Assembly (NCBI GenBank): GCA_008125075.1
Contig: VLTH01000002.1
Span: forward strand, 3,220,146 to 3,272,743
Origin: Acetivibrio alkalicellulosi
Lineage (GTDB): Bacteria > Bacillota > Clostridia > Acetivibrionales > Acetivibrionaceae
Direction of reading: 5' to 3'
Length of the DNA stretch: 52,598 nt
The notes beneath the pieces are model-generated. The model was not told where the DNA came from, did not search any database, and worked only from the letters and a program-made list of their open reading frames with translations. Positions 1 to 52,598 of the stretch are shown one piece after another; the first letter of the stretch is position 1, and every line of letters starts with the position of its first letter. Made by a program: the position numbers and the translations under genes.

Positions 1-121
1 GTAACAATTTTATTTCAACCCTTTATACTTAAAATCAATTTTTGTGTTTAAATAAATCATCAGGATTTTAACCTACAAAAGCATATGAGTTTAAAAACGT
101 AGGTTAAGGAGTGTGCTTATT

Positions 122-184
122 ATGGCAGTTTTAAAAGATATGTTAAAAGAAGGTAATTTTCTAAAAAATCATTCATATAACTAA
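122..184 (+). CDS. possible 20-aa leader peptide
   Basis: A short reading frame of 20 codons begins with ATG at 122, preceded by a good ribosome site (AAGGAGTG, 106-113), and its stop codon runs straight into the terminator hairpin at 184-217. A 7-bp inverted repeat (AACCTAC 70-76, GTAGGTT 99-105) lies just upstream of the ribosome site. The peptide matches no family I recognise. The order peptide, terminator, ParA-type ATPase could be an attenuation leader, or the frame could be a remnant of a decayed gene. Only the ribosome site and frame are seen; function is unknown. Confidence 0.25.
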   Translation: MAVLKDMLKEGNFLKNHSYN

Positions 185-217
185 AACTACTTTTAATTTT
201 TGAAAGTAGTTTTTTTA
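184..217 (+). terminator. rho-independent terminator upstream of the ParA gene
   Basis: A 10-bp stem (AAACTACTTT, 184-193, with AAAGTAGTTT, 203-212) and a T run form a textbook terminator. It lies 12 bases before the ribosome site of the ParA-type gene, so it either ends an upstream transcript or acts as an attenuator for that gene. Confidence 0.7.
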
Positions 218-241
218 TTTCAAAAAACAGGAGGAATCCCT

Positions 242-769
242 ATGAAAAAGATTGCAGTACTAAACAATAAAGGTGGTGTTGGAAAGAGCACAATATCTGT
301 CCAGCTCTCCCATGGTTTAGCCAAACTAGGATTTAAAGTCCTTCTAATTGATCTGGATGGTCAAAATGATTCAAGCCTATTTTTAGGCTTTTCAGAAGAC
401 CTGTACAACAAAACCTTTTATCATCTTGTGGACAAAAGAAATGCTTCAAAAATACAAGAATGCATTATAAATGCAAGACATAATTTAGACCTCCTCCCTA
501 GCAGCCACATTGAAGAAATAAATGCCGAATTTCATAGAGCATCTAGAATTGACATTATACTAAAGGAACATCTCAAAGACCTTGAAACTTCAGACTATGA
601 TTTTCTATTAATTGATTGCGGACCTCAGAGAACTAAAATAAATGATGCTGTACTTTGCTACATTGATAATATTGTAATGCCTGTTCAAGTTGAAGCTGCA
701 TCTGTTAGAGCAGTAGGAAATATATATGAATACCTATCTGACCTTCGATTGGATCCACACATGCGTTAA
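242..769 (+). CDS. ParA/Soj-family ATPase, C-terminally truncated
   Basis: The product is a MinD/ParA-type ATPase of the kind that segregates plasmids and integrative elements. The deviant Walker A motif (NNKGGVGKST, residues about 7-16), the LLIDLDGQ switch and the LLIDCGP Walker B region are all visible. Start ATG at 242 is chosen over an upstream frame because AGGAGG lies at 229-234 with 7-base spacing. The protein is 175 aa, where Soj-like proteins are usually about 250. It stops abruptly at LRLDPHMR, so the C-terminal helices are missing. No parB follows. The gene sits in the decayed element between 1 and 5580 and is probably inactive, though the nucleotide-binding core is intact. Confidence 0.85.
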   Translation: MKKIAVLNNKGGVGKSTISVQLSHGLAKLGFKVLLIDLDGQNDSSLFLGFSEDLYNKTFYHLVDKRNASKIQECIINARHNLDLLPSSHIEEINAEFHRASRIDIILKEHLKDLETSDYDFLLIDCGPQRTKINDAVLCYIDNIVMPVQVEAASVRAVGNIYEYLSDLRLDPHMR

Positions 770-772
770 TTG

Positions 773-804
773 TCTATGAGCCTTATAATAAAATAAATCA
801 AACT
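773..804 (+). repeat. 32-bp repeat, copy 1 (partner at 5027-5058)
   Basis: This segment matches 5027-5058 at 30 of 32 positions. In one frame both copies read YEPYNKIN, so they look like remnants of duplicated coding sequence. They lie after the truncated ParA gene and just before the recombinase remnant. Confidence 0.7.
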
Positions 805-808
805 ATTA

Positions 809-836
809 AAAAGATTGCATAAGAGCAGTCTTTTTT
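809..836 (+). terminator. terminator after the ParA fragment
   Basis: A 10-bp stem with one G-U pair (809-818 with 825-834), a 6-base loop and a following T run end transcription after the truncated ATPase gene. Confidence 0.6.
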
Positions 837-944
837 ATATACCCAAAATAAATAAAGGAGATGGCAAGCCATGTATAAGAAGTTAAGCTTTTTAGTTCGC
901 CAACAGCAAACTTTTATTAAAAGTGTTTAATTTTTAGCATTATA

Positions 945-1048
945 GCCGTAGACTTTAAAAAAAATACTCCTAGTACCTTGATATACATTAGAATATATAA
1001 TATAATAATTTTGTAGTAAATATTTATTATTTGCCGTAGTTTTTAAAA
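945..1048 (+). promoter_or_regulatory. abiE promoter with flanking 16-bp direct repeats
   Basis: A near-consensus promoter has TTGATA at 978-983, a 17-base spacer and TATAAT at 1001-1006. It is bracketed by two copies of a 16-bp sequence (GCCGTAGACTTTAAAA at 945-960; GCCGTAGTTTTTAAAA at 1033-1048, 14 of 16 identical), the second ending beside the ribosome site of abiEi. AbiEi proteins are known to repress their own operons by binding paired repeats, so these are the likely operators; that assignment is inference. Confidence 0.7.
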
Positions 1049-1057
1049 GGTGATATT

Positions 1058-1492
1058 ATGAATGAACTTCACAACAAAATATATAAAGTTTTCAAATCGG
1101 GTAATGGTTATGCTAGAACTAAAGATATACTAAATGCTGGCATATACAATATCTATCTAGATAAACTCCTTGAAGATGGAAAAATTGAAAAGATTAAACG
1201 AGGTCTTTACAGATGGGTAGGCATGAGTGAAACCAGTTACCAGGGCATTGTTGATGTTTCTAAAGCTATCCCTGGCGGCATAATCTGCCTACTTTCTGCG
1301 CTTTCCTTTTATAATCTTACAACAGCAAAACCAATGGAAGTAAGCATTGCTGTAGGTAAGAAAAGGAAGGTTGTAAAACCCGATTATCCACCAACAAAAA
1401 TATATTATTTTATGGATACTATATTCGTAGCAGGTGCTCTCGAACAACGTATTGGTAATAATACTGTTCTTATGTACGATAAAGAAAAGTAA
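1058..1492 (+). pseudogene. abiEi: AbiEi antitoxin, 5' part (split by IS66)
   Basis: This is the N-terminal 143 residues of an AbiEi-type antitoxin of a type IV toxin-antitoxin system. The N-terminal winged-helix part is seen in the repeats GYARTKDILNAGIYN and LEDGKIEKIKRGLYRW, followed by the LLSALSFYNLT region typical of the family. The start at 1058 has an AAGGTGAT ribosome site. The frame runs into the IS66 end, whose GTAA terminus supplies the stop codon at 1490-1492. Removing the IS and one target copy joins it in frame to 3952-4123, giving a 200-aa protein of normal length. The truncated form keeps the DNA-binding part, so it might still bind the operator. Confidence 0.85.
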
Positions 1493-1531
1493 GCGTCATA
1501 TAATACCCACCTAAAAAAAATTACAAATTTA

Positions 1532-3137
1532 TTATATGCTATTATTATTAAATTTACAGACTTCTGGAATGTCTTTAGACCAAGGCAAATATGAGTCTAA
1601 TATTTTTTGATCATTGACATCTGAATTAGGCAACATGTGTAATAGATATTTTAGATATTCAAAAGGCTTTAGGTTATTTTCTCTAGCTGTTTGAATTATA
1701 CTATAAATAATTGCACTTGCAGTAGCTCCACTTGGAGTGTTACAAAACAAAAAGTTTTTTCTACTTATTACAAATGATTTTATGCTCCTCTCAGTAATGT
1801 TATTGTCAATATAAAGTCTTCCATCTAGTAGAAAACCACAAAGCTTGTCCCAAAGGTTTAAACAGTATTGAATTGCATTTCCTGTAGCACTTTTAGGAGT
1901 TAGAACTTTACGCTGAATTTTTAACCAGCTATAGAAATCATCTAATACTGGTTTGCTTTTTTCCAGCCTTAATGCATATCTTTCTTCTACACTTACTTCT
2001 TTTAGATCTTTTTCTATATCAAAAAGTTTATTACAAAAGTCTAAACCTTCTTGGGCTGCACATGTTTTGGTTCTCTTTGTTTTGGGCAGGACTTTTAATG
2101 CCTCATCAAATTTTCTGCGGGCATGCACAAAACAACAAATTCTGGTAATACTAGGAATTGAATTATATCCAGCATAACCATCTGTACATAGATATGATTT
2201 AAAGTTCTCTAAAAATTTTTTTGGGTGTTTTCCAGCCCTAGTAGTTTGGTATTCGAAAAGCACTATGGGTGGTCCATCTCTTCCAGTTCGATAAACCCAC
2301 ATGTAGGAGTTAGTTGTTGCAGCTCTTCCGGGCTCATGTAATACCTGTACTTCGGTTTCATCGGCACAGATTATATCTTTTTTGCAATAGATAGTAGTGC
2401 ATTCTCTCATATATATAATTCAACCATCTGTTAGTAGCAATTAGTAACCAATTTGACATTGTTTGTCTGGATATATCCAAATCAAGCTGCTTCCACTGTT
2501 GTTCTTGTCTATACAATGGTAATCCAAACATAAATTTTTGAACCATTACATGAGCTATTGTAGATGCAGAAGCTATACTTTTGGGAATTGGAGGTTCTGG
2601 CATCTTTGTTGTTACAATAGGATTATCAATCCCATTATTATCACAATTACGGCATCCATATATATATCTTACATGTTCTATAACTTTAACTGTTGCTGGT
2701 ATAACCTCAAGTTCTTTTCTAACTTCAGTACGTATTTCATGAAGATTACTATTACAGTTTTCACAAAATAATTCATCTTCAGATAATTTATACTCAATTA
2801 CTTCGACAGGGAGATCTTTTAACATTTCTTCTCTATGGCCTTTTCGCTTTTTGCGTTTATATGTAATTTCTTCTATTGATGGTTCTGGGACTTCTGGATT
2901 TACATCAGATAAAGCTTCTGCTTCGTTGAAAAGAGAAATTTGCTCATTAATCACAGTCTTTTCACTGGAACGGCCATAAAGCCTATGCTGGCTGAGGCGA
3001 AATTGCTCCTCAAACCAGTTAAGCTTAGCTGAAAGTTCAGCATTTTCTTCTTGAAGTAAATTATTTTTCTCTTGAAGTAGAGAAAGTTCTTTTTGAAGTT
3101 TTTCTATAATATCTGCGTCAGTTAATAATTTTTTCAT
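1532..3137 (-). pseudogene. tnpC: IS66 transposase TnpC, frameshifted
   Basis: Two overlapping frames together make a normal IS66 DDE transposase of about 534 aa. The N-terminal part (2358-3137) has the leucine-rich coiled coil, the RLYGRSSEKT motif and a Cys-rich zinc-binding segment (CENC and CRNC). The C-terminal part (1532-2410) has the catalytic residues in ADETEVQV (Asp), CTDGYAGY (Asp) and NNITERSIKSF (Glu). The switch occurs at a run of six A (minus strand CAAAAAAG, near 2383-2390), where one extra A breaks the frame. Likely causes are mutation, a sequencing error in the homopolymer, or slippage; IS66 tnpC is not known to need a frameshift. Confidence 0.85.
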
Positions 3138-3215
3138 GTAATTATTATATCAAATTTTTATCATAAATGCCATAGAAAAACATAAATTTTTTCGATTTTT
3201 TTCTCTTTAAAGCAT

Positions 3216-3566
3216 TTATATTACTGCTTTTGAGTTAACTTTCTTGTGTGCTTGTTTTTGTTCAATACATAAACCATCTAGTAGCCAGTTCAATTGTCTT
3301 CTATCTATATTAATAGTACTTGATGAATTTTGAGGCCACTTAAAAGTTCCCTTTTCAAGACGCCTTGTAAATAACCAAAATCCGTTGTGATCCCACATCA
3401 ACATTTTAATACAATCACATTTTTTGTTGCAGAATACAAAAATACTTGATGAGAAAGGATCAAGTTCAAAACATTCCTGAACTATAGCTGCTAATCCATA
3501 AATACCACGTCGCATATCTGTACTTCCACAGGCTATAAAAATTTTTTCAAATCCCCAACTTAACAT
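3216..3566 (-). CDS. tnpB: IS66 accessory protein TnpB
   Basis: This 116-aa protein is the IS66 Orf2 product, needed with TnpA and TnpC for transposition, although its biochemical role is unclear. The family signatures GSTDMRRGIYGLAAIVQ (residues 14-30) and FVFCNKKCDCIKMLMWD (about 43-59), followed by GFWLFTRRLEKGTF, are clear. Length is normal. Its start overlaps the end of tnpA by 7 bases, suggesting translational coupling. Confidence 0.93.
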   Translation of the reverse strand: MLSWGFEKIFIACGSTDMRRGIYGLAAIVQECFELDPFSSSIFVFCNKKCDCIKMLMWDHNGFWLFTRRLEKGTFKWPQNSSSTINIDRRQLNWLLDGLCIEQKQAHKKVNSKAVI

Positions 3567-3862
3567 GTTAAACCTATAACCTTTACAACTTCAGCTAAAA
3601 GTTTACTGTTAAATCCTTCTGATACTTCAATAATGGCATTACCTATTTTAATATTTAATGTGGTATTTGATTGATCTTCAACTACTTTTAAAGGAACCCA
3701 GTCTTGTGTCTCTTTGTTATTTTTTTTAAAATAATTATACCATTTATTAAGACTTCTTAAGTTTACATTGTTGTTTTTACACCATTGTGTTTGATTTTGT
3801 CCACTCTTTTTAAATTGTTCTACTATGTCTCTCCACATCTTTAGATTTTTTTCTTCTGACAT
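3560..3862 (-). CDS. tnpA: IS66 accessory protein TnpA
   Basis: This 100-aa protein is the first gene of the IS66 element. The N-terminal helix-turn-helix reads WRDIVEQFKKSGQNQTQWCK, and NLRSLNKWYNYF follows, as in IS66 Orf1 proteins that resemble IS3 OrfA. It begins about 80 bases inside the right end of the element, after a GGAGGTG ribosome site, and overlaps tnpB. It looks intact. Confidence 0.9.
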   Translation of the reverse strand: MSEEKNLKMWRDIVEQFKKSGQNQTQWCKNNNVNLRSLNKWYNYFKKNNKETQDWVPLKVVEDQSNTTLNIKIGNAIIEVSEGFNSKLLAEVVKVIGLTC

Positions 3863-3951
3863 AAAAACACCTCCAAATTTATATTGAAGGTATTATCTCA
3901 TATATTATTTTCATTTAAAATGTGGGTAATATATGACGCTTACAAAGAAAA

Positions 3952-4123
3952 AACTATTTGTGATTGTATAAAATACAAAAATCAGATTGGGATGGATATT
4001 ATCAAGGAATCTCTGCACGAATATCTAAAGAACTCAAACCGCAATTTTGAACTACTATTGAGATATGCCGAAATATGCAAAGTCAAATCTGTACTTAAGA
4101 ATTATCTGGAGGTTATGATATGA
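3952..4123 (+). pseudogene. abiEi: AbiEi antitoxin, 3' part
   Basis: These 56 codons continue the AbiEi frame after the IS66 target duplication: MYDKEK (left side) joins TICDCIKYKNQIG here. The segment LRYAEICKVKSVLKNYLEVMI is a typical AbiEi C-terminus. The stop codon overlaps the abiEii start as ATGA, the coupling usual for this operon. Without the IS the fused gene would be 603 bp and encode 200 aa. Confidence 0.85.
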
Positions 4124-5005
4124 GTCAGAAGCAATTAAAAAACCTGTCTGCTTCTATAAGAGCAAAACTACATAATATAGCAAGAAAAGAAAACATAGAT
4201 TTAAATGTATTAGTTATACTGTATATGCAAGAAAAAATACTATATAGATTATCTAAATCTGAATATAGAAATAATTTTGTTTTAAAGGGCGGCTTGCTGT
4301 TATTTGCTTATAACGGATTTAAGGGACGTCCTACTCAGGATATGGACCTTTTAGGCAAGAACATCTCAAACGATATAAATAGTATACAAAATATATTCAG
4401 AGAAATTTTTAGTCAGAATTATAAGGATGGACTTACTTTCTCTATAGATACAATGACGATCGAAAAAATAAATAAGGTGTCTTCTTGGTAGTGCAGCTAA
4501 TATAATGAATATAGATATTGGCTTCGGAGATGTAATTATTCCAAAGCCTGTTGAAATGCAATTTCCCTGCATTCTAGATTCACAACCTGCTCCTGAGATA
4601 GATGCATATACGATAGAATCTATAGTTTCTGAAAAGTTTCATGCAATGATAAAACTTGGAATGATAAACAGCAGGATGAAAGACTTCTATGACATTTATA
4701 TGATTTCAAGAACCAATAACTTTGAAGGAGCCGTTCTTACAGAAGCACTAAAAGAAACATTCAATAGAAGAAATACCGTTTTTGAAAAGAACCCTATTGT
4801 CTTCAATGATTCTTTTCGGAAAGACCCCGATAAAAAACTTCAATGGAATGCTTTCCTCTTGAAGACAAAGTTAGAAGGCATTCCTACAAATTTTGATGAA
4901 GTGCTACTTGAAGTAAAGAAGTTTTTATACCCAATATATGAAAAGCTCTTGAAGGAAGATGACTTCATCAAGAATTGGAACTGCAAAATGAATTCATGGT
5001 TATAA
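4120..5005 (+). pseudogene. abiEii: AbiEii nucleotidyltransferase toxin, deletion/frameshift
   Basis: AbiEii toxins are nucleotidyltransferase-fold proteins (DUF1814 type). The first frame (4120-4491) contains the diagnostic LKGGLLLFAYNGFKGRPT followed by QDMDLLGK. The second frame (effectively from about 4476, visible at 4505-5005) resumes with GSAANIMNIDIGFGDVI, then the C-terminal SEKFHAMIKLGMINSRMKDFYDI motif. At the junction near 4470-4480 about a dozen residues expected between the two parts (the E-G-x-R-x-K-F strand) are missing and the frame shifts. The toxin therefore appears inactive. Loss of the toxin makes loss of the antitoxin to the IS66 insertion tolerable. Confidence 0.85.
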
Positions 5006-5026
5006 GGCATATCATCTGTTATAATA

Positions 5027-5058
5027 TCTATGAACCTTATAATAAAATAAATTAAACT
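5027..5058 (+). repeat. 32-bp repeat, copy 2 (partner at 773-804)
   Basis: 30 of 32 positions match 773-804. It lies between the AbiEii remnant and the recombinase remnant. See copy 1. Confidence 0.7.
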
Positions 5059-5076
5059 TTAAGAGGTATTATAAGA

Positions 5077-5504
5077 AAAGAACCAATAGTATAAAAGAAC
5101 TCAGCAATGGTACTTTTATGGGAAAGATTAAAATAGACGGTGTCAGAAAGTCAGTTTATGTAAGGTCTAGACCCGAGGTAGTAAAGAAAATTCAACAACT
5201 ATCCATAAACTCTTAAAACTCAATTAAACATTCTTCTTTAATGAAATTAAAAGACTGGATAACATTTTGGCTTGAAAACTATAAAAAACTTAAACTCAAA
5301 CCTAAAATATGAAACTCAATCCAGACATCATTTAACGCCATTATTAGGAGATATTAAGCTTAAGGATCTTAACTCACATCAGATTCAAAAATACATAAAT
5401 AAAAAATCTCAAACTTTAGCACCTGCAACTATTAGAAAACAATTTAATATATTCAACTCTTGTCTTGAAAAAGCTGTTGCAAATGAAATGATAAATTACC
5501 CTTG
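5077..5504 (+). pseudogene. tyrosine recombinase (integrase) remnant
   Basis: Fragments of a Tn916/phage-type integrase are spread over all frames. From about 5077 to 5214 there is an arm-binding domain (SIKELSNGTFMGKIKIDGV, then KSVYVRSRPEVVKKIQQL). From 5236 a core-binding domain starts (KDWITFWLENYKKLKLKP), and after a frameshift it continues at 5299 as YETQSRHHLTPLLGDIKLKD, ending with APATIRKQFNIFNSCLEKAV. The catalytic domain with its R-H-R-Y residues is absent, and tRNA-Thr follows 76 bases later. It was probably the enzyme that integrated the 1-5580 element at this tRNA. Confidence 0.85.
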
Positions 5505-5580
5505 AATATCACATGAACAAGGATTAACAAAAAAGCCTTAAACCATTGACTACTCAACGTTTCAAGACCTTTTTACTTAG

Positions 5581-5653
5581 AGCCCTCAACCGGAATCGAA
5601 CCGGTGACCTCATCCTTACCATGGATGCGCTCTGCCGACTGAGCTATGAGGGC
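5581..5653 (-). tRNA. trnT: tRNA-Thr (anticodon GGT)
   Basis: The 73-nt minus-strand sequence folds into a full cloverleaf. The acceptor stem is GCCCTCA with TGAGGGC and a T discriminator. The D-arm AGCTCAGTCGGCAGAGC, the anticodon stem CATCC/GGATG with loop ATGGTAA, and the T-arm with GGTTCGATTCC are all present. The anticodon is GGT (Thr). The CCA end is not encoded. Its 3' end faces the integrase remnant, which fits use as an attachment site. Confidence 0.97.
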
Positions 5654-5664
5654 ATCAAACTTTA

Positions 5665-5684
5665 AAGCGGGTAAATACCCGCTT
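5665..5684 (-). terminator. hairpin between sigH and tRNA-Thr
   Basis: An 8-bp GC-rich stem (AAGCGGGT/ACCCGCTT with a 4-base loop) lies between the sigH stop and the tRNA. On the minus strand it is followed only by TTTAAAGTTT, so it is at best a weak terminator. Confidence 0.4.
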
Positions 5685-5756
5685 CACTTAAAAGCAAAAA
5701 TCATTATATCATTAATTATAAAAATAGTCCAGTTTAAAAAACCTCATGAGAGCAAT

Positions 5757-6401
5757 TTATGATTTGGTTTCTTCAAGATATCTTTCTAATTTACGTTTTA
5801 CTCTTTGTAGCGCATTATCTATGGACTTTACATGCCTGTCCAAATCCTGAGCAATCTCCTGGTATGATTTACCTTGTAGATATGATGATAAAACCTCACA
5901 TTCTAATCCACTCAAAATTTCTCCCATCTTTGCCTCAATGCCTGAAAATTCTTCACGGTTTATTACCATTTCTTCAGGATCATTAATGCTTTCCTCACTT
6001 ATTATATCCATAAGGGTACGATCAGACTCTTCATCAAAAATTGGTTTATTTAATGAAATATATGAATTAAGTGGTATGTGTTTTTGTCGTGTAGCTGTCT
6101 TAATTGCAGTGATAATTTGTCTTGTTATGCAAAGCTCTGCAAAAGCACGAAAAGATGATAGCTTGTCCACCCTAAAATCTCTTATTGCTTTAAAAAGGCC
6201 AATCATTCCTTCTTGAATAATATCTTCCCTGTCTGCTCCAATAAGAAAATAGGTTCTTGCCTTTGCACGAACAAAACCCCTATACTTATTGATCAAATAT
6301 TCGAGGGCCTTATAATCGCCAGCTCTACTATCTTCAATTATTTCTTCATCATGCATAGTGCTAAAAATTTTCACTGCTTCCATTTGCGCATTTGACTTCA
6401 A
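5757..6401 (-). CDS. sigH: sporulation sigma factor SigH (Spo0H)
   Basis: The product is the sigma-70 family factor that starts sporulation and stationary-phase transcription. Region 2 reads ALEYLINKYRGFVRAKARTY, then ADREDIIQEGMIGLFKAIRD, and region 4 reads GLECEVLSSYLQGKSYQEIA followed by RHVKSIDNALQRVKRKLE. The 214-aa length is normal for the family. Gene order yacP-sigH, with tRNA-Thr following, is the usual clostridial arrangement near the secE-nusG-ribosomal cluster, which presumably lies to the left beyond the integrated element. Confidence 0.96.
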   Translation of the reverse strand: MKSNAQMEAVKIFSTMHDEEIIEDSRAGDYKALEYLINKYRGFVRAKARTYFLIGADREDIIQEGMIGLFKAIRDFRVDKLSSFRAFAELCITRQIITAIKTATRQKHIPLNSYISLNKPIFDEESDRTLMDIISEESINDPEEMVINREEFSGIEAKMGEILSGLECEVLSSYLQGKSYQEIAQDLDRHVKSIDNALQRVKRKLERYLEETKS

Positions 6402-6471
6402 AATAACGCCCCCTTCGTTTGGTTAACTATAGAGTTAAAAGGCTTGATAACAGAATAGAATAATATAAGTA

Positions 6472-6505
6472 GAAAAACTGATCTGAATTATTAAAGCAGT
6501 TTTTC
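6472..6505 (-). terminator. possible terminator between yacP and sigH
   Basis: A perfect 9-bp inverted repeat (GAAAAACTG/CAGTTTTTC) with a 16-base loop sits in the 198-bp yacP-sigH gap. In the minus direction the T-rich arm ends the stem, so it may be a weak terminator that lets sigH be expressed separately. Confidence 0.4.
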
Positions 6506-6599
6506 AAGCAAAATCAAAGCACACCCATCACGATTATACAATAAAACAAACTTTTATGTCAAGTATAAATTTTGCCTAAATGCTATACTATTTCTGCAT

Positions 6600-7106
6600 T
6601 TACCTTCCTCTTCTCATTTTTTCAAGTTCTTGAAGCAAATCATGATTTACGTTTGACATTATTGAATTTGATTTTTTTATTATATCAGGTGCTGCCTCCT
6701 TAATACTTTTCCCTGTTAAAGCAATCTCCTCTTTCAATTCCCTTGGTGACATCCTTATACCTCCACTATTTAGCACAGTTTTCTGTTCTAGATAATCAGA
6801 TGTTACCACTCTTATAATATTTTCTTTTGAGTTTTTATAAACAAACCGTTCTATATAATTATCGGCAGTTTGGTTTTCTTCTGTATAGATAATTTTCAAT
6901 TTATCAAAAATTTCTTTTTTCCTCTTACCACCTTTAACCATATATGCATCAAATACAACTATAACATTTATTTTTTTATAACCCTGATAATTTGACATAA
7001 TATTAAGAAGCTTGTCCCTGCACTCCTCTAAAGTGTCCTTATCAAGATCAAACTCATCTTTCCATGAATTTATTACATTATATCCATCAACAAGTAAATA
7101 CTCCAT
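6600..7106 (-). CDS. yacP: NYN-domain RNase YacP (Rae1-like)
   Basis: This 168-aa protein belongs to the YacP/Rae1 family of PIN-like NYN endoribonucleases, whose B. subtilis member cuts mRNA at the ribosome. The N-terminal YLLVDGYNVINSW, the central VIVVFDAYMVKGG, TADNYIERFV and VVTSDYLEQKTV carry the acidic metal-binding residues. I chose ATG at 7106 because the product then starts MEYLLVDGYN as in homologues; a TTG at 7115 in the same frame is possible. The ribosome site is poor and a hairpin lies directly upstream. It sits in the conserved mrnC-rlmB-yacP-sigH run. Confidence 0.92.
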   Translation of the reverse strand: MEYLLVDGYNVINSWKDEFDLDKDTLEECRDKLLNIMSNYQGYKKINVIVVFDAYMVKGGKRKKEIFDKLKIIYTEENQTADNYIERFVYKNSKENIIRVVTSDYLEQKTVLNSGGIRMSPRELKEEIALTGKSIKEAAPDIIKKSNSIMSNVNHDLLQELEKMRRGR

Positions 7107-7113
7107 AACACAC

Positions 7114-7136
7114 AAATGGGATTTTTAGTCCCATTT
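7114..7136 (-). other. hairpin at the rlmB-yacP junction
   Basis: An 8-bp stem (AAATGGGA/TCCCATTT) with a 7-base loop fills nearly the whole gap between the rlmB stop and the yacP start. There is no T run in the direction of transcription. It could be an RNA processing or translation-control structure. Confidence 0.5.
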
Positions 7137-7961
7137 TTATCTACTCCTTTGCTTTACAATTTCGTACATAATAACTGCCCCTGCTACAGATGCATTTAAA
7201 GATGATATCTCACCCTTCATGGGAATATTAACAACAAAGTCACATTTTTGTGTAATCAACTTACCCATTCCTTCTCCCTCACTGCCTAAAACCAATCCAA
7301 TTGGTCCTTTAAGGTCACTTTCATAAAAAGCTTTTTCTCCAGAAAGATCTGTTCCAACAATCCATATATTTTTCTTTTTTAAGTACTCTATTGTATGTGC
7401 TATATTGGTAACTCTTGCAACAGGTACATACTCAATAGCACCTGCCGATGCTTTAGAAACAGCAGCATTAAGGCCTACAGCTCTTCTTTTTGGTATTATA
7501 ACTCCATGTGCACCAACTGCATTTGCAGTTCTTAAAATAGATCCTAGATTATGAGGATCTTCTATTCCATCAAGTATTACAATGAATGGAGCTTCATCCT
7601 TTAAAGATGCCGCCTCTAATATATCATCTACTTCTACATAATCCTTGAAAGAAACATAGGCAATTACACCTTGATGTGCATGGGTGGTAGAAATCTTATC
7701 TAAGTTTATTCTGTCTGTTTCCTGTATAACAATACCTTTTTCCTTTGCTAAAGCAATAAGGTGCTTTATAGAACCTTCTCTGTTACCTTTTTGAACTAAT
7801 AACTTATTTATAGTTCTATTTGCCTTTATAGCTTCAAGAACTGGATTTCTTCCTTCAAGTTTATCAACATCATTTAATTTATCATCAACAGTAGCTTCGC
7901 TGATTTTATCAAATGTATTTGTTTTTGGTTTGCTAAAATTCCTTTTTTTATCATTATTCAT
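7137..7961 (-). CDS. rlmB: 23S rRNA (guanosine-2'-O-)-methyltransferase RlmB
   Basis: The product is a SPOUT-class TrmH/SpoU methyltransferase expected to methylate G2251 of 23S rRNA. An N-terminal substrate-binding domain (GRNPVLEAIKANRTINKLLV) precedes the knotted catalytic domain with motif 1 (DPHNLGSILRTANAVGAHGV), motif 2 (IGLVLGSEGEGM) and motif 3 (PMKGEISSLNASVAGAVIMY). The basic, low-complexity N-terminal 30 residues are typical of Firmicute members. Length 274 aa is normal. It lies between mrnC and yacP as in most Clostridia. Confidence 0.95.
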   Translation of the reverse strand: MNNDKKRNFSKPKTNTFDKISEATVDDKLNDVDKLEGRNPVLEAIKANRTINKLLVQKGNREGSIKHLIALAKEKGIVIQETDRINLDKISTTHAHQGVIAYVSFKDYVEVDDILEAASLKDEAPFIVILDGIEDPHNLGSILRTANAVGAHGVIIPKRRAVGLNAAVSKASAGAIEYVPVARVTNIAHTIEYLKKKNIWIVGTDLSGEKAFYESDLKGPIGLVLGSEGEGMGKLITQKCDFVVNIPMKGEISSLNASVAGAVIMYEIVKQRSR

Positions 7962-8019
7962 AATCTTTCATCACCTATCTGATATTATCTCTTCTCTTTT
8001 AGTTCTTTCTACCGCCTTC

Positions 8020-8160
8020 CAAGACTTCTAATAAAATCTCAGAGACTTCCGTTTTAAGTCTTACAACCTTCTAATACTTCTAATAAAAGCTTGGGGCATC
8101 GAGCCCCTTCGCTTTTAAGTCTTTCACTTTCGTTCCAAGACTTCTAATAAAAATCAGAAG
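8020..8160. repeat. R5 repeat cluster between mrnC and rlmB
   Basis: The 200-bp gap holds repeated units built around AAGTCTTTCACTTTCGTTCC and AGACTTCTAATAAAA (ends near 8038, 8083 and 8150) and a GGGGC/GCCCC hairpin around 8094-8108. Related units occur at 23479-23516, 25765-25785 and 34258-34275. These are interspersed intergenic repeats, not coding. Confidence 0.6.
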
Positions 8161-8161
8161 G

Positions 8162-8587
8162 TTATTCACCTCCTGAAATAGATATTTCAAGTATATACAT
8201 CAAACGTTCATAATTCTTCTTTAAATACAGAAATCCTATTAAAGATTCAAATCCTGTTGCATATTTATATTCTGTTACATCTGCATTTTTAGGAATTGTT
8301 CCTGACTTTGCATTTCTTCCTCTGCGAACTACATCAAGTTCTTCTTCAGTTAAAAAATTCATTATTCTATGTATAATTTCACACTGAGCTTTTGCCTTTA
8401 CAAAACTAATTGATCTTTTGTGGAGTAAATGAACAGGAGTGTTTCCATTGCTCACAAGATACACTCGTACATAAACCTCATAAACAGCATCTCCTACATA
8501 TGCCAACACCAAAGGAGACAAACTGTTTATTGTATTTTCACTAAAATCAAACTTGTCTAAAAAACTACTGATTTTCTTTTCTACCAT
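8162..8587 (-). CDS. mrnC: Mini-ribonuclease III (MrnC)
   Basis: This 141-aa protein is the RNase III-like enzyme that matures 23S rRNA ends in Firmicutes; it has only the nuclease domain and no dsRNA-binding domain. The catalytic signature is LAYVGDAVYEVYVR (residues about 29-42), and the C-terminal acidic site is TGFESLIGFLYL. RRGRNAKSGTIPKNADVTEY is the family's conserved central block. Unlike the common layout, cysS does not lie directly upstream: 7.3 kb intervenes, and mrnC has its own promoter. Confidence 0.95.
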   Translation of the reverse strand: MVEKKISSFLDKFDFSENTINSLSPLVLAYVGDAVYEVYVRVYLVSNGNTPVHLLHKRSISFVKAKAQCEIIHRIMNFLTEEELDVVRRGRNAKSGTIPKNADVTEYKYATGFESLIGFLYLKKNYERLMYILEISISGGE

Positions 8588-8630
8588 TCATTTTTTCCTT
8601 TTATAACATTAAATATTATTTGTTATTTGT

Positions 8631-8659
8631 ATTATATACTATACATTGATCTAAGTAAA
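8631..8659 (-). promoter_or_regulatory. mrnC promoter
   Basis: On the minus strand TTTACT (8659-8654), a 17-base spacer and TATAAT (8636-8631) precede mrnC by about 40 bases. It would replace readthrough from cysS, now separated by the inserted segment. Confidence 0.65.
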
Positions 8660-8799
8660 TATTTTTGGTACTCCTTTCCTTCTATCTTATAACATTTTTT
8701 TTTGCTGAAATTAAAAGTCTAGGACTTGAGGACATTTAAAAGCTTGTCTTATTTATCCATTACAAGAATTGTAGAAAACTGTATTCAGCTAAAAAACTG

Positions 8800-8829
8800 T
8801 TGCTATATACCTGTAATTTTTGTTAAAAT
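8800..8829 (+). promoter_or_regulatory. promoter of the secreted-protein operon
   Basis: TTGCTA (8800-8805), an 18-base spacer and TAAAAT (8824-8829) precede the gene starting at 8924, leaving a leader of about 90 bases. Confidence 0.55.
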
Positions 8830-8923
8830 GATTATAAAGGAGTTTTTAGTCTTAATCTATTTCTAGAATATTCGCTAAGTATTTCACAATAACTTAAAAA
8901 TTTATATGGGAGGTTTTATTATT

Positions 8924-9763
8924 ATGAGAAAACTAAGTATCTTAATTGTTTTAACATTAATAACTATTATTGTGTCAGGTGTTTCATTTGGTATAAATGA
9001 CATAACTGTTTTAGTTGATGGTGAAAAAGTAGAATTTGACAGACAACCATATATAAAAGACGGTAGAACTATGGTACCAATAAGGTTTATAACTGAAAAA
9101 ATGGGTTGTGAAGTTACTTGGGAAAGCGACCTACAGTTAGTAACAATAGAAAAGGGTTATACAAGGATCTTTTTGCAAATAGGAAGCACAAGAGTACATG
9201 CAAACGGTGAATATATAGAAATTGATGTAGCTCCTGAGATACAAATTGATAGAACAATGGTACCTTTAAGGTTTATTAGTGAAACATTAGGGGCTAATGT
9301 AGAATGGGATAGTATAAGCCGAACTGTCACTATTAAAACTATACAAAGCAATGACTTTATAGAGCCTGAAATCAATATTGTTTATCCAACCCATGAAAGG
9401 GATGGTTTTGAGTTTCAGGTTAGAATTGAAAATTGGAGACATTATGGCTCAGACTATGAAGCAAAAATTGAATTTACTAATTATCCACTAAACGAAGTTG
9501 ATGAACCCATTTTTGGACCAGAAGGGTTTGGAAGTGCCTTTGAAACTTTTAGAAAAGACCATTGGAGAAGTTTAACTTTTGGTGAGGTTTATAGTCTTAG
9601 AAAATATTACACAACGAAAGAAAATATGTTTGCACTTGAAAAGGGAATGGAATTTGAGTTTATAGTTTCAATTCGTAATAAAGCAACAGGAGAACAAAGA
9701 GATTATTTAGGAACAGCAGTATATAAAGACCTATTGAAAGATTTAAGGAGGAGTTCTGAGTGA
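8924..9763 (+). CDS. secreted protein with copper amine oxidase N-terminal-like (stalk) domains
   Basis: This is an exported protein of about 279 aa. A signal peptide (MRKLSILIVLTLITIIVSG) is followed by two tandem PF07833-type units with the hallmark pairs DGRTMVPIRFITEKMG and DRTMVPLRFISETLGA. These domains are common in clostridial surface proteins and do not imply oxidase activity. The C-terminal 150 residues match nothing I recognise. ATG at 8924 is preferred to 8906, because the sequence ATGGGAGG at 8906 is itself the ribosome site. The stop overlaps the GTG start of the next gene, so the two are translated together. Confidence 0.85.
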   Translation: MRKLSILIVLTLITIIVSGVSFGINDITVLVDGEKVEFDRQPYIKDGRTMVPIRFITEKMGCEVTWESDLQLVTIEKGYTRIFLQIGSTRVHANGEYIEIDVAPEIQIDRTMVPLRFISETLGANVEWDSISRTVTIKTIQSNDFIEPEINIVYPTHERDGFEFQVRIENWRHYGSDYEAKIEFTNYPLNEVDEPIFGPEGFGSAFETFRKDHWRSLTFGEVYSLRKYYTTKENMFALEKGMEFEFIVSIRNKATGEQRDYLGTAVYKDLLKDLRRSSE

Positions 9764-11889
9764 AAAAGATTCTAGCTTTGTTTTTGATTTTAATCACAAT
9801 TTCAAGACTTACAATTCATGCTAATGATGTAACTTGTTATCGTCAAAATATAACTGTTCGTGATATTAACGGGATTGAAATTAAAAAACCGCAAGCTGAA
9901 TTTAGAGTCCATGTAATTAAAAAAGATGAAAACATGAGAGATTTTGTTGTTTCTTCTAACACTGAAGCTATGAAAATGATAGCATATGTAGGTGAGAAGC
10001 TTACTTTCACTGATTTAAGCAAAGGAGATTTCGACAGTAGTATATCTAAATACGATTTACAAATTTACGGTGATGGTTGGCGTGACGTATCCATCATTGA
10101 TAATTTAAATAGTAAAACTATCACTTTGACCCAAGCTGAAACAATTAATATTTATCTTTGTGTAATGTCAGACCAAGAAATACTTCCAAGAGGAGTAGAT
10201 CCATGGTCTGATAATGGCAGTCATAGAACAATTGCTTACAGTGAAGATTTCCCCAATGGTCTCTATTGGTACTTTACACATATTCAAGTTGAAGTATTAT
10301 CAACCCCTGAACCTAGTCCATCTCCAGTACCTATACCAATACCAGTGGCATCAGCAGAAGGTACTATTAAATTTGACCCTGAAGAGTCTGATTGGACTAA
10401 TAAACCTGTAACTGTAAGAGTGTATGTAGATGGAGATACATCATCCCAAAAAGCAGATTCAGAATCAAGATCATACAGCTACACAACATTTGAAATAGAC
10501 CAAATAACAGGAGAAAGTAGCCGCAATACAATATCATCAAGTACCTCTTGGGGATTTACTCAAAATTGGAATATCGGAAACATAAGGGTAACTGGAGCTA
10601 ACCTTCCAAACCCCAATACAATAACTAATAATACAACAGTTACGCTTACAGAGGATGGCATAGGTGAATTAAGTGCTAGTTTAACAGGCTGGACTTCTGG
10701 AACTAAATCATGGGCTGGAGGATCTCCACCAAGTGGCAGTTGGTCAAGTTCTAGTCCAAGCTCCAACACATCAGAGCCAACAGAAAGATATAACAGCACA
10801 TCAGGAACATATAAAATTGACACAACAAGACCAACTATTACATATAACAATACTGGCAGGAACAGGTTTGCAGATGGCTGGAATGGCTATTATTATCATC
10901 ATGATAACAGTATTTCATTTACAATAAGTGATAACTTAAGTGGAATAAGTAGAGTTGTATACAGATGGCACCGGGAGGGCGATAGTGGTATCTCTGTAGA
11001 AATGGATATTACAACACCAGAAGGAAGAGAAACACAAAGAACTATTCAAATACCTGTGCACAGTGAAAAAGTACGCACTGGTGACTGGTATTTAAATGTA
11101 TATGCCCAAGATAGAGCAGGTAATTCTTTTACACTATCAAACAACAGAATAAGAATTATATGTGAATTATATAATTTTAGAATAACAGGAATAGAAGACC
11201 CTTCCTGGAGAACATTTTTTCACAATAGTGATGGATCTTCTAAAGGTGTAGAATTAAAGGTAAGTGATTTTCCTGTTGGAAATAGACCCGATATAAGAAA
11301 TACACACATTAAAAAGGGATATGCATTTTTCTTTAGATTTAACAGTAGAGGATTAAATAGCTTAGCAGGAGATGTTGACAGAGTAGAAATAAAGCCAAGG
11401 TTTTACCACACATATGATCCTTCAACGGGAAGTGACAAAAGGATTGACCTCTATTACAACATGGGCAGTACCTATCTTATAAAAGCAGGCAGTAGTAGAG
11501 ATAGTTTAGAAATTGTATATAATAATGACAAGCTAGGTTCTCTAACACTTTTAGACAACTTTCCAATGGAAGCAACAGACCAAATAGAAGGAGAATGGAG
11601 AGGTGCATACTTTATACCATCTGAATCCATACCTGTTGTAAGAGATAAAGAGCCACATATAGAAAGCAATAGGCTAAAAGGCGGATATATAATAGTAGAG
11701 TTTGTAATAGAAGGAATAAAAAATGATCAAGTGGTATTTAAATATGTGAATAGAGACATTGCAATTGATAAATGGGATGAAGAGGGTGGAGTAAATGCCC
11801 AAAATTCAGAATTTTTCAAAGGTGACATAATAATCATTGATAATAGATACTCAAAAAGAGACGATTACAATGTACAGGTGGACAGATAG
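9760..11889 (+). CDS. large secreted surface protein of unknown function
   Basis: This 709-aa protein has a signal peptide (MKKILALFLILITISRLTIH), a Pro-rich linker (TPEPSPSPVPIPIPVA, about residues 182-197), a Gly/Ser-rich stretch (GGSPPSGSWSSSSPSS) and an Ig-like segment with FTISDNLSGISRVVYRW. The C-terminal 200 residues have no recognisable motif. The GTG start at 9760 has AAGGAGG upstream and overlaps the preceding stop, indicating one operon with the stalk-domain gene. A decayed copy of its last 240 bp lies at 15588-15826, on the other side of the GH5 gene. Its role is unknown; a cell-surface or extracellular function is inferred. Confidence 0.75.
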   Translation: MKKILALFLILITISRLTIHANDVTCYRQNITVRDINGIEIKKPQAEFRVHVIKKDENMRDFVVSSNTEAMKMIAYVGEKLTFTDLSKGDFDSSISKYDLQIYGDGWRDVSIIDNLNSKTITLTQAETINIYLCVMSDQEILPRGVDPWSDNGSHRTIAYSEDFPNGLYWYFTHIQVEVLSTPEPSPSPVPIPIPVASAEGTIKFDPEESDWTNKPVTVRVYVDGDTSSQKADSESRSYSYTTFEIDQITGESSRNTISSSTSWGFTQNWNIGNIRVTGANLPNPNTITNNTTVTLTEDGIGELSASLTGWTSGTKSWAGGSPPSGSWSSSSPSSNTSEPTERYNSTSGTYKIDTTRPTITYNNTGRNRFADGWNGYYYHHDNSISFTISDNLSGISRVVYRWHREGDSGISVEMDITTPEGRETQRTIQIPVHSEKVRTGDWYLNVYAQDRAGNSFTLSNNRIRIICELYNFRITGIEDPSWRTFFHNSDGSSKGVELKVSDFPVGNRPDIRNTHIKKGYAFFFRFNSRGLNSLAGDVDRVEIKPRFYHTYDPSTGSDKRIDLYYNMGSTYLIKAGSSRDSLEIVYNNDKLGSLTLLDNFPMEATDQIEGEWRGAYFIPSESIPVVRDKEPHIESNRLKGGYIIVEFVIEGIKNDQVVFKYVNRDIAIDKWDEEGGVNAQNSEFFKGDIIIIDNRYSKRDDYNVQVDR

Positions 11890-11951
11890 GAAAACTGAAA
11901 ATATAATTTTCACTACAGTCACTATTTAATGCTAATTAGCCGTGAAAAGCT

Positions 11952-11989
11952 AACTGACGAAGCCCTTTTAGGAGCTTCGTCAGTTTTTT
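11952..11989 (+). terminator. terminator after the surface-protein operon
   Basis: A perfect 12-bp stem (AACTGACGAAGC/GCTTCGTCAGTT) with a 10-base loop ends in six T. It terminates the plus-strand operon that converges on the GH5 gene. Confidence 0.9.
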
Positions 11990-12028
11990 GACTATTTATA
12001 GCCACTTAACCATGCCTTTTACTTAAGA

Positions 12029-15325
<3,297 letters not shown>

Positions 15326-15587
15326 TTATAAGATATTTATTTTCTTTAAACATCTTAGATTTTCATAGAATTTGAAAACTATTAAATTTATATCAAACTT
15401 ATAACCAAAATTTCCCCACATTGGATATATAAGATTCTTATAGATCGATAATACTGCTTTTTTGCAAAACATATTCGTAACAGAATCATTTTTGTGTACG
15501 GAATTATTAAAAAAATCCCTCTTAATTTCTTTAACATAAAATACAATCCACTTAATATAAGTCACTTGTTTTAAATTTTTACTTGTA

Positions 15588-15826
15588 GTAAAAGATAAAG
15601 AGCCACATATAGATAGCAGTAGGCTAAAGCTAGGTATATAATAGTATAGTTTGTAATAGAAGAAATAAAAAAACAATCAAGCAGTATTAAAATATGTGGA
15701 TAAATACATTTCATATAGATAAATGAGATGAAGAAGGTGGGGTAAATGCCTAAAATTCAGTTTTTTTCAAAGGTGACATAATAATTATTAATAACAGATA
15801 ATCTAAAAGAGATGATTACAATAAAA
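15588..15826 (+). pseudogene. decayed duplicate of the surface-protein gene's 3' end
   Basis: This segment aligns with 11633-11878 at roughly 80% identity, including AGATAAAGAGCCACATATAG and AAAGGTGACATAATAAT, but stop codons interrupt every frame. It is a relic of a second copy of the gene at 9760-11889. The GH5 gene lies between the two copies. Confidence 0.85.
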
Positions 15827-15828
15827 GG

Positions 15829-15945
15829 AATGCTAAAATTATGATTTTCAATGTGGGGGCCTTATTTGATGTCAAATAGACCCCTTATGAATGTCTATAC
15901 TTTTCATTCTATGTTGGTGAGCTTTTTGCTCATGAATGTCTATTT
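15829..15945. repeat. R1 and R6 repeat units downstream of cysS
   Basis: A divergent R1 palindrome (GGCCTTATTTGATGTCAAAT, near 15858-15881) is followed by an R6 unit (15888-15945, containing ATGTTGGTGAGC and GCTCATGAATGTCTA) that also occurs at 34824-34873. The GAGC-TTTTT-GCTC hairpin in R6 could act as the cysS terminator. Confidence 0.55.
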
Positions 15946-17337
15946 ATGAACTACTTTTGTTCCCTGTGGAGTATCTTCAATAGTTACTCCCATGTCTTTT
16001 AATTTGTACCTGATTTCATCAGCCAACTTCCAATTTTTATCTTTTCTAGCCTGCTGTCTTTTTTCAATTAGCTCCTGTACATCACTATCAACATTTTTTT
16101 CTCTTTCTCTTACACCTATTCCTAAAACATTTCCCAATTCTTTTATAAGAGAAATAGACATATCAATTATTCCCTCAGATGATGAGGAATTGACATTTAA
16201 GTTAACTTCTCTTACTATGTCAAAGATTGCAGCTATAGCATCTGCAGTATTTAAATCGTCATCCATAGCTTCAATAAACTTTTTCTTTAAATCTATAAGT
16301 CTGTTTTCAAATTCTTTTTCCCCATTTGTAATTTCTGATTCTATTGCATGTCCTTTTAAGTGCTCTAGATTGTCAATACAAGTGTATATCCTATCAAGAC
16401 CATTTTTAGACTGTTCCATAAGCTCAGCACTAAAATTTATTGGGCTCCTGTAATGTGCCGAAAGCATAAAAAATCTAATAACTTCATAGTCATATTTTTG
16501 TGAAATATCTCTTACAGTAAAGAAATTTCCTGCTGATTTTGACATCTTTTCATTGTCAACATTAATAAATCCATTGTGAATCCAGTACTTTGCAAAGGGC
16601 TTGCCATTAGCCCCTTCGCTTTGGGCAATCTCATTTTCATGATGGGGAAATACAAGATCCTTCCCACCACTGTGAATATCAATAGTTTCACCTAAGTATT
16701 TGTTGACCATTGCCGAGCATTCAATATGCCATCCCGGCCGTCCCTTACCCCATGGACTTTCCCAGAAAGGTTCACCTGGTTTGTGATTTTTCCATAGTAC
16801 AAAGTCCATTGCATCTTTTTTTCTATTGTCAACCTCTATTCTAGAACCCATCTTTAAATCTTCTATGGACTGCTGGGACAACTTTCCGTATTCTTTAAAC
16901 TTCTGAGTATTAAAATAAACGTCCCCCTCAACACTGTATGCCAAGCCCTTATCTTCTAGCTTCTTTATCAATTCAATAATTGCATCTATATTCTCTGTGG
17001 CTTTTGGATGAACCGTCGCTTCTCTTATACCAAGTCCTTTTGCATCAACAAAATACTCATCAATATACTTTTGAGCAAGCTCTTTTACAGTTATGCCCTC
17101 TTCATTAGCTTTTTTAATCATTTTATCATCAATATCAGTAAAGTTTTGTACAAAGTTTACCTTGTATCCTGTGTACTCAAAATACCTTCGTAATATGTCG
17201 AATATAATAAATGGCCTAGCATTACCAATATGGAAGTAATTATATACTGTTGGTCCACAAGAATACATTTTTACTTCTTTCTCGTCAATAGGCTTAAACT
17301 CTTCTTTTTTTCTTGTCAGTGTATTATAAAGCTTCAT
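15940..17337 (-). CDS. cysS: cysteinyl-tRNA synthetase
   Basis: The product is a class I aminoacyl-tRNA synthetase that charges tRNA-Cys. The zinc and nucleotide sites are visible: [19 protein letters not shown] (first Cys ligand and HIGN), [15 protein letters not shown] and the KMSKSAGN loop. It has 465 aa from ATG at 17337, which lies just after AAGGAGATAG; an upstream in-frame extension is not needed. The start lies inside the 3' end of cysE, so the two overlap by 14 bases and share the Cys T-box leader. Confidence 0.96.
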
Positions 17338-18052
17338 TTCTATCTCCTTCCTCTTTATGGCATAATTTTTTATACAACTCACTTGATGGTTTTTCTGCTT
17401 CATCTAGTTTTATATCATGTTTTTGTGCTAACTGTTTTTCTATGTTTTCAAGCTTTCGCAGTAGTTTGCACAATTCCTGAGCTACTGGATCTCCAATATG
17501 TACCTGATCTAATTCAATAGATTGAACAACCCTTTTATCCCCACGCTTAACAGTCCTTCCTGGTACACCCACAACAGTTGTATCAGGTTCCACTTCATTT
17601 AAAACTACAGCATTAGCGCCTATTCTTGAATTATCCCCCACTTTAAATGGGCCTAGTATTTTTGCCCCTGAGCTGATCAACACATTATTCCCAACTGTAG
17701 GATGTCTTTTACCTGTATCCTTACCTGTTCCCCCTAAAGTAACATTGTGATATATTGTACAATTGTCACCTATTTCTGCCGTTTCTCCAATAACAATACC
17801 CATACCATGATCAATAAAAAGACCTTTTCCTATTATAGCTCCAGGATGTATTTCAGTCCCTGTAAAAAATCTGCTGACCTGAGAAATCCATCGAGCTATA
17901 AAAAACAATTTTTTATTATAAAACCAGTGGGCTATCCTGTGCATACAGACTGCATGAAAACCTGGGTAAAGTAAAATAACTTCAAAAACACCTTTTGACG
18001 CTGGATCTCTTTGGGAAATTAATTTTGCATCTTCCATAAATTGTTTGAACAT
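17324..18052 (-). CDS. cysE: serine O-acetyltransferase
   Basis: CysE makes O-acetylserine from serine and acetyl-CoA, the first step of cysteine synthesis. The short Firmicute form (242 aa) is recognised by [18 protein letters not shown] near the N-terminus and by the left-handed beta-helix hexapeptide repeats, including the catalytic His in [37 protein letters not shown] and the C-terminal [10 protein letters not shown]. It is the first gene of the cysE-cysS operon behind the T-box, so supply and charging of cysteine are controlled together. Confidence 0.95.
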
Positions 18053-18225
18053 AATTATAACCTCGCATGCTAAGGACTATCTAAAACATTACTTCCACTT
18101 TTAACTGTCCTATTCAAATAAGGAGTATAGTTAAATAGTAGTTATACGTTCAGTAATCCTAATAAAATTTTAAATAAACATCTTAGTAAATATACTATTC
18201 ACAAATATATATCAACGTGAGATAT

Positions 18226-18471
18226 AAAAATAAACCACACCACTAATAATTTAGAGGCGTGGTTTAATCGCGGTCCCACTCTAATTGGAATACTCCATCT
18301 CATGTGCCTAACGGTGCGTCTCCGTGAAATCTTACTAACTTCAGATTTCAAATTCATGAGTGCACTTCACTCACCCATTGCCCTAAAACTGCTTTCAGCC
18401 TCTGACAGTTTCTCTCTTAAGGGTTGTTTGAGATACTCTACTCAATCATCATTTTTTACTATTATTAAGAT
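18226..18471 (-). promoter_or_regulatory. T-box riboswitch, cysteine specifier, controlling cysE-cysS
   Basis: On the minus strand the leader has the AAGAGAGAAACTG/GCTGAAAGCAG distal stem I features. The candidate specifier is TGC, a Cys codon (18364-18362), in the context GAAGTGCACTC. The near-canonical T-box AGAGTGGGACCGCG ends at 18269. The terminator stem AAACCACGCC/GGTGTGGTTTA lies at 18265-18231 with the T run at 18230-18226. Uncharged tRNA-Cys should stabilise the antiterminator and allow cysE-cysS transcription. Confidence 0.92.
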
Positions 18472-18477
18472 ATTATT

Positions 18478-18506
18478 ATTTTACCAAACACATTACACAA
18501 AGTAAA
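18478..18506 (-). promoter_or_regulatory. promoter of the T-box cysE-cysS transcript
   Basis: TTTACT (18506-18501), a 17-base spacer and TAAAAT (18483-18478) on the minus strand place the start of transcription near 18471, just upstream of stem I of the T-box and directly after the gltX stop. Confidence 0.6.
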
Positions 18507-18511
18507 GAAAC

Positions 18512-19972
18512 CTATAAATATTTCTCTTTCATCATCTCAATTCGCTTTATTACTTCATCCCTGCCCAAAATAGGAATAATATCAATCATTTCAGGCCCAT
18601 GCATCTGACCTGTCAACATTACGCGGATAGGCATAAAAAGATTTTTACCCTTTATTCCTGTTTCTTTTTGAATTATTTTAAATATACCCTTGCCAAATTC
18701 ATCGTCTATTGCATCTGCCTCACGAACTTTTTTAAGTAATACTTCCATAAGTTCAAGGACTCGATCTCCCTTTAATACTTCTAAAGCTTCATCATTTTCA
18801 GGAGATATTTCATCATTAAAAAATACAGATACCTTTTCTACAACCTGTCCAGCATAGGCTAAGCCATTCTTTACAGAATTCACTACTTTCTTTAGCCATT
18901 CATATTTACTTTTAGCTTGATCCTCATTAATAAGTCCAGCTTTTATAAGGTGCAAAATAGCTAAATCAGTTACTCTTTCAATAGGGGCATTTTTAACATA
19001 TTGCCCATTCATCCAATTAAGCTTCTCATTGTCAAAAACTGCAGGATTTTTAGATACCCGGTCAAGAGAAAACTGCTCTGTTAATTCATCAATAGTAAAA
19101 AACTCTTCTTCCGTTTCAGGAGACCATCCCATAAGAGCCAGAAAATTTACAATGGCCTCTGGCAAATATCCAGCCTCTCTATATTGTTCAACCCATGTAG
19201 ATCCATGTCTTTTACTCATTTTAGTCCTATCATGACCAAGTATCAATGATACATGTGCAAACTGAGGTTTTTCAAATCCTAAAGCATCGTATATAAGTAT
19301 TTGCCTTGGGGTATTGGAAAGATGTTCTTCTGCCCTGATTACATGAGTTATACCCATAAGATAATCATCAATTGTAACTGCAAAATTGTAAACTGGTATT
19401 CCATCAGATTTTACAATTATAAAATCTCCAACTCCATTGCTCTCAAATTCTACATTTCCTCTAACTTTATCATCTATTTTTATAGTTATATTCTCTGGAA
19501 CCCGAAGTCTTACAGTTGGTTTTCTTCCTTCCTTTTCATACTCTTCCCTCTTATCAGGTGTGAGATTTTTACACTTACCTGAATACCCTAACATGTCACT
19601 GTTATTTTCTTCAAGTTTTTTCCTCTCTTCTTCAAGCTCTTCTTGAGTACAATAACAATAATATGCTTTTTCTTCTTCAATAAGCTTATCTATATACTTT
19701 TTGTAAATTTCTTTTCTTTCTGTAGATCTGTATGGACCATTTTCTCCACCTTTTTCAATTCCTTCGTCCCAATTAATACCCAACCACTTTAGATCGTTTA
19801 TTATAACCTGTTCAGACTCATTAGAAGACCTTGCCAGATCAGTATCCTCAATGCGAACTAAAAAGGTTCCCTTATTTTTCTTTGCAAATAGGTAGTTAAA
19901 TAAAGCTGTTCTTGCTCCACCAATATGTAAATGCCCAGTAGGACTAGGCGCAAATCTCACTTTTACGCTCAT
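18512..19972 (-). CDS. gltX: glutamyl-tRNA synthetase
   Basis: This class I synthetase has 486 aa, normal for the family. The signature FAPSPTGHLHIGGARTALF carries the HIGH-type motif, the KMSKRHG loop follows VSLILGHDRT, and VRIEDTDLARS is the glutamate-binding region. Zinc-binding Cys residues occur around YCYCTQEEL. The start has a GGAGA ribosome site. It is transcribed from its own TTGTAT/TATAAT promoter and precedes the cysE T-box on the same strand. Discriminating from non-discriminating type cannot be read with certainty. Confidence 0.96.
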   Translation of the reverse strand: MSVKVRFAPSPTGHLHIGGARTALFNYLFAKKNKGTFLVRIEDTDLARSSNESEQVIINDLKWLGINWDEGIEKGGENGPYRSTERKEIYKKYIDKLIEEEKAYYCYCTQEELEEERKKLEENNSDMLGYSGKCKNLTPDKREEYEKEGRKPTVRLRVPENITIKIDDKVRGNVEFESNGVGDFIIVKSDGIPVYNFAVTIDDYLMGITHVIRAEEHLSNTPRQILIYDALGFEKPQFAHVSLILGHDRTKMSKRHGSTWVEQYREAGYLPEAIVNFLALMGWSPETEEEFFTIDELTEQFSLDRVSKNPAVFDNEKLNWMNGQYVKNAPIERVTDLAILHLIKAGLINEDQAKSKYEWLKKVVNSVKNGLAYAGQVVEKVSVFFNDEISPENDEALEVLKGDRVLELMEVLLKKVREADAIDDEFGKGIFKIIQKETGIKGKNLFMPIRVMLTGQMHGPEMIDIIPILGRDEVIKRIEMMKEKYL

Positions 19973-20023
19973 TTTATTTCTCCTCTCATCTTTCTTTCAT
20001 TTTTTAATTTTAACATAGTTATT

Positions 20024-20063
20024 ATTATATATAAATACTGTTATTTATACAATTTGAATAATT
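20024..20063 (-). promoter_or_regulatory. gltX promoter overlapping a 20-bp palindrome (repeat copy 1)
   Basis: On the minus strand TTGTAT (20052-20047), a 17-base spacer and TATAAT (20029-20024) form a strong promoter. The palindrome TATAAATACTGTTATTTATA (20030-20049) fills the spacer. The 36-bp segment 20028-20063 recurs at 22826-22861 with one difference. Confidence 0.7.
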
Positions 20064-20181
20064 GATTGTAGATATATGTTTGTAGGTACATTTTGTTTAC
20101 TCGATAAATTATGGGGGTATTTATATTATTGTAAAACAACTATTAATGTTTTAAATTAGTTGTCCTCCCAAATAATTAATT

Positions 20182-20236
20182 TGTTTAGTTATGGCTAAAC
20201 ATCAAGCATTTAGGTGGAGATTATCTCCACCTAAAT
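20182..20236. other. tandem hairpins of unknown role
   Basis: A 6-bp stem (GTTTAG/CTAAAC, 20182-20199) is followed by a perfect 13-bp stem (ATTTAGGTGGAGA/TCTCCACCTAAAT, 20208-20236, loop TTA). The rest of the gap 19973-20408 has no gene; 20290-20345 contains a TTATAATCTTCAGGTGGA-like unit (minus strand) shared with 31420-31440. Confidence 0.55.
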
Positions 20237-20366
20237 CCTTTAATTTAACTATTTTATTTATGAAAACAGTGAACTTGTTGAGCTAAGTGAAACATCATGA
20301 GTTTAGACGGAGCCTATCATCCACCTGAAGATTATAAGAGAAGCTCGTTTTAAAATGTGGACCTTA

Positions 20367-20403
20367 AAAAAAACTCAGGGGCTCGATGCCCCTGAGTTTT
20401 TTT
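20367..20403 (-). terminator. strong bidirectional terminator after the propeller-dockerin gene
   Basis: A 16-bp perfect stem (AAAAAAACTCAGGGGC/GCCCCTGAGTTTTTTT) with loop TCGAT lies directly after the stop codon at 20409. The GGGGC-TCGAT-GCCCC core is shared with the hairpin at 8094-8108. Confidence 0.93.
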
Positions 20404-20408
20404 ATATA

Positions 20409-22607
20409 TTATCCTGGAAATTCAGTAATTATACCTAGTATATATCTTCTCATTAATGCGTAGTCAGTAGAATTAACGCTTCCATCCTTATTTACATCAG
20501 CTGCTAAAAGAGCTTCACCTTCAAGTATACGTCCTGAAATCTGTAAAAGGTGCCTTCTTAGCAAAGCCACATCTGTAGAATCTATACTACCATCTCCATT
20601 AATGTCACCATACATTATAGTATTTATTTCTGGTTCAATTGGGCATGTACCATATTGGTAAATTCCTGAACCACTTTTATCTATAATAACAATTGCTCTG
20701 TATTCATTAAAAAACATATATCTAGGACTTTGTACTGGAACTTTAGTAATTATGCTATTATCCATCAAATTGTATACATTTTTCTTTGAAACAGCTAACG
20801 TTCCAGCTTTATTTATAGCATATATATCCTCTCCAAAGTCATATAAACTTTCACTAAAATCATTAATATCAAAGAGCATATTCTTACACACAACTATTCC
20901 TCTTTCTTCACTAATTAGAATAGGTGTGTCAAGGGGATTTTTGTACATCCCGTTTCCATATTCCTTATCACTTGTCTCTATAAGTTCAATAGCATCTTCT
21001 TCTATACTATACCTTGATATATAACTTCCAGCCCAACCTGCATCCCAGCCAAACTGATGCCATGTATATAATGTACTTCCATCTGAAGATATCACCAAGT
21101 CTCCTATTGAATTGGCAACATCAGTATAATCACTTATTGTATAATCATCTAAGTCTAATATCCACAGTCCTGGTTCCCATGATGAATCAACTAAAAAGAG
21201 TTTATTTCCACTTGATTTTACATGAAAATGCAATGGTAAATTAGAATTAATTCTTTCATAAACAGGTAAATCAATATCAATTTCATTAGTGATTACATAA
21301 GTTGACGCATCAATTTCAATAAGTTTATTATTTAAGCTCACCACATATATCGAGTTTGTATAATCAGAGTATACTATATCTGATGGTTTAAAAGATAACT
21401 CTATTGTATGTAAAACGCTATCAGTAGAAAGATTAATGAAATAAAGCATTCTTTCATCTGAGTCACAAGCATATAAAATATTTCTACTCTTATTATAAGA
21501 ATACATATCTATGCTGCCTGGGATTAATATTTTAGATATATAAGGTATTGTTGTATTTAGATACTCTGTCTCAACAACTTCAAAAATCATCCCATCATCT
21601 GTCATTGACAATGCACATAACTTTCCAACTACATAAAAAAGCTTTGATATAGAACCTTTTGAATATATAACACTTAAATGTTCAAAATCTTCGTATCTGT
21701 ATACATGTATTATATTATCTCGCAGACTGGTAAAAAACATATCTTTACTCATATCAAAAGTAATTTTGTCAAATGATGTTTCTAATCTAGAAACAAAAAT
21801 CATATCCTGATCTTTTTCCTCATTACAACTAAATACATTACCCGAACCATTAAATAAGTATTTTCCATCTGGAGATATTTCAAAATACCTTTCAAGTGAG
21901 TAATCTCCATGGTAAGGAGAATTGTAAGACTCTTTAAATTCCCCAGAATCAATATTAAAAACCTTATAATTTCTAGGACTTACATCTGTGTCAATTGTGT
22001 ATATTCTGTTAAATTCAGGATGGAATTTAGCATAACTTTTATGACGTATTGAACTTGAATCAACCTTTTCAAAGTTTTCTGAATAACTATAAATAGGCTC
22101 TGACCACTGACCAGTTCTTGGTGTAACATATATATTAGAATCTCTTCCTGCTACTATATCAAAAGGATCTATCTCTAAAGGATGCATTTCTATAAATTCC
22201 ATACTAATTGCATCAATAACTGCTACACCACCCTTTTGACTTTCTTCCCATGGGTATGAGCTATCTGAATCCTTTTGAACAGTTACATAAATTTTATCAT
22301 TATGATAATCTATTTTTTCAATAGATTCACCAATATTTACCGTTCTAATCTTACCTGCTTTAATACTTATTTCATGAACAGCCTTATTATAAGCATCTAC
22401 AGCAAAGACTAATCCCTCTTCCTCAAAAACAACAACATCTGTGATAAATGCATTGCTTGGAAGCTCAATCCTCTCAAAGTCAATGCTTTGAAGTCCATTC
22501 ATATAATTTTGAGCTTCATTTCCTAAAACAACTAGATTTCCAAAAATAGAATACACCAAAATGGAAATCAAACTAAATAAAACTAACCTCTTTTTCAAAT
22601 TTAACAT
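20409..22607 (-). CDS. secreted beta-propeller protein with C-terminal dockerin
   Basis: This 732-aa exported protein has a signal peptide (MLNLKKRLVLFSLISILVYS), a long run of beta-propeller-type blades (patterns such as IDYHNDKIYVTVQKDS, DSNIYVTPRT, NSIYVVSLNNKLIEIDAST and SSDGSTLYTWH) and a type I dockerin at about 668-732 (GDINGDGSIDSTDVALLRRH and ADVNKDGSVNSTDYALMRRY). No glycosidase domain or catalytic motif is visible, so it may be a non-enzymatic or binding component of the cellulosome. The dockerin's second repeat is nearly the same as that of the GH5 protein, consistent with one scaffoldin partner. It has its own terminator. Confidence 0.88.
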   Translation of the reverse strand: MLNLKKRLVLFSLISILVYSIFGNLVVLGNEAQNYMNGLQSIDFERIELPSNAFITDVVVFEEEGLVFAVDAYNKAVHEISIKAGKIRTVNIGESIEKIDYHNDKIYVTVQKDSDSSYPWEESQKGGVAVIDAISMEFIEMHPLEIDPFDIVAGRDSNIYVTPRTGQWSEPIYSYSENFEKVDSSSIRHKSYAKFHPEFNRIYTIDTDVSPRNYKVFNIDSGEFKESYNSPYHGDYSLERYFEISPDGKYLFNGSGNVFSCNEEKDQDMIFVSRLETSFDKITFDMSKDMFFTSLRDNIIHVYRYEDFEHLSVIYSKGSISKLFYVVGKLCALSMTDDGMIFEVVETEYLNTTIPYISKILIPGSIDMYSYNKSRNILYACDSDERMLYFINLSTDSVLHTIELSFKPSDIVYSDYTNSIYVVSLNNKLIEIDASTYVITNEIDIDLPVYERINSNLPLHFHVKSSGNKLFLVDSSWEPGLWILDLDDYTISDYTDVANSIGDLVISSDGSTLYTWHQFGWDAGWAGSYISRYSIEEDAIELIETSDKEYGNGMYKNPLDTPILISEERGIVVCKNMLFDINDFSESLYDFGEDIYAINKAGTLAVSKKNVYNLMDNSIITKVPVQSPRYMFFNEYRAIVIIDKSGSGIYQYGTCPIEPEINTIMYGDINGDGSIDSTDVALLRRHLLQISGRILEGEALLAADVNKDGSVNSTDYALMRRYILGIITEFPG

Positions 22608-22825
22608 CTCTACTCCTCCTCATTCTAATAATAAATTAAGTTTAAATGTTGAGCTCGTATTTCAACATAAGTAATACATAAGAAAGTTCACCACCTTTCA
22701 AAAATATATTAACAAAAATTAGATAATACTTCAATGTAAACATTCCCATTTTTAAATTTATTTACATTAATAATTAGAATTTTTTTCAAGAACATATAAA
22801 TTGCTATAGATTTAAAAACACTTTT

Positions 22826-22861
22826 TATATAAATACTGCTATTTATACAATTTGAATAATT
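22826..22861. repeat. 36-bp repeat copy 2 (partner of the gltX promoter segment)
   Basis: Only one of 36 positions differs from 20028-20063, and it keeps the TATAAATA/TATTTATA palindrome. Here the -10 would read TAAAAA, so promoter activity is doubtful. The rest of 22608-23077 shows no gene. Confidence 0.7.
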
Positions 22862-23077
22862 ATAATAATAATTATAAATAATATTAATGATAAAAGCTCA
22901 ATAAATTTTTGCAAACACTTGTTTTATGTTTGTTATGTATTAGGGCACCACAAAAATATTTTTTAGTGCGCTAATATAAAAAACTTAATTATTTCCCGGT
23001 AATAATCAGGATAATTTAAGTTTAAAGCTTTTACATTAATTCGGCTAGAAATAGTTGAATGGAAAGGAAGTGATGTT

Positions 23078-23443
23078 GTGGCTAATTATAGTAATGCACG
23101 AGCGGAAAGCTTTAATATCACACATTTTATTATTAGAGTGGTTGTAGGTGCAGTTGTATTGGCAATTACTGCCGCTCTCACTCCAGGTTTTGCCATATCC
23201 GGCATCTGGCCTCTAGTTATTGGTGCCGTTGTACTTGCCGGTATGGACTATCTTGCATTAAGAATGCTTGGGGTAAATGCAACACCTTTTGGACGAGGTA
23301 TTACAGGATTTATACTTGCTGCAGTGATAATTTATGCTACTCAGTACTTTGTAGCAGGATATGCTGTAACCATTATGGGAGCTCTAATAGGTGCTTTAAT
23401 TTATGGTATAATTGATGCTGTTATTCCAGGCAAAGCAATGTAA
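23078..23443 (+). CDS. small integral membrane protein (YvlD/phage-holin IV-like)
   Basis: This 121-aa protein has four hydrophobic segments (about residues 17-34, 42-60, 73-92 and 95-113) separated by short loops, with Gly/Ala-rich helices such as VVVGAVVLAITAALTPGF and GALIGALIYGIIDAV. It resembles the small four-helix proteins grouped with YvlD and the holin superfamily IV. The GTG start at 23078 follows AGGAAGTGAT. Two terminators follow. Role unknown. Confidence 0.7.
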   Translation: MANYSNARAESFNITHFIIRVVVGAVVLAITAALTPGFAISGIWPLVIGAVVLAGMDYLALRMLGVNATPFGRGITGFILAAVIIYATQYFVAGYAVTIMGALIGALIYGIIDAVIPGKAM

Positions 23444-23445
23444 TA

Positions 23446-23479
23446 TTAAAAAAGTGAGGGGGCATAAAGTCCTCTCATT
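23446..23479 (+). terminator. terminator after the small membrane-protein gene
   Basis: An imperfect stem (GTGAGGGG with CCTCTCAT) preceded by A and followed by T6 lies right after the stop codon. Confidence 0.65.
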
Positions 23480-23516
23480 TTTTAGTCTTTCACTTCGTTC
23501 TAAGATTTTTAGTAAA

Positions 23517-23555
23517 GAAGAAAGCCTCCATATTTAATGAGGCTTTCTTCTTTTG
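23517..23555 (+). terminator. second terminator-like hairpin
   Basis: A perfect 12-bp stem (GAAGAAAGCCTC/GAGGCTTTCTTC) with a 10-base loop is followed by TTTT. Read from the other strand it could also terminate the minus-strand RNA that starts near 23790. Confidence 0.75.
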
Positions 23556-23589
23556 ATATTAAAAACCCAAAATGCCGTTCTCCTATATT

Positions 23590-23790
23590 TTGACACCTAG
23601 CCCAAAGCTAGGTGGGTGTCCTGTTAAAAGCTTTTGTCTTCCCTCGCCGTTGCACATGTCTTAAAACATGAGTCGGTATTATCTTAGGGCCTGACATACA
23701 CCTTCAAACTCCAGACTCCCTTATGTCAAATGTAGGTTCAAAATAATAGGCTACTCCGAACATTTCAGGCTAACAATATTCACTTTCTAC
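23590..23790 (-). ncRNA. ssrS: probable 6S RNA
   Basis: A strong minus-strand promoter (23797-23826) drives about 200 nt without a reading frame. The RNA contains CCTGAAATGTTCGGAGTAGCC near the 5' end, a central AAGGGAGTCTGGAGTTTG, a TGACATA/TATGTCA stem, a GAGTAGCCTATTAT segment that can pair with ATAATACCGACTC, and an 8-bp CACCTAGC/GCTAGGTG hairpin at the 3' side. The length and the 5' and central motifs resemble clostridial 6S RNA, which binds sigma-A RNA polymerase. I could not fold a convincing closing stem by eye, so the family is tentative, but a structured ncRNA here is well supported. Confidence 0.55.
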
Positions 23791-23796
23791 AAACAC

Positions 23797-23826
23797 ATTA
23801 TATCACCTTCTAGTATATCATATCAA
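23797..23826 (-). promoter_or_regulatory. promoter of the probable 6S RNA
   Basis: On the minus strand TTGATA (23826-23821), an 18-base spacer and TATAAT (23802-23797) form a near-consensus sigma-A promoter. No coding frame follows, which points to a non-coding transcript. Confidence 0.75.
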
Positions 23827-23948
23827 ATAACATCAAATACAATTTAACGCTTTTAAACCAAATATCTTAATTAAAACTTTCAATTTCTTAGTTATTCAAA
23901 TTTTTTTAACAAAGTACCCCCTAAAAACAAATATAGTTTTCGCATCCA

Positions 23949-24836
23949 TCATTTTGCTCCGATTTTATTCTCTCTTGCATAATAGAATAAATATTGTTGT
24001 GCAAACCCTGTTAGGTGTCCAAAGTAATCTTTTGCCAAATTCTGTATTTCTTTAAATCCAGCTTCCCTTTTAAAGTAGAGTTCTTCCATCACTCGTTTGA
24101 CCCAAACGTCAGTGGGAAAGACATCTTGTTTTGTTCCACTGTATAATAAAACACAATCAGCTACTTTAGGACCAACTCCAGCAAATTTCATTAAGTGCTC
24201 CCGTGCTTTATCTGTATCCATTGTTTCAATATCATCAATATTTAAAACTCTATCTCGTATCATTTCAGCTGCACTCATTATATACTTACACCTAAACCCG
24301 CCCTTACATACTTCTAATTCTTCAAGGGTTGAATCTATAAAATCTTCATACTGGGGAAAAGTGTAATATTTATTTTGATTCATTTGAACTTCTTTTCCAT
24401 AGGTTTCTGAAAGTCGTGCAACTGTTTTCATTATCCTAGGTATCCTATTATTTGCTGAAATTATAAATGATATAAGTGTTTCCCAAAGATCCTGCTTTAG
24501 AATTCTTATTCCCCAACCAAAATTTATTGCTTTTTCCATTGTTTCATCCTTCATTATTTCTTTTTTTATAAGTGAATAATCCCTTCCAAGGTCAAAATAA
24601 TCAAACCAGATATTTTTAAAATCCTCTAAATTGGTATTATAAAGTTCAAGCTTTTGGTTGTTACTGCTAACATTCAACACTCTTCCTTTTGCCACCCCAG
24701 TATAGCTTCCATTAATTTGCCTTATCCACCTAAAGCATTGACCGCACTCAAAAATATGAACAGGGTTAAAATCTTTTACACCATCAACAATTATTTTATT
24801 TTCTTTCTCTGTTATCCCATATCCTCTGTATTCCAC
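23949..24836 (-). CDS. 8-oxoguanine DNA glycosylase/lyase (OGG1 family)
   Basis: This 295-aa base-excision repair enzyme removes 8-oxoguanine and nicks the strand. The N-terminal OGG domain shows FECGQCFRWIRQ. The helix-hairpin-helix GPD region reads MKFAGVGPKVADCVLLYS, then VFPTDVWVKRVM with the catalytic Asp. CKGGFRCKYIMSAA holds the Schiff-base Lys. The GTG start at 24836 has an AAGGTGAT ribosome site. Domain order and length match bacterial OGG1-like proteins. It appears to be a single-gene unit. Confidence 0.93.
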   Translation of the reverse strand: MEYRGYGITEKENKIIVDGVKDFNPVHIFECGQCFRWIRQINGSYTGVAKGRVLNVSSNNQKLELYNTNLEDFKNIWFDYFDLGRDYSLIKKEIMKDETMEKAINFGWGIRILKQDLWETLISFIISANNRIPRIMKTVARLSETYGKEVQMNQNKYYTFPQYEDFIDSTLEELEVCKGGFRCKYIMSAAEMIRDRVLNIDDIETMDTDKAREHLMKFAGVGPKVADCVLLYSGTKQDVFPTDVWVKRVMEELYFKREAGFKEIQNLAKDYFGHLTGFAQQYLFYYARENKIGAK

Positions 24837-24967
24837 AATATCACCTTATATTAATAATTTTACTATATATAATACCCGTTTTTTCTGCTATAATTTAAAA
24901 TAAAGTCACTATTATGAAAATTTTTTTACAATAGAACCCTTTAATTCTTTATGAAAGGATAAAATCT

Positions 24968-25744
24968 ATGAAAGAAAAAATATATACTATACCTGTTACA
25001 GATGCCTTTAAAACAGAGTGCGAGTGCCCTATGTGCATATTAGAAAAAAAATTGGAAGATGAAAATATTGAGTACATTTTAGGACCATTTTTGATGGAGC
25101 CTGAGGGACGAATTCAAACCAATAAGGAGGGTTTTTGCCAAAAACACTTCGAACGCCTTTATAATACACAGGCAAACAGATTGGGCCTTGGATTAATTGT
25201 TGATACTCATATGCATGAGCAAAATGCCATATTAAAAAAATTATATGAGAAAAAAGCCGATGAATTAAAGAAAGCTTCTGAAATATCATTAATGAAAAAT
25301 TTATCAAGTAAATTTTCGTCTAAGCAAACAGAAAGCGACAAGTTTGTAGACGAACTTTTAGAAAAGCTCAACCAGTTAGAAAAATCATGTACAATTTGCA
25401 ACAGATTAAATAATACAATGGAAAGGTATATTGATGTAATTTTCTATTTATACTTTAAAGAAGAAGAGTTTAGACAAATGTTTAACAACCAAAAGGGTTT
25501 TTGTTTAAAGCACTTAAAAACACTTGTTGACAGTACAAAAAAGCACCTAAGTACAAAAGAAACGGCTGCTTTTTTAAATAACCTCATGTCAATACAGTTA
25601 GAAAATATGGAAAGAATTCAAGATGAAGTGAATTGGTTTACTCAAAAGTTCGACTATAGAAATAATGATGCACCCTGGAAAAATTCAAAGGATGCACTTT
25701 TACGAAGTATCCAAAAGCTTGTTGGATATTCAAATTTAAAGTAA
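24968..25744 (+). CDS. DUF6062 family protein with paired Cys/His motifs
   Basis: This 258-aa soluble protein of unknown function is recognised by the N-terminal YTIPVTDAFKTECECPMCIL followed by GFCQKHFERLY, and by a second related half with SCTICNRLNN and GFCLKHLKTLV. The repeated C-x2/3-C...FCxKH pattern suggests two metal-binding units, which is inference. An Arg/Lys/Glu-rich helical segment (about 85-140) separates them. The start has a GAAAGGAT ribosome site. It converges on the P-loop/Asp23 gene. Confidence 0.8.
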   Translation: MKEKIYTIPVTDAFKTECECPMCILEKKLEDENIEYILGPFLMEPEGRIQTNKEGFCQKHFERLYNTQANRLGLGLIVDTHMHEQNAILKKLYEKKADELKKASEISLMKNLSSKFSSKQTESDKFVDELLEKLNQLEKSCTICNRLNNTMERYIDVIFYLYFKEEEFRQMFNNQKGFCLKHLKTLVDSTKKHLSTKETAAFLNNLMSIQLENMERIQDEVNWFTQKFDYRNNDAPWKNSKDALLRSIQKLVGYSNLK

Positions 25745-25823
25745 GGAATGCTTTCACTTTATTACAAGACTTCTAAGTGAAATAGTATCAGAAGTTATAT
25801 TTTTAGCGTTCCTAAAGTATTAT

Positions 25824-26657
25824 TTATGATAACTGCTGTTTTTTGTTTTCAATAGTAAGACTTTTTGCAAATAAATTTAGTCTTTTTATATTTAAGGCAG
25901 TAAGTCTATCTACTTCCTCAATAACCTTCTTTTGCACTTCACCTAAAAGATGCTTTATTTTGTATCCATAAATAAGTACTAAATCCATTTCGATATATAT
26001 TCCATCGTGATGATTTTCTGCCCGAAATCTTGATATTTTACTTACACCATCAATACTAGAAGTAACATGCTCAACAATTTGATATACTGTATAATCAGAA
26101 ATTGTGTAATTTCCCATGTAACTAAATGTGGGCCTCACTACTGATTTTTCTCCCACAAGCTGAAAGCTTCCCTTTCCCTTTCTTCTAAAAATCTGTAACG
26201 GATCCAAAAAGTATCCCGAAAAATCTTTCTTTATCTCAAATGTGGGTACAGGAATAACATGTTTTCCCTGCTCCTTCCTTGTAGACAGAGCTTGCTTAAT
26301 TTCAAACTCTGTAGCAACTTCATGTATATAAACTTTCTCGTCCACATTAAACCCAAGACGTTTGGCAATGTTCTCTACCATTCCATCAGATGTTCCAAGT
26401 ATCAATATGGCATCAATATTATAGTCTCTTATGACTCTCTTTAACTCATTTGCATGCTCATCCTCTGTAAACAGAGCACGTTTAATAGAACCTATTTTTG
26501 TTTTTTCCTTTTTAGCAGAAGTACCTGCAATAATTTGTGCACCTCTTATTAAAAGACCATCATCTATAATACAGTCTATACCTCTTTCTCTTGCCACCCA
26601 AACAGCTCGGTGACTTTTACCCGTTCCACTTGGTCCAATAAAACCAACAATTTTCAA
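25824..26657 (-). CDS. P-loop protein fused to an Asp23/Gls24 domain
   Basis: From TTG at 26657 (GGAGGT upstream) this is a 277-aa protein. The N-terminal nucleotide-binding half starts KIVGFIGPSGTGKSHRAVWV (Walker A), has IDAILILGTSDGMVENIAKR, and is followed by an Asp23/Gls24-type C-terminal domain (about residues 190-265: SDYTVYQIVEHVTSSIDGV, then DGIYIEMDLVLIYGYKI). Asp23 proteins normally contribute to cell-envelope homeostasis. The upstream frame extension lacks a ribosome site. The fusion occurs in other clostridia, to my knowledge without an assigned role. Confidence 0.8.
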   Translation of the reverse strand: MKIVGFIGPSGTGKSHRAVWVARERGIDCIIDDGLLIRGAQIIAGTSAKKEKTKIGSIKRALFTEDEHANELKRVIRDYNIDAILILGTSDGMVENIAKRLGFNVDEKVYIHEVATEFEIKQALSTRKEQGKHVIPVPTFEIKKDFSGYFLDPLQIFRRKGKGSFQLVGEKSVVRPTFSYMGNYTISDYTVYQIVEHVTSSIDGVSKISRFRAENHHDGIYIEMDLVLIYGYKIKHLLGEVQKKVIEEVDRLTALNIKRLNLFAKSLTIENKKQQLS

Positions 26658-26673
26658 GGCTATACCTCCGTAA

Positions 26674-26931
26674 CTTAGAATTACTGAAAATATAACTTCC
26701 ACTACTATTTTCACTTTAGGCCTTATATACTATTCTTCTCAAAAAGTTTGTTTTTTTAGAAAACTTTTTAGAAGATATAGTTCCTCTGTTTATCGCAGCG
26801 GAACTTAACTACTATGATTGCAGTTTCCGCTGCGATTTGAAGTAAAAGACTTCATATGTCTGAAAGCTCAATACCCCGAGCTTTTTATTGACACCAAATA
26901 GGCTCCATGAATAGTGGAAGTAATATTTTAT
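26674..26931. repeat. R1 palindrome interrupted by an R2 element
   Basis: The left half of an R1 unit (26674-26726, AACTTCCACTACTATTTTCA) and the right half (26889-26931, CACCAAATAGGCTCC, AGTGGAAGTAATATTT) are separated by about 160 bp. That insert carries R2 copy A (26719-26840): a CTTCTCAAAAAGTTTG hairpin and a 12-bp ATCGCAGCGGAA/TTCCGCTGCGAT stem. R2 recurs inverted at 31498-31626 and degraded at 36270-36338. The remaining gap to 27364 has no gene. Confidence 0.75.
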
Positions 26932-26999
26932 CTAATCCTTATATAAATCTTCACAATAGTTTTTAAATTTTTCTTCCCATCTTTAGTACTATTTTAAAA

Positions 27000-27038
27000 G
27001 GGAAAAAGAGAGTTCGTCAATACTCTCTTCTATTTCCC
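27000..27038. other. inverted repeat, possible terminator
   Basis: GGGAAAAAGAGAGT pairs imperfectly with ACTCTCTTCTATTTCCC around an 8-base loop. It lies in the long gap between ytxC and the P-loop gene and could end the ytxC transcript, although a T run is lacking. Confidence 0.4.
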
Positions 27039-27293
27039 AAAACATTATCTTTAGTTTTTTTTAATCTTTTTCTTTTGCTTTTAAGTTTTTTTATCATTGG
27101 TAAAAAGGAACTGCTACATGTACTAAATATAAAACTTGTGCCTAACTACGATGAATTTTATAAACTTGTTAAGAATTGCTTCAATGTGAACATAGTATTA
27201 AACAGCTAGTTTTGTCGAAATTCTTCCTAAAAGCAAATTATCATTTGACTTCATTCAACATAGAGTACCATTTTTGTGCAAACCTCATTTTTT

Positions 27294-27328
27294 GATACAA
27301 TATGTTGTACTACACAATATATTGTATC
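27294..27328. repeat. 35-bp AT-rich near-palindrome after ytxC
   Basis: GATACAATATGTTGTA and TACACAATATATTGTATC form a long inverted repeat almost without a loop, 36 bases past the ytxC stop. No T run follows on either strand. It could be a repeat-element end or a protein-binding site. Confidence 0.5.
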
Positions 27329-27364
27329 ATTACATAAAATATTGTCAATATATATTTGAAAAAT

Positions 27365-28294
27365 TTATTTTATTTTTTTTTCATTTCTTATCATACTAAC
27401 TGAACAAAGTTCACATCCAGCACATATAATTGCTTTTCCCCAGAAAACATTTTTTATTGTTTCTAAAAGTTCTTTATTTCTAAAACTCGAAGCTCCATGA
27501 ATCATTATTTTCCTTGGAGCCATTGTAATAAGAGAGCTGACCAACAAGTCATCATAATTTATTTCACCCTCTGGTATATCATTCATAAACTCTTGAATGC
27601 ACTCATTTGTTATTTCATTTTTATTTTCATTAAGAAGAACATACTTGTTATCATAACCTACAACAACATGAATAATGTTGAATTTTGGCTCCTGTATATC
27701 TACAAAGTAACGTAAAAGTCTTATAAATTCCTTATACTCTCTTTCCATAAGAAAATCATCTACAGCTTTATCTACTACATCCTCTAAGTCTTTCATATAT
27801 TCTTTTAATCTAAAATTAACAAATCCTTCTAAAATTAATACATTGGAACATTTATAATATTCCAACAACTTACGAACTATAATATTTCTTCTTTTAATTT
27901 GAAACAAGCTGTTTAAAAAGTTTTTATCCTCATTATTTATAATATAAAGAGTTGTTTTAAGTATTTCCTTCTTTTCCATAGAATTAAAATAGCAATAATT
28001 GCTATTTATTATTCTCATAATCATTTTTTCTTCATATTCTTTAATTATATAATCAGCTAAACCATTAGAAAAACTTATTATCAGCTCATTATAAATCAGC
28101 GAAAGTTGCTCAGGTTTTATCTTTGACACATCAACTTTACATTTAATACATACTTTATCATCTGAATCAATTTTATCTTCTATAAAAAAATCTATATTAA
28201 ATTTATTTAATTCCTTGATTTCATTATAAATGTATTCTTTTATTCTCTCTGAACATTCCCTAGCCTCAATACAAAGAAACTGCATCAACTTCAC
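27365..28294 (-). CDS. ytxC: sporulation protein YtxC
   Basis: This 309-aa protein is the YtxC family member, known from sporulating Firmicutes, where its biochemical role is unsettled. Recognition rests on the overall pattern, the central LEGFVNFRLKEYMKDLEDVV and AVDDFLMEREYKEFIRLLRY, and the C-terminal MAPRKIMIHGASSFRNKELL followed by a Cys pair (CAGCELC). No signal peptide or membrane segment is seen. The gene is monocistronic by its wide flanks. Confidence 0.85.
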   Translation of the reverse strand: MKLMQFLCIEARECSERIKEYIYNEIKELNKFNIDFFIEDKIDSDDKVCIKCKVDVSKIKPEQLSLIYNELIISFSNGLADYIIKEYEEKMIMRIINSNYCYFNSMEKKEILKTTLYIINNEDKNFLNSLFQIKRRNIIVRKLLEYYKCSNVLILEGFVNFRLKEYMKDLEDVVDKAVDDFLMEREYKEFIRLLRYFVDIQEPKFNIIHVVVGYDNKYVLLNENKNEITNECIQEFMNDIPEGEINYDDLLVSSLITMAPRKIMIHGASSFRNKELLETIKNVFWGKAIICAGCELCSVSMIRNEKKIK

Positions 28295-28535
28295 ATCCCT
28301 TCAAACGTAGTATATGTCTTTGTAATTTGTTGTATGCAGCAAGCCTCACATGCAATTTTTGCCATAGTTTTTTTGTTTTTTTAGTGTATAATCAAAAATA
28401 GTATGTGGCAAACATATAGTATATTATATGCAAATAAACATGGTAAGTTACAAAAAGCTTATACTGTGCATATAAGAAAAATATAGAAGAAACATTGTGC
28501 AGCTAGTTTTAGAGTCGTTAGAAATATTACAATAC

Positions 28536-29288
28536 TTACTGGTTTATAAGTGGAATAATAGAGCCTACATCTTTTGGTAATTTTTTCGTAAGACTTATAA
28601 CGTCAAATCCTTTTTCATCCAAAAAATTATATATTTTGTTTCTAGATTTCAACATTTCAATATTGCCAGAAATAGCCCATACTTTTTTATTAATAAGGCA
28701 GCTACTCCCTCCAATAAAGCCTTTATTCAATCCTTCAAGTTCAATACCATCTTCATCAATTAGTAATACCTGAAGTCCTTTTTTTTCAGCAACTTTAGCT
28801 ATGCCCTTATCCATTGTTATTATTGAGTTTTCATCCACAATGGATATTGAACACTTTGTATATCCCTGATTAACATGAACAATTTCAACTCCCATTTCTA
28901 ATGCGCAAGACTTTATAACTTCATCTGTATATTTAGTATTATGAAACAAGTAATTTCCTACTCTTGCCCCATTGTAACATATATTTCCTGGATATTTTGA
29001 TGTTAATATACTTCTTCCCATTATAAGTTTAAAACCTAAATTTGATAAACTATTAATAGTTGTTTGACAGACTCCTGGTGCATAAACAATAATATTTTTT
29101 CCTATATGATGAAAAAGAATGTCAGGATGGCCTGAAATAGCCTTATATAAAGGGCTTAAGGGAAAGGTTTTTATACAATCAATCCCATAAGAATTTAAAC
29201 TCTTTTCTAATTCAGTTTCTATTCTTCCATCTACTAAAACTACTTTAACGCTGTTTTTTGGTAAGTTAGGTGTAACTAAATAGTTCAT
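28536..29288 (-). CDS. DUF6873-like (GME fold) protein
   Basis: This 250-aa protein resembles DUF6873 GME-fold proteins, related to the amidinotransferase/arginine deiminase superfamily. Visible blocks are FPLSPLYKAISGHPDILFHH, IVYAPGV, YPGNICYNGARVGNYLFHN, QGYTKCSISIVDENSIITMD and the C-terminal GFIGGSSCLINKK. The paired HPD and TKCS motifs resemble acidic/His/Cys residues of that fold, but catalysis is not established. ATG at 29288 follows AAGGAGATGG; the longer TTG-started frame would overlap the palindrome upstream and is not favoured. Confidence 0.8.
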   Translation of the reverse strand: MNYLVTPNLPKNSVKVVLVDGRIETELEKSLNSYGIDCIKTFPLSPLYKAISGHPDILFHHIGKNIIVYAPGVCQTTINSLSNLGFKLIMGRSILTSKYPGNICYNGARVGNYLFHNTKYTDEVIKSCALEMGVEIVHVNQGYTKCSISIVDENSIITMDKGIAKVAEKKGLQVLLIDEDGIELEGLNKGFIGGSSCLINKKVWAISGNIEMLKSRNKIYNFLDEKGFDVISLTKKLPKDVGSIIPLINQ

Positions 29289-29300
29289 TCCATCTCCTTC

Positions 29301-29331
29301 ATTGGACAAGGTACCTGTTTTCTTGTCCAAT
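29301..29331 (-). promoter_or_regulatory. 10-bp inverted repeat abutting the ribosome site of the GME-fold gene
   Basis: ATTGGACAAG (29301-29310) and CTTGTCCAAT (29322-29331) form a perfect inverted repeat with an 11-base spacer, ending 2-3 bases before the AAGGAG ribosome site. It could be an operator or an mRNA hairpin controlling translation. Confidence 0.6.
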
Positions 29332-29445
29332 AATAATATGTATTATATTTAAATTATACAAATATTTTAATGGAATTCAACGTAATATAGTATTATTATA
29401 AAAAAAACTTGTCTACTACTAAGGAATGCCTTAGAAATAACTTCA

Positions 29446-29499
29446 TATTCTCAAGTACAAAATCCCGATGTTTTTACGGGTTTTGGACGATGAGAATTG
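29446..29499. other. nested hairpin in the divergent gap
   Basis: An outer TATTCTCA/TGAGAATT pairing encloses AAAATCCCG/CGGGTTTT with a 10-base loop. It is preceded by GGAATGCCTTA, which resembles the edge of R1 units. Confidence 0.45.
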
Positions 29500-29556
29500 G
29501 ATGATACTTCTTAGCCATTACTAACTGTTGATTATTATATTAATCGGCAGTTATTT

Positions 29557-29596
29557 AAATAAACCGCACCTTTTTTAAAGGTGCGGATTTTATTTA
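29557..29596. terminator. bidirectional terminator hairpin
   Basis: A perfect 10-bp stem (CCGCACCTTT/AAAGGTGCGG) with a 3-base loop is flanked by A-rich and T-rich arms (AAATAAA, TTTTATTT). It lies upstream of the small Cys-rich gene, with no gene ending there on the plus strand, so some unannotated transcript may end here. Confidence 0.75.
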
Positions 29597-29695
29597 AATT
29601 TTGGAAATAAATGAGATGCTTAATTTTCCTTTATATATTTTTGTTTTAGTGGAACAATATCTATATTCTTTTAATAAAGTTACAGGAGTGGAATT

Positions 29696-29851
29696 ATGAC
29701 AATGATAAACTGCTCATCGAACTGTATTCATCAGAATGATGGTAAATGCACACTTGATAATGTAACTAAAAACACTACTTTAGTTTCTGATAACTGTGTT
29801 TTTTTTGAAGAAAAAAAATGTTCAAAAAAACCCAAAACACATTGCATTTAA
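29696..29851 (+). CDS. small Cys-rich protein (51 aa)
   Basis: ATG at 29696 follows AGGAGTGG. The peptide begins MTMINCSSNCIHQNDGKC and has LVSDNCVFFEEKKCSKK near the end. Spaced Cys residues (CxxxC...C...C...C) match a class of about 50-residue clostridial proteins, sometimes labelled hydroxymyristoyl-ACP dehydratase in databases, probably metal-binding. The last ten residues may be a frame extension past the normal end at about YFEEK. Function unknown. The stretch 29852-30124 after it has no gene. Confidence 0.7.
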   Translation: MTMINCSSNCIHQNDGKCTLDNVTKNTTLVSDNCVFFEEKKCSKKPKTHCI

Positions 29852-30124
29852 AAGCATTTTTTGGCAATGGTCTTCAATAGTTAAAAAAGAATACCTAAGC
29901 AATTTTTTCTATGAATTATTAAGCTATTGCAGGGTAATAATACATATCGTAGTGATATCTAATATCAAAGTAAAAGGTGGCAAGAATATAAATGTAAGTA
30001 TTTTACGCCACTTAATTTACACCTTATGAACTACATCTTCTAATAAGGCTTGTTAAAATCAAAGCCTTTTAGAATAATAGTTTACTGTAGCAATGGTTTT
30101 ACTAAATTAAAAGGAGTTGTCACA

Positions 30125-30352
30125 ATGAACAGAACACCCTTAGATAGAATGGCACTTGTAATTGTTATTATTGGTGCATTAAACTGGCTACTGATAGGTT
30201 TATTTAATTACAATTTAGTTGATCATGTAGGATCTCTATTTGGTTTAGGATATTTTTTCTCTAGAACTATATACTCTATTGTTGGACTTTCAGGTGTTTA
30301 CGCCATAAGTTTATTGTTCAGAGAAGCTGAACCAGTAAAAGAACAAGCTTAG
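30125..30352 (+). CDS. DUF378 small membrane protein
   Basis: This 75-aa protein has two predicted membrane helices (about 8-28 and 42-62) and the DUF378 pattern DRMALVIVIIGALNWLLIGL followed by YNLVDHVGSLFG and YSIVGLSGVYAI. ATG at 30125 is chosen because AAGGAG lies 10 bases upstream; a longer frame from 30050 has none. Family function is unknown. The stop codon lies within an R1 repeat unit. Confidence 0.88.
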   Translation: MNRTPLDRMALVIVIIGALNWLLIGLFNYNLVDHVGSLFGLGYFFSRTIYSIVGLSGVYAISLLFREAEPVKEQA

Positions 30353-30440
30353 GAGGAATGCTGACTAATATTTCACTACAGGTCTTATTTGATGCCAAAT
30401 AGACCTCCGTGAAAAGCGGGTGTAATATCTCAGACATTCC
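30350..30440. repeat. R1 palindrome, copy d
   Basis: An imperfect about 90-bp palindrome with the shared core GGTCTTATTTGATGCCAAAT and flanking TTTCAC/GTGAAA arms. It starts at the stop codon of the DUF378 gene. Confidence 0.8.
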
Positions 30441-30460
30441 CATATGTAACACTCTCTATC

Positions 30461-30496
30461 AAAATAAGGAGTTCTATTAAATAGACTCCTTATTTT
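30461..30496. terminator. bidirectional terminator between DUF378 gene and yebC
   Basis: A perfect 12-bp stem (AAAATAAGGAGT/ACTCCTTATTTT) with a 12-base loop stands between convergent genes. Confidence 0.8.
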
Positions 30497-30507
30497 ATAT
30501 TCCCTTA

Positions 30508-30606
30508 GGAACGCTGAAAATATAACTTACACTAATATTTCACTACAGGCCTTATTTGATGCCAAATAGGCCCCGTGAAAAGTGGAAGTAATATTTCAGA
30601 CATTCC
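30508..30606. repeat. R1 palindrome, copy e (best preserved)
   Basis: The outer ends GGAACGCTGAAA and TTTCAGACATTCC, the inner AACTTACACT/AGTGGAAGT, TTTCAC/GTGAAA and GGCCTTATTTG/CAAATAGGCC arms make an almost continuous 99-bp palindrome with an ATGC tip. Only 70 bases separate it from copy d. Confidence 0.85.
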
Positions 30607-30610
30607 TTAA

Positions 30611-31339
30611 TCACTCTGCATCCCAATTATGATAAACATTTTGAACATCATCTAAATCCTCTAAATGATCGATGAGTTTATTCATAAGCTCAATCTGCTT
30701 TTGATCTGAAAGCTTTGTCATATTTTGAGGTAACATTTCAACTCCAGCAGATAAAAATATATATTGACTTTTTTCAAGTGCTTCTCTAACGGCAGAAAAA
30801 TCGTTAGGATCAGTTAAAATTTCATAGCAATCTTCCTGAACGGTAAAATCTTCTGCTCCAGCTTCTAAAACTTCCATCATTACCTCATCTTCACTTTTAT
30901 CATTTGATTTTTCAATAAGAATTAATCCCTTTTTGTCAAACATAAATGCCACGCAACCAGTAGTTCCTAAGTTTCCTCCAAATTTGTCAAAATAGTGTCT
31001 TACATCTGCTGCCGTCCTGTTCCTATTATCAGTTGCCGCTTCTACAATTACAGCCACTCCAGCTGGTCCATAACCTTCATATACAATCTCTTCATAACCT
31101 GCACCATCTATTTCTCCAGCAGCTTTTTTTATACTTCTCATGATTGTATCGTTAGGCATATTTGCCGCCTTTGCTTTAGCAATAGCATCTTTAAGTTTGG
31201 AATTTACTTCTGGATCAGGCCCACCTTGTTTAACAACAATCGAAAGCTCTCTACCTATTTTTGTAAACTCCTTGCCTCTTTTTGCATCTGTTTTCACTTT
31301 TTTATGCTTTATGTTTGCCCATTTTGAATGTCCAGCCAT
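30611..31339 (-). CDS. yebC: YebC/PmpR family protein
   Basis: This 242-aa protein belongs to the YebC family; members act as DNA-binding regulators and, by recent work, in relief of ribosome stalling. The N-terminal [40 protein letters not shown] and [20 protein letters not shown] are hallmark blocks, as is [17 protein letters not shown]. Length is normal. The start follows AGGAGGT. It stands alone between R1 copy e and R2 copy B. Confidence 0.95.
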
Positions 31340-31497
31340 ATAAAAAACCTCCTAATAATATCTATAAACTTTTATTTAATCATATTCTAACACTCCACCT
31401 TCTATAAACTAGGGAGTAGTTCTTATAATCTTCAGGTCGACTAGCGTCCCAACTAAAGCCCCGATGTTTATCTTTAGCTAGATGAGTTCACTATTTT

Positions 31498-31626
31498 TTT
31501 ATTACATATCGCAGCGGAAGCTGCAATCATAGTAGTTAAGTTCCGCAGCGATAAACAGAAGAACTATATCTTCTAAAAAGTTTGCTAAAAAAACAAACTT
31601 TTTGAGAAGAATAGTATACTAGGCCT
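31498..31626. repeat. R2 element, copy B (inverted relative to copy A)
   Basis: Reverse-complemented, this matches 26719-26840 at about 90%: TATACTATTCTTCTCAAAAA, the AAACTTTTTAGAAG hairpin arm, and a CGCAGCGGAA-type stem, ending near AGGCCTA. It lies between yebC and the histidine kinase gene; the rest of 31340-31860 shows no gene. Confidence 0.8.
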
Positions 31627-31866
31627 ATTAGCACAAGTAGTCAAAACTCACAGACTTACAATATAAATTATAATATTAATATTAAAAAAAATAAAGTTTT
31701 TTAATAAACTTCATATTATTCAAAGCTTCTTATTGCAATATTTATTTAGTTGTCTGTAATAAATTGTCATGATAATGCATTATAATAATTGTAGTTTACG
31801 TAAATATTTTTCATAATTTATATTATTAAATTATATTGTCGATATGCTAAATATTTTGCAAAAGTA

Positions 31867-31895
31867 TTTACATATTCAATTTTTTTGTATAAAAT
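31867..31895 (+). promoter_or_regulatory. promoter of the histidine kinase gene
   Basis: TTTACA (31867-31872), a 17-base spacer and TAAAAT (31890-31895) lie about 95 bases upstream of the chosen start. Confidence 0.55.
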
Positions 31896-31990
31896 ATGTA
31901 TGTTGTTTATATTTAATTTAAATTTGTTTTTGTCACTTTTATTATAACATTAATTGTTTGATACTAAATAATAGGATAAAGGTAGATGGT

Positions 31991-33145
31991 ATGAATAGTA
32001 AGTCTATTATAAAAAAAAACATGAAGGTTTTGGTAATTTTAATATTAACAATTTTGATAATTGCATATGTTTTTTCTATTGACTATTTAAAACCTGATGT
32101 AAAAATAAATATATTGGGCTTACAATTTCTATTAAACTCTCCAAAGAGTACTGTTTTCCGATTAAAAATCTGCATTTTTTTTATACTTTTTTTATTGCTA
32201 ATTTTGACTTATGAGTATATAAAGCTCAGTATAACAATTAATAAAAATAGCTACGAAATAACAAAAACAAAAGAAATATATCAAAATGAATTAAATAATA
32301 AAAACAATCTTTTAGATGATATTACAAATACATATACGGATTTGATAAAAAAAAGTACTCAAAAGTGTGAGTTCTTTTATAATATATGTCACGAGTTAAA
32401 AACCCCTCTAGCTGTTATATTAGGTACAATTCAACTTCTTGAGCAAAAAAATTCCTGTTTGCCTTCTGAAAGAAGATCATCAGATAAGCAACTTTATATT
32501 TTAAAACAAAACTGCTACAGACTATTACGCTTAATTAATAACATTTTAGACCTTAACAAAATAGAACAAGGATATGTAAATCTAAATGAAACAAAGTGTA
32601 ATATAGTTTCTTTAGTCGAAGAAATAACTCAATCTGTAGTACCATATGCCCAACAAAAAAGTTTGCAGATGGAATTTGATACTACAGAAGAAGAAATATT
32701 TACATGTGTAGATATTGATAAGATTGAAAGAATTTTACTTAATCTTTTGTCAAATGCAATAAAATTCAGTAATCCTAAAGGGAAGATTAAGGTCCATGTC
32801 TACAAAAAAAGTACTTCATTTATAATAAAAGTTTCCGACACTGGGATTGGCATTCCAAAAGATATGATAAACACTATATTCGAAAGGTATCAGCAAGTTC
32901 AAAGTACTGTTAGAACTGGCATTGGCGGAAATGGCATAGGCCTTTCACTTGTTAAATTATTCGTCAAGCTTCACAACGGAAATATACATGTAAATAGTAC
33001 ATTAAATCAGGGAAGTGAGTTTTTAATAGAAATTCCAATAAGACACTGCAATGTTAATCAAAACAAAAACACTTGCCAAGAAACTAATCAAAAAATTATT
33101 GATTCTATAAATGTAGAGTTTTCAGATATCTATACAGTGTCTTAA
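31991..33145 (+). CDS. orphan membrane sensor histidine kinase
   Basis: This 384-aa kinase has two membrane helices (about residues 11-30 and 58-76) with a short outside loop, a coiled-coil linker, a HisKA domain with the phospho-acceptor His134 in NICHELKTPLAVILG, and a HATPase domain with N box (LLNLLSNAIKFSN), G1 (VSDTGIGIPKD), F box (IFERYQQV) and G2 (GIGGNGIGLSLVKL). ATG at 31991 follows AAAGG; the upstream TTG frame lacks one. No response regulator is adjacent. The tiny sensor region suggests sensing in or near the membrane. A KinA-like sporulation role is possible but not shown. Confidence 0.9.
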   Translation: MNSKSIIKKNMKVLVILILTILIIAYVFSIDYLKPDVKINILGLQFLLNSPKSTVFRLKICIFFILFLLLILTYEYIKLSITINKNSYEITKTKEIYQNELNNKNNLLDDITNTYTDLIKKSTQKCEFFYNICHELKTPLAVILGTIQLLEQKNSCLPSERRSSDKQLYILKQNCYRLLRLINNILDLNKIEQGYVNLNETKCNIVSLVEEITQSVVPYAQQKSLQMEFDTTEEEIFTCVDIDKIERILLNLLSNAIKFSNPKGKIKVHVYKKSTSFIIKVSDTGIGIPKDMINTIFERYQQVQSTVRTGIGGNGIGLSLVKLFVKLHNGNIHVNSTLNQGSEFLIEIPIRHCNVNQNKNTCQETNQKIIDSINVEFSDIYTVS

Positions 33146-33169
33146 TATATTTATGTTTGCCTCACTATG

Positions 33170-33544
33170 CTATTTCAACTCAACTAAAATACAAGCCTTA
33201 ACTGCATTTAGTCCTTTTTCATTTATCAAATTCATAATTTCAGTATTATGAGTCCCAGGCTGTAGCCATATATTATCTATACCAAGTTTTGCAGCTTCTT
33301 CTATTATTCCTTTGCCTATTTTAGGAGAAACAACCATGTTAATCACTTCTGGTTTTTCTGGTAGCGATGAAAGATTTTTATAGCATTTATCTCCATTTAT
33401 CATTTCATAATTTGGACTTATAGGATACACTTTGTATCCCTTTAGTTTTAACTTTTTAAAAATTGAGTTGCCATACTTTTCAGGGTTTTCTGTTGCACCA
33501 ACAACTGCCCAAACATTTTTTTCCAGCATTTTTTCCACTTCCAT
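33170..33544 (-). CDS. CoA-binding domain protein
   Basis: This 124-aa Rossmann-fold protein matches the YccU/CoA-binding family: NVWAVVGATENPEKYGNSIF, GYKVYPISPNYEMINGDKCY, PEVINMVVSPKIGKGIIEEA and IWLQPGTHNTEI are the expected blocks. Its cellular role is unknown. It lies one base after the YigZ stop and on the same strand, so the two are probably cotranscribed. Confidence 0.9.
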   Translation of the reverse strand: MEVEKMLEKNVWAVVGATENPEKYGNSIFKKLKLKGYKVYPISPNYEMINGDKCYKNLSSLPEKPEVINMVVSPKIGKGIIEEAAKLGIDNIWLQPGTHNTEIMNLINEKGLNAVKACILVELK

Positions 33545-33545
33545 A

Positions 33546-34208
33546 TCAATTCTCCTCTTTTAATAGTATTTTCCCTTGGGAATTCAATGTTATATAGCTA
33601 TCTTTTCCTGATTCTACAAGTGCCCTTGCATTTGTTATTTCATTAACTAGTTCAATAAAGCTTTGTAATTCAGTGTGCTGAATAAAAACTATTATTTCCA
33701 CATCCTGTCCATATATTACATCCTTTATTATGTAATTCTTTGAAATAAGCATATTTTGAACTTTCCCAAATAAATCATATTCAATCACTATATTGACTTC
33801 AAGACAGAGCTTTTTTGTTATTACACAAGCAGTATCAATTCCTAATGATGCACTTTTTCCATATGCACGTATAAGCCCTGATGCTCCAAGTAATGTTCCT
33901 CCAAAGTATCTGGTTACAACAACAACCAAATCTCTAACTCCTGTTTTCTTAATAACTTCAAGTATTGGCAATGCTGCTGTTCCTGTTGGTTCACCGTCAT
34001 CACTGAATCTTTGAATAATAGTATTTTGATTAATAAAGTAACAATATACATTATGAGACGCATCCTGATGCTTTGATTTTACTTTACTAATAAATTCTTG
34101 TGCTTCTTCTTCAGTTGATACAGGCCTAACTGATGCAATAAATCTTGATTTTTTTTCTTCGATTTCGCATACAGTTGTTTTTAAAACAGTTTTGTATTCT
34201 CTATCCAA
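33546..34208 (-). CDS. YigZ/IMPACT family protein
   Basis: This 220-aa protein has the N-terminal IMPACT domain (KKSRFIASVRPVSTEEEAQE, SHNVYCYF, RFSDDGEPTGTAALPIL, VVVTRYFGGTLLGASGLIRA) and the C-terminal DUF1949-type ferredoxin-like domain. Bacterial members have no settled role; eukaryotic IMPACT modulates translation control. The TTG start at 34208 has AAGGTGAT upstream. It is linked to the CoA-binding gene. Confidence 0.93.
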   Translation of the reverse strand: MDREYKTVLKTTVCEIEEKKSRFIASVRPVSTEEEAQEFISKVKSKHQDASHNVYCYFINQNTIIQRFSDDGEPTGTAALPILEVIKKTGVRDLVVVVTRYFGGTLLGASGLIRAYGKSASLGIDTACVITKKLCLEVNIVIEYDLFGKVQNMLISKNYIIKDVIYGQDVEIIVFIQHTELQSFIELVNEITNARALVESGKDSYITLNSQGKILLKEEN

Positions 34209-34280
34209 ATCATATCACCTTTTTCTAAATATAATTGTACAATATGTATAGAAAATGGGCAAGACTTCTAATAATTACTA

Positions 34281-34400
34281 GGTGTATTTAGTGAATGTTA
34301 AGAAAGACATGGAAGAAACATTGTGAATCGTGTTGTAGAGCCTGTTAATGCAACGAGTAAAGGAAAAGGAAGCAAAAGAACCGTCCCCCTGCTTCTGTGC
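34281..34400. repeat. R3 repeat, copy 1, with a REP-like tail
   Basis: The block ACATGGAAGAAACATTGTGA...TTGTAGAGCCTGTTAATGC matches the element at 46509-46560. It is followed by AGAACCGTCCCCCTGCTTCT, a motif seen in REP-like intergenic elements of clostridia. Confidence 0.65.
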
Positions 34401-34762
34401 AAATTACACAAAATAAATTTAAATATAATTTTATTTTTTGTGTATTTTGCGAATTGATTTATTTTTAAAAATAGTGCAGAATATAAGTATAGTAAATGAC
34501 AGCTAAAGGTTGCAATGATTTTTGAAGAGTAAATGTACACTTTTTTGATAATATAATATTTATTGCTTACAGAAAGAATTTTCCTCAAATCACTATCAAT
34601 TTATTACTTTATAACCGTTTTTGTTTTTCTTCCTACTTATGATTTTAGATTACCTTATATGTTATTTCTTATATTCTATACTGCTTATTCCTAAGATAAA
34701 AATTTTACTTGTTATAATTTCATTGCACCTTTTTCTATATTTTTTATTTTTTTAGTCCCCCT

Positions 34763-34806
34763 CATTCAACAAAACAAACTTATTTAAGTATTTGTTTTGT
34801 TGAATG
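34763..34806. terminator. orphan 16-bp perfect hairpin
   Basis: CATTCAACAAAACAAA (34763-34778) and TTTGTTTTGTTGAATG (34791-34806) pair perfectly around 12 bases, followed by TTTT. No annotated gene ends here on either strand; the flanking genes diverge. Confidence 0.65.
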
Positions 34807-34823
34807 TTTTAATTGTAAATATT

Positions 34824-34873
34824 TTTATACTTTCTCTACTATGTTGGTCAGCTTCTTGCTCATGAATGTCTAA
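34824..34873. repeat. R6 repeat, copy 2
   Basis: ACTATGTTGGTCAGC and GCTCATGAATGTCTA match the unit at 15888-15945. The rest of 34401-34980 shows no gene. Confidence 0.6.
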
Positions 34874-34980
34874 TCTATAAATTATAATTAACCGATAAAT
34901 ACTTCATAACTGATTTCTTTAAACCATTTTTGGGAATAATATTATTGACTATGTTTTTCTCAAAATGTGAGGTTTTAATT

Positions 34981-35541
34981 ATGAAAAAAAAATTCTTTCA
35001 AAAGCTTTACAACTATGATGAACAAACTAAAACATACTTAATCGAAGTATCTCTTGATGACTATAATGATGTTTATGATGACTGGGATCCATCACCCTTT
35101 AAGAAAAGAGATATTGAAGATGAGTTTAATGACTTTGTGGTAGACTCATCAGAAGACATACCACTAAATTTTAATATTACTTTAGTGTTATATTTACCTG
35201 AAGACAAAAGAGATTCAAAAAAAGAATCTACTTTAGTTTTAGCCTTCAGAAATTTTTATGAATATGCTATGGCACGTCATAAAAGATTTAGTATGGATTT
35301 AGATAAAAAAACATTATTCTATCTAATGTTTTCGATCTTACTTCTTAGCGTTGGATATTTTTTTAGCTGGGATGAAGAAAAACTCTTGTTCAGTGTTCTT
35401 CACGAAGGTATTTTCATCGGTGGATGGGTATTTTTGTGGGAATTTTTCACTACTATTTTCATAACTAAGAGAGAGGCTCATAAAAAATACAAACTTTTTA
35501 AAAGATTATTTCATTCAGAAATCACGTTTATATATAAGTAA
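34981..35541 (+). CDS. membrane protein of unknown function (186 aa)
   Basis: The N-terminal 110 residues are soluble and acidic (VSLDDYNDVYDDWDPSPFKK, IEDEFNDFVVDSSEDI). Two membrane segments follow (about residues 112-130 and 140-160), then a basic tail (KREAHKKYKLFKRLF). I recognise no family. ATG at 34981 has GAGG upstream and is preferred to the frame from 34930. A strong terminator abuts the stop, so the gene is probably expressed alone. Confidence 0.75.
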   Translation: MKKKFFQKLYNYDEQTKTYLIEVSLDDYNDVYDDWDPSPFKKRDIEDEFNDFVVDSSEDIPLNFNITLVLYLPEDKRDSKKESTLVLAFRNFYEYAMARHKRFSMDLDKKTLFYLMFSILLLSVGYFFSWDEEKLLFSVLHEGIFIGGWVFLWEFFTTIFITKREAHKKYKLFKRLFHSEITFIYK

Positions 35542-35578
35542 GGTGACAGGTGTTACCTTCATCCACCTGTCACCTTTA
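35541..35578 (+). terminator. terminator between convergent genes
   Basis: A perfect 12-bp stem (AGGTGACAGGTG/CACCTGTCACCT) with an 11-base loop starts on the last base of the stop codon and is followed by TTTATT. Confidence 0.85.
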
Positions 35579-35583
35579 TTATA

Positions 35584-36165
35584 TTAACCTACTTTATTAT
35601 TAGATGTTTTAGGTTGTAATTGTTGCTTATATAAAAGATGCTTTATTGAGTTTGAAGCAATTTCTGCCATTTTATATACAAGGCCTAAACTTGTATTCTG
35701 AAGCATTATTAATGGCATAAATCCTGAAAAAGTCACTATTCCCGATAATGTAATGTCTCCAACTGGTGGCAAATCTTTTCCAACTCCACTACCTGGCTTT
35801 ATTGGCTCATTGCTTAAAACAATATGTCCTATATTCTCTGGCTTTCCTACAGATGCGTCAACAGCTATAACTAAAGTGTTTGAATGGTCAATACTATCAA
35901 GAGTCTCCTTTAAGTTTTTGGCATGTACTGGTTCAGTAATTGTACCATAGACATCAAAATCAAAAATTGACCATCGTGACAACATATGGCCTACAAGAGG
36001 TCCAAAACTGTCTCCAGTAGAGCGATCTGAGCCAATTCCAACTACTGCAATTCTTTTGTAATTCTTATTAGTTTCTTTTACCATTTCAAGCATTCCCTTG
36101 TTTAGCTTATATTGGCAAAATTTGTCATTAGTTGTGAAGTGAATTTTCTTTGAAACTTTCAACAT
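35584..36165 (-). CDS. yyaC: spore protease YyaC
   Basis: This protein of about 193 aa is YyaC, a sporulation-associated member of the GPR-like protease fold. Core blocks are IAVVGIGSDRSTGDSFGPLV, DVYGTITEPVHAKNL, VIAVDASVGKPENIGHIVL and GVGKDLPPVGDITLSGIV. The start is uncertain: ATG at 36165 has GGGGAG ten bases upstream and is used here; ATG at 36174 and TTG at 36183 are alternatives. It converges on the membrane-protein gene. Confidence 0.92.
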   Translation of the reverse strand: MLKVSKKIHFTTNDKFCQYKLNKGMLEMVKETNKNYKRIAVVGIGSDRSTGDSFGPLVGHMLSRWSIFDFDVYGTITEPVHAKNLKETLDSIDHSNTLVIAVDASVGKPENIGHIVLSNEPIKPGSGVGKDLPPVGDITLSGIVTFSGFMPLIMLQNTSLGLVYKMAEIASNSIKHLLYKQQLQPKTSNNKVG

Positions 36166-36269
36166 ACTAATCATACTCCCCAAAAATATTTATATCAACC
36201 CTTTGACATTTATATATATTTTTTTTTATTTACCTTCAAAGGGCCAAATATCTAATTTATATTCAGTTG

Positions 36270-36338
36270 TATATATCGTAGCGGTAGCTTCAATCAAAGT
36301 AATAAACTTAGCTACGTTAAACAAGTACACTATATCAT
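36270..36338. repeat. R2 element, degraded copy C
   Basis: TATATCGTAGCGGTAGCTTC and the following AATCAAAGTAATAAACTTAG match copy B (31505-31565) with scattered changes and loss of the AAAAAGTTT hairpin. Confidence 0.6.
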
Positions 36339-36376
36339 TATTATATAACAAAAAACAAGAAAATAATAGTAGCTAT

Positions 36377-36430
36377 TTTATAAAGGGTACATTTAGTGAA
36401 TGTGAAGAAAAACATGCACCCTTTTATAAA
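36377..36430 (-). terminator. hairpin at the end of the carbohydrate cluster (R3-like)
   Basis: TTTATAAAGGGTAC pairs with GCACCCTTTTATAAA around a loop containing the R3 left end (AGTGAATGTGAAGAAAAACA). It lies 25 bases past the stop of the last gene in the minus-strand cluster and may serve as its terminator. Confidence 0.5.
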
Positions 36431-36454
36431 CGGGCAAAAAGGCGTATGTATATT

Positions 36455-37891
36455 TTACTCCTTACTAAGTAATTGATCTATGGCATCTTGTGCAACCTGC
36501 TTATTTGCTTCAACTGCCTGTGCCACAGTCATGTCTCCTGAAAGAACTGCTCCTATAACATCTCCCATAGGAAAGCCAGGTACAAAATCATATAACTCTA
36601 TCTTACTTTGATTTGCCGACACCTCTATTGCAATCTTAAGATCTTCTTCTATCAGCCATTGTTGCTCTAACCATTCCATAGTACTGTCATCTCTTATGTC
36701 AGGATCATCACCAAAAAACCATAACAATTCTTCAAGCACCTGATATACTTTTTCAGGCTCTTCAACTCCTTTTGGTATATAAAATCCATCATGAGTTATA
36801 GAACAGGTTTTTCCACTTTTATTTTCTGGACCTTTTGGAAATGGCACAATGCTGTAATCATAAGGCAATTCATTTACTTCTGAAAGCATCCACGATACTA
36901 GGGGGAAAAATAAAATTCTTCCTTCACGATATGCATTAAAATTAGCATCATAATCCCAAATGTCTTCTCCTGCATTATATACAACCTTGTCAACGTTGTA
37001 CAAATTATTTATAAACTCTAATGCTTCCATTGTGTTTGGATTATCTAGCCCCTGTTTTCCATTAAAATCATCAAAAACAAATCCATCATTAGCTATAATA
37101 AAATTTGATATGGCATAGTTTATAAATCCACCATAGCCAAATCTGTCTACATTTCCATCCCCGTCTGTATCAGCAGTTGCTGCCTTTGCATACTCTAAAA
37201 ACTTGTCCCAATTCCAGTTGTCAGGGTTATTGTTATATATTTCGCTTGGTGAATCCATTCCAATATCCTTTAGAATAGATTTATTGTATGCCATAAATAC
37301 TCCATTAACAGGTATTCCAACAGGAGCTACTCCATATTCACCGTCCAATAAATGTCCTAATGATTGTACTGCAATATTGTCTGTAAACACATCTGAGTTT
37401 GGCAATGCATACTCACTTATAGACATAAGTAAATTATTAGCAATTGAGGGTACTGCAAAATTCATAGGAAGAAATGTTACATCTGCATAAGGCGTACCAG
37501 ACATAACAGAAGTAACCAACTTAGATCGAAGTTCTCCCCATGGTACATTAATAAACTCTATTCTACAATTATACTTTTCTTCAACTCTTTTAAGATTGTT
37601 ATATTTTGCAATGTGCTCAGGTAAAGAACTTGCTGGATCTGGCTGTGACATGTTACTATGGGGAACTACTTGCCACCAGCTAGATACTTTTATTGTTCTT
37701 CCACCTAGATCAAAAGCTTCAAACTTATCTCTTGGATCTGCTTTTGACTTTTCATCACCATTACTTTCAGGTGATTGAGTTTCCATTTGAATATCTGGCC
37801 TTTTTTCAGTAGTATCTTCACTACATGAAACAATGGATATAAACATCATAAGTGATATTATTACTGCTATTAATTTTATAAATCTTTTCAT
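36455..37891 (-). CDS. extracellular solute-binding lipoprotein of a sugar ABC transporter
   Basis: This 478-aa lipoprotein begins MKRFIKLIAVIISLMMFISI and has a lipobox-like SIVSC, so it is probably anchored outside the membrane. A charged linker (about 23-55) precedes the family 1 binding-protein fold: WGELRSKLVTSVMSGTPYAD, FMAYNKSILKDIGMDSP, WNWDKFLEYAKAAT, YDYSIVPFPKGP and HDGFYIPKGVEEPEKVYQVL. A Ca-site-like DTDGDGNVD segment is present. ATG at 37891 follows GGAGGATTTT. It is the last gene of the cluster, separated from the permeases by an R1 palindrome. The substrate is unknown; the mannosidase suggests mannooligosaccharides. Confidence 0.9.
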   Translation of the reverse strand: MKRFIKLIAVIISLMMFISIVSCSEDTTEKRPDIQMETQSPESNGDEKSKADPRDKFEAFDLGGRTIKVSSWWQVVPHSNMSQPDPASSLPEHIAKYNNLKRVEEKYNCRIEFINVPWGELRSKLVTSVMSGTPYADVTFLPMNFAVPSIANNLLMSISEYALPNSDVFTDNIAVQSLGHLLDGEYGVAPVGIPVNGVFMAYNKSILKDIGMDSPSEIYNNNPDNWNWDKFLEYAKAATADTDGDGNVDRFGYGGFINYAISNFIIANDGFVFDDFNGKQGLDNPNTMEALEFINNLYNVDKVVYNAGEDIWDYDANFNAYREGRILFFPLVSWMLSEVNELPYDYSIVPFPKGPENKSGKTCSITHDGFYIPKGVEEPEKVYQVLEELLWFFGDDPDIRDDSTMEWLEQQWLIEEDLKIAIEVSANQSKIELYDFVPGFPMGDVIGAVLSGDMTVAQAVEANKQVAQDAIDQLLSKE

Positions 37892-37924
37892 AACAAAATC
37901 CTCCTTTTTACATTTCAGCATTCC

Positions 37925-38028
37925 TTAGGAACACTGATAACATAACTTCCACTACTGTTTCACTTCAGGCCTTATTTGATGCCAAATAGGCCACGTGAAA
38001 AGTGGAAGTAATATTTCAGCGTTCCTTA
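37925..38028. repeat. R1 palindrome, copy f, inside the transporter operon
   Basis: TTAGGAACACTGATAACATA and TCAGCGTTCCTTAA bound an about 100-bp palindrome with the core GGCCTTATTTGATGCCAAAT. It fills the gap between the permease stop (38026) and the binding-protein gene. Confidence 0.85.
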
Positions 38029-38994
38029 ACCAACTATGCCACTTCTCTCAACACCTTCCATAAAGAATCGTTGTAATATAAGGTATATTACTATAACAGG
38101 CAGTATGGTTAAAAGCACTGCTGAATTGGTTATTAGCTCAACATGTCTCGGGTCTGTTATTCGTTCAATTTGAGCTAAAGAGCCTGCCACATTAGGAAGT
38201 CTTAATGAAATCATTTCTGCATTTGACATAAAAAGAGAAGTCATAAAAGTGTCATTATACTGCCATACCAATGAAAACAAGGCAACTATAACAATTGCAG
38301 GAACTGCATTGGGTAACATAATTCTAAAAAATATTTTTATAGCACCTGCTCCATCTATTAATGCAGCTTCTTCTATTTCCTTAGGTAAACCTCTAAAAAA
38401 CTGCCTGAATATATAAATATATAAACCTGAACGCAGTCCCATACCAGTTATTGTCATTAAAATAATTGGGGCTTTGGTATTAAGTAAATTAATTGGTTGT
38501 CCACCATTAAACAATGAAATTATTCCAAAAATATCAAAATATCTAAACTGGGTATATAAAGGTACCATTATTGTATGTATCGGTACAATTATTGTTAAAA
38601 TTACACCCCCAAATAATATTTTTTTAAAGGGAAAGTCAAATCTTGCAAACCCATACCCAACCAATGAACATATAAGAGTTTGTATAATCATTAGTAATAA
38701 AACAAAACTAAATGTTTTATAAATCACTGGTAAATAATTTAGCTTTTCTACAGCTATTTTAATATTGTCTAAAGTAGGATTCATTGGTATAAGATAAATC
38801 AAAGGATTATATACCTCTTTTATGCTCATAAATGAATTACTTACTACTGTTATAATAGGCCCTAATATTACATAGGCAATGCAAATTAAAAATATCCACC
38901 TCAAAACAAAAATCAAAGTATCTTTGCATTTGGTTTTAAATCTATACTTTTCCCTTGCGTAATATTCTGGGTTTATAAGCTTAGCTAATTTCAC
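38026..38994 (-). CDS. carbohydrate ABC transporter permease (MalG type)
   Basis: This 322-aa membrane protein has six predicted helices and the cytoplasmic EAA loop EIEEAALIDGAGAIKIFFRI ending MLPNAVPA, which contacts the ATPase. The long first periplasmic loop contains NSFMSIKEVYNP, and the C-terminus FFMEGVERSGIVG is typical of MalG-like (CUT1) permeases. It pairs with the next upstream permease gene. No ATPase gene is in the cluster, so a shared MsmX-type ATPase is likely; that is inference. Confidence 0.93.
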   Translation of the reverse strand: MKLAKLINPEYYAREKYRFKTKCKDTLIFVLRWIFLICIAYVILGPIITVVSNSFMSIKEVYNPLIYLIPMNPTLDNIKIAVEKLNYLPVIYKTFSFVLLLMIIQTLICSLVGYGFARFDFPFKKILFGGVILTIIVPIHTIMVPLYTQFRYFDIFGIISLFNGGQPINLLNTKAPIILMTITGMGLRSGLYIYIFRQFFRGLPKEIEEAALIDGAGAIKIFFRIMLPNAVPAIVIVALFSLVWQYNDTFMTSLFMSNAEMISLRLPNVAGSLAQIERITDPRHVELITNSAVLLTILPVIVIYLILQRFFMEGVERSGIVG

Positions 38995-39006
38995 ACCTTC
39001 ACCTCC

Positions 39007-39975
39007 CTAATTGTAATAAAAGGTCTTCTTTGATATTATCCAGCTTGCAAAGACAAGAATAAGGCATATAATTAAAGTATTTATTATTGACATTGCTGAG
39101 CTAAGTCCAAAACGCATATTAGTAAAAGCAGTGTTTTTGGCAATTTCAACAACTTCACTTAATACAAATGAATCAATAATTGTATATACTACGTTAGTCA
39201 GTATTAGAGGACTAACCATTGGCAATGTAACTTTCCAAAAGGTTTCATAAGCTGTTGCTCCCTCTATTTTAGCTGCCTCGTAAAGTACTCCTGGTATAGA
39301 CTGAAGGGCTGCAAGAAAAATAAGAATTTGTACACCTGATGACCTTACAATATCATAGACTCTGTTAACTGCATCCACTATGTATTCTAAAAAAACCAGC
39401 GGAAAACCAAAGTCTGTAAAAATGACAAACAGGTAATATATACTAAACCCAGAGTCTTTTCTAACCTCTGGTGGTATGGTAGAAACTCCTTCCACCAACA
39501 TATTCATTGCTGACTCTAAAGCACTTACAATAGCGGGTGACAAAAGTATTACCGGCAAGAAAAATATTGCTCTCATAATTGTCCTGCCTTTAAACTTACC
39601 ATTTAAAACAATTGCAGTAAACAGACTAAAAAATATAATCAGAGGAACATCCAACAACATATTGCCAACAGACTGAGCTAATGTTCTATTGAAAGATGCA
39701 TGACTTGCAACTGCAAAAATATAGTTTTCAAGTCCTGCAAATGTCAACGAATAGCCTTGTCCAGCGGGATCAATAGTTACCCTGCTAAAACTATATATAA
39801 ATGCACTAGCAAGATTACGCACAAAAAACAATAAAAAACCTATAAGCCACGGCAATATAAAAACATATCCTAAAACCATCTTTTTTTGCCTTAAGGATAA
39901 CTTGCTCTTTTTTACAACTATTTCTTCTTCATTTTCTAATGTTTTTTTATTAATTTTCTCTTTTTTATTTTTCAA
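39007..39975 (-). CDS. sugar ABC transporter permease (MalF/LacF type)
   Basis: This 322-aa protein has a basic N-terminal tail (MKNKKEKINKKTLENEEEIV), six helices starting at MVLGYVFILPWLIGFLLFFV, and the EAA loop LYEAAKIEGATAYETFWKVT followed by LPMVSPLI. Its extra-cytoplasmic loops are longer than usual (about residues 150-200). Its start overlaps the 3' end of the DUF5696 gene by 11 bases, showing coupling in one operon. Confidence 0.92.
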   Translation of the reverse strand: MKNKKEKINKKTLENEEEIVVKKSKLSLRQKKMVLGYVFILPWLIGFLLFFVRNLASAFIYSFSRVTIDPAGQGYSLTFAGLENYIFAVASHASFNRTLAQSVGNMLLDVPLIIFFSLFTAIVLNGKFKGRTIMRAIFFLPVILLSPAIVSALESAMNMLVEGVSTIPPEVRKDSGFSIYYLFVIFTDFGFPLVFLEYIVDAVNRVYDIVRSSGVQILIFLAALQSIPGVLYEAAKIEGATAYETFWKVTLPMVSPLILTNVVYTIIDSFVLSEVVEIAKNTAFTNMRFGLSSAMSIINTLIICLILVFASWIISKKTFYYN

Positions 39976-42562
39976 TAGATGTGCCCCCCTTTACAACAGC
40001 GTAGCTTTTTCCACCAATAATATTTCCATCAACATTTACACTATAATCATTATAATTAACAAATACAGACATTTCATTTTCATAAATTACTTCTTTTACA
40101 CCTTCGGAATGTATACGGTGTTTTATCATTTTTTGATTTCTTAATCCTGATAAAACCTTAGATACTTCATTATATATTTCAACAGCCTCATCAATCCAAT
40201 CTCTAAAATGAGTAGAAAACATAAACTCTAATGAAGTATTCTTTAATGAAGATGTCTCATCATAAGTCCAGGTGAAATATGGCGCAACCCCATACTCTAT
40301 CATTTTTAATATAAAATCTTCCTTATTGTATGCACTTTCTAAATTTATGGGATGGCCTGCGTAATCAATGGAACCATGCACTACCATTTGGTAAAAGGGA
40401 ACTTCCACATCTACAATACGAAACATATTCATATATGTAGGAATTCCAATCAAATTACTGGCAAAAGGAAGACAATAGGCATTTCCCCCTTTAATCATTA
40501 AATCTTCATTCAAGGAACTTAATTTTTTTAATTGATCTACAGCTATGTGTTTTGAAAGTTCTCTGTCAACAGGTCTTTTTCTCCTTTTATCAGAAGGAAG
40601 CACATCTCCTAAATCCCTTAGTGATAATGAGTCCATTTCTAAAGGTGAATATGTCCTATTAAATTTATCTACATGCTTTATCAAAGCTATAGGTGATACT
40701 AGGTAATACATACTCTCTGGAAATCTTGTAAACATTCTCATGGTTGATTGATTATAAGGGCTGTGTATTACATTCATTTCAGAAATATATCTAGAAGCTT
40801 CAAACATAGGTATAAATGAACTACTTTTATACCTAACTTGATAAAATGAAACATCCGGATATAATTTCCCACCTGTATCAATAAGCCCATCTCTTAAACT
40901 AAGTAATCCCTTTTGCCCTCCTAGTTTTCTTTCAACTTTAACTGATTTTGCAGCATCATGGTAATATCCATCATTAAACCATCCTAAATACCTAAGTCTA
41001 ATATCATTTACTCCCTGGCTGTTTAAGCTGTCAACAATAGTTTTTGCTTCACTAAAACTAGTTACAGAACTAGTGGATCTGTATGGTACTCCCATAAAAG
41101 TCTCCCTTTTTTCAATCCCTCCTAGTATGTCAAGATAAAAGGGTAGTTTTTCCTCCCTGACTTTAGGAGTCAGTACATTGTTTGTTATCAAATAGTTCCT
41201 GTAGAGATTTGCCATGCCTGAGTAATGGGCATTTTCCTCTGTCAAAAATACATATCTTATTTTTATGTCACCACTATACATTTCCTGGTCAATAACAGGA
41301 ATATCCTCCTGAGCACCAGACACTCCAAACATGGAAAGAAGTTCATAATCTCTTACAGTAAAGTAACTGTTGACAAAGTTGTACGAGTGAGTTTTTCCAC
41401 TTATATCTGCCCTTATAGTTCCAAGTGACTCACCCTCTTCAATTATTGCAAACCATCCACTGTTACCTTTTTTAGCACCAAACACAGGTAATCTTACTGG
41501 CTCTGTAATCTGGGTTCTTGTATAGCTTACAGTCAATGGATTCATGGCATAAACATGTTGAACATAAGGGTCACTGGCCGTTTTTCCATTATTAAAATTT
41601 ATAAGAGAACCACTGCCATTTGGAACAAACATGTATCCTTCATCCTCTAAACTACCTGCTCCAAAATATCTTAAAATATCTATTGTACCTAATTTCTCTG
41701 ATTCTCTTTCCTTTATTTGTTGGGTTGATATTGTTACAACTAAACTGTCATCATCTAATCTATAGTCTAAAGGTATCTTAAAATATGGTTTTTCTACTTC
41801 TATAATATTGCCACTTAATTCATTATCATAAGCTAAGTCCTCCTCAGTATACCCAGCCTTTTTAAATGCAGTTAACATTCTATTTAAAATAATTCTTGAG
41901 TCCTCTACACTACTTCTACGTTCTAAAAATCCTTCTTTATTTAAAGATGCTACATATTGTCTTGTCACTTCTTTTACTTCATCTTCATCTAAATTATCCA
42001 ATATTTTTTCTTTAAGTCTTTCTTCTGTAATATACTTAGGAAGAGCATCAATTCCCATTGATAAATCACCTAGAACATATTTAATTCTAATACCATCTTT
42101 TATTTTTTGTATTTCAAATTGCTCTCTTAAAATACTGTCCACATAGTTGTTCATAGATCCCTCATTTCGATTTTTATCATAGTACCGAATTATTATCTGA
42201 GATGATAATAGTTCTTTTGTGGTAGAATTGGCCAAAGGATCATTGTTTCTATCTACAGGATTAGAATAAAAAATTTCACTGCTTCTTTTATCATAAACAG
42301 CTATTTCAGTAGTTTTTTCGTTTATATAAAGTTTAAGGGTATCATTCTCATGGGCAAGAGACATTCCCCTTACATTATTTTGAGAATCCTTAAGAGGTAT
42401 AAATTTAGTTCCCTCCTCAAATTGATATGTCTTTGCAAATGACAGATACTCAGGAAGCTTAAAATATTCAAAATACAAATATGCAAATGATATGGAAGCT
42501 ACAAGAAGAATAGCTCCTAATGCTGTAATTATAATATTTTTAAGCTTTATCTCCTTTATCAT
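39965..42562 (-). CDS. DUF5696 membrane-anchored protein
   Basis: This 865-aa protein has one N-terminal membrane anchor (IIITALGAILLVASISFAYL) and a large outside part. The C-terminal two thirds look like a DUF5696 TIM-barrel region related to glycoside hydrolases (FYLDILGGIEKRETFMGVPY, GVNDIRLRYLGWFNDGYYHD, YLVSPIALIKHVDKF, MVVHGSIDYAGHPINLESAY, YGVAPYFTWTYDETSSLKNT). A catalytic pair cannot be assigned. This family recurs in Paenibacillus and clostridial clusters with YIP1 and sugar transporters, to my knowledge without a known function. It lies between the YIP1 gene and the permease pair. Confidence 0.85.
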   Translation of the reverse strand: MIKEIKLKNIIITALGAILLVASISFAYLYFEYFKLPEYLSFAKTYQFEEGTKFIPLKDSQNNVRGMSLAHENDTLKLYINEKTTEIAVYDKRSSEIFYSNPVDRNNDPLANSTTKELLSSQIIIRYYDKNRNEGSMNNYVDSILREQFEIQKIKDGIRIKYVLGDLSMGIDALPKYITEERLKEKILDNLDEDEVKEVTRQYVASLNKEGFLERRSSVEDSRIILNRMLTAFKKAGYTEEDLAYDNELSGNIIEVEKPYFKIPLDYRLDDDSLVVTISTQQIKERESEKLGTIDILRYFGAGSLEDEGYMFVPNGSGSLINFNNGKTASDPYVQHVYAMNPLTVSYTRTQITEPVRLPVFGAKKGNSGWFAIIEEGESLGTIRADISGKTHSYNFVNSYFTVRDYELLSMFGVSGAQEDIPVIDQEMYSGDIKIRYVFLTEENAHYSGMANLYRNYLITNNVLTPKVREEKLPFYLDILGGIEKRETFMGVPYRSTSSVTSFSEAKTIVDSLNSQGVNDIRLRYLGWFNDGYYHDAAKSVKVERKLGGQKGLLSLRDGLIDTGGKLYPDVSFYQVRYKSSSFIPMFEASRYISEMNVIHSPYNQSTMRMFTRFPESMYYLVSPIALIKHVDKFNRTYSPLEMDSLSLRDLGDVLPSDKRRKRPVDRELSKHIAVDQLKKLSSLNEDLMIKGGNAYCLPFASNLIGIPTYMNMFRIVDVEVPFYQMVVHGSIDYAGHPINLESAYNKEDFILKMIEYGVAPYFTWTYDETSSLKNTSLEFMFSTHFRDWIDEAVEIYNEVSKVLSGLRNQKMIKHRIHSEGVKEVIYENEMSVFVNYNDYSVNVDGNIIGGKSYAVVKGGTSIEK

Positions 42563-42573
42563 ATATAGCCCCC

Positions 42574-43191
42574 TTAAGCTCTAAAAATTATTTCTATATA
42601 TATGCTTCTCATAAAAAGATATATTTGTTGAATCAGTGTAAATGTTAAGAGAATTAAAAATATAATAATCAGCATGGATATACCTGTAATAATGAAAGTT
42701 GCTATTGTCTTAGTCAGTGAATAATTGTGTACAGTCATAATTCCTACAAACATTAGCAGCAAAAACCATGTAAATGCAACTCCAATAATTAAGTAATAGA
42801 AAGCTTCTTCATTATCTGCAACCACATTCCCAAAAATGGTAGCAGGAATTAAAGCCATTATCAAAGGTGTCAAAGAATATGAGGTAGCCATAGCTATGTC
42901 CTTAAGCTTCCCTTCACCATCCATAAGTGTAGTAACAGACCAATTTGCACTGCACCATAGTATATAAAGTGTAACTACTGCAATCAAATCCATTAATGTA
43001 TTTAAAGTAAGTGGATCTACCTTATTTACTGTAAAACCAGCATATTGCCTGTTTATTGAATATGACAACCATAAGAGAATAATATTTATTATTGCTATGC
43101 TCATCTTGCCCTTTTTCTCGTATTTCATAGTATAAAATCCATCTAGTGGATGTGTTATTACATATAGAGGAAATTTAATGTTATTAAGCAT
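42574..43191 (-). CDS. YIP1 family membrane protein
   Basis: This protein of about 205 aa has a short cytoplasmic N-terminus typical of YIP1 proteins (ITHPLDGFYTMKYEKKGKMS) and five membrane segments (about 34-48, 67-88, 104-124, 134-155 and 165-190). The ATG at 43191 is 10 bases after GGAGG; a GTG at 43197 is an alternative. It overlaps the end of the NHL/TPR gene, so the two are coupled. Its role in the cluster is unknown. Confidence 0.82.
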   Translation of the reverse strand: MLNNIKFPLYVITHPLDGFYTMKYEKKGKMSIAIINIILLWLSYSINRQYAGFTVNKVDPLTLNTLMDLIAVVTLYILWCSANWSVTTLMDGEGKLKDIAMATSYSLTPLIMALIPATIFGNVVADNEEAFYYLIIGVAFTWFLLLMFVGIMTVHNYSLTKTIATFIITGISMLIIIFLILLTFTLIQQIYLFMRSIYIEIIFRA

Positions 43192-44635
43192 TTTCACACT
43201 TCCTCCTTAACACTATTTTGTTTTTAAATATTTTAAAGACTATAAAACAAATAAGCAACACCATTAAAGCTGTTAATACATAGCCTAAATTAGCCTTTAA
43301 AACTTCATTTCTATATCTCTTAAACGCTATCGAGTAGTATTTTTGATCCATTCCAATCTTAAAGTATTTCATTGCCTCTTTGTTGTTCCCATCAGCTAAA
43401 AGAGCTTTTCCAACGCCAACATATGCTAATTCAAAGTTTGCATTAAGTTTTAAAACCTTACTCCAAAACTTTGCAGTTTCTTCATCCCTGCCTTCATGTT
43501 GTAGAGCTATTGCTGTGTTTATATAACTTCCATAATTTGTAGTCTCAAATATTATAACTTCTCCTAAATCCCTGTCCAATACAATAAGGTTTTCATCTAA
43601 TTCATCAATGGCAACCGGCCTTCTAAAAGTACCTGTCTGAGTTCCAACTCCACCGAATATGTATAATAAATTGCCCTGATGGTCATATGTAAAAATTCTT
43701 CCCCTTCTAGAATCTAAAACCGAATACATTCTGTTATCACGGACTATTATGTCAACAAACCTAGAGGGTCCTCCATACCTGCCTATATGCGTGTAATAAT
43801 GATCTCCTCGTACAGGAGCATTTACAGGCCTTCTTAAAACATCCTCCCCGCTAGGATTAAGTCTTTTAACTGTCTCATTTGAAAAGTTGTCAATATTAGT
43901 TGTATAAATAAATCCACCCGAATCAATATCCATATTTGTAAATTCAGTAGGAACAAATAACTGCTGTCTTTGCCTTTGCTCCTTTGTAGATAAAGACCTC
44001 CATATAATGTCTGTAAGGCTTACATTTACTTTAATAGTTCCAACATATCCAAAAAAATCTCCCTCTTCATCAAAATTCATTATCCCCTGAAGTACATTTC
44101 TTGCTATTACAAACACCCTGTCTGCATAATCAACACATACTTTAAGTGGTGCAAAAATAAAGTTTTCAGGAAATAGCTCTGACTTAGGGTCTGCTATTAC
44201 TTTTATTAAATCACCTTTTCTTGTTAATGCAACTATTCTTCTATTATCTGTATCTGCAATATATATGTCACCTTTTTTTGTCACATAAATTCCATGGGGA
44301 TTGTTAAAAGTGTCCTCTTCCCCATCATTTATAAATTTAGATATTGTTTCAACATGATTCCATTTATTGTCAAAAACAACAATCCTGTTGTTTCCCGTAT
44401 CTAAAATAAATATTTCTCCATCTTCTGTAACGTGCATATCTTCAGGCCTTTGAAAAGATCCAACACCTAAGCTGTTTCCATCCACACTTTTTATAGGCAC
44501 ATAAGGTGCAGGAGAAGGCACCACATTAAATCTGAAATCATAGGTATAGCTCTCATATGGAACATTAGCACCAAATGATGAAAATGAAAATATAAATATG
44601 ATAAAACCTACTAATAAAGCTACAGGCCTCTTCAT
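43184..44635 (-). CDS. secreted NHL-repeat/TPR protein with C-terminal membrane anchor
   Basis: This 483-aa protein has a signal peptide (MKRPVALLVGFIIFIFSFSS), an NHL-type beta-propeller with repeats such as FQRPEDMHVTEDGEIFILDT, FNNPHGIYVTKKGDIYIADT and FRRPVAIDELDENLIVLDRD, then two TPR-like helices pairs (about 373-435: AEFWSK-type repeats including ELAYVGVGKALLADGNNKEA), and a membrane helix (about 448-468) followed by a basic tail. The propeller would be outside the cell. It overlaps the YIP1 gene and lies 10 bases after the upstream permease gene. NHL propellers bind ligands, and this could be a sensor or binding module. Confidence 0.85.
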   Translation of the reverse strand: MKRPVALLVGFIIFIFSFSSFGANVPYESYTYDFRFNVVPSPAPYVPIKSVDGNSLGVGSFQRPEDMHVTEDGEIFILDTGNNRIVVFDNKWNHVETISKFINDGEEDTFNNPHGIYVTKKGDIYIADTDNRRIVALTRKGDLIKVIADPKSELFPENFIFAPLKVCVDYADRVFVIARNVLQGIMNFDEEGDFFGYVGTIKVNVSLTDIIWRSLSTKEQRQRQQLFVPTEFTNMDIDSGGFIYTTNIDNFSNETVKRLNPSGEDVLRRPVNAPVRGDHYYTHIGRYGGPSRFVDIIVRDNRMYSVLDSRRGRIFTYDHQGNLLYIFGGVGTQTGTFRRPVAIDELDENLIVLDRDLGEVIIFETTNYGSYINTAIALQHEGRDEETAKFWSKVLKLNANFELAYVGVGKALLADGNNKEAMKYFKIGMDQKYYSIAFKRYRNEVLKANLGYVLTALMVLLICFIVFKIFKNKIVLRRKCENA

Positions 44636-44645
44636 TTAGCTCCCC

Positions 44646-45503
44646 CTATTCCTTCATGCCTGATGTGGACATTGTCTCTAATATATTGTTTTGAGCAATT
44701 ATAAAAAATACAACAGGTACAATCATTAGTATAAATCCAACTGCACTGCCTACTCCTGCTCTGGCAACTCCACCCTGTATTATTTGATTTAAAGCATAGT
44801 TTAGAGGTTTTAGCTGCTCGCTTCTTAAAAATATACTGCCATTGTTGCCCCACAAAAATTGAAACATTAATATAGTAAGAGTAAGCCATGCAGGCTTTAC
44901 ATTTGGCATAATAATAGACCAGTATATTCTAAACTCATTTGCCCCATCAATTCTTGCAGACTCTATAATGGAATCGGGAATCTGCTCTATAAACTGTTTC
45001 ATTAGATAAAGTCCTAATGAATATGAACATGCAGGAAGTATAAGTGCTAAATATGTATTATTAATCCCTAAGGCTGATATAATCATATAGTTTGGTATTG
45101 CTGTTACATTATGTGAAAACATCAGGGATAAAACTACAATTGAAAACAGTATTTTTTTACCGGGCATTTTATGTTTTGCCAGTGGATATGCAGCTGCTGA
45201 AGCAAAAATCACATGTCCTAAAGTACCAAAAAATGTTATGATAACTGTGTTTAATATGTATCTGCTAAAAGGAACCCATGACTGGGACATTAAAATAAAC
45301 AAATCAAAGAAGTTGTCTAAAGTGGGGTTTCTAACAAAAATCCTGGGTGGAAATAAAAATAATTCATGTAGTGGCTTAAAAGCATTATTTATTATAAATA
45401 CCAGAGGTAGTGCCATAAATATCCCTACAATTGTAAGGAATATAAAGAGCACCATGGTACCTGCTGTTGACCTATTAACACGTTTTACTCCATATCTTAA
45501 CAC
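44646..45503 (-). CDS. carbohydrate ABC transporter permease (MalG type)
   Basis: This 285-aa permease has six helices and the EAA loop SIIESARIDGANEFRIYWSI ending IMPNVKPA. KPLHELFLFPPRIFVRNPTL is the usual first outside loop of CUT1 MalG-like proteins. It lies two bases after the partner permease and just before the NHL/TPR gene. It differs clearly from the permease at 38026-38994, so the cluster has two distinct transporters. Confidence 0.93.
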   Translation of the reverse strand: MLRYGVKRVNRSTAGTMVLFIFLTIVGIFMALPLVFIINNAFKPLHELFLFPPRIFVRNPTLDNFFDLFILMSQSWVPFSRYILNTVIITFFGTLGHVIFASAAAYPLAKHKMPGKKILFSIVVLSLMFSHNVTAIPNYMIISALGINNTYLALILPACSYSLGLYLMKQFIEQIPDSIIESARIDGANEFRIYWSIIMPNVKPAWLTLTILMFQFLWGNNGSIFLRSEQLKPLNYALNQIIQGGVARAGVGSAVGFILMIVPVVFFIIAQNNILETMSTSGMKE

Positions 45504-45505
45504 CT

Positions 45506-46465
45506 TTAAGTCCCCACCCTTCTTAATAGTCTTTGAATTCCCTTATTTGTTCCAACCATGAGCAAGAATAGTATTGATGCAATTGCTGAGGCATATCCCA
45601 TTTCAAATCGAATGGTACCAAAATCAATCAAGTGGGTTACAACTGTCTCACCGGCATAGTTGACACTAGGGAATCCTGCTAGTTGTATTGAGATCTCTGA
45701 CACTGCAAAAGCCTGTGTTATCTGTATTACTGCACCAAATAAAAGCTGTGGCTTCATTGATGGAAGGGTAATAAACCAAAGTTCCTGCCATCTATTAGTA
45801 ATGCCATCAACAGCTCCTGCTTCGTAAAGTGTTTTGTTAACAGTCTGAATACCTGCAATAAATGCAAGAAATCCAGTTCCTAAGCTTAGCCACAACTGAA
45901 CAATAATTAATATTGGAAGAATATATTCCTCTGTCTTAAGCCATTGAACTGGCTCCATTATCAGGCTTAAGTTCATAAGAAAACCATTTGCAAAACCATA
46001 CCTGTCACCAGAAAAAATTATTCTCCATATAAAAAATACATTTCCCGAAATAGATGGAGCGTAGAAAACAAGTGTCAATACAGCCCGTAGTTTCCTGGGA
46101 AATTCATTAATTATCCACGCAAATAAAAAACATGCTATATAACTTATAGGTCCTGTGACAACTGCAAAAAGCAAAGTATTTTTTATAGCTGTAATAAATA
46201 TATCGTCCTCTAGAAATAATCTTGTATAGTTATTCCATCCAACAAACTTTGGCACTTCTAGCATGTTAAAGTTGGTGAAGCTAAGTACTATAGATGCTAT
46301 TACAGGTAAAAGAGTAAAGATAAAAAATAATATAAAATATGGTGCCATCAAAAAATAAGACTGTTTATTTTTCTTTATACTATCCGCTAAAGAACACTCA
46401 TTTTCTTTTCTCTTTTCAGTTTTAAAGACTACTTCCTTGTTGCTGCTTATTATAGGCTTTTCCAT
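45506..46465 (-). CDS. sugar ABC transporter permease (MalF type)
   Basis: This 319-aa permease has a charged N-terminal tail, six helices from YFLMAPYFILFFIFTLLPVI, and the EAA loop TLYEAGAVDGITNRWQELWF followed by ITLPSMKPQL. It is the first permease downstream of the giant binding protein, with a 274-bp gap that holds a large palindromic element. The start has a GGAGAG ribosome site. Confidence 0.93.
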   Translation of the reverse strand: MEKPIISSNKEVVFKTEKRKENECSLADSIKKNKQSYFLMAPYFILFFIFTLLPVIASIVLSFTNFNMLEVPKFVGWNNYTRLFLEDDIFITAIKNTLLFAVVTGPISYIACFLFAWIINEFPRKLRAVLTLVFYAPSISGNVFFIWRIIFSGDRYGFANGFLMNLSLIMEPVQWLKTEEYILPILIIVQLWLSLGTGFLAFIAGIQTVNKTLYEAGAVDGITNRWQELWFITLPSMKPQLLFGAVIQITQAFAVSEISIQLAGFPSVNYAGETVVTHLIDFGTIRFEMGYASAIASILFLLMVGTNKGIQRLLRRVGT

Positions 46466-46508
46466 ATGGCTCTCCTTATTTAAACTTATAGCGGATACAT
46501 ATTTTTTA

Positions 46509-46676
46509 AGTGAAGAAAAACATGGAAGAAATATTGTGAAGCAAGTTGTAGAGCCTGTTAATGCGACGAGGAAAGGGAGAGCATTGTTTGAGCGATAGCG
46601 AGTTTTGCTCGACCCCGAGGAGCTTTTACTGGCTCTAAACTGCGTAACTTAAGTTTCTGGAATGTTTTTCTTCACT
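46509..46676. repeat. R3 element, full copy: 168-bp near-palindrome inside the operon
   Basis: AGTGAAGAAAAACATGGAAG (46509) and the complementary right arm ending TTTTTCTTCACT (46676) bound an element with inner GTTGTAGAGCC/GGCTCTAAACT arms and a central GAGC/GCTC hairpin. It occupies the gap between the giant binding-protein gene and the permease genes. Confidence 0.8.
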
Positions 46677-46739
46677 TTCAATAATACACCCACTTACAGA
46701 TATCTTTATAAGAGCGATAGTACTTTAAACAGTTTACTT

Positions 46740-49691
46740 CTAATCAAGTCCAAATTCTTTTCTCTTATAGGTTATTTCATCATTTATATAACGTACATAT
46801 TCTGTAATTGCCTCTCTTGGCTCAAGACTAACACTTCCCATTAGTCTTCTAAATTTATTATCTTCTGTAACGACAGTGTAAAAGGCATTGTTTATATGTC
46901 TTGAATTAAAATACCCTCCAGGTATCTGAGGAATTCCTTTTACATTTTCAAGTTGCTGGGCTAGGGCTCTATAGTCATTAATTGGCCAAGGGAGATTTGC
47001 AAGTGCTTCTAAGTTTGCAGTGGGATATCTTGCAGCAGGTCCCATCAAAGCTTCCATTTCAACACCAAACCTGGTTTGAGTTTGTGCCGATACCCACCAC
47101 TTCATAAATTCCCATGATGCCTCCTTGTCCTTTGACTTTTCCATCATAATACAAGCCAATCCTGTAGCAGGCACATCTCTTCTAATACTTCCATCATCCT
47201 TCACCGTTCCTGGAACAGGTGCAAACCCCCAAAGCCCTCTTATTTCAGGAGCAAAAACCTGTAGAGTATTGTACATGGTATAGTCAGAAATAACCAATGG
47301 CATCTCACCTGTTCTAAATCTATTTATACCATCAAACTCCCTTTCCAGCTTATAATCAGTGTAATATTCTGTAAACTCTCTGAATGCTTTTATTGCAACA
47401 TCTGTATCAAGAGCCGATGCTCTTTTATCATCTGTATAATACTGGCCTCCATTTTGATATAAAAACATTCCAAACACGGCCTCTGAAACTGGCAATACAT
47501 TAATGCTGTTTATATCATAATAGTCCATAGGTAAAAGTCCAAATCCCATTTGATTTTTGCTAAGCACCGATATTGTTGTTTTAACTTCATCCCACGTATC
47601 AGGATACTGTAAATTCAAATCTCTTAAGATATCTTTTCTATAAAAAAGCATTTTAAATATTAATTGCTCTGGCAAGGCAAAACATTTATCTTCAAATGTA
47701 TAAGGCACCATTGCACTTTCATGAAACTGACCTATTACCTCATGGAAATCTTCAAATGAAGTCAAATCAACAACAGCATTTCTCATTCCATAATTCATAG
47801 GTATATCATTCCATACCTGCATGGCAACGTCTGGCCCTTGTCCCGATAATGTTGCTGGAAGCAATGTTGCCATATCTACCAGCATTAGATTAACATTAAT
47901 GCCTGTTTTTCGGGTAAAATCCTCATCTATCAAAGCTTTCATTGTGTTAGCCTGATCTCTGCCTGTTCCCACCCATACAGTAATTACTCTTTCATCTTTA
48001 TCTTTAGTGACATTTCCTATTGCATTGTAATTCACTATAAAAGAATAAAATAAAGACTTTATTTCATGCACAACTCTATTCCAAAATGAATTTTTTAGCT
48101 TTGGGATAGATTTGTCAGATGATAATATATATATCTTATCTAACTGAAGTGGCTGCTCCATAGCACGAATCATCCAATCTGCCATAGACCCCATGTTTTG
48201 CTTGAATTGATCTATTTGTCTGGTTATAAGCTCAACATCCCTGCACAATCTGTCCAGCTGGTCTCTCATAGAAATTAATCCAGCTTCTCTGTCTCCAATA
48301 TTCCCAGCCATTTCCTCTATCTTTTTAATTATTAAATCCAGCCGTTCCTTTTCCACCTTCATAGAATCTACAATTCCTGGTATACTTTTTTCCACCTGGT
48401 AGTCCCGCCACCTATCGGGAGAAGTCCCAGTAACACTAAGTATTTTTCTGTATAGTCTATTTAAGTTTCTAACACCTGTTTCAACTTCTCTTATAACTTC
48501 TGAAAACTCACCTAAAACAGCTTCCATTCGTATTGTGTTTTTACCTTCTTTAAAATAAAATAAATATGGCTCTTCATCTCCTAAAACCTCTATTCTCCAA
48601 TCCCTGTGATGCCTAAATGGAATCCTTTCGGCGTTAGAAAAAGGAACCTTTCCGTTTATATACAATTTTCTCGATGTGTAGATGCCTCTAACAAAATTCT
48701 GCTTTACATTAAACCCTAAATTATATAGTCCTGACTCAGGCACATCCACTTCCCATTCAATCCATTGGCCTGCAATCCTCCAGTTATATCCTCCGATTGT
48801 ATTATTTAAATTTAATTTTGGACTATAAGGAGTAACAGCTGGACTTGAATTGTCAGCATCTGGGTAGAGCATCTGAGATGACTTTAGACTGGCATCTTCT
48901 GCCTCAAAATATAAAAGTCTACCTAAAACTTCTTTGTACCCATTTTCCTTGTATATTTTAAGCTTCTCGGCGTATGTTGGTATTTCTTCTTCCTGATAAA
49001 TCCTTATTTTTCTTAAAACCATAGGCTCTCTTATAGATACAATTGTCAAAGAATGAACCCCTTTAGAAAAATAGAATTTAAAAGGTGTTGTATAATGGCC
49101 CTGGTAGTCTTTAGCAACTGCTTTAATCCAGTCAGGAGATTCTATTTGACTAGGCCTTAGATCATTTCCCTGATTATCCTTTAAAACATTGTGGGGACTA
49201 TCAATCCAGAGTCTATCAAATTCAACATTATTGACCTCTGAAAAAGGCAACTGGCCATTTATAAATATTGCCCTTTGTATGGCAGAATTTTTTCCTTCTA
49301 TAGGATAGTATTCAAAAGAAATGTTATATAATCCTGCTTCTTTTACTTCCACTTCATATGTAATAGAACCTTCTTCTTTAGTTAGCACCGACTTACCTTC
49401 CATGCCCTGGAAGTTTTCTAATATTTCTAATTCCATATTAAAAACATCTGTGTAAGAATGTGCATCAATTAAGTATTCTCTTTGAGGAAATTCCTTATCT
49501 TTATGTTTTGCAATATAGGTAGAATAGTTAATGACATCTGTGTATGATTGCAGCATTTCATAATAATTGTGTGCTGCATTAACAGAAGTTTCAAGAGTAT
49601 CTTCAAAATTTGCATAACAATAGTTACTTAATATAACTATTATAAGCAATAATAAAACTGACTTTTTTAAAATTGCACGCCTTAACAACAA
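46740..49691 (-). CDS. giant solute-binding protein with N-terminal carbohydrate-binding-like modules
   Basis: This 983-aa exported protein (signal MLLRRAILKKSVLLLLIIVI) is about twice the usual size. Two related beta-sandwich-like modules come first: about 75-235 (AGLYNISFEYYPIEGKN, AIFINGQLPF) and about 255-415 (SGLYNLGFNVKQNF, KLYINGKVPF, YLFYFKEGKNTIRM). A predicted coiled coil follows (about 430-525), then a family 1 binding-protein domain (about 565-983: ITVWVGTGRDQANTMKALID, GQGPDVAMQVWNDIP, FRTGEMPLVISDYTMYNTLQ, EASWEFMKWWVSAQTQ). TTG at 49691 follows GGAGGG. No lipobox is seen. The design suggests capture of polymer or cell-bound sugar before transport by the adjacent permeases. Confidence 0.88.
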   Translation of the reverse strand: MLLRRAILKKSVLLLLIIVILSNYCYANFEDTLETSVNAAHNYYEMLQSYTDVINYSTYIAKHKDKEFPQREYLIDAHSYTDVFNMELEILENFQGMEGKSVLTKEEGSITYEVEVKEAGLYNISFEYYPIEGKNSAIQRAIFINGQLPFSEVNNVEFDRLWIDSPHNVLKDNQGNDLRPSQIESPDWIKAVAKDYQGHYTTPFKFYFSKGVHSLTIVSIREPMVLRKIRIYQEEEIPTYAEKLKIYKENGYKEVLGRLLYFEAEDASLKSSQMLYPDADNSSPAVTPYSPKLNLNNTIGGYNWRIAGQWIEWEVDVPESGLYNLGFNVKQNFVRGIYTSRKLYINGKVPFSNAERIPFRHHRDWRIEVLGDEEPYLFYFKEGKNTIRMEAVLGEFSEVIREVETGVRNLNRLYRKILSVTGTSPDRWRDYQVEKSIPGIVDSMKVEKERLDLIIKKIEEMAGNIGDREAGLISMRDQLDRLCRDVELITRQIDQFKQNMGSMADWMIRAMEQPLQLDKIYILSSDKSIPKLKNSFWNRVVHEIKSLFYSFIVNYNAIGNVTKDKDERVITVWVGTGRDQANTMKALIDEDFTRKTGINVNLMLVDMATLLPATLSGQGPDVAMQVWNDIPMNYGMRNAVVDLTSFEDFHEVIGQFHESAMVPYTFEDKCFALPEQLIFKMLFYRKDILRDLNLQYPDTWDEVKTTISVLSKNQMGFGLLPMDYYDINSINVLPVSEAVFGMFLYQNGGQYYTDDKRASALDTDVAIKAFREFTEYYTDYKLEREFDGINRFRTGEMPLVISDYTMYNTLQVFAPEIRGLWGFAPVPGTVKDDGSIRRDVPATGLACIMMEKSKDKEASWEFMKWWVSAQTQTRFGVEMEALMGPAARYPTANLEALANLPWPINDYRALAQQLENVKGIPQIPGGYFNSRHINNAFYTVVTEDNKFRRLMGSVSLEPREAITEYVRYINDEITYKRKEFGLD

Positions 49692-49743
49692 ATAAATCCC
49701 TCCATAGTTTTAACCAATGTAGGCATTTCTTGCAAGTACATCA

Positions 49744-52203
49744 CTATAAAAAGGTATCAAATACACTTCTTATTTTTAAGCTATCCTTAAGTACTTTAGC
49801 ATCTATATTATTTGATACACTGCTTTTCATTATATCAATAGTCTTTTGTACACCTGGAATTAAGTCAAAATAGTTGTCATTTAATCTAATGTCAGTGCCT
49901 TCTGTCCTAAGCTCCACATATTTAGCCATTCCTTTGGAATTAAGACAAATTATAAATTTATCACTCTTTTCTTCTACTTGGATCTTTATTTCAGGATTAA
50001 TAAAGAAATAGTGCTTTGCTTTGACAAAAAGATGTACACCACTATGAATAATTTCATCTTCTAGTAAAAGCTGGTAACCAATATACATTTCTCGCTCTTT
50101 TTCTTCACAGTCTACAATATCTTTAAAATCTAAACTCTCAAAAACTCCTGTACTAAGAGAATTTATCTCAAATTCCATGCTTCCTTCTTTTTGAATAAGG
50201 GATTCTTTGTTTCTAAGGGTCCAAAGTATACCGCCCTTTACATTCTTCATACTCTCATTTGTGACATTAAACTCAATTAAAGTGCCTTTATCATTTATAG
50301 ATAATAAAACAGGAGCAAAAAATCTTTTAGCAAAATAATGAAGTGCCTTCCACCTTCCATAGTAATCAATAGATGACCATGAGGCAACAGGCCAGCAGTC
50401 ATTTAATTGCCAGTATATAGCCCCCATGCACCTTCCCCTGTTTCTTCTCCAGTGTTCAACCCCATATTTTATTGCTTCTGCCTGTAATATTTGAGAAACA
50501 TAGACTAATGAGTTAAAATCTTTAGGGTATTTAAAGTTCTCCGACAGATAGTGTAGTATTTTCCCATTTGCAGCACCGTTTTTCTGGTGCCTTTCCATAA
50601 CATAAGAGAATATATTCCTATCTTCTGGCAATGTAAATGATTCAATTGTTTTTTCTGAAGGAAATGATTGAAATCCAAATTCCGAAACAAATCTAAAGAA
50701 AAAATTCCTATACTGAGTAAATGGTTTTAAGCCGTGCCATACATCCCAATAATGTGCATCTCCAACATTTTCATTGTTTGGATCTTCAAAACCTCCCCCA
50801 GAAGAAGGAGATGAAGGCCAGTAAAAAGAGTTTGGATCACATTCTTTTACAACCTGAGGAAGGTAAATTTCAAATAGTTTTATATATCCCGTCTTGTGTC
50901 TGGCTGTTTTTGGAAAATTCCAATAAAACCAACCGCTTTCTATTTCATTATTTCCGCACCAAAGTCCCAAACAAGCATGGTGCCTTATTCTTTTCACGTT
51001 ATCTTTTGCCTCTTGAACCACATTTTCAATAAATTCATCAGTCACTTCATATACAGCACATGCAAACATAAAATCCTGCCACACAATCAGTCCATATTCA
51101 TCACACAATTCAAAAAAGTAGTCTTGTGGGTATATTCCTCCACCCCATACTCTTATCATATTAAAATTAGCCTGTACACTACTTTCAATAAGGTACCTTG
51201 TCTTTTCCCTGTTGCATCTTGGAAGAATACTGTCTTCTGGAATATAATTTGCACCCATGGCAAATATGTCAACTCCATTTACAACAAAGTAAAAACTCTC
51301 TCCCCACTCATCCTTCTTTTGAATGACTTCTATAGTCCTAAGTCCAATATTTAAAGTAGAACTGTCCATACAGCGGCTACTTTGTTTTAGCCGGACTTCA
51401 ACTTTATACAAAGGGTGCTCACCATATCCATTAGGCCACCACAACTTAGGGTTTTCAATATCTATATTTATATAGTTTACCTCATCTTTAGCTACCACAC
51501 TTACACTTTTTACTTCTCCATCTGGTGAAGTAACAGTAGCTTCAAGTTCTAAGACTTCCTTGCTCCAATTATCTATTTCAACCTTTATATTAAGATTAAC
51601 TTTATCTTTATCATGATTTTGGGTTATATAAACATCATTTAATTTACCAAAACTATAGCCTGTTATATAAATATCTCTCCAAATACCCGAATCGGGAATT
51701 TGAGGACCCCAATCCCATCCATATGTACAATGTCCCTTTCGTATATGAGGAAAACCAGCAACGGCATCTTCAGAACCCCACAAAGGATTTTCTTTTTGTT
51801 TTTGCTGAATATATTTTAATGGAGATTCAAAAAGGATATGTATTGTATTTGAACCAGCATGTAAAAACTCTTTTATGTCAAATTCATATGTCCTGTGCAT
51901 ATTTTCTGTTTCTCCAATAGTTTTGCCGTTTATACTTATCACACTTAGAGTATCAAGGCCTTTGCAACACAAAAAAAGCCTGTCCTGATTTAACAACTCA
52001 TTTTCTACCTCAAACTCACGTTTATATTCATATTCTTTTTCAGCTATTGAAAGAGCTTTTGGCTCGTTATCTCTGTAAAAAGGATCCTCAATAGAATTAT
52101 TACTTAACAGATCATGAAAAACAGAACCTGGTACATTTGCTTCAATCCATATGCTATCCTCCATGCTTTTCATTTGCCACTTACCGTTTAAATACAATCT
52201 CAT
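49744..52203 (-). CDS. GH2 beta-mannosidase
   Basis: This 819-aa enzyme has no signal peptide and should act in the cytoplasm, releasing mannose from short beta-mannosides. The sugar-binding domain (LNGKWQMKS, ANVPGSVFHDLLSNNSIEDP, YGWDWGPQIP) and the Ig-like domain precede the TIM barrel. Acid/base Glu420 lies in WCGNNEIESG and nucleophile Glu508 in FVSEFGFQS, both typical of GH2 mannosidases. ATG at 52203 follows GGGGGACAGCAAGGT. It is the first gene of the cluster and the only enzyme in it, so it defines the likely substrate class. Confidence 0.93.
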   Translation of the reverse strand: MRLYLNGKWQMKSMEDSIWIEANVPGSVFHDLLSNNSIEDPFYRDNEPKALSIAEKEYEYKREFEVENELLNQDRLFLCCKGLDTLSVISINGKTIGETENMHRTYEFDIKEFLHAGSNTIHILFESPLKYIQQKQKENPLWGSEDAVAGFPHIRKGHCTYGWDWGPQIPDSGIWRDIYITGYSFGKLNDVYITQNHDKDKVNLNIKVEIDNWSKEVLELEATVTSPDGEVKSVSVVAKDEVNYINIDIENPKLWWPNGYGEHPLYKVEVRLKQSSRCMDSSTLNIGLRTIEVIQKKDEWGESFYFVVNGVDIFAMGANYIPEDSILPRCNREKTRYLIESSVQANFNMIRVWGGGIYPQDYFFELCDEYGLIVWQDFMFACAVYEVTDEFIENVVQEAKDNVKRIRHHACLGLWCGNNEIESGWFYWNFPKTARHKTGYIKLFEIYLPQVVKECDPNSFYWPSSPSSGGGFEDPNNENVGDAHYWDVWHGLKPFTQYRNFFFRFVSEFGFQSFPSEKTIESFTLPEDRNIFSYVMERHQKNGAANGKILHYLSENFKYPKDFNSLVYVSQILQAEAIKYGVEHWRRNRGRCMGAIYWQLNDCWPVASWSSIDYYGRWKALHYFAKRFFAPVLLSINDKGTLIEFNVTNESMKNVKGGILWTLRNKESLIQKEGSMEFEINSLSTGVFESLDFKDIVDCEEKEREMYIGYQLLLEDEIIHSGVHLFVKAKHYFFINPEIKIQVEEKSDKFIICLNSKGMAKYVELRTEGTDIRLNDNYFDLIPGVQKTIDIMKSSVSNNIDAKVLKDSLKIRSVFDTFL

Positions 52204-52252
52204 ACCTTGCTGTCCCCCATTATTATATTTATACAAATAATTCTATATAGAC

Positions 52253-52273
52253 TTACAAAAATCCTTCTTGTAA
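52253..52273 (-). promoter_or_regulatory. small inverted repeat upstream of the mannosidase cluster
   Basis: TTACAA (52253-52258) and TTGTAA (52268-52273) form a 6-bp inverted repeat 50 bases before the first gene. The minus strand here also offers a poor -35/-10 pair. This is a weak candidate operator/promoter. Confidence 0.3.
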
Positions 52274-52328
52274 AATTAAGCATGTGGAGTTCAATACAAG
52301 TCAAATTATTTAAACTCTCTATTTGAAA

Positions 52329-52406
52329 TTAATTTATAGCTGTCAATGGCATATCGTCCCATGTTTTGCCTAATAAAACTCTACCATTTTTCTTTTTATT
52401 TATACC
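52329..52406 (-). pseudogene. C-terminal end of a phage Gp37/Gp68-like (DUF5131) gene cut by IS66
   Basis: The minus strand directly after the IS end reads GINKKKNGRVLLGKTWDDMP and five more residues before a stop. This resembles the conserved tail of DUF5131 (Gp37/Gp68-like) proteins, G-x-N-K-K-K-x-G-R-x-L-x-G-x-x-W-x-x-x-P. The body of the gene would lie beyond the IS to the right, outside the window. Confidence 0.55.
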
Positions 52407-52598
52407 GTAAGCGTCATATAATACCCACCTAAAAAAAATTACAAATTTATTATATGCTATTATTATTAAATTTACAGACTTCTGGAATGTCTTTAGACCA
52501 AGGCAAATATAAGTCTAATATTTTTTGATCATTGACATCTGAATTAGGCAACATGTGTAATAGATATTTTAGATATTCAAAAGGCTTTAGGTTATTTT
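52407..52598 (-). mobile_element. second IS66 copy, left end only
   Basis: From 52407 the sequence repeats 1489-1680 with one change in 192 bases (52511 A, where the first copy has G at 1593). The coding strand and orientation match the first copy, and the C-terminal part of tnpC is visible. The 8 bases before it are TTTATACC; the other end is outside the window. Confidence 0.93.

Follow-up and report, generated by a model that had tools for sequence, protein, structure and literature searches.

Introduction

In Bacteroidota, SusC/SusD loci have a conserved core that is repeated in the genome, with the copies lying beside different glycoside hydrolases. In CUT1 ABC importers, Anaerocellum bescii MsmK provides a genetic precedent for one ATPase common to several importers, whose permeases and binding proteins are encoded with no ATPase gene nearby, the ATPase being encoded elsewhere (PMC12838199). 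A galactomannan cluster of Bacillus sp. N16-5 is described as combining mannan-degrading enzymes with a CUT1 importer, and as being induced by polysaccharide (PMC3542313). A further point of comparison is the enzyme DagB, which is composed of a beta-sandwich, a TIM barrel and an Ig-like domain and whose Asp486 corresponds to the catalytic Asp435 of NagBb (PMC5698469).

The locus described here lies in a 52,598-nucleotide stretch of Acetivibrio alkalicellulosi DNA, which as a whole is called the window. Its cassette resembles the SusC/SusD loci in that the core is also repeated within genomes, beside different glycoside hydrolases, and differs from them in the lack of a TonB-dependent porin or SusD match and in the ATP-driven import that it would use. 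As in the shared-ATPase importers of A. bescii, permeases and binding proteins are encoded away from any ATPase gene; here, however, two permease pairs flank a block of three proteins (NHL-TPR, YIP1 and DUF5696), and the term NHL is absent from the main text of the A. bescii report (PMC12838199). The likeness to Bacillus sp. N16-5 consists of mannan-type enzymes beside a CUT1 importer, whereas a single CUT1 importer appears in the parts of that report drawn on here, and an NHL-TPR/YIP1/DUF5696 block is not mentioned there (PMC3542313).

A literature search by title and abstract opening, outside whose coverage most subscription journals lie, returned no description of this system of DUF5696, YIP1 and NHL proteins with sugar transporters. 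Since the same block recurs in many soil and gut bacteria, it probably encodes a common machine, and we consider it reasonably probable, from gene content and conservation, that this is a previously undescribed, modular glycan-capture and ABC-import machine of Bacillota, with a putative function. If so, a function would be assigned to three uncharacterised families (DUF5696, a bacterial YIP1 subfamily and a TPR-linked NHL propeller), a recurrent glycan-uptake core of Bacillota would be named, and the capture and import of long glycans by Gram-positive bacteria would become testable by gene deletion.

Organization of the gene cassette

The open reading frames were found where the preliminary description of this DNA had placed them, all on the minus strand, as judged from the ORF list and Pfam matches (Table 1). 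A Pfam scan of the ten cluster proteins also confirmed its count of two binding proteins and four permeases with no ATPase, and gave no match to the SusC/SusD and TonB-dependent porin families. Each of the two permease pairs has two different subunits and is accompanied by a binding protein, as in a CUT1 ABC importer, and the import step itself looks like CUT1 transport.

Table 1. Genes of the cassette and the adjoining GH2 gene, in window coordinates.
Feature	Position	Strand	Domain evidence and remarks
GH2 beta-mannosidase-like enzyme	49744..52236	-	Glyco_hydro_2_N2, Ig_mannosidase and Mannosidase_ig over cut-off; upstream of cassette
SBPL, long binding protein	46740..49691	-	SBP_bac_1 at C-terminal residues 581-872
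Permease 1a	45506..46465	-	BPD_transp_1 over cut-off
Permease 1b	44646..45503	-	BPD_transp_1 over cut-off
NHL-TPR, secreted propeller, TPR and C-terminal membrane helix	43184..44635	-	NHL, 54.5 bits
YIP1 membrane protein	42574..43197	-	Yip1 (PF04893), 52.8 bits
DUF5696 protein, one N-terminal membrane helix	39965..42562	-	PF18952, 681 bits
Permease 2a	39007..39975	-	BPD_transp_1 over cut-off
Permease 2b	38026..38994	-	BPD_transp_1 over cut-off
SBPs, short binding protein, lipoprotein-like	36455..37921	-	SBP_bac_1, 80.5 bits; IVSC lipobox-like motif in translation

In the window, the NHL-TPR and YIP1 genes overlap by 14 bp, the YIP1 and DUF5696 genes are separated by 11 bp and the DUF5696 and permease 2a genes overlap by 11 bp. 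The join between SBPL and permease 1a is looser, with a gap of 274 bp that contains a 190-bp repeat (window positions 46500-46690; 24-nt inverted ends, 88% complementary). This repeat has 46 matches in the genome, its own included, of which 40 are long and 78-100% identical (234 candidates, 40 scored). On account of its inverted ends and of these matches, it looks like a MITE-type element. A promoter scan gave 78 sites against 78.0 in shuffled sequences, and thus no excess. The genome holds a single match at E<=0.001 for each of DUF5696 and Yip1 (9 candidates scored for the latter).

Conservation of the block across genomes

Co-occurrence was analysed in 398 genomes of one phylum, taken as Bacillota, with strong matches defined as E<1e-100 for DUF5696, E<1e-20 for the YIP1 subfamily and E<1e-59 for NHL-TPR, and with at most 3 candidates scored per genome in two of the three family scans and at most 7 in the third. 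The preliminary description had named the lack of co-occurrence of the three families in other genomes as an observation that would speak against it; in fact, the genomes with a strong DUF5696 match and those with a strong match to the YIP1 subfamily are an identical set of 37 of the 398, and NHL-TPR matches strongly in all of these and, as a fragment, in one further genome (G243). These 37 carriers span 20 genera and are phylogenetically not independent. The thresholds left out nine of the 46 genomes with a DUF5696 match, two of which lie narrowly beyond the cut-off, three of the 40 with a YIP1 match and 51 of the 89 with an NHL match; among the matches listed, those left out for NHL are partial propeller matches with E 5e-20 or weaker. 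In 14 control genomes from outside the phylum, weak DUF5696 matches, below the cut-off, were present in two, and a DUF5696 scan of viral contigs found no relative.

Gene order was compared in 138 loci: 55 neighbourhoods of the phylum sample, two annotated plasmid loci, 80 named loci and the window. Of these, 136 have a distinct DUF5696 sequence. Two named loci repeat loci of the phylum sample; the named loci are the best 80 of at least 591, so that the set leans toward the window. Immediately upstream of DUF5696, 133 of the 136 loci have NHL-YIP1, fused in 37 and separate in 96, and the three others (L055, L123 and L152) are contig ends. Directly downstream of DUF5696, permeases 2a and 2b are found in 131/136; the five exceptions are four contig ends (L053, L080, L086 and L156) and L165, in which permease 2a is split in two. 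Where the sequence reaches far enough, the order is therefore kept upstream in 133/133 and downstream in 131/132 loci. SBPL-1a-1b stands directly upstream of NHL in 101 of the 136. Of the 100 loci flanked on either side by 8 kb or more of sequence, 96 have a pair-1-type permease in reach and 4 do not.

Bacteria with the core include many Paenibacillus, as well as Lachnospiraceae of gut and rumen samples. The 243-kb plasmid pNP243 of Butyrivibrio fibrisolvens (L031) holds a complete nine-gene cassette and a GH43 gene, so the cassette is not restricted to chromosomes.

Coupling of NHL-TPR, YIP1 and DUF5696

The fused and separate states of NHL-YIP1 require five changes on a DUF5696 tree of 135 tips (35 fused), against a mean of 31 in shuffled data, which indicates that the two genes were fused or separated on several occasions. 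Coding regions frequently overlap: of 135 pairs in which DUF5696 adjoins permease 2a, 116 do so, and of 98 NHL-YIP1 pairs, 88, figures that are inflated by the use of the first possible start. The distance matrices of the nine genes correlate (rho 0.74-0.92; 73 loci), which, with no neutral control, shows joint inheritance and not contact.

Copy numbers also match. Five genomes of 2.2-3.0 Mb have 8-16 YIP1 and 8-15 DUF5696 copies each, in all 54 and 53, respectively, and for 49 of the 54 YIP1 copies a DUF5696 lies no more than 3 kb away. Of the nine unpaired hits, three begin less than 700 bases from the start of their contig, and two are the YIP1 and DUF5696 of contig 9 of G062, which are 5 kb apart in reverse order, an exception that is either real or due to assembly. 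Such numbers suggest that the cassette underlies glycan specialisation in these genomes. The expanded genomes are drafts (G040, G062, G082, G135 and G165), and their 8-16 YIP1 copies recall the SusC/SusD loci.

The tight coupling as one unit, previously proposed from adjacency, is thus backed by the kept order, the repeated NHL-YIP1 fusion and the matching copy numbers. A chance neighbourhood of two transporters was rejected on the kept order, the co-occurrence and the copy numbers. From these sequence comparisons, we infer that NHL-TPR, YIP1 and DUF5696 are putatively one physical membrane complex.

The DUF5696 protein

The PF18952 match is above the curated cut-off and covers the whole model (1-612 of 612). 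The protein is laid out as an N-terminal hydrophobic segment (residues 4-34), a beta-rich domain, a barrel and a C-terminal beta domain, and its predicted model has a pLDDT of 89. The best Foldseek match is DagB (ZGAL_3152, 5opq), with E 3.5e-34, a TM-score of 0.72 by target length, an rmsd of 7.5 and 13% identity, followed by NagBb (5wzn; E 3.2e-27) and then by GH101 enzymes; altogether, 406 matches pass E 0.001, GH36 and alpha-amylase barrels among them. A profile of diverse DUF5696 sequences also finds 5opq (E 5.6e-11) and 5wzn (E 1.1e-7). The glycosidase-like barrel suggested earlier therefore corresponds, in the predicted model, to an overall GH129/DagB-like fold, with an order of domains (beta-sandwich, TIM barrel, Ig-like) similar to that reported for DagB and NagBb (PMC5698469). 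The GH129 family itself (PF11308) has matches in 0 of 199 genomes and in none of the controls.

Unlike DagB and NagBb, enzymes with a catalytic Asp (486 and 435, respectively; PMC5698469), the membrane-anchored DUF5696 protein has no carboxylate at the putative equivalent position, as placed by counting strands in the predicted model and not by residue-level superposition. The end of the putative fourth barrel strand reads Ser-Pro, and Asp and Glu are absent from positions 621-624 in all 136 sequences; at the adjoining position 620, Asp occurs in 13 of them. The usual nucleophile thus appears to be missing in the modelled barrel, which weakens the candidate reading of DUF5696 as a plain GH129 enzyme and makes it more likely that the barrel holds a glycan than that it cuts one. 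Of the earlier wording that the proteins present or trim sugar, 'present' would accordingly be the better half, and 'trim' finds no carboxylate at 621-624 on which to rest in the model.

Conserved residues are nonetheless numerous. Trp528, Arg667, Pro722, Phe723, Gly730, Asn740 and Gly758, as well as Gly309, Gly316, Gly318 and Tyr338, are invariant in the 136 sequences, which would fit a conserved ligand site. Acidic residues are retained at D658 (128/136), D718 (128/136) and E756 (135/136). D650, which follows the fifth strand, is retained in 103 of the 136 and in 27/27 of a closer set.

These residues also bear on the proposal of a DUF5696 that is catalytically active through a non-canonical site: anchored in the membrane by NHL-TPR and YIP1, such a glycosidase would trim oligosaccharides at the permease mouth. 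We regard this as rather unlikely. The GH129/DagB-like fold with its similar domain order speaks for it, D650, D658, D718 and E756 are conserved widely enough for an unusual catalytic site, and the fold seems to tolerate different sites, since DagB is reported to have just one of the two catalytic residues of NagBb (PMC5698469). It is opposed by the carboxylate-free end of the fourth strand, as counted in the model, and by the variation at D650, where 10 sequences have Tyr, 7 have Ser, 5 have Thr and some have other residues.

Two positions differ between the window protein and most of its relatives: residue 341 is Asn in the window, with Asp in 133 and Asn in 2 of the 136 sequences, and residue 315 is also Asn, with Asp in 96 and Asn in 39 of the 136.

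The NHL-TPR, YIP1 and long binding proteins

NHL-TPR has hydrophobic segments at residues 1-26 and 444-477. In the single window protein the TPR is below the Pfam cut-off, but a profile built from the family finds NHL propellers as well as designed TPR proteins, the latter with E 6e-17 at profile positions 385-433.

The YIP1 score compares with a curated PF04893 cut-off of 28.6 bits. Its predicted model is all helical, with a pLDDT of 94, and many of the invariant residues lie within or beside loops. No fold match was obtained at E<=0.001 for this model against the PDB (180 weaker ones were), and no sequence match for the YIP1 profile.

SBPL has a hydrophobic N-terminus (residues 1-30) followed by some 550 residues with no domain over cut-off, in which GH115_C (174-236) scores below its own cut-off. 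Its best solved relatives are sugar-binding proteins.

Permeases and ATPase supply

The EAA loops of permeases are their usual docking sites for the ATPase. Using a loose pattern, an EAA-like loop was identified in 134/134 members of group 1a, 129/135 of 1b, 135/136 of 2a and 102/136 of 2b.

Such loops in most members of all four groups would also be expected if the locus encoded two CUT1 importers of the ordinary kind, with accessory proteins for permease assembly or stability (YIP1 as a membrane chaperone) that have no part in glycan binding; a small, helical YIP1 with many invariant residues at loops agrees with this. We find this explanation improbable, as assembly alone would hardly account for a propeller, or for a large glycosidase-like barrel outside the cell that has invariant residues.

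Searches with OB_MalK and TOBE_2, which detect ATPases that carry these domains, gave one match each, both to the same gene, located 2.4 Mb away on the same contig and encoding a 370-aa ATPase. An ATPase encoded outside the cluster, as had been supposed, is thus represented by one MalK-type gene elsewhere in the genome, which the two transporters may share. Among the 138 loci, L032 is the only one to carry an ATPase close to that of the genome (E 1e-125; next 3e-34) and, of five locus ATPase candidates scanned, the only one with OB_MalK.

Proposed mechanism

In the modular glycan-capture and import machine that we favour, NHL-TPR, YIP1 and DUF5696 would form one membrane complex, acting as a unit with the pair-2 permeases, which the second importer (SBPL and pair 1) would usually join. 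Nearby glycoside hydrolases would release glycan chains. On the cell exterior, a chain would be held by the NHL propeller and by the DUF5696 barrel, which is GH129-like and probably degenerate as a catalytic domain, and SBPL may also hold released chains. The TPR stalk and YIP1 would organise the complex in the membrane and pass the chain on, so that it reaches the binding proteins and permeases. Permeases 2a/2b and 1a/1b would then import the glycan, driven by the ATPase encoded elsewhere, and the GH2 enzyme would finish mannan or glucomannan oligosaccharides in the cytoplasm.

A more far-reaching reading, which we put forward tentatively and as possible, is that of a Gram-positive counterpart of Sus: NHL-TPR, YIP1, DUF5696 and 2a/2b would be a repeated core in which a dead glycosidase barrel and a propeller provide an ABC importer with a loading dock for glycans, and swapping enzymes and binding proteins would adapt it to different polysaccharides. 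If true, it would provide a role for a bacterial YIP1 protein.

Gene neighbours and cargo

Sugar uptake, as originally suggested for the locus, is backed by the permeases, the binding proteins and the glycoside hydrolase neighbours. The family of a neighbour was taken from a single representative of its cluster, with a tally that covered 106 of the 177 representatives as a further source. Among the 80 nearest loci, the best of at least 591, clusters of GH26, GH2-mannosidase, GH5, GH113 or GH130 are near 58, and those of a stricter set (GH26/GH113/GH130) near 53; GH30 lies beside one locus and a CBM65 protein near 20. In the wider set of 55 phylum-sample and two plasmid loci, mannan-type enzymes are found in 6 of 57 by either definition, with GH43 with CBM6, GH27, GH42 and GH29 as single neighbours; L056 has a further GH5-like neighbour, outside the cluster. 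Many neighbours have no sugar link, for instance a helicase and a nicotinate phosphoribosyltransferase.

The mannan cargo that had been considered before is therefore likely in the clade of the window (58/80), and does not hold as a general cargo (6/57). A mannan-only system was set aside on the latter count and, with such varied neighbours, the core looks general and the cargo variable. In the window itself, beta-mannan or glucomannan oligosaccharides are the most likely cargo, as its GH2 gene and its nearest relatives suggest; the GH2 enzyme starts with no signal-like segment.

Regulatory neighbours have to be weighed as well, since the three proteins could be a sensor complex that reports surface glycan and controls the operon, transport being carried out by ordinary co-regulated importers. 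A LacI-type regulator cluster is present in 55 of the 80 nearest loci (best 80 of at least 591) and in 6/57 of the wider set, and the Butyrivibrio cassette is adjoined by a histidine kinase and a response regulator. Such a complex is nevertheless improbable: many loci lack the regulator or have another one, whereas the adjacency to permeases 2a/2b is kept, and Pfam gives no DNA-binding or kinase family over cut-off in the three proteins. Glycan capture and import by the complex is still the reading that we prefer.

At L155 (14880-16751) and at 19 more of the 80 named loci, the cassette is followed by a protein of about 613 aa; the representative of its cluster has three CBM65 matches and none to a catalytic family. 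Flavin-dependent oxidoreductases are neighbours of the Paenibacillus plasmid locus, and flavin-dependent (luciferase-like) oxidoreductases lie beside the cassettes of L032 and L037, hinting at either another kind of cargo or a separate neighbouring operon.
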